A DNA stretch of 41,753 nt from Pleurocapsaceae cyanobacterium CSU_1_1 (GTDB lineage: Bacteria; Cyanobacteriota; Cyanobacteriia; Cyanobacteriales; Xenococcaceae), in the NCBI GenBank assembly GCA_012034765.1, contig JAAUOU010000031.1, positions 1-41,753 on the forward strand, given 5' to 3'. The notes beneath the pieces were generated by a model. It was not told where the DNA came from, ran no database searches, and saw only the letters and a list, made by a program, of their open reading frames with translations. Numbering within the stretch: the stretch's first letter is position 1; each line of letters opens with the position of its first letter. Shown here piece after piece: positions 1 through 41,753 of the stretch. The position numbers and the translations under genes were made by a program.

Positions 1-1
1 A

Positions 2-301
2 AAATTACATCCTTATATCACTATCGAACTTCAGGGACATACAGATTTTCGTGCTAGCGATCAATACAACTTGGATTTAAGTCGTCGCCGTGCTGATGCT
101 ACTCGCAACTATCTCTTGCAGCAGGGAGTAGATCCAGCCAGGATGACTATTCTTCCTTTGGGTGAATCTCAATTAGAAAAACCTGGGAAGACTATTGTTG
201 ACCATGCCTATAACCGCAGGGTAGAAGTGATTTTCCGCGATCTAAGGGGCGTAGACATCATTTTTGAGGATCAGGATAACGATTTGCAGTTGGAAAAATA
301 A
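2..301 (+). CDS. OmpA-family C-terminal domain protein (5' partial)
   Basis: Only the last 99 codons are in the window; the reading frame is open to the left edge. The residues match the peptidoglycan-binding OmpA/MotB domain: an IELQGHTD strand, then LDLSRRRADATRNYLLQQGVDPARM, split here as the helix LDLSRRRADATRNYL plus the V(D)P.R turn, then LPLGES, and near the end YNRRVEVIF. In this family the Asp of GHTD and the Arg of NRRVE contact diaminopimelate in peptidoglycan. A short acidic tail follows. The protein probably tethers the outer membrane or a surface structure to the cell wall. It ends 62 bp before the large secreted protein on the same strand, so the two may be co-transcribed. The N-terminal part is not visible, so the full architecture is unknown. 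Confidence 0.85.
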   Translation, partial: KLHPYITIELQGHTDFRASDQYNLDLSRRRADATRNYLLQQGVDPARMTILPLGESQLEKPGKTIVDHAYNRRVEVIFRDLRGVDIIFEDQDNDLQLEK

Positions 302-363
302 TACTAATTTACGGTCAACAAGGCTCTAGATTTTGAGTAGCAAGAATTTCTCTATTAAAAGTA

Positions 364-3300
364 ATGAATATATTATTAGACTTCCTAATCAAAATTAATA
401 ATCAACACAGTAATCAAGTTATCCAAAGATTTCGAGTTTGTGCTTTGACAATCTTCGCGCTGGGAAGTCTGTCTCAGGCTGCTCTTGCAGATTTGACTAT
501 TACACCTACCACCAACTCTACAACAATCGGCAATCAGTTGACAGGAAAAGATGTCACTATTTCTAATGTGACTATTAACCAAGGAACTATTGGTAACCAG
601 ACAGGGGTGTTTTCAGGAGGTATCACGGGAACAGCAGGGCCATTACTGGGTATTGCAGATGGTGTCGTTCTGGTTACAGGGACTGCAACTACAGCAGATG
701 GGCCCAATCGATATTCGAGTAGAACAACTGGCGGAGAAACAGGGCCAACTAGTACCTCACTGAGTTCAATTGAGAGCGGAGCGCAGTTTGATACTGTCAC
801 GCTCCAATTTAACGTAGTCCCCAACGGCAATACTTTGAGCCTGGAATACTTATTTGCTTCAGAAGAGTACAATGAATTTGTTTGTACTACTTTCAACGAT
901 GCGATGGGCATTTTTGTTAGTGGCCCTGGCATTACAGGCGAAGTTAATATTGCTCGACTCGAGCAAAATTTAGCTAGTTTTTCGATTAATGAAATCAACA
1001 GAGGAGTTGCTGGTGCTGCTGCATCTACTTTTCCAGCACCTTGTAATTTAAATAATTCTCAGTTTTATATCAATAATATCTCAAACTACAATGAAACAAT
1101 TGGCACAACAAATGCTGCCACCCCCGCAGCCGTTCAAAGCAGCTTTACTAATGTTGAATACGACGGCTTTACTAAACCACTAGCAGCCACTGTTAAAGTC
1201 CAGCCTAATCAAACCTATACTATTAAAATTGTAACTGCTGATATTGGCGATAGTGCTTGGGATGGAGGAGTTTTTATTGATCGCATGAATAGCTATGATC
1301 TAGACTATGGAGATGCACCTAACAGCTATGGAACCAGCAGCATAGATCAGGCTATTCAGCTTCCAGGACCTGCCAGACATAGTATTGACCCTATCCCCTT
1401 TGTTTATTTGGGTAGCGTTGCTCCAGATGCTGAGGGAAATGGAACTCCTGCAACATCTCCCAACCCTGCTAATAGTGATGACAATACAGCAAGTGATGAT
1501 GAAGACGCTTTTAGCAGCACTTTAACAGCATCTTCTGGAATTACTAGCCACACTATTTCTAACATTCCAGTTCATAATACTTCCACTCAAACAGCTAAAC
1601 TGATGGGCTGGATCGATTTTAATAAGGATGGTGATTTTTTAGATGCTGGAGAGCAAGCAACTGTCAATGTTTCCCCTAACCAAACTACTGCTAATTTAAC
1701 TTGGTCTGGCTTCTCAAGTACAAGTGTTGGCAATACCTACGCTCGCTTCCGCATTACAACCGATTCCAACTTAATTAACTCACCTTCTTCAATTGGCTTG
1801 GCTATAAATGGAGAAGTCGAAGATTATCAAGTTGCGATCGCTGGATATGACTATGGTGACGCTCCTAGCTCTTATGGAGATGCAAGTCATGACAATCCTG
1901 CTACTCCTACCGTATATTTGGGTAGCATTAAACCCGATAAAGAATTAAGTACTCAATTAGGAACTGATTCTGGTGCAGCAGCAGCAGGGGATGATAACAA
2001 TGGGACACCTGATGATGAAGATGCTTTTACTGCCTTAGCCAACGTCCCCATAGTTGGTAACTATAGTCTTAATGTCCCTGTACACAACACTAGTAGCAAT
2101 CCAGCTACTCTACACGCCTGGATTGACTTTGATAAAGACGGTCAATTTGAATCAGGAGAGTATCAAAATGCTACGGTTGCCAATAATAGCACTACTGCGA
2201 GTCTAAACTGGACTGTACCTATTGGTACTCTTCCTGGCAGTACTCATGTCCGCTTCCGTCTAACTAGCGATAATACTTTGATCGATAACATTGGGACAAG
2301 CAACATTGATGAACGTTCTATTGGTAATGCTAGTAACGGTGAAGTAGAAGATTACCCAGTATCTATATCCGTTCCAATTTATGATTATGGTGATGCTCCC
2401 GATACGGGTACAGGGACAGGGGCAGGGAATTATCAAACTACTGCTAGTGATGGTGGTGCAGCTCAAGTTAAGATTAATACTGCGGGGCTGGTTTTAAGTT
2501 TAGGCAGCAATATCGATACTGACGACGGGACTTTACAAAATGCTGCTGCTAATGCGGATGATATTAATGGTACACCCAATGACGAAGATGGAGTAGCAAG
2601 CTTTCCTGCTTTAACCACTACAGCTAATCAAACCTATACCGTCCCTGTCACTGTCCAAAATAATGTTCCTTCAGCTAATGCTTATTTAGTTGGCTATATT
2701 GACTTCAACAAAGATGGTGATTTCTTAGATGCTGGAGAAAAATCAGCGACTGTAACAATTCCTACTAATAGCACTAACCCTAGAACCTTTAACGTTACTT
2801 TTATTACTCCTGCTGGCATGACTACGGGTAATACCTATGCTCGCTTCCGTTTGGGTCAAGTTAAAGCCACAGCCGAGTCAGCTACAGGAGCTTCTATCAG
2901 CACTGATAACGGTGAAATCGAAGATTATCAAATTGCGATCGTCTCTCCCATATCACCTCTAGCAGGTCAACTGGTAATTAACGAAGTCTTTTATGCCCAA
3001 ACAGGAACTAGTGCTGATGAAAATGATGAATTTATTGAATTATTTAATTCCTCAAATAACACTATTGACATCAGTGGTTTTAAGTTGATCGATGGTAATT
3101 TGCTGGTTTCTGCAATCACTTATCCCAATGCTTTAGATAGCACAGCAGGTAGTATTACTGGTAATCAATCCCCCTATGTCTTTCCTCACGGAACTAGCTT
3201 GCAGCCAGGGGAATATGCAGTAATTTGGATTGGCGACGAAACTGCCGATCATGATGCGACTGGTGCAACTTTTCAAGCTTGGTTAGGTAGAATGCCCAAA

Positions 3301-4245
3301 CTTAATAATATTGGTGATGATATCTGGCTTTATGATGCTAATACTAGAATAATTGATTATATGGCTTATGGCACAGGGGCTGACATTAATATTCGACCAG
3401 ATTCTAGCCTTGGTTTTTGGGATAGCACTTATGAAAACAATCTAGGTGGAGCAGCTTCAGGACAGTCTATTAGCTTGACTCCTAATGGCATGGATGGCAA
3501 TACTAGTGCCTGTTGGGAAAAAACGGCGATCGCTATAAATGATTCCGATAGTGCCAGTACTCGTTGTCCTAACTTTCTGACAACTATTGACAGTGACACA
3601 TCGGTAATTAATTCCAATCAACGTATTACTAGCGTTGGTAGCAACAATAATGGTAAGGCTAATTTGATTCTGGTCAAGCGGATTACTAATATTTTACCGA
3701 ATTCCCAAAACATTAATTTCAACACTGTGATTGATGATGGTGTTCCCAATAATAATGACAATAACCCCAATTGGAAGAATAACTATTTACAAGGGCAAAT
3801 TAACGTCTCTAATGTCAAGCCAGGAGATGAAGTGGAATATACGATTTATTTTCTCTCTAATGGTTTAGGCAAGGAAGCTAAAAATGTCGAAATTTGTGAT
3901 GTTGTGCCAGACAATATGACTTTTGATAATCATAGCTATGATCGAAATTTCGGTATGGCTTTGGACTTAAGCGGAGCAACTTTACCGACTACTCCTTATA
4001 AAAAATTGTCCAATGCTATGGGAGATGACGAAGGAGATTTTTATCCCCCAGGCACAAATCCGCCAGTTACTCTGTGCAAGAAACATGACCCCAATGATCC
4101 TAATACTTTGATTCCTGTTGACAGTAGTAATAATCTTTCTGGAGCAGTATTAATTAAATTAAATGCACCTCTTCCTCCCGCTACAGGTTCAGGTACACCT
4201 CTAGATTCCTATGGCTTTATTCGTTTTCGTGCCAAAGTTAAATAG
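364..4245 (+). CDS. Large secreted surface protein: choice-of-anchor L, GEVEDY repeats, lamin-tail, DUF11-like
   Basis: This 1293-residue protein has a long basic N-region and a hydrophobic signal segment ending in an ALA site near residue 42, so it should be exported. Residues ~45-310 look like a choice-of-anchor L domain (LEYLFASEEYNEF, DGGVFIDRM). Three GEVEDY units follow (~315-495, ~500-690, ~700-900), each opening with YDYGDAP, carrying a WIDFNKDGDF-type calcium-like loop and ending in GEVEDY or GEIEDY. Residues ~905-1080 resemble a lamin-tail domain (LVINEVFYAQ, EFIELFNSS, GFKLIDG). The C-terminus has a DUF11-like beta domain (GDEVEYTIYFLSNG, ICDVVPDNMTF). No sortase motif, PEP-CTERM or transmembrane anchor is visible at the C-terminus. 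The role is probably adhesive or surface-structural; the substrate is unknown. The start is the first ATG and its ribosome site is weak. Confidence 0.85.
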   Translation: MNILLDFLIKINNQHSNQVIQRFRVCALTIFALGSLSQAALADLTITPTTNSTTIGNQLTGKDVTISNVTINQGTIGNQTGVFSGGITGTAGPLLGIADGVVLVTGTATTADGPNRYSSRTTGGETGPTSTSLSSIESGAQFDTVTLQFNVVPNGNTLSLEYLFASEEYNEFVCTTFNDAMGIFVSGPGITGEVNIARLEQNLASFSINEINRGVAGAAASTFPAPCNLNNSQFYINNISNYNETIGTTNAATPAAVQSSFTNVEYDGFTKPLAATVKVQPNQTYTIKIVTADIGDSAWDGGVFIDRMNSYDLDYGDAPNSYGTSSIDQAIQLPGPARHSIDPIPFVYLGSVAPDAEGNGTPATSPNPANSDDNTASDDEDAFSSTLTASSGITSHTISNIPVHNTSTQTAKLMGWIDFNKDGDFLDAGEQATVNVSPNQTTANLTWSGFSSTSVGNTYARFRITTDSNLINSPSSIGLAINGEVEDYQVAIAGYDYGDAPSSYGDASHDNPATPTVYLGSIKPDKELSTQLGTDSGAAAAGDDNNGTPDDEDAFTALANVPIVGNYSLNVPVHNTSSNPATLHAWIDFDKDGQFESGEYQNATVANNSTTASLNWTVPIGTLPGSTHVRFRLTSDNTLIDNIGTSNIDERSIGNASNGEVEDYPVSISVPIYDYGDAPDTGTGTGAGNYQTTASDGGAAQVKINTAGLVLSLGSNIDTDDGTLQNAAANADDINGTPNDEDGVASFPALTTTANQTYTVPVTVQNNVPSANAYLVGYIDFNKDGDFLDAGEKSATVTIPTNSTNPRTFNVTFITPAGMTTGNTYARFRLGQVKATAESATGASISTDNGEIEDYQIAIVSPISPLAGQLVINEVFYAQTGTSADENDEFIELFNSSNNTIDISGFKLIDGNLLVSAITYPNALDSTAGSITGNQSPYVFPHGTSLQPGEYAVIWIGDETADHDATGATFQAWLGRMPKLNNIGDDIWLYDANTRIIDYMAYGTGADINIRPDSSLGFWDSTYENNLGGAASGQSISLTPNGMDGNTSACWEKTAIAINDSDSASTRCPNFLTTIDSDTSVINSNQRITSVGSNNNGKANLILVKRITNILPNSQNINFNTVIDDGVPNNNDNNPNWKNNYLQGQINVSNVKPGDEVEYTIYFLSNGLGKEAKNVEICDVVPDNMTFDNHSYDRNFGMALDLSGATLPTTPYKKLSNAMGDDEGDFYPPGTNPPVTLCKKHDPNDPNTLIPVDSSNNLSGAVLIKLNAPLPPATGSGTPLDSYGFIRFRAKVK

Positions 4246-4291
4246 CTTTACAAGCAACTTACAAAAAACTTTCGATCCGCACTGCTAACTG

Positions 4292-4326
4292 CTCTTGATT
4301 AATTTTCCTCTAAAAATAATCAAGAG
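4292..4326. terminator. Hairpin between convergent genes
   Basis: A perfect 10-bp inverted repeat (CTCTTGATTA at 4292-4301, TAATCAAGAG at 4317-4326) with a 15-nt loop lies between the convergent ends of the surface protein and ndhD. It could end transcription from both sides. There is no clear U-tract on either strand, so this is a plausible but unproven terminator. Confidence 0.4.
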
Positions 4327-4397
4327 ACTGACAATAGCTACAAATTGAGCAAATCAGGCTCTTGAAAAATAGGTCTTAAATTTTGAATAATCGACAG

Positions 4398-6047
4398 TTA
4401 TTTAGAAATTTCACCAATTATAGGTGCTTGAGCCAAGGTCATGTGCTTTTGTTGAGCAATGATTACTTGAGATTGGCTAACTTCAGCATTAATCGCTACT
4501 GTTTTTACATCATACATTTGAGTAAAGAGCTTGGGATAAAGTCCTATACCAACAATCATTACTAAGAAACAAGCTGCAATAAAGATTTCTCTAGAGTTAG
4601 CATCATCAAAGGGAGCTTCTCCAGGTAAGACGCAGCTATTACCAAAACATACCGCAGGTTCGTTAGTTGGCTTTTTCATTTTGGCTTGGTCAATATCGCA
4701 GGCTAGAGCTTCATTAGAGTTGAAGAACACTAGTCTGAGCATAGACAACAAATAAATAGGAGTCATAATGATTCCTACCGCAGCCAAGAAAATCGTTACC
4801 GTAGAAAAAGTTGGGCTGTAAACATCGTTAGTAGCCATGCCCACAAAGATAGCAATTTCACTAGCAAAGCCACTCATTCCTGGGAGCGCTAAAGAAGCCA
4901 TTGCAGCGGTAGTAAATAAAGCAAAAGCTTTAGGCATTACTAACGCTATACCATCCATACGATCCATGAATAAAGTATGGGTGCGGTCATAGGTAACTCC
5001 TGTTAAGAAAAATAATACAGAGGCGATTAAGCCATGAGACAGCATCTGTAGCATCGCTCCACTCGTGCCAATATCTGTAAAAGAGGCAATTCCAATCAGC
5101 ACAAATCCCATGTGTGAAACAGAGGAGTATGCCAAACGGCGTTTCATGTTGGTTTGAGCAAAGGAACTAAAGCCACCATAAACAATATTGATTACTCCCA
5201 AGGTTACTAATAAAGGAGCAAAATAAACGTGAGCGTCGGTCAACAGTTCCATATTGAAGCGAATTAAACCATAGCCACCCATTTTAAGCAATACGCCCGC
5301 TAAAATCATTGATACTGGAGCAGAAGCTTCGCCGTGAGCATCGGGCAACCATGTATGCAAAGGAAAAATAGCTAATTTAACACCGAAGGCAATTAGTAAG
5401 CCTGCATATAGAGGTACTTCTAAAGCCAAGGGATAATCTTTTAAAGCTAAAGCAGCAATATCAAAGGTTAAGTTATCGCCGTAGAAAGCCATTCCCAAGC
5501 CTGCTACCAGGATAAAGATTGAGGCTGCTGCGGTATAGAGTAAAAATTTAGTTGCCGCGTAACGACGCTTAGAGCCACCCCAAATGGAAACAAGTAAATA
5601 GACAGGAACTAACTCAAGCTCCCACATAACAAAAAATAGCAATATATCCTGTGCCACGAATACTCCAATTTGCGCTGAATACAGCACTAGCATGAGGAAG
5701 TAGAACAGGCGAGGCTTTCGATCTACTTGCCAAGCAGATAACATTGCTAGAGTTGTGACAAATCCTGCTAATAAGACTAAAGGAGCAGAGATCCCATCGA
5801 CCGAGACTGACCAGCTAATCCCAAGTTGAGGAATCCAGCTATAGCTTTCGACTAGTTGGAATTGCGCGCTACTGGAATCGTAGTTGGTCCAGAAGGCATA
5901 TCCCATTAAGATGAAGTCGATAATACCAACACTTAGAGCATACCAACGTACGGTTTTACCATCTTTATCAGGAATCAGAGGGATTGCTAGAGCAGCAAAT
6001 AGAGGTAAAAAGATAATCGCGGTAAGCCAGGGAAATTGAGCTACCAT
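4398..6047 (-). CDS. ndhD: NAD(P)H-quinone oxidoreductase subunit 4 (NdhD)
   Basis: A 549-residue, very hydrophobic protein with about 14 membrane segments, full length for the NuoM/NdhD antiporter-like subunit of cyanobacterial NDH-1 in the thylakoid membrane. Family signatures seen are [23 protein letters not shown] (the conserved Glu in the WELELVP helix), [17 protein letters not shown], and [20 protein letters not shown]-1 carries respiratory and cyclic electron flow, and NdhD is one of the proton-pumping arms. A cysteine-containing insert late in the protein ([17 protein letters not shown]) resembles the NdhD1/D2 type rather than the CO2-uptake NdhD3/D4 type, but I do not assign the paralogue firmly. 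It is a single gene, convergent with the surface protein and divergent from the prohibitin-like gene. Confidence 0.95.
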
Positions 6048-6428
6048 GGTGAGTTTTGTTATGTAGTTTGTTATTTGTTAATAAAAGTATATTATATTAA
6101 CCTTTGTTAAGAACATTGTAATTTTAAATTTAGCGAGATTTAAGCTAAACTTTACACAATCTTTAAACAAATGCTCCAGGATTCCAGGTTTTGACTGGTT
6201 TTTGGGTAATAGCAATAACTTTTGGTTGCTTCAACTAATCAGTAACTGCGCAACGGACGTAACGCCACAACTCTTTTTTGCTTTTCTCCTAAATATCTGT
6301 TTCCAGGTTATCCTGGTTGATCAATAGACACTTTACTGAGTTTGTTAATCAATCTGAAACCATTTAAAGCTTGTAAAGCTTGAATAAAGTAAGTCTAAGT
6401 CTGCTTGAATATATTTTTTTATGGCAGT
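6048..6428. other. Intergenic region, divergent promoters expected
   Basis: About 380 bp between the divergent ndhD and prohibitin-like genes. It must hold both promoters, but I cannot place a convincing -35/-10 pair. Visible structure is limited: two AAAGCTTG-type copies at about 6366-6382 just before the second gene, and AT-rich DNA next to ndhD. No RNA gene or coding frame is supported. Confidence 0.5.
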
Positions 6429-7259
6429 ATGAAAAATAACCTTAATAACTTTAAGATCTCTTTCCCTTTAGGATTAACAACTTATTTAATTGGTGGTGCT
6501 GTTTTATTGTTAGGGTTGACCATTTTTAAACCATTTACTATTATCAATGCAGGCGATCGCGGAGTGGTGATGCGCTTTGGCAAAGTTCAAGATAATGTTT
6601 TGGATGAAGGCATTCACCCGATTATACCCATAGTTAATACCGTAGAACATCTGACCGTTAGAGTGCAAAAAAGCGATATTATTGCTCAAGCCTCTTCTAA
6701 AGATTTACAGGATGTCAAAACTGACGTTACTATCAACTGGCATATCGATCCTGCTCAAGTAAATCGTATTTATCAACGCATCGGGGATGAAGAAGAAATT
6801 CTCAACGGTATTGTATCTCCTGCTGTTAATGAAGTAGTGAAAGCTGCCACAGCTAAAAAAACGGCTGAGGAAATTATTACTAAACGAACAGAATTAAAGC
6901 AAGAAATCGATTTGCAGTTGCAAGAGAGGCTAAAAGACTACGACATTGACATTGATGACGTTTCTTTGGTGAATGTTTCCTTTTCTCCTGAATTTGCCAA
7001 AGCGATTGAAGCTAAACAAATTGCTGAACAACAGGCAAAGCAAGCCGATTTCGAAGCTTTAAAAGCCGAAAAAGAAGCAACAGCAGCGGTTAACCGTGCC
7101 AAGGGACAAGCAGAAGCTCAAAGATTACAACGTCTCACCTTAACCCCAGAATTATTACAACAACAGGCGATCGATAAATGGGATGGTAAATTTCCTACTG
7201 TTATGGGAGGAGAGACTCTACCGTTAATTAATCTTAGTCCCGAACAACTGGCAAATTGA
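6429..7259 (+). CDS. Prohibitin/SPFH-domain membrane protein
   Basis: A 276-residue protein with one N-terminal membrane helix (about residues 15-35, YLIGGAVLLLGLTIF) followed by an SPFH (band 7) domain: the NAGDRGVVMRFGKVQ opening is typical of prohibitins, and an Ala/Glu/Lys-rich coiled coil (AKAIEAKQIAEQQAKQ) follows. Members form ring or cage assemblies on membranes that organise lipids or restrain FtsH-type proteases; cyanobacteria have homologues in thylakoid or plasma membranes. I chose the ATG at 6429. An in-frame TTG at 6405 would add eight residues (MNIFFYGS), but neither site has a clear Shine-Dalgarno sequence. A short heptamer repeat follows the stop codon. Confidence 0.88.
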   Translation: MKNNLNNFKISFPLGLTTYLIGGAVLLLGLTIFKPFTIINAGDRGVVMRFGKVQDNVLDEGIHPIIPIVNTVEHLTVRVQKSDIIAQASSKDLQDVKTDVTINWHIDPAQVNRIYQRIGDEEEILNGIVSPAVNEVVKAATAKKTAEEIITKRTELKQEIDLQLQERLKDYDIDIDDVSLVNVSFSPEFAKAIEAKQIAEQQAKQADFEALKAEKEATAAVNRAKGQAEAQRLQRLTLTPELLQQQAIDKWDGKFPTVMGGETLPLINLSPEQLAN

Positions 7260-7263
7260 TCCG

Positions 7264-7284
7264 TCTGCCATCTGCAATCTGCCT
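7264..7284. repeat. Three-copy heptamer tandem repeat
   Basis: Three imperfect 7-bp units (TCTGCCA, TCTGCAA, TCTGCCT) lie directly behind the prohibitin-like gene. The unit length and intergenic position fit the STRR class of cyanobacterial short tandem repeats, of which longer examples occur elsewhere in this window. Confidence 0.5.
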
Positions 7285-7404
7285 TCGTTCCGTATTTACA
7301 CCGTAAATAAAATAAAGCCATTGGTTAGCCTCTGAGAAAACACTATGGTGGAAACAAGACAACGGGCTTAGGTTAGATAGGTTAATTTAGTCGCTAAATA
7401 CCCG

Positions 7405-8394
7405 ATGCTGAGGGATATAAGTCGTTGCCAGGTGATTCAAAAATTTTCTTTTATTGAAAGTTTAAGCTTATCTCGCTCTAGGAATCATCATTTTCAAGCA
7501 AATTTAGGGAAGTTTAATACTAATCAAACTAATAGTTTTCAGCAACAGAGAGGATCTAATGATCATCAATTAGTAACCAAGACTTCAAAACAACCTTCCG
7601 CCATTGTTACTACCTCTAATAGAGCAACTACGATTGATAGTAATTGGTATCAACCAACAACCGACTATAGCTTAAGCCTGGCAGAAATAATTCGTGCCAC
7701 CACGGACAATTATGTAGAGCCAAATTTCAAATTGAGTTTAAACTCATCTACTCGAAATGGTTACTTAGGAAAAACACTGTTTTTCCTTGCCTGTAGCTAT
7801 TGTTTATTAGTTGCCTGGTGGCTGTTTAGACATCAGGGAATACTAACTGCGATCGCTGGTGGCAAAAATATTGTACTGTCTAAATCTGATGTTCAATTTA
7901 TTGATTACATGGAGCGATCGCTCGACCAGATAGATCGTAAAATTGCCGTCCACAAAAAAACTAATGATCGGGTAGTATATGTTCCCGTATATACCCCTAC
8001 ACCGACAATGCCTCAAGTAGCCAGCAATAATGCACCTTTGGCTTTACCCAATAGCAGCATCCCTGCTCTGCCTCCGCCTGTTGAACCTTTAGCAATTCCT
8101 GAACCACCTCCTTTGCCTGAACCCACTCCTATCAACGATAATGCAGTTAATTCAGTACAGAGTAATCAAGTAGCGATCGCCAGTCAACCCAAGATTAGTC
8201 ACACTTTAATGGGAGTTTTGAACTTAGGAGGCGATCGTTCAGCAGCATTAATCAAGGTTCAAGGTCAAACTAGGCGAGTTTGGGTGGGAGAAGAAATTAA
8301 CGACGGTTGGATTTTAGAATCGATCGCCAATCAACAAGCCAATATTAGCTATCAAGGTGAGGTTCGTTCCATTTCTGTAGGCGAAACGTTTTAA
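7405..8394 (+). CDS. Membrane protein with C-terminal GspC/PilP-like domain
   Basis: A 329-residue protein of three parts. The N-terminal ~120 residues are polar and Ser/Asn/Gln-rich, with no clear fold. One transmembrane helix follows at about residues 125-147 (GKTLFFLACSYCLLVAWWLF). Then come a short helix and a long Pro-rich linker (~190-255). The C-terminal ~65 residues (LMGVLNLGGDRSAALIKVQG, RRVWVGEEINDGWILESI, ISVGETF) look like the small beta domain of type II secretion GspC or type IV pilus PilP proteins, where a reset of the GE(E/S)I.DGW loop is typical. By analogy it would link an inner-membrane assembly platform to an outer-membrane secretin. No other pilus gene is nearby, so the role is inference. 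ATG 7405 is the only good start. Confidence 0.7.
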   Translation: MLRDISRCQVIQKFSFIESLSLSRSRNHHFQANLGKFNTNQTNSFQQQRGSNDHQLVTKTSKQPSAIVTTSNRATTIDSNWYQPTTDYSLSLAEIIRATTDNYVEPNFKLSLNSSTRNGYLGKTLFFLACSYCLLVAWWLFRHQGILTAIAGGKNIVLSKSDVQFIDYMERSLDQIDRKIAVHKKTNDRVVYVPVYTPTPTMPQVASNNAPLALPNSSIPALPPPVEPLAIPEPPPLPEPTPINDNAVNSVQSNQVAIASQPKISHTLMGVLNLGGDRSAALIKVQGQTRRVWVGEEINDGWILESIANQQANISYQGEVRSISVGETF

Positions 8395-8431
8395 AATATG
8401 AGATAAAGCCAAGTATTTTGAGAATTTTAAG

Positions 8432-9007
8432 ATGGGTTTATTTGATGACATTAATCAGTTTTTGGAAGAGCGACTAGATGAATTTTTGCAAAATAATCCT
8501 CATCTTGAACTACAGGCACTAGAAGAGCAATTACGGGAACAGGAACAAGATACAACTAAGCTAATTTCTCGACTCCAGCTAGAAGAAAAAAACCTGCAAG
8601 ATCAGATCCTGGCGATCGCCAATGATATTCAAACCTGGCACGGTAGAATTGATAAGGCGGAGAAAGCTAATCGACAAGATTTGGCGAGTGCAGCCAGAGA
8701 GCGAGAAGCTGAATTACTCAGGCAAGGGAATCAAATTTGGGGACAGATGCAGGGGGTAAAGCAACGCACCACCCAAGCTAAAGAATTGCTGTTGCAGGTT
8801 AAACGAAAGCGTCAAGAAGTTAAGCAGTCTACTTCAACTCAAGCTAACTTTACTAGCACGACTAATTCATCTAGTGATACGATTGGCTGGGATCGTGGTG
8901 GTAATTCGCCTCAATATCGCCGTAGTGCCGATCCTTTAGAAGCTGAGTTTCAAAAATGGGAAGTAGATGAAGAATTAGAGCAAATCAAAAAGAACATTAA
9001 TCAGTAG
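8432..9007 (+). CDS. TIGR04376-type cyanobacterial coiled-coil protein
   Basis: A 191-residue soluble protein starting MGLFDDINQFLEERLDEFL, with the N-P-H-L-E-L-Q-A-L-E-E-Q-L run that marks a cyanobacteria-specific family I know as TIGR04376. Residues ~25-135 are continuous charged helix (heptad-like Leu/Ile/Ala, QLREQEQDTTKLISRLQLEE, LLRQGNQIWGQMQGVKQR) and should form a coiled coil. A low-complexity Ser/Thr/Asn stretch and a short acidic tail end the protein. No catalytic motif is visible and the function is unknown. It lies 37 bp behind the GspC-like gene and 48 bp before the next gene, so it may be in the same transcription unit. Confidence 0.8.
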   Translation: MGLFDDINQFLEERLDEFLQNNPHLELQALEEQLREQEQDTTKLISRLQLEEKNLQDQILAIANDIQTWHGRIDKAEKANRQDLASAAREREAELLRQGNQIWGQMQGVKQRTTQAKELLLQVKRKRQEVKQSTSTQANFTSTTNSSSDTIGWDRGGNSPQYRRSADPLEAEFQKWEVDEELEQIKKNINQ

Positions 9008-9055
9008 ATAACCTCAGTTCGGCGTTGGTGATTTAAGTATTTCCTCTAGATATAT

Positions 9056-9766
9056 ATGACCCCCAGAGACTTATTTGCTCGTGAAGCCCTAGCACAAATT
9101 CCCAAGATCCTGACTTTATTGGATCGTAATCCCCACAGCCCAACTTATGGTTGTTTTGATCGCACTTTCTGGCAATATAAAGTCATCGATTTTCCTGCGG
9201 GGATGTCTCAGGAATTCGTCTATCCGCTGGCGTTGGCTTATGGTTGCGATCTGCCAGGGAATATTTATTATCAGCAACCTATGCTTAAGGAGTGGGTTAA
9301 AGCAGGGATTGAATACGCCTATTTCAGCAGTCATAGTAATGGTTCTTGTGATGATTATTTTCCCTATGAAAGAGCAGCGGGTGCAGCAGCCTTTTCTTTA
9401 CTAGCCTGTTTAGAAAGTACAACTCTATTAGGTTTAGAGCATTCGCCAGCAGTGTTGGATTTCTTCCGCAGACGAGCAGACTGGTTAGCAGAACATCAGG
9501 AAAGCGGACGGTTAACTAATCATCAGGCTTTGATTGTGCTGTGTTTAGAGTTAGTGGGCAGATTGTTACAAACAGATCGTTGGTCAGTTAGTCAGCAAGA
9601 GCGTTTAGAACAGGTATATGCTTGGCAAAATCCCGAAGGTTGGTTTATTGAATATGAAGGTTGCGATCCTGGCTACCATACCCTAACTATTTCTTGTTTG
9701 GCGCGGTTAGATCAATTACAGCCAAATGAGAGGTTAAAACAGGCGATCGCTCTGCGGTCAAGTTAG
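9056..9766 (+). pseudogene. Conserved hypothetical, N-terminal part (frameshifted)
   Basis: The first 236 residues of a protein whose frame continues, one base out of phase, to 10653. Helical repeats with many aromatic residues (TFWQYKVIDFPAGMSQEFVYPLALAY, split by Gly turns; PYERAAGAAAFSLLACLE; NPEGWFIEYEGCDPGYH) suggest an alpha/alpha-toroid such as those of polysaccharide lyases or terpenoid cyclases, but I do not recognise the family. The frame ends in a TAG at 9764-9766, while the continuing frame is open from 9754. Inserting one G in CTGCGG (9752-9757), giving CTGGCGG, would restore Leu-Ala-Val-Lys and a 532-residue protein. This may be a real mutation or a sequencing undercall. Confidence 0.75.
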
Positions 9767-10653
9767 CAGCCGAGTTTGTTCATCCTGATGGTTCTTATGG
9801 GGGAGAATATACTAGTCGCAACACCTATAATTTTTTTCCCCATGGTTTTGAATTGGTCGGACAATGGCTACCAGAAGCTTTAAATATTAACGATCGCTTT
9901 TTGCAGGGATTAGTGGCTGGTTTAGGCTCTTGTTATGCTGACGATCGCATTATCGGACACCATACCTGGAATTATCTGCTAGCCTGGCGCGATTTTATTC
10001 CCGCTCGTCCCCCCTTACAGCCTCGTACTCAGGGGAGGATATATTTGGAACAAGGAGGGATATTAATTGATCGTCGAGAGCAAACAGAATTATATTTAGC
10101 CCTTAATAAGGGAGGTGTGTTTAAGCTGTTTCGTGATAATAAGTTAGTCGCTTCTGATACACAGTTTTCTTTGCTGGTGCAGGATGGTAATAAACGCAAA
10201 AATGCGGTGGGACATCTGGTTGATAATTATCAAATTAAGCTAGAGTCAGATCAAATTGCGATCGCGGGAAATCTTGGTTGGGCTAAACAGAAGCAGATGA
10301 ATCCTCTTAATCTAATTATTCTGCGGTTAGTGATGTTATCTCTAGGGCGCTTTTTTCCTAATTTAATTCGTCGCAGCTTACAGAAAATTCTCATTACAGG
10401 AAAACAAACCACACCGTTTCAATTTTCCCGTCGTCTAGCTTGGCATGATGGACATTGGCGTATTGAAGATCGCCTAACTGCTAAATCTTGGGATAATGTT
10501 ATCGCTGTCGATCTGGGTTGCGATCGCACTTCTATCTATGTCGTGATGAGTCGTACTTTTCAACCAGGACAACTTCAACCTGCTTGGGATTTAAGCGCGC
10601 AGCTGGCAAATTTAAACCCTGGAGAATCACTTAATTTAACCAGAAATTTTTAA
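9754..10653 (+). pseudogene. Conserved hypothetical, C-terminal part (frameshifted)
   Basis: This continues the gene that starts at 9056, in the -1 frame. The junction reads AVKLAAEFVHPDGSYGGEY and needs no start codon; the first internal start-like codon (TTG 9853) lies inside conserved-looking sequence, so independent translation is unlikely to give a useful protein. The end of the toroid-like part (HHTWNYLLAWRDFIPARPP) is followed by a beta-rich region (GGILIDRREQTELYLALNKG, AGNLGWAKQKQ, RLAWHDGHWRIEDRL). A helical toroid followed by a beta-sandwich is the layout of heparinase II/III-type lyases, which is only a structural hint. The gene is followed by a long AT-rich spacer. Confidence 0.7.
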
Positions 10654-11011
10654 ATTGATCTTGAGATATTTGTCGAAAATTATTAAAAAAATCTTAAATA
10701 TTTATTGTCTGCGTATTTTCACTATTTTAGATATTTTAAATCCTGATTAAGATAATTACAATCGTATAAAACGGTTTATTTAATCAAGAGAAGTATTAGT
10801 CTAAACTGAATCGCCAACCTATTACAATCATGATAATTAATATCATTGACTGAGTAATGATTGATTTAATTATCAAAGGTTTTTCAGTATTAATAAAAAT
10901 AATGTAATCAAAGCATACAGCTAAGATTTGACCTCCATAATAGTTAGATAATTCAGATTCTTATCTAGCAAAAATATTTAAAACTGTTCACTTTTTTCTC
11001 TTAAATAAATC
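10654..11011. other. AT-rich intergenic region with compound hairpin
   Basis: About 358 bp without a gene. The one clear structure is a two-part inverted repeat at 10832-10874: GATAATTAA pairs with TTAATTATC, and inside it ATCATT pairs with AATGAT around an 8-nt loop. No U-tract follows, so it is not a classical terminator; it could be an operator or part of a 5' leader for the small gene at 11012. I see no coding frame and no consensus NtcA site (GTA-N8-TAC). Confidence 0.45.
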
Positions 11012-11215
11012 ATGATTTCTCTTCCTTTAGAATCCGAGTTACAAGTTGTTCGTCTCAAAATGTACCTTGAACGAAATCCGCAAGAAGCAGTTGAGTTGGC
11101 ACTACAACATTATGAAGATTTTCTCGCCTTAGCAGTCAAGTACAAAAAGCTTCAATCTAAGTTAGATGATATTGAATCATGTATGCTGGAATTCAGTGAA
11201 AGCTATGGATTTTAG
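11012..11215 (+). CDS. Small helical protein, possibly NblA-like
   Basis: A 67-residue acidic protein predicted to be two helices: LESELQVVRLKMYLERN, a short NPQEA turn, then AVELALQHYEDFLALAVKYKKL and a tail. Spacing and residue pattern (acidic start, Leu/Arg helix, QEA turn, second helix with Y..FL.L..KY..L) recall NblA, the ~60-residue adaptor that targets phycobilisomes for degradation in starved cyanobacteria, but the similarity is loose and the classical NblA residues are not all there. The ATG at 11012 has no strong ribosome site. The long AT-rich leader with a compound hairpin would fit a regulated gene. The alternative is a small cyanobacterial protein of unknown function. Confidence 0.5.
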   Translation: MISLPLESELQVVRLKMYLERNPQEAVELALQHYEDFLALAVKYKKLQSKLDDIESCMLEFSESYGF

Positions 11216-11359
11216 TTCTTAGTCAGAGTTATGAAAACCTCTGTTTTCACCAAGAAATTTATTTTATACAGCTACTTAAGCTAAAAACTATTGCATAAAT
11301 ACGTCACCTTTAACCTATGGAGATATACTGAACATTTAAAATAACTTGTTAAACCAGCG

Positions 11360-14300
11360 ATGTGTCCTCGCGCTAAAAGTCTTAAAGCACAACCCGATTT
11401 ACGACCTGCTAAACTCTGGATTTTGCTGGTAGGAGTTAATGAGTATCAGGATCGCCAGAACTTATCCTCACTACAATATTCTGCTTTAGATTGTCAGGGT
11501 TTAGGAGAAGCGTTAAAGGAAGCAACCGCTAGTTTTACAGACAAAGAAGTTATTATTCATCACGATTTTGTTAGTCAGTATCCTCGCTTAATTGAAGTCC
11601 AGCAAAGCATTCAGCACATTGTTAAATCTGCTGGGAAAAATGACACGATTCTGTTTTACTTTTCAGGACACGGTATTTTAGAAACTGAGACTCAACAGGT
11701 CGTTTTATGTTTGGCTGACACCAACACTCAAGATCTGTTAATGACAGGTTTACCATTAAATAACTTACTCAAGCAGTTAAGCAACTGTGCCGCTAGTCAA
11801 CAACTGGTGTGGTTGGATGCTTGTCATAGTGGTGGGATGACTTTGAGGGGGACAGCATCTCCAAGGGATCCTAGTTCACAATTAGTAGAAACATTACGTC
11901 ATCAAGCAGCAGAAAGCCAGGGTTTTTATGCTTTATTATCTTGCGATCAAACTCAACAGTCTTGGGAGTTTCCCGAATTAGGACATGGAGTGTTTACTTA
12001 TTATTTAATGAGGGGTTTGCGGGGAGAAGCTGCGGATACTCAGGGGATAATTGAAGCCGACGCTTTATATCAATATGTTTATTATCAAACATTGCGCTAT
12101 ATCGATAAAACTAATCAACAGATTCGCTTGATCAATCAACAAAAGAGCAGTCGTGGAGAAAGCCAACTTCAGTCTGAATTTCCCTTGCAAACTCCCAAAC
12201 GAATCGTAGAAGGGTTTGGCAGGGTGATCTTAGGCAAACAGTCATTGAGTAAGTTAAATGTTAATCCTCGACAGGCTTTAGTAGTTGATGGCGGGTTTAA
12301 GGCAAATAGTACGACTCTGGCTTTGAGTAAGGTTTTGCAAAATGCGGGAGATTTCAAACTGAAATATTTTCCCCAAACTAACGAATCTTGGTCAGAGGTA
12401 AAAAATGCGATCGCAACTTGTCTCAATGTTCAAAACGCAACAAATACCAACATTAGTACCTCTTTACTATACCTAAGAGGAGAAGTTGAAACGACGGAGA
12501 CGGGAGAATCTTGGTTAATTTTGCAGGATGGGATTAGCTTATCGCGTTTTTGGTTAAGAAAAGTGCTGCAAAGTTCTCATGCCAAGCAGCAGATTGTGAT
12601 CCTAGACTGTCCTGGCACAGATTGTCTAGAAGATTGGGTCGAAGATTTGCGCTTAGAAACAGATCGCGGACAGTGTTTAATTGCAGCCAATGCCAGCTTA
12701 GATTGCTCTCAGCAGTTTGCTAATCTTGTCTTGGAAACTTTACAAAATACCGATTCGGCAGCAGGATTACCTATTGCAGCCTGGATTAGTCAGCTACAGG
12801 TTGCTTTAGCAGGAACAGGAATTACGCCTCAAATTTGGTTATCGGGTACACAAGGAGTAATTGAATTACTGCCAGCCAAAGCTAAACATGGATCTAATAG
12901 TGAACAGCCATTATTAGATTTGGGAATTTGTCCCTATATGGGGTTGAAGGCTTTTAATGAAGCCAATAGCGAATATTTTTATGGTCGAGAAACCTTAGTT
13001 CAGAAGTTGGTTAACCAGATTAGCCATAAGACATGTATTGCGGTGGTGGGTGCTTCGGGAAGCGGTAAATCCTCGGCAGTGCAGGCGGGATTAATGGCTC
13101 AACTGAGACAGGGTAAGCAAATTCCCACCAGCGATCGCTGGTGGTTGGGTTGTTTTCGTCCTGGAAGTAAGCCAGTACAGGCTTTAGCAAGGTTATTAGC
13201 CGATCCTCAACGGCAGTCTCAAGTACAGCAACAGCTACAAATTGAAGGATTACTCTATCAGGGAGTAGAAGGGTTTGTACAGTGGTTACGAACTCGCACT
13301 GAAGCAATGGTGTTATTGGTTATCGATCAGTTTGAAGAATTGTTTACTCTCGCCAGTGAGAGTGAACGTCAAGAATTTATTGCCTTAATCTTAGGTGCGC
13401 TGAAACATGCAGGCGATCGCTTTAAACTGGTTTTAACTATTAGAGCCGATTTTGTGGCTGCTTGTCTTGAAAATCCAGAATTAGCCCAAATATTACAAAA
13501 AAACAGTATCTTAGTGCCACCATATCTGAACGAAGCCGATTATCGCTCTGCTGTGATTAAACCCGCACAACAAGTTGGCTTACAGGTAGAGTCTGGCTTA
13601 GTAGAAGTGTTGTTACAAGATTTGGATCGTTCCTCTGGGGATTTACCTTTGTTACAGTTTGTCTTACAGGAGCTATGGTCAAAAAGAGAGAATGGTAAAT
13701 TAACCCTCAAAGCCTATCAAGAGTTAGAGGGTGTCAAAGGTGCTTTAGAAAGACAAGCACAAGGAATATACGATCATCTCGATATCGCATCTCAAGACTG
13801 TGCGCGCTGGATTTTTCTTAACCTCACCCAGTTGGGAGAAGGCACAGAAGATACTCGTCGGCGCATGACTAAATCTGATTTAATCGTCGCTAAATATCCC
13901 GCAGATTTGGTTAATCAAACCCTGCGTATTTTAACCGATGCTAACCTGCTAGTAATGAATCTGGATAATGGTAATAACATTGGACAAAGCCGTAGCGCAG
14001 ACAATCCTCCAGAAGATGATGAGCTATTTTTGGCAGCCATGCGTCAAGAGGCAACGGTAGAAATTGTCCACGAAATTCTAATTCGTCACTGGTCTAGTTT
14101 ACGCTGGTGGTTAGAAGAAAATCGGTCAAGATTGCGATCGCAACGTCAGATTGAACAAGCGGCAGGATTATGGTTGCAAAAGAATCAGCAGGATGATTTT
14201 TTACTCAAGGGTGTTCGTCTAGCTGAAGCGGAAGAAATTTATATTCAATACACTGATGAGTTATCCGATAATGCCAAAGAGTATGTTGCTGCCTGTATTG

Positions 14301-14680
14301 ATGTCAGATTAGCAGAACAAAGAGAAACAAAAAAACGTTTGCTTAAAGCACAATTAACCGCTGCTGCGTTAGGCATTTTAGGCTTGGCTGCTACTGCCTT
14401 TGGGGTAAGTACATATCGCCAGAAAATAATCACACAAGTTGAAAATATTGCTAGTTTAACTGCCGTTGCCGAAGCACAATTATTATCCAATCAGCAGTTA
14501 GAATCTTTAACCACCAGTGTCCAAGCAGGCAAGCAATTTAAACAAATAAATGGCTTGGGTAAAGCTTTAGTTGGTCAAGAAAATTGGCAAGAAACTCAAT
14601 ATAAAACTACAGCCACCTTACAACAGTCTATTTACGGTACTCAAGAATTAAATCGACTAGAAATCATAGTCAACAGGTAA
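11360..14680 (+). CDS. Caspase-like (C14) plus STAND NTPase protein, N-terminal part of a frameshifted gene
   Basis: This frame gives 1106 residues. Residues ~15-270 are a caspase/metacaspase domain: LWILLVGVNEY, FYFSGHG with catalytic His104, and WLDACHSGG with catalytic Cys155. Both dyad residues are present. Residues ~290-510 are a second, degenerate domain (QQIVILDCPGTDCLEDW). A STAND-type NTPase follows: the CPYMGLKAF...FYGRE lead-in, Walker A GASGSGKSS near 563-571, Walker B LLVIDQFEEL near 652-661, then winged-helix-like sequence. A membrane helix lies near 1000-1018 (AAALGILGLAATAFGVSTY). The frame stops just as the WD40 propeller begins; the propeller continues from 14665 one base out of phase. 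Such proteins are thought to sense a trigger through the WD40 part and fire the protease in cell-death or defence responses. Confidence 0.88.
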   Translation: MCPRAKSLKAQPDLRPAKLWILLVGVNEYQDRQNLSSLQYSALDCQGLGEALKEATASFTDKEVIIHHDFVSQYPRLIEVQQSIQHIVKSAGKNDTILFYFSGHGILETETQQVVLCLADTNTQDLLMTGLPLNNLLKQLSNCAASQQLVWLDACHSGGMTLRGTASPRDPSSQLVETLRHQAAESQGFYALLSCDQTQQSWEFPELGHGVFTYYLMRGLRGEAADTQGIIEADALYQYVYYQTLRYIDKTNQQIRLINQQKSSRGESQLQSEFPLQTPKRIVEGFGRVILGKQSLSKLNVNPRQALVVDGGFKANSTTLALSKVLQNAGDFKLKYFPQTNESWSEVKNAIATCLNVQNATNTNISTSLLYLRGEVETTETGESWLILQDGISLSRFWLRKVLQSSHAKQQIVILDCPGTDCLEDWVEDLRLETDRGQCLIAANASLDCSQQFANLVLETLQNTDSAAGLPIAAWISQLQVALAGTGITPQIWLSGTQGVIELLPAKAKHGSNSEQPLLDLGICPYMGLKAFNEANSEYFYGRETLVQKLVNQISHKTCIAVVGASGSGKSSAVQAGLMAQLRQGKQIPTSDRWWLGCFRPGSKPVQALARLLADPQRQSQVQQQLQIEGLLYQGVEGFVQWLRTRTEAMVLLVIDQFEELFTLASESERQEFIALILGALKHAGDRFKLVLTIRADFVAACLENPELAQILQKNSILVPPYLNEADYRSAVIKPAQQVGLQVESGLVEVLLQDLDRSSGDLPLLQFVLQELWSKRENGKLTLKAYQELEGVKGALERQAQGIYDHLDIASQDCARWIFLNLTQLGEGTEDTRRRMTKSDLIVAKYPADLVNQTLRILTDANLLVMNLDNGNNIGQSRSADNPPEDDELFLAAMRQEATVEIVHEILIRHWSSLRWWLEENRSRLRSQRQIEQAAGLWLQKNQQDDFLLKGVRLAEAEEIYIQYTDELSDNAKEYVAACIDVRLAEQRETKKRLLKAQLTAAALGILGLAATAFGVSTYRQKIITQVENIASLTAVAEAQLLSNQQLESLTTSVQAGKQFKQINGLGKALVGQENWQETQYKTTATLQQSIYGTQELNRLEIIVNR

Positions 14681-16203
14681 ATAGTATTAGCCTCAGTGAT
14701 GACGGAGAAATATATGCTACAGCAAGTGATGATGGAACTATAAAAGTTTGGCAGCAAAACGGCACTTTACTAAAAACTCTAACTAAGGAACAAGCACAAA
14801 AAAATCCTCTGGTTTTTAGTTTAGGTAACAGTAGCAAAACAATTATTAATCCAATTTATATTCCTCAAAAAACTTCTATATCAACTGGAAATAATACTTA
14901 TTCAATAGTTGCCAATAATGATAATACAGTCCAACTTAGAGCTAAAAATAATAAATTAATTAGCTTATATGCTCATCCAGAATCAGTTAATCATTTTGTT
15001 CTTAGTGCAGATAAAAAGCTATTGGCTACTACAACTATTGATGGAAAAATTTATATTTGGAGCAAATCAGGTATTTTACAACAGACTTTGATTGGGCATA
15101 ATGGAGAAATATTAGATATTAATTTTTTTGCTCATAATAGTGATATTAACTCCAATAATTCCTATAAATTAATCTCTACTGGTGTAGATAAAACCGTGAA
15201 AATTTGGCAAGTGTTTAATCGCTATGATCATCAAGCTGAAGAAATCGATAGTCTTGCCATTTCACCAAATAATCCTAATACTTTTGCTGCTGCTAATGGA
15301 GCTGGTCAAATTGAAATTTGGCGCAATAATTATGATGGTACACAAAAGCGGATACGTACTTTACCAGGACATCTAGAAGCTATTTCGCAAATCAAATATA
15401 GTCCTGATGGAAGTATAATTGCCTCTGCAAGTTGGGATCGAACAATTAAACTTTGGTATTCTCAAACAGGTGAATTGATTAATACTTTTAAAAGCTATCA
15501 AGATGGAATTAATAGTATTGCTTTTACTCCTGATGGTCAGACTTTAATCTCTGGTAGCGAAGATAAAACTATTAACATTTGGAACATAGCAGGTAAACCA
15601 AAATTAATTAAAACTTTAGCTGGACACACCGATAGTATCAAAGTCGTTACAGTTAGTCCTAATGGCGAACTAATAGCTTCGGCTGGTTACGATAACACAA
15701 TTAAACTTTGGACTATTAAAGGTGAATTATTACAAACTATTGCAGCTCACAATCTGGCAATAACTTCCCTGGTATTTACCGCTGACAATCAATTTTTGGC
15801 CTCTGGAAGTTGGGACAATACAGTTAAAATTTGGTGGATTAAAGATGCAGGTAAAAGCAGCGAGTTATTACATACTTTGTCGGGACATCAAGACGGCGTA
15901 ACTACAGTTAGTTTTAACTCTGATGGTACAGTATTAGCCTCTGGTAGTGGCGATCGCACCATCAAACTTTGGAACCCAAAAACAGGAGAGTTAATTAAAA
16001 CCTTGCGAGGACATACTAGTCAGATTAACAGTTTGGCGTTTAGTAACAATGACCAGTCGATTATTAGTGGAGAATCACAACAAGGTTTATTTTGGTGGAA
16101 TTTAGACTTAGATGATTTATTAAATCGAGGATGCGATCGCTTATCAGATTATCTCTCTACTAATCCTAATGTGTCGTCAAAAGATCAAAAACTTTGTCGT
16201 TAA
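14665..16203 (+). CDS. WD40 propeller, C-terminal part of the caspase-STAND protein (frameshifted)
   Basis: From 14665 the frame reads HSQQVNSISLSDDGEIYATA, the usual start of a WD40 repeat, with no start codon. It then runs 512 residues with about ten repeats ending in IKVW, IYIW, VKIW, IEIW, IKLW, INIW, IKLW, VKIW, IKLW and FWW. Restoring one A in the AAA run at 14661-14663 gives Leu-Glu-Asn-His-Ser and fuses this to the upstream frame as one 1614-residue caspase-STAND-WD40 protein. The first start-like codon (TTG 15022) is inside the second repeat, so separate translation is unlikely. The propeller is the probable sensor or dimerisation part. A hairpin-bearing spacer separates it from the convergent argD. 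Confidence 0.85.
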   Translation, partial: HSQQVNSISLSDDGEIYATASDDGTIKVWQQNGTLLKTLTKEQAQKNPLVFSLGNSSKTIINPIYIPQKTSISTGNNTYSIVANNDNTVQLRAKNNKLISLYAHPESVNHFVLSADKKLLATTTIDGKIYIWSKSGILQQTLIGHNGEILDINFFAHNSDINSNNSYKLISTGVDKTVKIWQVFNRYDHQAEEIDSLAISPNNPNTFAAANGAGQIEIWRNNYDGTQKRIRTLPGHLEAISQIKYSPDGSIIASASWDRTIKLWYSQTGELINTFKSYQDGINSIAFTPDGQTLISGSEDKTINIWNIAGKPKLIKTLAGHTDSIKVVTVSPNGELIASAGYDNTIKLWTIKGELLQTIAAHNLAITSLVFTADNQFLASGSWDNTVKIWWIKDAGKSSELLHTLSGHQDGVTTVSFNSDGTVLASGSGDRTIKLWNPKTGELIKTLRGHTSQINSLAFSNNDQSIISGESQQGLFWWNLDLDDLLNRGCDRLSDYLSTNPNVSSKDQKLCR

Positions 16204-16548
16204 AATTCAAAAAGCGATCGCTGTAAAAGAAAATTAATTAAAACGTTTTTAATTTACCGACTAGATTGTGAAACGCAGTGAAATACTTGAAAAGTATAGT
16301 CATTTAAATAGTGAGAAGACCTGCTCTTGGGGTTCTGTCCGTGTTTCGATCCCAAAAGCAGGTCTGTTAAAGTTCACTCCTCACCACATCTAGAATTCTT
16401 ACCTATTAGTCTAATAAACTCTCTTAGAGGTGTAACAGTTTAATGATTGTCACTACATATTTATCAATGAGCAATGATCATTCAAAAAGAGGTAATTGCT
16501 CACTGTTCATTGTTGAATGACCAAAAGTTAAACTGCCAGTACAAGGTA
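16204..16548. other. Intergenic region between convergent genes
   Basis: About 345 bp. It contains the strong hairpin at 16317-16365 (separate entry), preceded at 16295-16309 by TATAGTCATTTAAAT, which closely matches the terminal repeat of the MITE-like element at 39383. The remainder is AT-rich, with a loose inverted repeat of ATGATCATTCA type near 16475. No coding frame is supported. Confidence 0.5.
16317..16365. other. Strong imperfect hairpin, possible terminator or small RNA
   Basis: AGACCTGCT at 16317-16325 pairs perfectly with AGCAGGTCT at 16357-16365. After a single C/A mismatch, TTGGGG (16327-16332) pairs with TCCCAA (16350-16355). The result is a 15-pair interrupted stem with a 17-nt loop. 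It sits between the convergent WD40 and argD ends. There is no U-tract, so it may be a processing signal, a bidirectional terminator or part of a small mobile repeat. Confidence 0.5.
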
Positions 16549-17826
16549 CTAATTAAACTGATTCTGAATAATTACTTGTTCTAAAATAGCCACTGCCTGC
16601 TCTATTTCCACTGCCGATACTACTAAAGGAGGAACAAAACGGAGTACCTTTGCTCCAGCAGGGGCAAGCAATAAACCTTCATCCATTGCTGCTTTAACTA
16701 CCTGTATCGAAGTAAGATCGATATCTGAGCGTAATTCCAGACCGTTAATTAGACCCCAGCCACGAACTTCCGTAAATAAATGAGGATATTTTTTGGCGAT
16801 CGCTCTTAATCTTACCCGCAGTTGTTCTCCTCTCTGCTGAACGTTTTGGAGAATATTTTCCTCTGTCAAAGTTTGCAGCACCGCTAAAGCAGCAGCACAA
16901 GCAAAAGGGTTTCCGCCAAAAGTACTAGCATGGTTGCCTGGCTCAAACGCAGCACAGGAATCTTTACAGAGCATTGCACCAATGGGAATACCGCCTGCTA
17001 AACCTTTAGCGCTAGTCAAAATATCTGGTTCAATTCCTAAATTTTCATAACCCCAGAGTTTGCCGCTTCTACCAATGCCTACCTGTACCTCATCAAAAAT
17101 CAGCAGAATATTATTTTCGTCGCAAATTTTACGTAGTTTAAGAAAATACTCCAAATCTCCAGGGCGCACTCCTCCTTCTCCTTGCAGAGGTTCGATCATA
17201 ATTCCCACTACTCGACTCAAAGTACCTTCATCAAGGTCAGTAATGGCGTTTTCTACCGCAGTAATATCGTTATACGGCACATAGGCGAAGCCAGGCATGA
17301 GAGGGCCAAAACCTTTTTGATATTTTTCTTGTCCTGTAGCGGTAACGGTTGCGAGGGTACGTCCATGAAAGCTAGCTTTAGCAGTGAGAATAATCGGATT
17401 TTCTACCTTGTCTAAATAGGTGTGGGCATATTTTCTGACTAGCTTAATTGCCGCTTCGTTAGCCTCCGCTCCTGAATTGCAGAAAAATACTTTGTCCATG
17501 CAGGAGTGATTAACTAACCATTCTGCTAGCTGCCCCTGTTCAGGAATATAATACAAATTTGAGACATGATGTAGCTTTTTGATCTGTTCTGTAACAGCTT
17601 TAATTAAGGCTGGATGAGCATGACCTAGAGTACAGGTGGCAATTCCTGCCACAAAGTCAAGATACTCTTTACCTTCGGTGTCCCAAAGACGGCAGCCTTC
17701 GCCTTTATCGATGGCAATGGGAAAACGACCATAAGTTGGCATTACGCTCTGGTCAAAGCGATCGCGATCGAATTCAGTGATGTTTAAAGTAGTTAGAGAA
17801 TTGTTGATGGCTGTAGATTGAATCAC
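16549..17826 (-). CDS. argD: Acetylornithine aminotransferase
   Basis: A class-III PLP aminotransferase of 425 residues. Signatures are CRLWDTEGKEYLDFVAGIA, CNSGAEANEAAIKLVRKYA, ASFHGRT, LLIFDEVQVGIGRSG (PLP Asp), and TSAKGLAGGIPIGAML with the Schiff-base Lys. ArgD converts N-acetylglutamate semialdehyde to N-acetylornithine in arginine synthesis and may also act in lysine synthesis; it is cytosolic. I chose GTG 17826 because AAGGG lies six bases upstream and the resulting N-terminus matches the family length. The longer frame from TTG 17925 adds 33 residues with no homology-like features. The gene is divergent from the potassium-channel gene, which fits a shared ~165-bp promoter region. The related 4-aminobutyrate and succinylornithine transaminases are alternatives. 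Confidence 0.9.
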   Translation of the reverse strand: MIQSTAINNSLTTLNITEFDRDRFDQSVMPTYGRFPIAIDKGEGCRLWDTEGKEYLDFVAGIATCTLGHAHPALIKAVTEQIKKLHHVSNLYYIPEQGQLAEWLVNHSCMDKVFFCNSGAEANEAAIKLVRKYAHTYLDKVENPIILTAKASFHGRTLATVTATGQEKYQKGFGPLMPGFAYVPYNDITAVENAITDLDEGTLSRVVGIMIEPLQGEGGVRPGDLEYFLKLRKICDENNILLIFDEVQVGIGRSGKLWGYENLGIEPDILTSAKGLAGGIPIGAMLCKDSCAAFEPGNHASTFGGNPFACAAALAVLQTLTEENILQNVQQRGEQLRVRLRAIAKKYPHLFTEVRGWGLINGLELRSDIDLTSIQVVKAAMDEGLLLAPAGAKVLRFVPPLVVSAVEIEQAVAILEQVIIQNQFN

Positions 17827-17990
17827 AAGATACCCTTGAATAGAGATTATTTTGACAGAATGATATGTAAAAAGACGGTTATTATTTGATAGAACTAATC
17901 TAATGTGGTTTGATTTTAATTCCAATTTAATCTTAATGTAATTAATTTTGGGAAAAGAGTGTTATCAAATACAGCAGCGATGAATATTGA

Positions 17991-18422
17991 ATGTATAGTT
18001 ACACTTTTGAGCAAAAGTATGGTCGTTTACGCCAGGAGTTAATCAGAGGAGGGGTAGTATTAGCTAGTATCGTACTGGTGGGTACTCTCTGGTTTTGGTT
18101 AGTTGAAAAGTGGACTTTTACCGAGTCAGCTTATATGACCATAATTACCCTATCTACGGTAGGGTTTTTGGAGGTGCATCCGTTAGGAGCAAGAGGGCGA
18201 TTATTCACCATAGCTCTAATTCTAATGGGTTTATTCACCATTGGTTATATTGTCAATCGTTTTACTGAAGCCCTAATCCAAGGGTATTTTCAAGAAGGAA
18301 TCAGACTAAGGCAGGAGAAGAGTTTGATTGAATCTCTAGATCAACACTATATAGTATGTGGTTTTGGGCGTACAGGTCGTCATGTTGCCAGCGAATTTTT
18401 GCAGAAGGTATTCCCTTCGTGA
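17991..18422 (+). CDS. RCK-type potassium channel, N-terminal part (frameshifted)
   Basis: This frame encodes two membrane helices (GGVVLASIVLVGTLWFWLV and LFTIALILMGLFTIGYIV) around a pore loop, STVGFLEVHPLG, a variant potassium selectivity filter (TVGF). It then enters a Rossmann fold, YIVCGFGRTGRHVASEF, the start of the RCK/TrkA-N domain that binds NAD(H) or a regulatory nucleotide. The frame runs into a TGA at 18420-18422, while the rest of the RCK domain is encoded one base out of phase from 18398. Restoring one T in the TTTTT run at 18396-18400 gives Glu-Phe-Phe-Ala-Glu-Gly-Ile-Pro and a 356-residue channel. It is divergent from argD. Confidence 0.85.
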   Translation: MYSYTFEQKYGRLRQELIRGGVVLASIVLVGTLWFWLVEKWTFTESAYMTIITLSTVGFLEVHPLGARGRLFTIALILMGLFTIGYIVNRFTEALIQGYFQEGIRLRQEKSLIESLDQHYIVCGFGRTGRHVASEFLQKVFPS

Positions 18423-19060
18423 TTATTGACGACAATGTTGAAGAAGTTGAAGAAATCAAGCAGCTTGGCTATACGGTAATTTTAGGAGACGCAACTTTAG
18501 ATGAATCATTAATTCGCGCTAGGATTGAATGTGCAAATTGTCTAGTCACCGCCTTGCCTTCAGATGCCCAGAATCTTTATACAGTGCTGTCAGCTAAGAC
18601 CCTTAATCCACGGATCAGGGCGATCGCTCGTGCCAGTAATGAAGAAGCAGTACAGAAACTCCAGCGTGCAGGAGCAGATGCGGTAGTTTCCCCCTACATT
18701 ACGGGAGGAAAAAGATTAGCAGCAGCAGCATTAAGACCCCAGGTGATGGATTTTGTGGATGGGATTATTGCAGGATCTAACAGTTCTTATTATATGGAAG
18801 AATTTTTAATAGACTCAGCAGCTTGTCCCTATGTTGGTCAAACCATTAGAGACGCTAAGTTGCGCTCCCAGTCAGGGGCGTTAGTCTTGGCAATTCGCCG
18901 CTTTGACGGCAGTTTAATTGCTGGACCAGATGGAGATACGAAAATTTTAGAACGTGATGCCCTAATCTGTATGGGAACGGCAGACCAACTACGAACCCTC
19001 AATAAAATTCTTGGTCCAATTAATCCTAATGCTGGGTTGAGACTACCGAGAAATCAATAG
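18398..19060 (+). CDS. RCK-type potassium channel, C-terminal part (frameshifted)
   Basis: The -1 frame continues the RCK_N Rossmann domain (EGIPFVIIDDN, ILGDATLDESLI, NCLVTALPSDAQN, IRAIARASNEEAVQKL) and ends with an RCK_C domain (SGALVLAIRRFDGSLIAGPDG). In the full protein these cytosolic domains form the gating ring under the membrane pore. There is no credible start at the junction: a TTG-like codon at 18356 lies out of frame with the true N-terminal sequence and would give an unrelated leader. I read this as the second half of the gene starting at 17991, split by a one-base loss in a T run. Confidence 0.85.
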   Translation, partial: FAEGIPFVIIDDNVEEVEEIKQLGYTVILGDATLDESLIRARIECANCLVTALPSDAQNLYTVLSAKTLNPRIRAIARASNEEAVQKLQRAGADAVVSPYITGGKRLAAAALRPQVMDFVDGIIAGSNSSYYMEEFLIDSAACPYVGQTIRDAKLRSQSGALVLAIRRFDGSLIAGPDGDTKILERDALICMGTADQLRTLNKILGPINPNAGLRLPRNQ

Positions 19061-19123
19061 ACAAGACTTTTTAAGCTTTTTTAAGCTTATTTTAGCTAGA
19101 GTAGAATTTTAATCCTTGGTCCT

Positions 19124-19699
19124 GTGTCATTAGATAATCTAGATAATCTGGTCGATCAGTTAAAGCCCTTAAAAACTAAAGCATTGTCTCTAATTCATCA
19201 AGCTACCGAAAAAGCGTCCTCCGCCGACAATTATTTGATGGATAAGATCGGTAACTCAGTTGGTTCATCCCTAGCTGTTTGGTTGAATCAACATCCTTTG
19301 GTCGCTTGGTTAGTTAGTCATCCTCTGATGGCTATCCTGATTAGCTTAGTTGCCATCATTTTGGTGGTTAGATTACTCCTCACAATTTACCGAGCGATCT
19401 CCAGTACAATAGATCGTCTTTGGCTGGCAATATTGCGATCGCCTTTGCGGTTACTCAAATTTCTGTTTGGTTGGCAGCCAAAGCCCAAGACAATTACATC
19501 TAACACCACAGTAACCAACTATGAAGTCACAAGCGACTCTCAACAGCTTCAGGAAATCATGGCTCGTTTAGATCACATTCAACAACAGCAGCAGGAAATT
19601 ATTCAAGATTTAGCATTCTTGAAACAACAACCCTTAAATATTGAACCACAGCAACTACGGTTAATAGAAAAGAAAATTAGTAATCACTTCTCGTCTTAA
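19124..19699 (+). CDS. Cyanobacterial membrane protein of unknown function
   Basis: A 191-residue protein read from GTG 19124. The N-terminal half is amphipathic helix, followed by a hydrophobic stretch at about residues 62-90 (AWLVSHPLMAILISLVAIIL and on to LLLTIYRAI) that should form one or two membrane helices. The C-terminal third is soluble and Gln-rich (DHIQQQQQEIIQDLAFLKQQ), likely a coiled coil. I do not recognise the family. It lies 63 bp behind the potassium channel, and the spacer contains two TTTTTAAGCTT copies. The GTG start has no clear ribosome site, so the exact N-terminus is uncertain. Confidence 0.65.
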   Translation: MSLDNLDNLVDQLKPLKTKALSLIHQATEKASSADNYLMDKIGNSVGSSLAVWLNQHPLVAWLVSHPLMAILISLVAIILVVRLLLTIYRAISSTIDRLWLAILRSPLRLLKFLFGWQPKPKTITSNTTVTNYEVTSDSQQLQEIMARLDHIQQQQQEIIQDLAFLKQQPLNIEPQQLRLIEKKISNHFSS

Positions 19700-19782
19700 A
19701 AAAAATCTGCTAATCAATGCCAGCAACATCCTTAATATACGGTATGCTTCCTCAAAGAGTTAATTATAAAAATAAACAATAA

Positions 19783-20643
19783 ATGTCTATTAAAACAGAT
19801 AAAATCCAGGTTGGAGAATTCCAGTGGTTTTATCGTCAAACTGAAATAGAGAGCGATCAGCCTAACGACATAGCTACGCGACGCACTCCCATTCTTTTTT
19901 TACATGGCTTACCTTCCCATAGCTACACTTGGGAGAAATTAATGACCCTGTTGGCAGCAGAAAATATTCCTAGCATTGCCCCAGACTGGATCGGCTCAGG
20001 ATTTTCCGATAAACCTGATAAGCGAAATTTTGCTTATACTCCCGCAGCATATCTGACAAGCTTAAGTGAATTTATTGCAGCGATCGAGTTAGAAAAGTTT
20101 TATTTAGTTGTTCAAGGATTTTTAGCCTCTGTTGGCATTCAGTATGCTGTACAAAACCCAGAACAAATTGCAGGCTTGATTATTCTCAATACGCCAATTA
20201 CTTCTGGAGCAAAGCTCCCTTGGTCAATGAAGCAAATGACTTTTCCTGTGGTGGGGGACATGATGACTCAAGATCCTTTGTTGGTCGATCGCAATCTGGA
20301 AAAAGGTAGTGGTTTTGTGATCGAAGACAAAGACCTGAATATTTTGCGTAAACCTTTCTTGCAAAGCTCAAATGTTGGTCGAGCCTTAATGACAACCCTC
20401 AAGCAATTACAGCTTGATACCGTAACCCCAGTCATAGAAGCAGGTTTAAAAAAATGGTCAAAACCTATCTTAATTATTTGGGGTTCAGCCGATAGCTGGC
20501 TCGATCTTGATGATGTTAAAAAGTTAGCAACTGCTAATTCAAAAATTACTCTAGTTGAGTTGCCGACAGCCAAACACTATCCTCAAGAACATTGGACTTC
20601 AGATATTGCTGGAGAAATTGTGCAGTTTTTTCTATCTAATTAG
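19783..20643 (+). CDS. Alpha/beta-hydrolase-fold protein lacking the usual nucleophile
   Basis: A 286-residue alpha/beta hydrolase related to haloalkane dehalogenases and epoxide hydrolases. The oxyanion HG motif (LFLHGLPSHSYTW, residues 38-50), the DWIGSGFSDKP loop, the late acid (WGSADSWLD) and the His of AKHYPQEH are all present. At the nucleophile elbow, where relatives have VVQDWGG or a GHSMG-type Ser, this protein reads VVQGFLAS, with Gly at position 112. It may therefore be catalytically dead or use another residue. Similar nucleophile-less proteins are common in cyanobacteria, but their role is unknown to me. ATG 19783 is well placed. It is the last gene before the guanidine riboswitch and has no obvious link to it. 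Confidence 0.85.
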   Translation: MSIKTDKIQVGEFQWFYRQTEIESDQPNDIATRRTPILFLHGLPSHSYTWEKLMTLLAAENIPSIAPDWIGSGFSDKPDKRNFAYTPAAYLTSLSEFIAAIELEKFYLVVQGFLASVGIQYAVQNPEQIAGLIILNTPITSGAKLPWSMKQMTFPVVGDMMTQDPLLVDRNLEKGSGFVIEDKDLNILRKPFLQSSNVGRALMTTLKQLQLDTVTPVIEAGLKKWSKPILIIWGSADSWLDLDDVKKLATANSKITLVELPTAKHYPQEHWTSDIAGEIVQFFLSN

Positions 20644-20740
20644 TAGCCAAAAACAATAATTATTTGTGTCTTAGGTAACAACTTATACATTTTTTCTCGC
20701 AGCCAGCAGATAATCTGAACAGTAATAAAATTTGCGATCG

Positions 20741-20873
20741 CTTCTAGGGTTCCGACTTATTTAACAGTGGTAAGATTTATAGCAATGTTGAGAAGTGCTG
20801 GTCCAAGAGAAGCAAGCCACCTAAAAAGAATTTATGATTAGGTAGCTCCACGGCGGGACAAAAGCCCGGGAGG
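20741..20873 (+). promoter_or_regulatory. Guanidine-I riboswitch (ykkC aptamer)
   Basis: The leader of the guanidine hydrolase gene holds the conserved blocks of the guanidine-I (ykkC) aptamer in the right order: CTAGGGTTCCG (20744-20754), CTGGTCCAAGAG (20798-20809), then CTCCACGGCGGGACAAAAG followed by CCCGGGAGG (ending 20873). CTTCT at 20741-20745 can pair with GGGAG at the 3' end to close P1, using G-U pairs. Known members turn their gene on when guanidinium is bound. The downstream gene, a guanidine hydrolase, is exactly the expected target. Boundaries are from motif reading, not from a covariance model. Confidence 0.92.
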
Positions 20874-20914
20874 ATTCGACGCTTGAAACACAGTGTTGAA
20901 CTTCTCGGGCTTTT
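20860..20914 (+). terminator. Expression-platform terminator of the guanidine riboswitch
   Basis: AAAAGCCCGGGAGG (20860-20873), the 3' end of the aptamer, can pair with CTTCTCGGGCTTTT (20901-20914) through 12 Watson-Crick plus 2 G-U pairs, and ends in a short U run. CTTCT occurs both at the aptamer 5' end and in this right arm, so P1 and the terminator are mutually exclusive. Guanidinium binding should favour the aptamer and let transcription continue (an ON switch). Confidence 0.8.
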
Positions 20915-20947
20915 GCATTTGAGATAAACTTCCAGAGGAATAATTTA

Positions 20948-22141
20948 ATGAGCGAACAATCTCCATTTCAGCCACCAAGTAGCGATGAAAATGGATACAG
21001 TAGTGAAGCAGAAAAAGCCTTGGCAAAAGAGCGTCAGCTACCTCTTACAGGCTGGCAGCAGGAGGTAGATAAAGGCTTAGATTACGGTTTGGAAGCAGCA
21101 TCAAGTATTAAAGATCGAACTATTCCTACTTTTTCGAGGGGAGAATTACCTCATTATGCAGGGATTAATACTTTTTTGAAAGCTCCATATTTGGAAGATG
21201 TTAAGCAGGTAGGCAATTATGATGTAGCAATTATTGGTGTCCCTCACGATTCTGGGACGACCTATCGACCTGGTACTCGTTTTGGGCCTCAAGGTATTCG
21301 TAAAATTTCTGCTCTCTATACACCATACAACTTTGAACTAGGGGTGGATTTACGCGAACAAATTACTCTTTGTGATGTGGGGGATATATTTACTATTCCC
21401 GCCAATAATGAAAAATCTTTCGATCAGATTTCTAAAGGTATAGCTCACGTTTTTAGTTCTGGTGCATTTCCTATTATTTTAGGAGGCGATCATTCTATTG
21501 GGTTTCCGACAGTTAGAGGAATTTGTCGTCATTTAGGAGATAAGAAAGTTGGGATTATTCACTTTGATCGTCATGTGGATACCCAAGAGACAGATTTAGA
21601 TGAAAGAATGCATACTTGCCCTTGGTTTCATGCTACTAACATGGTTAATGCGCCAGCTAAAAATTTAGTCCAGTTAGGGATCGGCGGTTGGCAAGTACCG
21701 CGACCTGGAGTTAAGGTATGTCGAGAAAGAGCAACTAATATTCTTACCGTTACCGATATTACGGAGATGGGTTTAGATGCAGCAGCCAATTTTGCCATAG
21801 AAAGAGCTACAGACGGTACGGATTGCGTGTGGATTAGTTTTGATATTGATTGCATCGATGCGGGATTTGTGCCAGGTACAGGCTGGCCCGAACCAGGTGG
21901 TTTATTACCCCGCGAAGCTTTACATCTACTCAAAAAAATTGTTCAAAACACTACTGTCTGTGGAATAGAAGTTGTGGAAGTTTCTCCACCCTACGATGTG
22001 AGTGATATGACAGCATTAATGGCAACTCGCGTCATCTGCGATACTATGGCACATCTGGTTGTTTCGGGACAATTGCCGAGAACAGAAACCCCTGCTTATA
22101 TTCATGCTGAAGCTCAACAAGTAGATGAACCTTGGCAGTAA
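20948..22141 (+). CDS. gdmH: Ni-dependent guanidine hydrolase (GdmH type, ureohydrolase fold)
   Basis: A 397-residue ureohydrolase-family protein, usually mis-annotated as agmatinase. Metal ligands of the arginase fold are all visible: His182 (GGDHS), Asp207, His209 and Asp211 (HFDRHVDTQ), Asp299 and Asp301 (SFDIDCID). The Arg in FDRHVD, the ~85-residue N-terminal extension, and NAPAKNLVQLGIGGWQVPRP match Synechocystis Sll1077, shown to hydrolyse guanidine to urea and ammonia with nickel. AGAGG nine bases upstream sets the ATG. Context supports the call strongly: a guanidine-I riboswitch in the leader and hypA/hypB nickel chaperones downstream, as at the Synechocystis locus. Agmatinase activity is the weaker alternative. 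Urea formed would need a urease, which is not in this window. Confidence 0.92.
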   Translation: MSEQSPFQPPSSDENGYSSEAEKALAKERQLPLTGWQQEVDKGLDYGLEAASSIKDRTIPTFSRGELPHYAGINTFLKAPYLEDVKQVGNYDVAIIGVPHDSGTTYRPGTRFGPQGIRKISALYTPYNFELGVDLREQITLCDVGDIFTIPANNEKSFDQISKGIAHVFSSGAFPIILGGDHSIGFPTVRGICRHLGDKKVGIIHFDRHVDTQETDLDERMHTCPWFHATNMVNAPAKNLVQLGIGGWQVPRPGVKVCRERATNILTVTDITEMGLDAAANFAIERATDGTDCVWISFDIDCIDAGFVPGTGWPEPGGLLPREALHLLKKIVQNTTVCGIEVVEVSPPYDVSDMTALMATRVICDTMAHLVVSGQLPRTETPAYIHAEAQQVDEPWQ

Positions 22142-22147
22142 GAGGGA

Positions 22148-22196
22148 GTAGCAAGTGGCAGGTAGCAGGTAGCAGGTAGCAAGTAGCAAGTAGTAA
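22148..22196. repeat. STRR-like heptamer tandem repeat, 7 units
   Basis: Seven contiguous 7-bp units: GTAGCAA, GTGGCAG, GTAGCAG, GTAGCAG, GTAGCAA, GTAGCAA, GTAGTAA. They fill the spacer between gdmH and the methyltransferase and end six bases before the methyltransferase ATG, leaving no room for an ordinary ribosome site. Confidence 0.85.
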
Positions 22197-22202
22197 CGAC
22201 AA

Positions 22203-22979
22203 ATGACTGATAATCAACTCTATCAAATGAATCCTCAAGAGCGATTTAGCGATCGCGCCCAAGATTATGCTAAATATCGACCGAGTTATCCCTCTGAAGC
22301 CATTAACTGTATTTTAGAGCAATTAGGAGAGTCATCTAGCTTAATAGCTGCCGATATCGGTGCGGGAACTGGTATTTCTTCAAGGTTATTAGCCGATAGA
22401 GGAGTAAAAGTAATTGCGATCGAGCCTAATGTAGCTATGAGACAAGTAGCCCAAAAGCATCCGTTGGTAGAATTTCGCGATGGTAGTGCCGAAAATACTA
22501 AATTACCCGACAAATCAGTCGATTTAGTGACTTGTTTTCAATCTTTTCACTGGTTTAATCCCAAACCGACTTTAACAGAATTTGCCCGTATTCTTCAGCC
22601 AGAGGGAAGAATTGCTTTAGTCTGGAACGATCGCGATCTTGATGGAGGCGATCGATTTACTCGTGAGCATGACTATATAATTACTCAAGCATCTAACAAT
22701 AGCCCTATTCATTCTCGTTTAGATGGCAAAAGCGGTACATTTATTAAGTCTCTCTTTCCTTTGGTAAGTCAGCATATTTTTTCTTCCCAACAAGCTTTTA
22801 CTAAAGATAGTTTAATTGGTCTAGCTATGAGTGCTTCTTATATACCCCAAGAAGGAAAAGTGCATCAACAACTGCTTCAGGATCTGGCGAACTTACATCA
22901 GAAATACTGTGATGAGCAAAGTTTGGTTTATTTAAAATATAAAACTAGCGTTTATTTAGCATCCTTGTTAGTCAAGTAA
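22203..22979 (+). CDS. Class I SAM-dependent methyltransferase
   Basis: A 258-residue methyltransferase of the UbiE/Methyltransf_11 kind. Motif I is VAADIGAGTG-like (IAADIGAGTGISSRLLADRG), followed by VIAIEPN with the acidic SAM-ribose ligand, FRDGSAENTKLPDKSVDLVT, FQSFHWF and ALVWNDRD. The N-terminal NPQERFSDRAQDYAKYRPSYP is typical of this family, whose substrates are small molecules and vary widely. No membrane segment is present. It lies inside the guanidine locus between gdmH and the GST, with the same orientation and an 11-bp gap to the GST. The substrate is unknown; a link to guanidine metabolism is suggested only by position. The ATG is preceded by heptamer repeats rather than a Shine-Dalgarno. 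Confidence 0.88.
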   Translation: MTDNQLYQMNPQERFSDRAQDYAKYRPSYPSEAINCILEQLGESSSLIAADIGAGTGISSRLLADRGVKVIAIEPNVAMRQVAQKHPLVEFRDGSAENTKLPDKSVDLVTCFQSFHWFNPKPTLTEFARILQPEGRIALVWNDRDLDGGDRFTREHDYIITQASNNSPIHSRLDGKSGTFIKSLFPLVSQHIFSSQQAFTKDSLIGLAMSASYIPQEGKVHQQLLQDLANLHQKYCDEQSLVYLKYKTSVYLASLLVK

Positions 22980-22990
22980 GTAAAAATAAT

Positions 22991-23596
22991 ATGTATAAAC
23001 TATACGATTTTCTACCTTCGGGTAATGGCTATAAAGTTCGTTTATTGCTAACTCAATTACAGATTCCTTTTGAATTAATTAAGCTCAACATTCTTGCAGG
23101 AGAAACTAGAACGCCTGAATTTTTAGCAAAAAACTCTAATGGCAAAATACCATTGTTAGAAATTGATTCAAACATATTTATTTCTGAATCTAACGCTATT
23201 TTATATTACCTTAGCCAAGATACAGCATATTTTGCTCAAGATAAGTATGAGCAAGCACAAGTAATGCAGTGGCTCTTTTTCGAGCAATATAGTCACGAAC
23301 CAAATATTGCTACCCCAAGGTTTTGGATTACTGAACTTAAGCAAGCAGATAAATATCAAAAAGAGATCGAACAAAAGCGAAAATTGGGTTACGCAGCTTT
23401 AAACGTTATGGAACAGCATCTTAAAACTCATAACTTTTTTGTAGGAGAAAAATACACCATTGCTGATATAGGTTTGTATGCCTACACTCACGTCGCAGAA
23501 GAAGGAGGATTCGCTCTAACAAAATTTACGGCTATTTTAGACTGGCTCAAACGAATCAAAAGTCAACCTAAACATATTTTAATTACAGATTTATAA
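22991..23596 (+). CDS. Glutathione S-transferase family protein
   Basis: A 201-residue protein with the two GST domains. The thioredoxin-like N-terminal domain (YKLYDFLPSGNGYKVRLLLTQL) has the Ser-Gly-Asn segment at the usual active-site position, then the cis-Pro (GKIPLLEIDS) and the ESNAILYYLS glutathione-binding loop. The all-helical C-terminal domain contains the N-cap motif (GEKYTIADIGLYAYTH). GSTs of this kind conjugate or isomerise electrophiles with glutathione in the cytosol. It sits 11 bp after the methyltransferase and 7 bp before hypA, so it is almost surely co-transcribed with the hyp genes. It is not part of the Synechocystis guanidine operon as I know it; its role there is open. 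Confidence 0.9.
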   Translation: MYKLYDFLPSGNGYKVRLLLTQLQIPFELIKLNILAGETRTPEFLAKNSNGKIPLLEIDSNIFISESNAILYYLSQDTAYFAQDKYEQAQVMQWLFFEQYSHEPNIATPRFWITELKQADKYQKEIEQKRKLGYAALNVMEQHLKTHNFFVGEKYTIADIGLYAYTHVAEEGGFALTKFTAILDWLKRIKSQPKHILITDL

Positions 23597-23603
23597 AAAA
23601 GTT

Positions 23604-23984
23604 ATGCACGAAATAGACATGACCAAGGCTTTAATTTTGACAGTTAAAGATTGGTATGAATCACAACCAGAAAAACCAAAAATAGAAAAGATTCATTTAA
23701 CTGTTGGACAATTTACCTGTGTCGAACCTCTGGGTTTGCAATTTGCTTTTGAGGCTCAAACCCGCAATACTTTTTTAGCAGGAGTAGAACTTGTTATTAA
23801 AGATGTTCCTTTAATTGCATTTTGTCATAGTTGCCAACAAGAATATAAACCTGAAATTGGGCTGCAATATAGTTGTCCTGATTGTAAGTCGCCAATGAAT
23901 GATATTAGATATGGTCGAGAATTAAAAATAGATCGCCTTGAATATTCTGCAATTAACAATCAACATTTATCTATCAGCAATTAA
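23604..23984 (+). CDS. hypA: HypA-family nickel chaperone
   Basis: A 126-residue HypA. It begins MHE, and the N-terminal amine and His2 are the known Ni(II) site. A zinc ribbon has two CXXC pairs (Cys74/Cys77 and Cys91/Cys94). HypA works with HypB to insert nickel into hydrogenase or other Ni enzymes. There are no hydrogenase structural genes in this window; instead gdmH lies upstream, and the Synechocystis guanidine hydrolase depends on adjacent HypA/HypB homologues, so this copy is probably dedicated to GdmH maturation. The gene is six bases from hypB and seven from the GST, which indicates one operon. Confidence 0.92.
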   Translation: MHEIDMTKALILTVKDWYESQPEKPKIEKIHLTVGQFTCVEPLGLQFAFEAQTRNTFLAGVELVIKDVPLIAFCHSCQQEYKPEIGLQYSCPDCKSPMNDIRYGRELKIDRLEYSAINNQHLSISN

Positions 23985-23990
23985 TCAAAA

Positions 23991-24713
23991 ATGCACCAAA
24001 CATTTGACGCTGCAATTGAACTAAATTTACTCCACGCCAACCAAGAAGGCGCAGATCACAACCGCCAACACTTTGACAAGTGGGGAATTACTTGTCTTAA
24101 CATCATGAGTAGTCCTGGCGCAGGAAAAACTGTTCTTCTTGAACAAACTTTAAAAGCTTTAAAAGCTAAATTAAACATTGCCGTAATTGAAGGAGATATG
24201 ACCACTCAATTAGATGCCGATCGCCTTCGTAAATACAATGTTCCAGTAATTCCTATTAATACAGGGCGTTCTTGTCATTTGGATTCCAAAATGGTTGCAG
24301 GAGGCATCCATATTTTAGAACATCAGTATCAACCTCAAAATCTTGATTTAGTACTAGTAGAAAACGTAGGTAATTTAGTTTGTCCTGCTGAATTTGAAGT
24401 AGGAGAACACGGTAAAGTAGCCTTATTAAGCGTTACTGAAGGTGAAGACAAACCGCTTAAATATCCAGTTATGTTTCGCGAAGCCGATTGTTTATTAATT
24501 ACTAAAACAGATTTAGCTCCCTATTTAGATATAGACCTCGATCGCATTACTTTTAATATTAAACAAATCAATCCTCAAGTTACGATTATTCCTCTTTCTG
24601 CTAAGACAGGAGAGGGTTTGGAAACCTGGTTAGATTGGGTGCAATCAGTAATTTGTATCCCTTCAGGTACAAAAGCAAAACATAAGGAGCAACAAAAAGA
24701 AACCAAGATTTAA
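23991..24713 (+). CDS. hypB: HypB-family nickel-insertion GTPase
   Basis: A 240-residue G3E GTPase. The P-loop is SSPGAGKT (residues 40-47), followed by VIEGDM, the metal/dimer site [10 protein letters not shown] (Cys95, His96), [13 protein letters not shown] (Cys131), and the base-binding TKTDLAPYL. HypB hydrolyses GTP to drive nickel delivery together with HypA. There is no His-rich N-terminal stretch, so it should not store nickel. It directly follows hypA and belongs to the guanidine hydrolase locus. The C-terminus is a short Lys-rich tail. A heptamer repeat then separates it from the binding-protein gene, so transcription may or may not continue. Confidence 0.93.
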
Positions 24714-25013
24714 TTATTAAATTTTAGCTTGAAGAACTCAGCTTCGGCAATTGATTCAATCTCAATTCTCAAAACTAACTAGGCAGAGCAATCAGCAAAT
24801 TGATCTAGCTTCCCTGTCAATAAAAAGAATGCTACGAATTTACTAAAAGTCAAAATTCTGAATTCAGAGTTTTTTACCTACTACCTACTACCTACTACCT
24901 ACTACCTACTACCTACTACCTAAAAACCGTTCTATTGGTAGCAAACATTTAAGTATTTTATATAAATTCGCTCAACAAGTCTTTTATAACTTCTAATAAA
25001 CAGTATAAATATT
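24714..25013. other. Intergenic region before the binding-protein gene
   Basis: 300 bp between hypB and the ABC binding protein. It contains the 47-bp heptamer repeat at 24876-24922. After the repeat, AT-rich DNA (24950-25010) could hold a promoter, but no clear -35/-10 pair stands out. No riboswitch-like conserved blocks are seen here, so if the transporter responds to guanidine it would be through read-through from 20741. Confidence 0.5.
24876..24922. repeat. STRR-like heptamer tandem repeat, ~6.7 units
   Basis: A perfect tandem array of ACCTACT with almost seven copies, in the spacer between hypB and the binding-protein gene. Unit length matches the other heptamer arrays of this window, but the unit sequence differs. 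Confidence 0.9.
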
Positions 25014-26060
25014 ATGAAAATTCGCTCAATTTTAGCCTATTTTATTATTTTTGTCCTGAGTGTAAGTGTTGTTGTTGGTTGTAATCCAGCTACTTCGATT
25101 AAAACAACTACTGACTCCGATTCTCCCACTGCCACTAGTGAGGCTGCACTCACTTTAGGGTTTAGTGCTTGGCCTGGTTGGTTTCCTTGGCAAGTTGCTC
25201 AACAAGAAGGAATTTTTAAAGCTAATAATGCTGCGGTAGAGCTTAAATGGTTTGATGGTTATTTAGAATCCATTAGTGCTTTAACCGCAGGACAGATTGA
25301 TGCTAATAGTCAAACTTTAAACGATACGATTAGTAGTGTTTCTGGCGGTGCAGACCTAGCGATAGTTTTGGTTAATGATAACTCCACTGGTAACGACAAA
25401 ATAATTGTCAGTGAGGGAATTAATAGTGTTGCTGATTTGAAAGGGAAAAAGATTGCTGCTGAAGAAGGCACAGTCGATCATTATTTATTATTATTAGGGC
25501 TAGAAAAAGAAGGTTTATCCGCAGAAGATATTGAGTTTGTACCTCTAGAAACGGGACAAGCAGCTACAGCCTTTGTTGGTAGTCAAGTTGATGCTGTTGC
25601 CGTATTTGCTCCTTTTACCACTCAAGCCTTAAAACGACCTGGCAGCAAAGAATTATTTAGTTCCAAAGACTTTCCTGGCGCAATTTCCGATCATTTAGTG
25701 TTTTCTCGTCAGTTTGTCGAGGAAAATCCCGAACAAGTGCAAGCCGTTGTCGATTCTTGGTTTGCCACCCTTGATGCGATCGAGCAAAACCAAGAAAAAG
25801 CCCAGCAAATCATGGCAAAACGGGCAAATGTAAGCGTCGAAGAATATCAAGATTATGCCGATGGTACGACCATCTTTTCGATAGAAGACAATCTTAAAGC
25901 TTTTGAACCAAAGCAAGATGTTACCTCTTTACAGTTTTCAGCCCAGAAAATTAGCGACTTTCTAGTTCAAGCTGGTTTGGCAGCACAAGTCCCCGATCTT
26001 AGCAATATGTTTGACGATCGCTTTGTTAAAGCTTATGCAGCAAAAAATAAAGGTTCTTAA
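25014..26060 (+). CDS. ABC transporter substrate-binding lipoprotein (SsuA/NMT1 type)
   Basis: A 348-residue lipoprotein: a hydrophobic signal followed by SVVVGC, a lipobox-like site with Cys23. The mature part is an NMT1/SsuA-type periplasmic binding protein (LTLGFSAWPGWFPWQVAQQEGIF, ISALTAGQIDAN, LKGKKIAAEEGTVDHYLLL, GSQVDAVAVFAPF). In Synechocystis the equivalent gene (sll1080) follows hypB in the guanidine locus, and the system is thought to import guanidine; I infer the same ligand here. The cognate permease immediately downstream is internally deleted and there is no ATPase gene after it, so the protein may now lack a working transporter at this locus. A start upstream of ATG 25014 is not supported. 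Confidence 0.88.
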   Translation: MKIRSILAYFIIFVLSVSVVVGCNPATSIKTTTDSDSPTATSEAALTLGFSAWPGWFPWQVAQQEGIFKANNAAVELKWFDGYLESISALTAGQIDANSQTLNDTISSVSGGADLAIVLVNDNSTGNDKIIVSEGINSVADLKGKKIAAEEGTVDHYLLLLGLEKEGLSAEDIEFVPLETGQAATAFVGSQVDAVAVFAPFTTQALKRPGSKELFSSKDFPGAISDHLVFSRQFVEENPEQVQAVVDSWFATLDAIEQNQEKAQQIMAKRANVSVEEYQDYADGTTIFSIEDNLKAFEPKQDVTSLQFSAQKISDFLVQAGLAAQVPDLSNMFDDRFVKAYAAKNKGS

Positions 26061-26077
26061 ATTAAATAACTAAAATC

Positions 26078-26625
26078 ATGAATCAACATACTAACCAAAG
26101 ATCGATTCAATCGTTTATTAAGCCCAAAACCATGCTCTGCTCGAACCCCTGTTTGGCTTAATGCGCTATATGCCAGCCCCCGCTTTTATTCCTCTATTGA
26201 TTTTATATTTAGGTATCGGGGAAGAACCAAAAATTATGCTGATTTTTATTGGGGTCTTTTTCTTTAACTCCCTAATGGTTATGGATACGGTTAAGTTTGT
26301 CCCCAAAGAATTAATTGAAGCTACTTATATGTTAGGTGGCGATCGCTGGTCAGCTTTAAAACAGGTAATTTTGCCTTATGTCTTACCAGGAATTATTGAT
26401 GCTTGCCGAATTAATTTAGCAGCAGCTTGGCAACTAGTAATTGTCTCAGAATTAATTGCTGCTACTCAAGGGTTAGGTCGTCGTATTAGCGTTGCTGGCA
26501 GATTTTTAAAAACCGATGAAATTTTTGTTGGCTTAATTGTGATCGGGATTATCGGTCTGATTTTCGATTTACTCTTTCAATATTTTTTAAGAGTGAGTTG
26601 TAAGTGGGCAAGTCAGAAACGATAA
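26078..26625 (+). pseudogene. ABC transporter permease remnant (internal deletion, frameshift)
   Basis: The ATG at 26078 opens a plausible permease N-terminus (MNQHTNQRSIQSFIKPK) but stops at 26159-26161. In the -1 frame, from about 26134, ALLEPLFGLMRYMPAPAFIPL begins the conserved second half of an SsuC/TauC-type permease, including the EAA-like loop LIEATYMLGGDRWSALKQVILP, and runs to 26625. Roughly 100-130 codons that should lie between (first membrane helices) are missing. One extra G in ATGCTC would join both frames. Genes are often called from ATG 26161, but that start lies inside conserved sequence and gives only 154 residues. No ATP-binding subunit follows, whereas relatives have one. 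This is a decayed transporter or an assembly collapse. Confidence 0.8.
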
Positions 26626-26753
26626 AGATTTCAGTCATTTTTATAGATCACTACGAAACCTTAAGCTTAAGTTAAACATGTCAATGTTTATTAATATATT
26701 GTTACATATGTGTTAAGGTTATTTACATAAGTTAATTAACACAGTTAAACATT

Positions 26754-26924
26754 ATGACTACTATTTCTGACGAAAACGGAATTCTCAATAACTTTGCCAA
26801 AGAGCCAGCTATGTATTACGCTGAAGCTCCTTCCTCCCAAGATAAACGTGGCTATGTGATCTGGGGAGCGATCGCTTTGTTGGTCGTTATAGCTTCTATC
26901 TCTACTGCTGCTGTGGTTAGCTAG
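26754..26924 (+). CDS. psb34: Psb34 (ssl1498-family) photosystem II assembly protein
   Basis: A 56-residue ORF, short but convincing. It has the family layout: NGILNNFAKEP, Y.AE.P, a short polar part, and one membrane helix near the C-terminus (YVIWGAIALLVVIASISTAA). This matches Psb34 (Synechocystis Ssl1498), a small high-light-inducible-like protein that binds CP47 during late photosystem II assembly. It lacks the chlorophyll-binding ExNxR motif of true Hlips. It stands alone after the broken permease, with its own AT-rich upstream region, and precedes a pentapeptide-repeat gene by 53 bp. The identification rests on sequence recall, not on a search. Confidence 0.8.
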   Translation: MTTISDENGILNNFAKEPAMYYAEAPSSQDKRGYVIWGAIALLVVIASISTAAVVS

Positions 26925-26977
26925 AGACTAGCTAGCAACCGTCTTTTAATCAATAAGGCTTGATAGTTTAAAACTAA

Positions 26978-27586
26978 GTGTTTTACTCAAATACTCATAA
27001 ATTTAAGACCAAAAGAATTGATGTTTCCCAGCTTATCAGCGAGTATAAATTGGGCAAGCGTGATTTTTCTCAGGTTAGCTTAACCCAAGCCTCCCTAAAT
27101 GATCTCAATTTAGTGGGGGTTAAACTATGGCGTGCTAATTTAGCTGAAATTAATTTTAGCCGTACTGTATTGAGCAATGCTGACTTATCGCAAGCTAATC
27201 TGTTTAAAACCATGCTGTGGAGAACAGATTTTCAGCGGGCAAACCTAGAGCAGGCTAAATGTAACGCTGCTTTTTTGATCTGCGCTAATTTAAGTCAGGC
27301 TAATTTACGTCAATCAATGTTCCGCGACGCAGAGATGCGTCTTGCCTGTTTAGTGAATGCTGATTTGCAGGGAGCAGATTTATCCTGGGCAAATCTAAGC
27401 TATGCTGATTTAAGTTCGGCAAATTTGCAGGGAGCTAATCTGAGGGGAGCTATACTTACTGGAGCTAACCTAACCAAAGCAAACTTAAGCAGCACCAACT
27501 TAGAAGAAGCTGTATTGTCAGGTACGAATTTAAGCCAGGCTATTTCACCCAGAGCAAAAACACTTTGTCTCTCTGTGAACAAATAA
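26978..27586 (+). CDS. Pentapeptide-repeat protein
   Basis: A 202-residue protein made mostly of A(D/N)LXX pentapeptides: VSLTQASLNDLNLVGVKLW, then ANLAEINFS, ADLSQANLF, ANLSQANLRQS, ADLQGADLSWANLSYADL and so on to about residue 185. Such repeats fold into a right-handed quadrilateral beta-helix. Cyanobacteria carry many of these and most have no known function. There is no membrane segment or signal peptide. The frame begins at GTG 26978; the leader before the repeats (IDVSQLISEYKLGKRDF) matches the usual N-terminal cap, so the true start could be slightly downstream at a non-ATG codon. It is convergent with truB only 16 bp away. Confidence 0.85.
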   Translation: MFYSNTHKFKTKRIDVSQLISEYKLGKRDFSQVSLTQASLNDLNLVGVKLWRANLAEINFSRTVLSNADLSQANLFKTMLWRTDFQRANLEQAKCNAAFLICANLSQANLRQSMFRDAEMRLACLVNADLQGADLSWANLSYADLSSANLQGANLRGAILTGANLTKANLSSTNLEEAVLSGTNLSQAISPRAKTLCLSVNK

Positions 27587-27602
27587 ATTTAAGCTAAAAT
27601 TA

Positions 27603-28526
27603 TTAGACCAAAACTATTTTTGGCTTAAGTTTAAGTATTTCGTTACGTTCATATAAAACACTTATCCCTAAGAAAGTTTGATCTGCTCCATAGGTGACAA
27701 GATAATGTTCTGGAGTGAATACAGATATCACCTTACTGCTGCTGACAGCCTGATTTAAATCTATCAGTTGCCCCTGACACCAACGCTTAGAATCATCCAC
27801 AGAAAGGACAAAAGTGTCTAGATGGTTTAAAAGTAGGTTAGGGTTAATTAGCTCAAGGGTTTGCTGATTTAGTTTATGCTCAAGATCGGCAAAGGTCAGA
27901 CTATTTTCGAGGAACATTCCACAGCTTTGGATTCGCACCAAATTCGCTAAAGTTCCTCCAACTCCTAACTGTGTTCCCAAATCGCGAGCGATCGCCCTAA
28001 TATAAGTACCAGGACCACAATGGATCTCTACCTCTAATTCACAAAAATCCTGATGAGTAATATTGAGCAGTCTTAGCTCGCTGATCGTTACTTTTCTCGC
28101 CTCTACTGTTATTTGCTCTCCTTTGCGAGCCAAATCATAAAGTTTTCTTCCTTTTTGCTTAATGGCGCTGTAAATTGGCGGAACTTGCTCGATTGTGCCA
28201 ATAAAACCCTGCAAGCGCTCAACAATTTGCTCTTGGTCTATGTTAAAGCGATCGACTTGCTGAATTACTTCTCCATCCAAATCGTCGGTAGTAGTTGTTA
28301 TCCCTAGACGAATACAAGCACGATAAGCTTTGGCAGTAGGTAAAAACTGTAACAAACGGGTAGCTTTACCGACGGCGATAGGCAGAACTCCTGTTGCTGC
28401 GGGGTCAAGCGTACCCCCATGACCAATTTTGCGGGTGTTTAAAAGTTTACGTAACTTAGCAATACAGTCATGAGAGGTAAATCCAGCAGGTTTATTGAAA
28501 TTAACAAAACCAAACATGATTATCAT
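27603..28526 (-). CDS. truB: tRNA pseudouridine(55) synthase TruB
   Basis: A TruB of 307 residues from the ATG at 28526. The catalytic loop GGTLDPAATGVLPI carries the nucleophilic Asp (residue 41), and the flanking motifs are GFVNFNKPAGFTSHD, KAYRACIRLGITTTTDDLDG, QVPPIYSAIKQKGRKLY and CGPGTYIRAIARDLG. The enzyme makes pseudouridine 55 in the T-loop of nearly all tRNAs. I prefer 28526 because GAGAGG lies nine bases upstream. An ATG at 28517 (MFGFVNF) is also possible and closer to usual homologue starts; a TTG at 28529 is unlikely. The C-terminal ~80 residues are a small PUA-like or degenerate domain. It is convergent with the pentapeptide gene. Confidence 0.94.
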   Translation of the reverse strand: MIIMFGFVNFNKPAGFTSHDCIAKLRKLLNTRKIGHGGTLDPAATGVLPIAVGKATRLLQFLPTAKAYRACIRLGITTTTDDLDGEVIQQVDRFNIDQEQIVERLQGFIGTIEQVPPIYSAIKQKGRKLYDLARKGEQITVEARKVTISELRLLNITHQDFCELEVEIHCGPGTYIRAIARDLGTQLGVGGTLANLVRIQSCGMFLENSLTFADLEHKLNQQTLELINPNLLLNHLDTFVLSVDDSKRWCQGQLIDLNQAVSSSKVISVFTPEHYLVTYGADQTFLGISVLYERNEILKLKPKIVLV

Positions 28527-28919
28527 CAATAATTGCCTCTCCAGTGACCAACAGTCATTTTAGCTGAAGCTGAAGCAGACCTCTAACTAAAATCCAAATG
28601 TAAACTAAAATAAGATCTATTTACAAATTGAAATGCCGTAAGTTTAAGATAAATAATATAGTTGACACTTACAAAAACAGCCCCTAGTTTAGGGTTATCT
28701 CTTAACAGTTATTGCTGAGAAAATCTGTAAATATATATACTATTAATAATAATAGTTATAATTTATTTAGTTGGTATCAATCTATTGTGATCATTGGCTA
28801 TGGTTTAGCTCGATGCCAATAATATAATTTAGATTTTAATCCCACAGCAAAACTGAGCATTTTATCTTACCCACTAAAATCACTTAACACTTGGCAGACT
28901 CTAGAGTCATCAGCGTTCA
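28527..28919. other. AT-rich divergent intergenic region
   Basis: About 390 bp between truB and the anti-sigma-type gene. A consensus-like -35 box TTGACA at 28662-28667 has only a weak -10 (TAGTTT) at the right distance. CCCTA-GTT-TAGGG near 28682-28694 is a very short hairpin. Nothing else is clear; no coding frame or known RNA is supported. Confidence 0.45.
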
Positions 28920-29354
28920 ATGAAATCGAACTTAGAAGTCAAACAATATCATTTGCAGGTTAAAACTGAACTGGAAGCTTTGAAAGAAGTATTGCAGTGG
29001 TTTGAAGGCTTAGTTTTTCCTCTCGTTCCCCAAAAAATGGGCTGGCAGTGCGAAGTCGCACTGGTTGAGGCGTTTACCAATGCGGTACGCCATGCTCATC
29101 AAGATCTCCCCGAAACTACACCCATTGACCTAGAAGTAAAGCTGTTACCCAACTTTTTGGAAATGCGTATTTGGGATCAGGGACAACCTTTTGATATCAA
29201 GGAAAAACTACGTAAGAGTGAAAGAGAAGCTGGCTTGATGGAAAAAGAAGGAGGAAGAGGTTTGCAGTTTATTAAAAAACTAACTGATGAACTGCAATAC
29301 CTCAATCTACCCAACCAGCGCAACTGTCTGGTAATGCGGAAGCATTATGCTTAA
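28920..29354 (+). CDS. Anti-sigma factor-type ATPase (RsbW-like HATPase)
   Basis: A 144-residue single-domain GHKL ATPase. The N box is ALVEAFTNAVRHAH, the G1 box MRIWDQGQPFD and the G2 box EGGRGLQFIKKL. Stand-alone domains of this size act as RsbW/SpoIIAB-type serine kinases and anti-sigma factors that bind a STAS-domain antagonist and a sigma factor. Cyanobacteria have several (for example Synechocystis Slr1861), tied to carbon and stress control. No STAS protein or PP2C phosphatase is next to it here, so the partner is unknown. The convergent gene on the other strand is seven bases away. Confidence 0.88.
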   Translation: MKSNLEVKQYHLQVKTELEALKEVLQWFEGLVFPLVPQKMGWQCEVALVEAFTNAVRHAHQDLPETTPIDLEVKLLPNFLEMRIWDQGQPFDIKEKLRKSEREAGLMEKEGGRGLQFIKKLTDELQYLNLPNQRNCLVMRKHYA

Positions 29355-29360
29355 GTTCAG

Positions 29361-30251
29361 CTAGATTTCATCGAAAGCTCGTTCAATTAATCTCCTAGCA
29401 AGAGTTTGAGTTCCTGTATGCTCATAGTAGTTAGTGGAGACATCGATAAAGGCAGCTACATAATCTAGCTTGTTATCAGAAAATTCTAAAAATCCCTGGA
29501 GGTTTTTCATAACTTTTTCTGGAGACAAATTTTTGCTGTTGACAAAATCAGCCATCCAGCCCTTTACCGACCCAAAACTTTCACCAATAAAGTCTAGTTT
29601 TCCTTTGGAGTTACCACCTGGAATAGATTCTGATACGCCTTGGAAAGTAGAGTTAGATTCTAAATCTTTAGGACCAATTCCACTAAGGGTTGACTGGGCT
29701 TTTAGAATAAAATCTGGGCCGAGGGGAATTAACCCATCAACACAAACTAAAGCTGCCATCCGCATTAAGGATTCACCGCTATAGTCTCCTAATGCACCCA
29801 CGAAATCGCCAATGCTATCACCAGGAATACCGTTGATCTGACAGAAAGCTACCAACTCAACTACTAACTTAATTGATAAATCTAAAGCTTGAGCCTTTTC
29901 AGGATTAGGCGTAATTTTACTGAGCAAACCACCAACTAAAGGAATTTTATTACCCACTTTATTCGCCAAAGCAGCAGAACCTAGAGCCTTATCTGAACGA
30001 TCTACCATTTGATAAAGCCACATTGCCCGACGGTATCCTTGAGACTTATCATTGTAAAGCCAGACTGCGCGATCGCCGATCTGTTGAATCAACTCTTCAT
30101 CAGTTTCTCCTGTTACTTTGCGAATTGTGTCAACAAAACCAACCGTATTTTCCCATTCGCCAGGAACGATGGAGTCTAGGGATTTTAACATCATGGTCGT
30201 GATGTTATTCTGGGGGAGATTATCTACCAGTTCAAAAATAGAATCGCTCAC
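29361..30251 (-). CDS. Conserved hypothetical protein
   Basis: A 296-residue protein that I do not recognise. It starts MSDSIFELVDNLPQNN and is mainly helical by composition. A moderately hydrophobic stretch (ALDLSIKLVVELVAFCQING, about residues 122-141) is probably buried helix rather than a membrane segment. A Gly/Ser-rich loop near residues 195-215 separates it from a helical C-terminal part (GWMADFVNSKNLSPEKVMKN, RRLIERAFDEI). No signal peptide and no catalytic motif are seen. It lies 43 bp downstream of the lipoprotein gene on the same strand, so they may form a two-gene unit. The size and balanced codons suggest a real gene. Confidence 0.75.
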   Translation of the reverse strand: MSDSIFELVDNLPQNNITTMMLKSLDSIVPGEWENTVGFVDTIRKVTGETDEELIQQIGDRAVWLYNDKSQGYRRAMWLYQMVDRSDKALGSAALANKVGNKIPLVGGLLSKITPNPEKAQALDLSIKLVVELVAFCQINGIPGDSIGDFVGALGDYSGESLMRMAALVCVDGLIPLGPDFILKAQSTLSGIGPKDLESNSTFQGVSESIPGGNSKGKLDFIGESFGSVKGWMADFVNSKNLSPEKVMKNLQGFLEFSDNKLDYVAAFIDVSTNYYEHTGTQTLARRLIERAFDEI

Positions 30252-30294
30252 TGCTTGCTCCTTAAATATATATTGGCATTAGAATTCATCAAGG

Positions 30295-30798
30295 CTACTT
30301 CAGCTTTGATAAACCTCGAAGATCAAATTTACTCAGCCAGGCTTGACGATCGCTTTCGCTAAAGGAAGAATCTTTGGAGCGAATTTTAACCTGATAGCGA
30401 TCTCCAACTAAAACAGCCGTGCCTGAAGTGCCTTGTGTTACTGCGGGATATCCGCTAATTTTACTGCTGCTCTCTTTAAACTTAGCTATTGCACTAGGAT
30501 TGTTGGTAGTATCAGAAATAGATAAAATAGCAATTTCTTTTCCTTCTGCTTTTAATTTGGCTTCAGCAAAACCTTTTTTTTCCTGAGAATAGATGCGTTC
30601 ATACTGGCTATTACCGTCGGGAAAATAACGATTAAACGTCCCGCCAGATTGAGAAGTATCAACAACTGCCGTTGCGCCTTTGCTAGTGCTTTGCTGCTGT
30701 GCGTCATCAAAGCGTGAGGGAGCTTGCTGACTACAAGCAGTGAATAGTAGGCAGCTTGATAAAATAAGCGCCACCAGATATTTGCGTAAACTAATCAT
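30295..30798 (-). CDS. Small lipoprotein of unknown function
   Basis: A 167-residue lipoprotein: basic start (MISLRKYLVA), hydrophobic core and lipobox LFTAC with the lipidated Cys at residue 22. The mature part is a Ser/Gln-rich linker followed by a compact alpha/beta domain of ~110 residues (GGTFNRYFPDGNSQYERIYS, AKLKAEGKEIAILSISDT, GTAVLVGDRYQVKIRSK). I do not recognise the family, though its size and pattern fit a cyanobacterial thylakoid-lumen or periplasmic lipoprotein. Asp at no +2 position (Ser follows Cys) would allow outer-membrane sorting. It precedes the hypothetical gene at 29361-30251 on the same strand. Confidence 0.78.
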   Translation of the reverse strand: MISLRKYLVALILSSCLLFTACSQQAPSRFDDAQQQSTSKGATAVVDTSQSGGTFNRYFPDGNSQYERIYSQEKKGFAEAKLKAEGKEIAILSISDTTNNPSAIAKFKESSSKISGYPAVTQGTSGTAVLVGDRYQVKIRSKDSSFSESDRQAWLSKFDLRGLSKLK

Positions 30799-31165
30799 CT
30801 TGAGTTTATTTACCTAGATTACTGAACTTAATTTTCGGACTTCGGGTTAGACATTGAGACTAAAATGATTCAATCTTTTACAAAAAGTAATTATTTGTTG
30901 CTTGATTAATTAATAGTTTATTGATGTTATGAGTTGATAATCAAATGTTAGCAGCTATTTAAACCAGATAATTTTTATTTGTATCGTTTAAATAAACAAA
31001 ATTAGCAATAACTCAACTGTTACCCAAAATAATTCAATGTCTAACTAATAGTTAGCGATCAACAATTAATCTATCCGTCCTCTAAAAGTAGCGCATCTAT
31101 CTAGAGCATCATTAAAATGTTAAACTAAACCTCATAATTGCTATTATCAGCAGAATTTTGTCATT
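30799..31165. other. AT-rich divergent intergenic region
   Basis: About 367 bp between the lipoprotein gene and yqeK. The most regular element is a 15-bp near-perfect palindrome, CTAACTA-A-TAGTTAG (31041-31055), which could be a protein-binding site. The rest is AT-rich, with no confident promoter, coding frame or RNA. Confidence 0.45.
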
Positions 31166-31744
31166 ATGCGCGATCGCGTTATTAACTGGTTGCAAAAAAA
31201 TGTTTCAACCCATCGCCTACAGCATATCTTAGGAGTAGAATCCACCTGTATTAATTTGGCTCGTTGTCATCAATTGGACGAGCAACAGGCAGCTCAAGCT
31301 GGTTTAATGCACGATTTAGCCAAGTTTTTTTCGCCTCAAAAACTGCTGAAAATAGCAGCCGAAGTCCATTTGCCCGTAGACGAAGTTTGTTTAAACTATC
31401 CTCATCTGCTTCATGCCGAAATTGGCGCAGTGGTAGCTCAACGGGAATTTAAGGTTAAAGATCCTGAAATTTTGACGGCAATTGCCAATCACACTTTGGG
31501 CGCGCCCGAAATGAGCAAACTTAGCTGTGTAGTTTTTGTTGCCGATGTCTTAGAGCCAAATCGAGGGGATAGCAATCGATTAGCAGCAATGCGCCTTGTT
31601 GCCCAGGAAAATCTTTACAAATGTGTGCAGCAGACTAGTGATTATTCATTAGAATATTTATTAAGTAAGCAGAAAATTATTCATCCCCGCACTATTTTGA
31701 CCAGAAATTGGGCTTCAGAGCAAGCTAAATTAAGTTCATCTTAG
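31166..31744 (+). CDS. yqeK: YqeK-type HD-domain diadenosine tetraphosphatase
   Basis: A 192-residue HD-domain protein. Metal and family motifs are STHRLQHILGVE (His20), AGLMHDLAKF (His49-Asp50), HLLHAEIGA, IANHTLGAPEMS and VVFVADVLEPNRG. YqeK enzymes split diadenosine tetraphosphate symmetrically to two ADP in the cytosol. The gene order yqeK, rsfS, CGLD27, asparaginase is one I associate with cyanobacteria, and in many bacteria yqeK sits beside rsfS. It begins at ATG 31166, and the gap to rsfS is 68 bp. Confidence 0.92.
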   Translation: MRDRVINWLQKNVSTHRLQHILGVESTCINLARCHQLDEQQAAQAGLMHDLAKFFSPQKLLKIAAEVHLPVDEVCLNYPHLLHAEIGAVVAQREFKVKDPEILTAIANHTLGAPEMSKLSCVVFVADVLEPNRGDSNRLAAMRLVAQENLYKCVQQTSDYSLEYLLSKQKIIHPRTILTRNWASEQAKLSSS

Positions 31745-31812
31745 TTTCAATTACAACCAATAGTAAATTCTTGATTAATCAATTAACAACACCTAAATAA
31801 CATCATATCTGC

Positions 31813-32226
31813 ATGAGTAAATCGTTTGAACCAGCTACTGCTACCCAAAACCAATCTTTAACTAAATCAATCATTGAGCCTCAAGAACTAGCGCTAGAGA
31901 TTGCTGATGCTGCTGAAGACAAAAAAGCAGCGGATATTGTTTTGCTCAAGGTGAGTGACGTATCCTACTTAGCTGACTACTTTGTGATTATTACAGGATT
32001 TTCTCGCGCTCAGTTAAACGCGATCGCCGAATCTATTGAAGAACGTCTTGAAGAAAAATATAATTTACACCCAGTCAGAATTTCGGGCAAAAGGGAAGGA
32101 GGCTGGGTTGTTCAGGATTACGCCGACGTGATTGTACATATTTTTCTACCTGAAGAGAGAGAATATTATAATTTAGAAGCATTTTGGGGACACGCCGAGC
32201 GCCATGAATTTGATCAGCCTAGTTAA
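31813..32226 (+). CDS. rsfS: Ribosome silencing factor RsfS (Iojap)
   Basis: A 137-residue protein with the Iojap/RsfS signature: ALEIADAAEDKKAADIVLLKV, YLADYFVIITGFSRAQLNAIAESIEE, then GWVVQDYADVIVHIFLPEEREYYNLEAFWG. RsfS binds ribosomal protein L14 on the large subunit and blocks subunit joining when nutrients are scarce. Here a ~22-residue polar N-terminal extension precedes the domain. It lies between yqeK and the CGLD27 gene with 14 bp to the latter, which suggests joint transcription. Confidence 0.95.
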   Translation: MSKSFEPATATQNQSLTKSIIEPQELALEIADAAEDKKAADIVLLKVSDVSYLADYFVIITGFSRAQLNAIAESIEERLEEKYNLHPVRISGKREGGWVVQDYADVIVHIFLPEEREYYNLEAFWGHAERHEFDQPS

Positions 32227-32240
32227 TCCTATTCCTCAGC

Positions 32241-32744
32241 ATGAATAAATCTACCGTTAATTTTTGTCCTGTTCCCTTAGAACAGCAGCCGATCTACGAA
32301 TATGAGAAGCTTAAGGAATCTTGGTTATTTGACTGGGGAATTTTGGCGATGGGGCAGTATAACCGTAAAGTAGCTTGGGTGGCTTTTTGGAGTCTGATTT
32401 TAGTAACACCTTTATCCATGTCGCTCTTTACTCCAGCTAAACAACCTCTAGAATTTGTCTTATCCAGTTTAATGGGAATTTCTGTATTAACTGGACTATT
32501 TTTGTCACGCATTTATTTGGGCTGGCAATATGTCAAAGATCGCCTGAAAAGCGATCGCATTTTTTACGAAGAGTCTGGTTGGTACGATGGACAAACTTGG
32601 CTCAAGCCCAGCACTATGTTAAACCGAGATCTCTTAGTTGTTAATTATGAAATAGAGCCAATTCTGCAAAGATTACATAAAACCTATGGCTTAATTGCAG
32701 CACTTTTCGCCCTCTCTAGCCTGATCTGGCTAATTTTTGGCTGA
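32241..32744 (+). CDS. CGLD27/Ycf36 family membrane protein
   Basis: A 167-residue member of the DUF1230 family, conserved in cyanobacteria, plants and algal plastids (Ycf36; CGLD27 in the green lineage). The N-terminus has CPVPLEQQPIYEYEKLKESW, followed by two membrane helices (VAWVAFWSLILVTPLSMSLF and LSSLMGISVLTGLFLSRIYL), a soluble RIFYEESGWYDGQTWLKP stretch and a last helix (LIAALFALSSLIWLIFG). Plant homologues are linked to iron and photosynthetic acclimation, but the mechanism is unknown. It is translated right behind rsfS. Confidence 0.92.
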   Translation: MNKSTVNFCPVPLEQQPIYEYEKLKESWLFDWGILAMGQYNRKVAWVAFWSLILVTPLSMSLFTPAKQPLEFVLSSLMGISVLTGLFLSRIYLGWQYVKDRLKSDRIFYEESGWYDGQTWLKPSTMLNRDLLVVNYEIEPILQRLHKTYGLIAALFALSSLIWLIFG

Positions 32745-32813
32745 TTTTGTAATACTCGATACAAATCTACATCAAGCGTACTAGAATACTAATTACCCAT
32801 TATTTAAGATTGC

Positions 32814-33767
32814 ATGACTAGGGGAAAAAGAACCCAGACACCTTTACTCGAAGTACATTTGCTAAGAGAAGGCATTTTAGAGTCTTCTCACCAGGTGGAA
32901 GCAACGGTTTGTGACAGCAAAGGACGAGTACTGTTAGTGGCAGGTAACTCTGAATCATCTGCCTTTATTCGCTCGGCATTGAAACCTTTTCAGGCTCTGG
33001 CTGTAACTACAACAGGAACAATCCAAAAGTATGGCTTGAGCGATCGCGATTTAGCCATCATCTGTAGCTCTCATCAAGGAAAAATTGAACATGCTCGACA
33101 AGCATTCAACATTTTATGGCGTGCGGATGTTGACCCTCTAGCTCTACAATGCCCCATCCCTACTGGCAGAAAGAATCGCTTAGAGCATAATTGCTCTGGT
33201 AAACATGCGGGAGCTTTAGCAGTCTGCCAAAATTTGGATCTGCCCCTCCACAATTATATTAAGCATTCTCATCCAGTACAGCAGCTAATTCTGGGCAAAA
33301 TTTCTGAGTTGCTAGGAATGCCAGGCGCAGAATTGCTGGGCGCACAAGATGACTGTGGAATGCCTACTTATCAAATGCAGCTACAGCAGATGGCCCATCT
33401 TTATGCTCAGTTGGCAGCAGGGACGAGTTTAGACTTAGAAAGAATTACCCGAGCCATGACTTATTATCCCCGCATGATTGGGGGCGAAGGTGCATTTGAT
33501 ACCGAACTGATGCGTCTTAGTGAGGGCGAATTGGTTAGCAAGTCTGGAGCAGAAGGAATTCAGTGTATTGGTCGTGTTGGCGAAGGAATGGGGCTGGCAA
33601 TCAAAGTTAAGGATGGCGCTAGGCGAGCTAAGTATGCCACCGCAATTCATATTTTGAAGCAAATGGGTTGGATTAGTCCTGCCATCTCCGAAATGCTCTG
33701 TGATACCTTTGTTCAGTTAAGTACTTTTACACGGTTAGAAACAGTTGGCGAAATGTCAATTCTCTAA
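32814..33767 (+). CDS. Asparaginase (asparaginase II family)
   Basis: A 317-residue protein of the Asparaginase_II family (PF06089), distinct from the bacterial AnsA/AnsB fold. Motifs seen are SSAFIRSALKPFQALA, IICSSHQGK, RLEHNCSGKHAGALAVC, HPVQQLILGKIS, GAQDDCGMPTYQMQL and MIGGEGAFDTELM. Members hydrolyse L-asparagine to aspartate and ammonia in the cytosol. It is the last gene of the yqeK-rsfS-CGLD27 run, with a 69-bp gap. The start is ATG 32814. The convergent small gene begins 46 bp beyond its end. Confidence 0.9.
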   Translation: MTRGKRTQTPLLEVHLLREGILESSHQVEATVCDSKGRVLLVAGNSESSAFIRSALKPFQALAVTTTGTIQKYGLSDRDLAIICSSHQGKIEHARQAFNILWRADVDPLALQCPIPTGRKNRLEHNCSGKHAGALAVCQNLDLPLHNYIKHSHPVQQLILGKISELLGMPGAELLGAQDDCGMPTYQMQLQQMAHLYAQLAAGTSLDLERITRAMTYYPRMIGGEGAFDTELMRLSEGELVSKSGAEGIQCIGRVGEGMGLAIKVKDGARRAKYATAIHILKQMGWISPAISEMLCDTFVQLSTFTRLETVGEMSIL

Positions 33768-33812
33768 GTTGCCTAATTTTGGCTCTCTGTTTTTAGCTGC
33801 AACCAGAGTTAT

Positions 33813-34079
33813 TTAACTAGCTAATCTCTGCTTGGTAAGCATAGCAGGGTTTTTTCCCGCAGGTAGCTCTACTGTTTTACGCCCAGCAGCTAGGCTTTGC
33901 TCGAGAACTTCGATCTGCAAACTAACCTTGATTAAATATGAGCCAGCTTCAGCATTAATAACTTTAGCTACTTCCTCATTCAAATCTGGTCTGCTTCCTG
34001 TGATTGGATTTCTTAATACACAACGATCCCACTCATGAGTTGCTTGGGGGTCTAAATTGAGAATGTAGTACTTGTTCAT
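33813..34079 (-). CDS. Small conserved-looking protein
   Basis: An 88-residue soluble protein that I cannot name. It begins MNKYYILNLDPQATHEWDRC and contains VLRNPITGSRPDLNEEVAKV, with a basic C-terminal part. A GCAGGT stretch ending eight bases before the ATG is a reasonable ribosome site. The opposite-strand frame over the same bases (33832-34038) has no such site and is less protein-like, so I prefer this strand. It could be a small adaptor or a cyanobacterial orphan. Its divergent neighbour is the DUF1400 gene. Confidence 0.6.
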   Translation of the reverse strand: MNKYYILNLDPQATHEWDRCVLRNPITGSRPDLNEEVAKVINAEAGSYLIKVSLQIEVLEQSLAAGRKTVELPAGKNPAMLTKQRLAS

Positions 34080-34221
34080 CAGTAAACCTGCAATTTAACT
34101 AGTACTATTTTATCACTTAGTTGAACAAAAAATCAACTTTAATTTTGTTTAGTCAGCAACAGCATAATCTGAATTTTTGCCACATAAAATAAGAATGATG
34201 CTTGATTTCAGGAGAAAGCGA

Positions 34222-34818
34222 ATGAGAGAAGCTACAGGATTGAAATGGTTTAGACAAGTTGCGATCGCTTTTATCGGTGCAGGAGCGTTAATTTTTTTGA
34301 CTCCTAGTCGAGTTTTAAGTTCAGAAAAGGTTATTTTTACCGATGGTGGATTAAGCCAATCAATTTCTCTAGAAGAGTTGCAAGATTTTGCCGACACAGG
34401 AAAGGTTTCTCCAGCATTAAATACTTTATTGAAACATGGTAAACAAAATCCATTTGTAATGCGCCGCATTTTGAGACAAGAATTTCCTGCCAACAATAAG
34501 CTCATCTCAGATTTACTTAATACAATACCAGGAGAATACGTCTTATCTCAGACAGGAAATGTAGTCAGTTCTAAAACCGAAGTAGCAAATGTAACGGCTT
34601 TGCGGGGAGCATTAGTCACCTCGGCTAGCGATAATAATTTAATCTCTTTAATTGAACTTTTAGAAAATTACCCAACGCCAGAGGTCTATGTCAACGGTAA
34701 AATTTTAGCCAAGCTGCGCACAAATTTCGTTCACTTTGTAGAAGGGAGCAGTCAATATATTAATATTCCTTTAAGTCTACTAGATAAAGATACTATAAAA
34801 AGGCTATCAAAAATTTAA
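34222..34818 (+). CDS. DUF1400-domain exported protein
   Basis: A 198-residue exported protein with an N-terminal signal (WFRQVAIAFIGAGALIFLTP, cleavage likely after VLSSE-type sequence near residue 35). The mature part matches DUF1400 (PF07176), found in cyanobacteria at the N-terminus of alpha/beta hydrolases or alone: KVIFTDGGLSQSISLEELQDFADTGK, LLNTIPGEYVL and LIELLENYPTPEVYVNGKIL. No hydrolase domain follows here, so this is the stand-alone form. I chose ATG 34222 because AGGAGA lies six bases upstream; upstream in-frame codons (TTG 34177, ATG 34195) have no such site. The function is unknown. Confidence 0.82.
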   Translation: MREATGLKWFRQVAIAFIGAGALIFLTPSRVLSSEKVIFTDGGLSQSISLEELQDFADTGKVSPALNTLLKHGKQNPFVMRRILRQEFPANNKLISDLLNTIPGEYVLSQTGNVVSSKTEVANVTALRGALVTSASDNNLISLIELLENYPTPEVYVNGKILAKLRTNFVHFVEGSSQYINIPLSLLDKDTIKRLSKI

Positions 34819-35052
34819 AGAATATGAGAGAATATACGCAATTTAATAATGTTTGAGTTAAAAACAAATCCAACATTAAGTATATAAGTATAAATTAAAA
34901 TAGCAGCTTAAACTGATTACTTTTGACAATATATAAGGTTTTTAAAATTACTATTCAAAGCGTGCTAATAAATATCTTTTGGCACAATTTATTATATCCA
35001 TTGAAGGATAAAAAATAAGACTTTAGCTAAGAAAATAATTTATTGAAAATAC

Positions 35053-38000
35053 ATGAAGAAGTTTTCCTTGAATTGTGTCCTAATTGGAGAAGGAAATTTA
35101 TTAACTGAGTGTGCTGAAATACTAATTAGGAACAATTATCAAGTCAGTGCAGTCATATCTACCGATCAAGCGATCGCTCGATGGACAGCAAACCGTAATA
35201 TTCTTTATTTTAAAAATCTTCGGCAATTTCAACAAATATCTTCTCCAGCTCAATATGATTATCTATTTAGTATTGTCAATCACACTATTTTAAATCAAGA
35301 AATTCTCAATTTAGCCAAGACAGCAATTAATTATCACGATGCACTCTTACCAGCTTATGCTGGAGTAAATGCCACTTCCTGGGCGATTATCAACGGTGAA
35401 AAACAACACGGGATTACCTGGCATGAAATGAAGCTAGAGGTGGATACTGGGAAAATATTAAAGCAGGTAAAAATAGAGCTTGAGCCTTCAGAAACCGCCT
35501 TAACTCTTAATGCCAAATGTTATCAGGCAGCAATTGTTTCTTTTCAAGAATTGGTTGAAGAATTAGCAACTAAAAAAATAACTTTTAAGTCTCAAAATTT
35601 ACAACAGCGTAGTTATTTTTCGCGACACCAAAAACCTCCAGCATTGGGCATAATTGATTTTAATGCTTCAGCTACAGTAATTGATAATTTAGTTAGAGGT
35701 TTAGATTTTGGTAATTATCCCAATCCTCTAGCTACAGCAAAACTAGTTTTAAACTCCACTTCAGGTCTAGACTATGTAATTGTGACAAAAGTTACAGTGT
35801 TGAATACCTTATCTTCACAATTGCCTGGAACAATAGTTAAGATTGAAAAACAAAGGTTAATTGTCGCTACAGGCAGCCAAGATATTGCCCTAGAAACTAT
35901 TGTCAGTCAACAAAAACAAACTCAATCAATCGCTGAATTAGTTGCCAATTATCAATTAGAAATAGGACAAAAGCTACCAGAAATCGACGCTCAATTGATA
36001 GCTCAATTAGTTAAACTTGAAAGCGAAATTGCACCATCACAAACCTATTGGGTCAAACAATTATCGAAGTGCCGACAGTTAACTTTACCTTTTGAGCAAA
36101 TACCCATAGCTTCGGCACAGAATAACTGCAATAATTATCGCCAAGTTAAGTTACCTCTAAGCTCAACAGTTACTAATTTGCTGCAAGATTCTTTGGCAGT
36201 TAGCATTGCTGCCTTCGCGATTTATTTAGCTCGTTTGAGTGGCAATAATCGCATCAGTCTGGGATTTGATCGGCTCACTAGCGATCTTCATGCTCCTTGG
36301 TTCGCTCGATATGTACCCTGCAATTTAAGCATTAAACTCGAACAGGATTTTACTAATGTCTTAAAAACAGTAACTAATAAACTGAGGCTTAACCAACAAC
36401 ATCAAACCTATTCAACCGATATTATGGTTCGATGTCCCGAACTTGTTGCTCGACAAACTAATTTTTCAGTTGCTGTAACTCAACTAAGTCGAGATGCCTT
36501 ATCCCCAGAAAATTTGATCGTTGCCGATCTCACTTTAATTATTGACCGACAACAAGCAGAATACTTTTGGTCTTATAACACTCAGCTATTTTCAGCACAA
36601 ATTATTGAGACAATGATCGAGCAATGGACGATCTTGTTAGTAGCAATTGCTCTTCACTCGCAATGTCCCGTCGCTGAACTGCCTTTAATATCTACCTTTG
36701 AGCGTCATAAAATCTTGGAGGAGTGGAACGATACTAAAAGTAACTATCCCCAATGCTGTCTTCATCAACTATTTGAAGCAAAAGTAGCCGAACATTCTCA
36801 AGCCGTGGCTATAGTTTGCCAAGGGAAATACTTAACCTATGGAGAATTAGAGCAAAAAGCCAATCAATTGGCTTGTTATCTGCAAAGTTTGGGAGTTCAA
36901 GCCGAAACCTTAGTTGGAATCTGCCTCAATCGTTCCTTAGAAATGATTATCGGTCTATTTGCCATTCTTAAAGCAGGTGGCGCTTATTTACCTTTGGACC
37001 CGAATTATCCGACGGCGAGACTGACCTATTTATTAGACGATGGTGGAGTAGGGATTCTGTTAACTCAAGGTAAATTACTCGATCGCTTACCCGAAACCTC
37101 AGCCAAGGTTGTTTGTTTAGATCAAGACTGGCAGGAGATCTTAGCGGTCAATAACCAGCCTATTAGCAATGTCAATAGTCATAATTTAGCTTATGCGATT
37201 TACACTTCTGGGTCGACGGGAAATCCCAAAGGAGTCGAAATCGAACATCACAGCGTGGTTAACACCTTATTTGATATTGAACAACGTTTTAAAATTAGCT
37301 CTCAAGATAGCGTTTTAGCAGTATCTTCCTTAAGCTTCGATCTGTCGGTATACGATATTTTTGGATTGTTGGGATCGGGTGGTAGGGTGATTATTCCTCA
37401 GCCCGAAAATTGCCCCAACCCAGAACACTGGCTAAAATTAATCATCCAAGAAAAAGTCACTATTTGGAATTCAGCCCCAGCTTTGATGGAACTGCTGCTC
37501 GACTATATCATGACGAATCAGCGGACATTGCCTCAATCTCTGCGCTTAATTTTACTGAGTGGCGATCGCATTAGTCCACACCTGGTAATACAGCTACAAA
37601 CCCTTAACCCACAACTACAAATTATTAGTTTAGGAGGGGCAACAGAAGCATCAATTTGGTCAATTTATTATCCTATTAAGAACTTAGCTCCCTCGACCAA
37701 AACGATTCCTTATGGTCGTCCGCTTAATAACCAATCTTTTTATATCCTCGATCCAAAATTACAGTTAGTGCCAATTGGAGCGACGGGAGAACTTTATATT
37801 GGTGGAGTTGGTGTAGCCAGAGGTTATCTGCATCGGGAGCAATTAACCGCCAGTAAATTTATTCTTGATCCTTTTAGTAATTGGGCAACAGCTCGTCTCT
37901 ACAAAACTGGAGATTTAGGACGCTATCTCGAAGATGGTAATATCGAATTTTTGGGGCGTATTGATAATCAAGTAAAAATTCGCGGCGTTAGAGTCGAACT

Positions 38001-39381
38001 AGGCGAAATTGAAGCCACTCTATCACAATATCCAGGAATCACAGAAACTATTGTGGCGATCGCGAATCGAGCAAAGGGTATCGCTTCTGATAATTCCGAA
38101 CAGACAACTATAGTTGCTTATTGTGTTTCAAAACTAAAATCAATAACTAGCAAACAACTACGCGACTTTCTCAAAACTAAATTACCTGAGTACGCAATTC
38201 CAGCGACGTTTGTTTTTTTAGACTCTGTGCCTTTAACTCCTAATGGCAAAATCAACCGTCAAGCGCTACTTGAACTACCATTAAATCAGCTAGAAACAGA
38301 AAATGATTTTCTCCCGCCTCAAGATACCTTAGAATGGCAGTTGAGTCAGATTTGGTCGCGAATTTTAAATGTTAAACCGATTGGTAGAGATGATAACTTT
38401 TTTGAATTGGGAGGTAATTCCTTATTAGCGTTACGCTTGTTTGAGCAAATTCAAACCACCTTTGGTAAAAATTTACCCTTAGCGACGCTCTTTCAAGCAC
38501 CGACTATTGCCCAATTAGCTAGCTTAATGCTAGAGCAAGGATGGTCTGCTTACTGGTCTTCTCTGGTGAGTATTCAACCCCATGGTGATCAGTCTCCTTT
38601 ATTTTTGGTCCATGCCGTTGGCGGGAATGTATTGGGTTACCGATGGTTAGCCGAAGCGTTAGGAACAGATAGACCTATTTATGGGCTACAGGCAAGAGGT
38701 TTGGATGGTCAACAAACACCACTAACTTCAATTAAAGAGATGGCTGCTAGCTACCTTGAAGAAATCAAACTAATTCAACCCCAAGGACCTTATTTTTTAG
38801 CAGGACACTCTTTTGGTGGTTTCGTAGCTTTTGAAATGGCACAACAACTTGTCCAACAAGGAGAAACAGTCGCTTTTCTGGCCCTATTTGACTGTTTTGG
38901 ACCCAATGACCACGATAAATCTACATTGGCACAACGGTTAGGGATTCACATAAATAATTTAAGCGCATTATCATTAAGGGAAAAACTAGCTTATTTCACA
39001 GACCGATTTGAATATATTTTACAATCTAAAATGCCTTTTGCTTGGCAACAGAGATATTCTAAACTAGCCAATTTAATGCGTTCTCCAGAACAAAGGTTGA
39101 TCGCTCAAATTCAAAATATTAACTTGCAGGCAAAAGAACAATATACACCTACTGTTCATGAGGGAAAATTAACTCTTTTTCGCGCTCAAGCTAGACAGGT
39201 TAACGGTTATTTCGATCCCGATGGAGGTTGGCAAGGACTGGCATTGGGCGGAATTGATGTTTATGAAGTTCCTGGCACGCATACTAGCTTATTACTTAAG
39301 CCAGAAAATGCCCAGATACTTGCAGGAAAACTCAAAGCCATTCTGGCAAATTTTACGCTAAACCTCAGCGGGATGAGCTAG
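35053..39381 (+). CDS. Single-module NRPS: formyltransferase, partial C, A (Cys-type), PCP, TE
   Basis: 1442 residues. 1-~175: formyltransferase like Met-tRNA formyltransferase, with Asn93, His95 (NYHDALLP) and Asp131 (EVDTG) matching its catalytic residues; ~210-310: FMT C-terminal-like domain. ~325-560: C-terminal part of a condensation domain with no HHxxxDG, so probably inactive. ~575-1075: adenylation domain (YTSGSTGNPKG near 717, GELYIGGVGVARGY, YKTGDLGRY); my reading of the specificity residues is D-L-Y-N-L-S-L-I-W-K, a known cysteine code. ~1085-1160: carrier domain, phosphopantetheine site Ser1123 (GGNSLLAL). ~1170-1435: thioesterase with Ser1253 (GHSFGG) and His1410. Prediction: cysteine is loaded, perhaps formylated, and released. 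No other biosynthetic genes flank it. AT-rich upstream DNA, ATG start. Confidence 0.93.
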   Translation: MKKFSLNCVLIGEGNLLTECAEILIRNNYQVSAVISTDQAIARWTANRNILYFKNLRQFQQISSPAQYDYLFSIVNHTILNQEILNLAKTAINYHDALLPAYAGVNATSWAIINGEKQHGITWHEMKLEVDTGKILKQVKIELEPSETALTLNAKCYQAAIVSFQELVEELATKKITFKSQNLQQRSYFSRHQKPPALGIIDFNASATVIDNLVRGLDFGNYPNPLATAKLVLNSTSGLDYVIVTKVTVLNTLSSQLPGTIVKIEKQRLIVATGSQDIALETIVSQQKQTQSIAELVANYQLEIGQKLPEIDAQLIAQLVKLESEIAPSQTYWVKQLSKCRQLTLPFEQIPIASAQNNCNNYRQVKLPLSSTVTNLLQDSLAVSIAAFAIYLARLSGNNRISLGFDRLTSDLHAPWFARYVPCNLSIKLEQDFTNVLKTVTNKLRLNQQHQTYSTDIMVRCPELVARQTNFSVAVTQLSRDALSPENLIVADLTLIIDRQQAEYFWSYNTQLFSAQIIETMIEQWTILLVAIALHSQCPVAELPLISTFERHKILEEWNDTKSNYPQCCLHQLFEAKVAEHSQAVAIVCQGKYLTYGELEQKANQLACYLQSLGVQAETLVGICLNRSLEMIIGLFAILKAGGAYLPLDPNYPTARLTYLLDDGGVGILLTQGKLLDRLPETSAKVVCLDQDWQEILAVNNQPISNVNSHNLAYAIYTSGSTGNPKGVEIEHHSVVNTLFDIEQRFKISSQDSVLAVSSLSFDLSVYDIFGLLGSGGRVIIPQPENCPNPEHWLKLIIQEKVTIWNSAPALMELLLDYIMTNQRTLPQSLRLILLSGDRISPHLVIQLQTLNPQLQIISLGGATEASIWSIYYPIKNLAPSTKTIPYGRPLNNQSFYILDPKLQLVPIGATGELYIGGVGVARGYLHREQLTASKFILDPFSNWATARLYKTGDLGRYLEDGNIEFLGRIDNQVKIRGVRVELGEIEATLSQYPGITETIVAIANRAKGIASDNSEQTTIVAYCVSKLKSITSKQLRDFLKTKLPEYAIPATFVFLDSVPLTPNGKINRQALLELPLNQLETENDFLPPQDTLEWQLSQIWSRILNVKPIGRDDNFFELGGNSLLALRLFEQIQTTFGKNLPLATLFQAPTIAQLASLMLEQGWSAYWSSLVSIQPHGDQSPLFLVHAVGGNVLGYRWLAEALGTDRPIYGLQARGLDGQQTPLTSIKEMAASYLEEIKLIQPQGPYFLAGHSFGGFVAFEMAQQLVQQGETVAFLALFDCFGPNDHDKSTLAQRLGIHINNLSALSLREKLAYFTDRFEYILQSKMPFAWQQRYSKLANLMRSPEQRLIAQIQNINLQAKEQYTPTVHEGKLTLFRAQARQVNGYFDPDGGWQGLALGGIDVYEVPGTHTSLLLKPENAQILAGKLKAILANFTLNLSGMS

Positions 39382-39382
39382 C

Positions 39383-39520
39383 TATAGTCATTTCAAATAA
39401 CAACCAGACGATCTCTGAGAAAATTAGTAAGTAGCCCTTTAGGACACCTTCGGATAAGCTTCGCCCTAAAGGATTAGCTGGCGCGTCCGTCCTTCGCGTC
39501 GCGGAGTGGAATGACTATAA
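39383..39520. mobile_element. MITE-like element with 10-bp terminal inverted repeats
   Basis: 138 bp bounded by perfect inverted repeats TATAGTCATT (39383-39392) and AATGACTATA (39511-39520). Inside is a second inverted repeat, CCTTTAGG (39437-39444) with CCTAAAGG (39466-39473), and a GC-rich CGCGTCCGTCCTTCGCG segment (39482-39499) unlike the surrounding AT-rich DNA. There is no coding capacity. It starts one base after the NRPS stop codon. I see no clear target-site duplication. Confidence 0.65.
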
Positions 39521-39612
39521 AATGAGACAAGTCAAATTGAAGCGTAATTAGTGTATTGGTCACTATACTAAAAATCTTAGATATATTGATATATTAAATA
39601 TAAAAATTTTAT

Positions 39613-40062
39613 ATGCTGACATATTCAGAAGAACCTCTCAACGCCAAGCCCATCTCTGCTGAAGAATTAAAAAAGCAAGAGCGGATGCGTGATGTTACCT
39701 TGTTGTTGCAGCAAATTGTCGAACGAGAAGAAGTAGCTTTAAAACTGATTATTGATAGTTTGATCGATGTGGGTTCAATTAATTATGCTAACAAAAAGCT
39801 GCACAACCCACCGCTAAATAAGATGATGAAGGTATTGGTAGGTTATATCAAACCAGTTGCGCGTCTGGCTGCTTTATTTTGGCTCAAGCGCAATCTACCT
39901 AATTTACTCACTGCTTGGTTGGAAGCTAAAGTTTCGTTTGAACCCATACCTATTAATGAAAGCGAAGCTTTAACAGGAGATTTGGAGAAAGTACCCTCAA
40001 GTGAAGTTCAAGCTCCTGATGAACCAGTAAACACTGTGCCAAATCTCAGCGATTTGAGTTAG
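39613..40062 (+). CDS. Hypothetical protein with helical core
   Basis: A 149-residue protein that I do not recognise. Residues ~15-60 are charged helix (ELKKQERMRDVTLLLQQIVERE, ALKLIIDSLIDVG), then YANKKLHNPPLNKMMKVLVG, a semi-hydrophobic segment (KPVARLAALFWLKRNLPNLLTAWL, about 78-100), and an acidic disordered tail (DLEKVPSSEVQAPDEP). The segment is too polar for a sure membrane helix. It stands alone between the MITE-like element and the histidine kinase. Its composition is unlike a random frame and it is probably a cyanobacterial family. Function unknown. Confidence 0.7.
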   Translation: MLTYSEEPLNAKPISAEELKKQERMRDVTLLLQQIVEREEVALKLIIDSLIDVGSINYANKKLHNPPLNKMMKVLVGYIKPVARLAALFWLKRNLPNLLTAWLEAKVSFEPIPINESEALTGDLEKVPSSEVQAPDEPVNTVPNLSDLS

Positions 40063-40132
40063 TTTAAAAATCTCAACAAAAAGTTAGATCTTAGAAATGC
40101 GATCGCACCTGCTCTTTAAATCAGCAACGTCT

Positions 40133-41536
40133 TTAAATTTTACAAATATCAACTGGCAAACAAATTGCAAAACAGGTTCTTCCTGGTGCGGATTCAACGG
40201 TAATTGAGCCACGATGACGATTTTCAACGATGCGCCGAACATTATCTAAACCCAAGCCAGAGCCTTCACCAACAGGTTTAGTAGTAAAAAAAGGTTCAAA
40301 GATACGAGACTGAATTGTAGGGTCAATACCCGTTCCTGAATCAATGATTTTGATAATGATGCGATCGCCTTTTCCTGCTGTGATAATTTCTAGGTTGCCC
40401 TTTTCTGCCATCGCTTGAATGCTGTTATCGATTAGATTAGTCCAAACCTGATTTAATTCACTCCCAAAAGCGAGTATTTTTGGTAAATTGCGATCGTAAT
40501 TTCGTTTAACATTTACTCCCTGTTTGAGTTTATGGGATAAAAGTTGTATTGTATCTTCAATGCCCTGGTGAACATCTACCTGCTGTTTAGCACCTCGATC
40601 TAAATGAGCATAAGATTTCATCGACTGTACTAGGGCGGAAACTCGTTCTGCCCCACGTAGCCCTGACTGAATCATCATCATCACTTCAAAAGACAAAGCC
40701 AGCCAGCGCAAACCCATATCTCTAAGTTCAGTAGGATCGTCCCGCCAACATTCTACCAGTGGCTCTAGTAACTGTGGCTCAATCTTCCCTGCTGCTAGAG
40801 GTGCAGCCAACTTCCAGGCTTCTGCTACTCCATAGTTTTCTAACCAATCTTGCAACGCATCTTCGCGATCCATCATTGCCAAAGGATCGGCATCATGATC
40901 AGCAATAAAATTGTACCCTTCATCTCTTAGCTTGAGCCATTGGGCAGTATGTTCCTCATCTACATTGCGCTGTCCATAGACTAGGTTCATCCGCTGTAGC
41001 TCTAACATCGCTGGGGTAACATCCTTAAGCGATCGCACTACCGCAGCAGCAGGGTTATTAAGTTCATGAGCTAAACCTGCTGCTAAAGTTCCCAAAGCAG
41101 CCATTTTTTCACGATTTTGGATAAATGACTGTAAACCTTGTACCCTTTGCTGAATAGTTTTAAAAACAGTTTTTTCAAAGTCACGGCATTCATGGACTAG
41201 CTGTAAAAAATCTTCAGGCGTAATTTCATGTACTTGACAGTCGCTTAAGGCTCTAAGGGTGACGGGAACTAAATCCCCCGTCATGATCTGGATTTCCCCA
41301 AAAAAAGAGGGTGCATGATGATGTCCAATGGGCATTTCTACCCCTTCACTAAAGCGAGTGATCCCAATGCTGCCAGAGGTGAGAATTAAAAAGCCTTTAT
41401 GGGTATCACCTTCTTTGACTAAAGTATCTCCTTTGGCTAGTTCTAGCTGTGTAGCGCGATCGCAAATCCAGTCTAGGCGATCGCGCTCTAACTTTTGAAA
41501 TAACTCTAGTTTTAGCAGTTCTTGAACACACAGCAT
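40133..41536 (-). CDS. Sensor histidine kinase with N-terminal cyclic-nucleotide-binding-type domain
   Basis: 467 residues. Residues ~8-130 are a cNMP-binding fold (LFQKLERDRLDWICDRATQL, GDTLVKEGD, SFFGEIQIMTGDL). The Arg that normally clamps the cyclic phosphate is replaced (VPVTLRAL instead of the usual PR.AT), so cAMP binding is doubtful. The kinase part follows: H box AAGLAHELNNP with phospho-acceptor His157, N box NQVWTNLIDNSIQAM, G1 IDSGTGID, F box IFEPFFTTKP and G2 GSGLGLDNVRRIV. There is no membrane segment, so it is cytosolic. No response regulator is adjacent. The ATG abuts a heptamer repeat, with no Shine-Dalgarno. The convergent upstream neighbour ends 70 bp away. Confidence 0.93.
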   Translation of the reverse strand: MLCVQELLKLELFQKLERDRLDWICDRATQLELAKGDTLVKEGDTHKGFLILTSGSIGITRFSEGVEMPIGHHHAPSFFGEIQIMTGDLVPVTLRALSDCQVHEITPEDFLQLVHECRDFEKTVFKTIQQRVQGLQSFIQNREKMAALGTLAAGLAHELNNPAAAVVRSLKDVTPAMLELQRMNLVYGQRNVDEEHTAQWLKLRDEGYNFIADHDADPLAMMDREDALQDWLENYGVAEAWKLAAPLAAGKIEPQLLEPLVECWRDDPTELRDMGLRWLALSFEVMMMIQSGLRGAERVSALVQSMKSYAHLDRGAKQQVDVHQGIEDTIQLLSHKLKQGVNVKRNYDRNLPKILAFGSELNQVWTNLIDNSIQAMAEKGNLEIITAGKGDRIIIKIIDSGTGIDPTIQSRIFEPFFTTKPVGEGSGLGLDNVRRIVENRHRGSITVESAPGRTCFAICLPVDICKI

Positions 41537-41567
41537 GGTAGTGGGTAGTGGGTAGTGGGTAGTGGGT
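41537..41567. repeat. STRR-like heptamer repeat abutting a start codon
   Basis: Four units of GTAGTGG plus a partial one (read on the plus strand) directly upstream of the histidine-kinase ATG (41534-41536, minus strand), with no spacer. The 5' leader of that mRNA would consist of CCACTAC units. Confidence 0.9.
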
Positions 41568-41692
41568 CAATACTTCTCGTTTAACAACTAATAGAAAAAC
41601 TAGAACAGTAGGGAATTGGGGCATTAGGGGATTGGGGGCTTAATCATTTCCCTAAATCCCTAAATCCCTAAATCCCTAAACGAGAAGTATTG
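41568..41692. repeat. 15-bp perfect inverted repeat enclosing an octamer array
   Basis: CAATACTTCTCGTTT (41568-41582) is the exact reverse complement of AAACGAGAAGTATTG (41678-41692). Between them, at 41650-41680, lies a tandem array of CCCTAAAT (8-bp unit, nearly four copies), preceded by a G-rich imperfect mirror of it. The structure could be a small non-autonomous element or a large hairpin in a leader or terminator. The window ends 61 bp later; a GTG frame from 41692 stays open to the edge but is too short to call a gene. Confidence 0.7.
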
Positions 41693-41753
41693 TGAGTGTA
41701 GTTCGTATCGCCAGATTAGTAACAGAACCGATGATTCAACAAGGAGGAGGCGC

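Follow-up and report, generated by a model that had tools for sequence, protein, structure and literature searches.

Pleurocapsaceae cyanobacterium CSU_1_1 encodes, within the 41,753-nucleotide stretch of DNA analysed here (the window), a one-module non-ribosomal peptide synthetase (NRPS) that we are inclined to read as a self-contained one-gene synthetase: N-formyl-L-cysteine, or a direct derivative, would be assembled on the enzyme's own carrier and released by its own thioesterase (TE), with a half condensation domain (C*) predicted to serve as scaffold. The original prediction of such a formyltransferase-fused, cysteine-type NRPS in this open reading frame (ORF) is confirmed, and Pfam reproduces the domain order that it had proposed (formyltransferase, FMT-C-like domain, half condensation domain, adenylation domain, carrier, TE).

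35053..39381, + strand: one-module NRPS gene F-FC-C*-A-T-TE, 1442 aa (ORF and Pfam)
35053..35637, + strand: Formyl_trans_N catalytic domain (F), residues 1-195, with N93, H95 and D131 (Pfam, alignments)
35638..35976, + strand: Formyl_trans_C (FC, OB-like), residues about 196-308 (Pfam, Foldseek)
35977..36747, + strand: C*, only the C-lobe of a condensation domain, HHxxxDG absent, homologous between residue 328 and about 567 (Pfam, hhalign, model)
36760..38286, + strand: adenylation (A) domain, residues 570-1078, code DLYNLSLIWK (Pfam, code residues)
38320..38532, + strand: carrier (T, PP-binding), residues 1090-1160, S1123 in LGGNSL (Pfam, alignment)
38575..39378, + strand: type I TE, residues 1175-1442, S1253, D1280 and H1410 (Pfam, alignment)

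Gene and domain organisation

The gene is a single unbroken frame with an ATG start, and every domain of the protein passes its Pfam cut-off. The same one-module cysteine form was found at six loci from five genomes, the window included, and the frame is open in all of them (L022 is cut by a contig end before the first residues). The catalytic residues of the formyltransferase, carrier and TE, foreseen as intact, are identical in the six proteins, as are the code residues, the exception being a methionine at position 299 in L091. Against two orthologues dN/dS is about 0.30 and 0.18 for the whole gene, and below 0.45 in each domain. The protein resembles an F-domain initiation module in that Formyl_trans_N, with its N-x-H and D residues, is fused ahead of A-T; it does not stand first in a multimodular line, since the TE follows T directly and no further module is present.

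The formyltransferase front

Formyl_trans_N scores 65.2 bits and Formyl_trans_C 44.6 bits (cut-off 21.1). N93, H95 and D131 are invariant in an alignment of 23 rows, and in a larger one the asparagine and the histidine are each kept in 48 of 48 rows and the aspartate in 47 of 48. In the structure prediction that had been proposed as a check, carried out with AlphaFold, the front has the ArnA/Fmt formyltransferase fold (Foldseek matches over about 309-326 alignment columns), and a longer model matches NRPS modules; the models served for confidence, secondary structure and Foldseek matches, with no weight placed on the positions of the domains. The catalytic domain gives dN/dS of 0.36 and 0.19 against the two orthologues. 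Because N93, H95 and D131 are intact and the linear gramicidin synthetase LgrA offers a precedent, F-FC is predicted to transfer a formyl group to the alpha-amine of cysteine on the carrier.

The half condensation domain

C* reaches 37.3 bits with the Condensation profile (cut-off 30.6), covering only profile positions 153-456. When an FC-C* profile (48 rows, 46 used) was compared with one of 19 canonical C domains, in which HHxxxDG lies at 108, it aligned to residues 191-462 of 462 (hhalign 99.7%). The absence of a condensation active site, as originally claimed, is thus accounted for by the lack of the entire N-lobe that would bear HHxxxDG. Of the two lobes of a PF00668 domain only one is there, and there is no DxxxxD motif, which a heterocyclisation (Cy) domain carries in its N-lobe where HHxxxDG would otherwise lie; with that lobe missing, the idea that the protein conceals an active site of either kind is rejected.

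Among the more distant copies L022, L090 and L091, identity is lowest in C* (37-42%, against 56-60% for the formyltransferase catalytic domain, 47-55% for the TE and 69% for the A domain), which fits a structural part. Not every measure makes it the fastest domain: in the comparison with L021 it is as well conserved as the catalytic domain (both 91% identical) and its dN/dS is lower than those of F, FC and TE, and against L088 lower than that of FC. W333 occurs in 46 of 48 alignment rows and R460 in 47, and in a tree C* groups with other F-linked C* domains, apart from the canonical C-lobes compared. C* is probably a scaffold only, with no part in condensation. Its reach among relatives was gauged in 54 distinct F-bearing ORFs, the window included: blastp with the window C* gave no match after F in 21 of them, three of which (L039, L041, L046) end before or within C*. 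In L051, L026 and L036 (no Pfam Condensation at E<=1e-5), L105 (none at 1e-3) and L091 (below cut-off) the assignment of C* rests on alignment.

Predicted cysteine activation, release and product

The A domain scores 293.9 bits (AMP-binding) and 31.9 bits (AMP-binding_C, cut-off 24.5). Its code, D763 L764 Y767 N806 L834 S836 L860 I868 W869 K1066, is the one originally read and the same as the published cysteine code; both DLYNLSLIWK and DLYNMSLIWK stand in the cysteine paragraph of PMC12283262. L-cysteine is therefore the substrate predicted from the code. One A domain on contig 37 of the source genome bears the identical code. No paper turned up in a literature search for another code, DAEDIGTVVK, which may denote a basic residue (lysine, for example), or for four variants of it. 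The carrier scores 57.7 bits and the TE 111.3 bits, both above cut-off, and the TE has the GxSxG serine, Asp and His of type I enzymes (PF00975). Its place at the C-terminus implies release.

On the favoured reading the A domain would activate L-cysteine and load it onto S1123 of the carrier, and F-FC would formylate the alpha-amine of the bound cysteine, with N10-formyl-tetrahydrofolate as donor. The TE would then take formyl-Cys onto S1253 and free N-formyl-L-cysteine, most simply by hydrolysis, possibly for later oxidation to a disulfide or cyclisation. C* has most likely been retained to pack on the A domain and hold F in place.

The TE could itself carry out cyclisation or oligomerisation via the free thiol, joining units or closing a ring to yield a formyl-Cys thiolactone, a thioester oligomer or 2-thiazoline-4-carboxylate. 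With the amine blocked by the formyl cap, the thiol is the only side-chain nucleophile left, and an iterative TE acts on chains proposed to start with formyl-glycine in conglobatin synthesis, according to the accessible part of PMC4504003. In the portion of PMC12283262 available, DLYNLSLIWK and its variants are tied to Ox-modified moieties, with Cys-S-PCP and Ox leading to thiazole. We nevertheless hold this outcome unlikely, given that there is neither a Cy domain nor an N-lobe to host its site, and that no partner gene is conserved beside the gene in all loci.

The original prediction had named no known product of this kind. That view is not supported, as N-formylcysteine is a reported metabolite (PMC9814826, in excerpt), the text available from PMC4703394 mentions DefB of Bacillus subtilis as an N-formylcysteine deformylase, and the compound is described, in the source excerpts, as formed from formaldehyde and cysteine. 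A literature search with most subscription journals outside its scope found no carrier-protein enzyme that makes it.

Genomic context

Neighbouring genes are common to three syntenic loci (window, L021, L088) and are not shared with L022, L090 or L091, with only the downstream side of L022 visible at its contig end; no partner gene, therefore, travels with the gene. A kinase-like ORF of the window group has weak similarity (28-32%) to ORFs near L022 and L091. The neighbourhoods of the compared loci hold no conserved transporter or regulator that would support an exported product. Promoter and terminator scans gave 12 matches against 14.7 expected and two against 3.9, respectively, and an upstream alignment of three loci revealed no clear motif. 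A functional pathway consisting of one gene is suggested by the purifying selection together with the absence of conserved neighbours.

Alternatively, the protein might be a loading module that supplies formyl-Cys in trans to a separate NRPS/PKS, such as the contig 37 cluster of the source genome, which has NRPS and PKS-type ORFs besides the A domain with the identical cysteine code; many of the F-FC-C* blocks examined seem to initiate longer assembly lines. We regard this as improbable, because the carrier is followed by a TE and not by a C or KS domain, and the gene is located elsewhere, on contig 60, with neighbours shared in syntenic loci only.

Distribution and relatives

The original prediction had called the domain order rare. 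For F-FC-C* this is rejected: the block, whole or in part, has matches in 12 of 386 genomes of the phylum and 49 of 388 of the order (the source genome counted in both) and at 25 loci of a named collection. What stands is that the one-module Cys-TE form is uncommon among the genomes read. It was seen in five of 13 genomes of this genus and not in the 26 other order-level genomes whose genes were read; the reading covered the architecture of 31 of the 49 matching order-level genomes (source genome included, some on contig ends), and confinement to one genus is provisional. The six cysteine proteins form one group with support of 100/98 in the C* tree and 84/68 in the F-FC tree (L094, a duplicate of L021, was left out of counts and trees, and L025 out of trees). 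In a further 23 relatives the code is of Gly type and the A domain contains a long insert, Pfam-confirmed as luciferase-like in two of them and deduced in the others from A motifs separated by about 360 residues. An unexpected finding is that the F-FC-C* block also follows C domains within longer NRPS lines: F lies downstream of a C-type region in ten of the 54 F-bearing ORFs, nine with an exact HHxxxDG.

Half-C-A-T-TE proteins that lack a catalytic formyltransferase domain exist as L089, L092 and on contig 51 of the source genome, so F is not essential to the general design. Since L089 and L092 come from the same genus, F could be a passenger that no longer formylates, leaving a Cys-specific A-T-TE; the conservation of N93, H95 and D131 in all six proteins and the dN/dS of the catalytic domain make this a poor bet. 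That the gene is a decaying, functionless remnant of a larger assembly line, as its incomplete C* and want of partners might suggest, is highly improbable in view of the open frames, the dN/dS in every domain and the branching of C* with its F-linked counterparts.

Implications

More tentatively, F-FC-C* may be a single, ancient and mobile cassette for formylation, with the N-lobe of a condensation domain replaced by a complete Fmt-like formyltransferase and the C-lobe kept. Cyanobacteria would then employ it in three settings: to start a line, in a one-gene Cys synthetase whose product is a formylated thiol metabolite, and downstream of a C domain in longer lines, where it would formylate a group other than the alpha-amine, for example a side chain. 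The accessible text of a 2022 review (PMC8949500) describes F domains as scarce and always in the initiation module, and names three N-formylated peptides made by an F domain; among the ORFs read here, ten have F behind a C-type region, and in one lineage F is predicted to reside in a stand-alone Cys enzyme. If its product were confirmed, this enzyme would provide a dedicated one-gene route to N-formylcysteine. With C*, the contribution of a non-catalytic C-lobe to an A domain could be tested cleanly.

Comparison with known systems

The F-FC-C* front is a common building block, and N-formylcysteine is known from other routes; the stand-alone Cys form was seen only in a few close relatives. LgrA (F-A-PCP) likewise has an N-terminal formylation domain before A and PCP, and its entries come first when the whole protein is compared with the PDB, in sequence as well as in fold, with a whole-chain rmsd >20 A, which indicates shared domains and a different layout. 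Its F domain matches the window protein weakly (19.6 bits over residues 63-165, against up to 78.8 for sugar N-formyltransferases), its A domain follows within about 66 residues of F, leaving no room for FC or C*, and its module starts an assembly line and has no TE, unlike the window protein. By sequence and by fold (Foldseek TM 0.85 on target 2bln), the best PDB relatives of residues 1-306 are the sugar formyltransferases WbkC and ArnA and methionyl-tRNA formyltransferase, the N-x-H and D residues being shared. The substrates of these enzymes are nucleotide sugars or tRNA, not a carrier-bound amino acid. The fungal fmq (FQC) cluster resembles the window protein in a truncated C* domain, with formyltransferase unmentioned there. 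A literature search on rhizopodin, tolytoxin and luminaolide starters yielded nothing usable, and a palmerolide paper leaves formyl unmentioned.

The formyl-Gly starters of conglobatin, oxazolomycin and rhizopodin share with the window protein an F fused to A in an initiation module (PMC4504003, in part). In conglobatin, as far as the available text goes, glycine is predicted and PKS modules follow, whereas the window protein has a Cys code and a TE, which also sets it apart from the 23 Gly-type relatives with their code and A insert. Discodermin and calyxamide (Entotheonella) have a formyltransferase domain in an NRPS line, that of discodermin in the predicted loading module (both from the accessible part of PMC12858407); these modules are parts of multimodular synthetases, unlike the window protein. 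Likened by description and not by sequence, the anabaenopeptilide synthetase is an F-domain NRPS with F in the initiation module (PMC8949500, in excerpt), and it too differs in being multimodular.

Gene and domain organisation

The one-module non-ribosomal peptide synthetase (NRPS) of the window is encoded by a single open reading frame:

35053-39381, + strand: one-module NRPS ORF with an ATG start, 1442 residues, uninterrupted

Its reverse complement, checked in one frame, contains stops throughout. Pfam orders the domains as Formyl_trans_N (F), Formyl_trans_C (FC), Condensation, AMP-binding, AMP-binding_C, PP-binding and Thioesterase (TE), and the Condensation match spans profile positions 153-456 only. 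The domain order and coordinates of the original prediction are correct. The GC content of F and FC (35053-35976) is 35% and 34%, respectively, versus 41% in the adenylation (A) and TE parts of the gene, perhaps a trace of separate origin. AlphaFold models of residues 1-574 (mean pLDDT 86.6) and 1-1166 (mean pLDDT 82.8, pTM 0.67) were obtained. The front of the modelled protein matches ArnA/Fmt, and the longer model matches chains of the linear gramicidin synthetase LgrA, Txo2, McyB and EntF with an rmsd of ~7 to >30 Å, which means that the models back the folds only and not the layout.

The formyltransferase catalytic residues N93, H95 and D131 show no variation across the 23 rows of one alignment and are retained in 48, 48 and 47 of the 48 rows of a second. 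S1123 of the carrier (a serine) and S1253, D1280 and H1410 of the TE are shared by all six one-module cysteine-type proteins with a TE (window, L021, L022, L088, L090 and L091), and the TE Asp and His align with those of the solved NRPS 4zxh. The dN/dS values are 0.037/0.125 against the orthologue L021 and 0.106/0.601 against the orthologue L088, the sequence of which begins a few residues past its start in this comparison; every domain remains below 0.45 against both. The gene is under purifying selection and is maintained. It is an intact enzyme gene of an already known kind, the F-domain NRPSs, rather than a new kind, and its product is a predicted one.

A condensation domain reduced to its C-lobe

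The condensation-like region (C*) lacks the entire condensation N-lobe. When a profile of FC and C* (48 rows, 46 used) was compared with 19 canonical C domains using hhalign, the alignment covered residues 191-462 of 462 with a probability of 99.7%, starting from window residue 328, and the HHxxxDG motif lies before the aligned part, at position 108 of the canonical template. Support for C* is good for the window protein and its near relatives, and less strong across part of the wider family. C* probably serves as a scaffold, as judged from the loss of the catalytic lobe and the retention of the C-lobe.

In a tree of C-lobes, a 98/97 branch splits F-linked C* from the 19 canonical C-lobes and four others, two of them orphan proteins of the same genome (contigs 51 and 149); the groups are imperfect, with five changes required for F-C* and several long branches. 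L089 and L092, both without F, are placed among the F-linked C*, consistent with loss of F. L089:6862-10767 is FC-C*-A-T-TE-like (T, carrier) and keeps its Formyl_trans_C match; no catalytic formyltransferase N-terminal domain was found at this locus, tblastn of its 16 kb included. On contig 51, L057:6695-10150 encodes a one-module half-C-A-T-TE protein without formyltransferase, the A code of which (IVRDAGIGVK) is odd in missing the usual first Asp. On contig 149, L058:3759-7379 is a one-module ORF matching A, T and TE, with a code (DAEDIGTVVK) common to it and the F cassettes behind C domains.

Substrate and predicted product

A MAFFT alignment yields the A code DLYNLSLIWK (D763, L764, Y767, N806, L834, S836, L860, I868, W869 and K1066, numbered as in the window protein), the ten positions having been matched to the GrsA numbering by motif. 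Five of the six one-module proteins carry this code and L091 carries DLYNMSLIWK; both appear in a paragraph on Cys-activating domains in PMC12283262. The A domain would load cysteine onto the carrier, where it would be N-formylated by analogy with LgrA, for which formylation on the carrier has been shown in vitro (so described in PMC4504003), and the TE would free N-formyl-L-cysteine or a direct derivative. Elsewhere, formaldehyde and cysteine give rise to N-formylcysteine by way of timonacic (PMC9814826), and Bacillus subtilis DefB is named an N-formylcysteine deformylase (PMC4703394).

Genomic context and distribution

Synteny holds among the window, L021 and L088 over their shared stretch, with matching neighbours 75-99% identical and a few ORFs unmatched. 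Different genes surround L090, L091 and L022, the last seen on its downstream side only. Directly beside the gene in the window lie ORFs for a DUF1400 protein and for a protein of 149 aa without Pfam match. No co-occurring partner gene was found among the neighbours of the six loci (downstream only for L022). The same genome has Formyl_trans_N at three further places (contigs 192, 118 and 126), and its contig 37 carries a large NRPS/PKS-type cluster (L059, L060), in which L059:5036-8110 has a Cys-code A domain and the ORF L060:6608-10258 has a reductase-like motif.

The F-FC-C* front end is common. Residues 1-566 matched 12 of 386 phylum genomes at E<=1e-30 and, at E<=1e-20, 7 of 27 family and 49 of 388 order genomes (the source genome included each time), the latter sets also taking in C*-only or partial matches (G405 and G495, for example). 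Among named genomes, 25 loci match at least part of this query; they include two in Pleurocapsa sp. CCALA 161 and others in Burkholderiales, Pelosinus and Rhodothermales. The cysteine-type TE form (six proteins) was seen in 5 of 13 genomes of the genus, three of those without it being only 81-91% complete, in none of the 14 other family genomes, and in none of the other 26 of the 31 genomes read from the 49 order-level matches.

Domain order was read in 54 different F-bearing ORFs, that of the window among them and some truncated at contig ends:

Layouts of the 54 F-bearing ORFs
One-module Cys with TE: 6
Other one-module F...TE: 2 (L104, DVESIGAISK; L105, DIESLGTVSK)
Long A-domain insert, Gly-type code starting DIL: 23 (two read in pieces)
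F after a C-type region: 10
NRPS or PKS line starters, fragments or free-standing: 13

The insert-bearing F-FC-A starters (L023, L026-L030, L032-L035, L037, L038, L040, L042-L044, L051-L056 and L106), found in Burkholderiales, Rhodothermales and cyanobacteria, form the Gly-type-code group; their insert of ~360 residues is luciferase-like in both cases tested, and L026 and L028 are followed by KS-like ORFs. In L046 (genome G103), an in-frame TGA splits an F-FC-C* cassette between the formyltransferase part and the remainder.

Comparison with known formylating synthetases

No one-module formylating NRPS was found in the literature searched, which excluded most subscription journals. The discodermin and calyxamide lines are further F-domain cases, added by later work (PMC12858407). 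Nine of the ten C-preceded ORFs (L050, L095-L097, L099-L101, L103 and L107) have a C region with an exact HHxxxDG ahead of F, and L093 has 536 residues there without it. Pfam finds a nearly full C domain ahead of F in L095 and three Condensation stretches in L103, and all nine of the ten ORFs that reach an A domain have a DAEDIGTVVK-like code. One review describes F domains as scarce and confined to initiation modules (PMC8949500); F-FC-C* is here also found behind a C region, in these ten ORFs.
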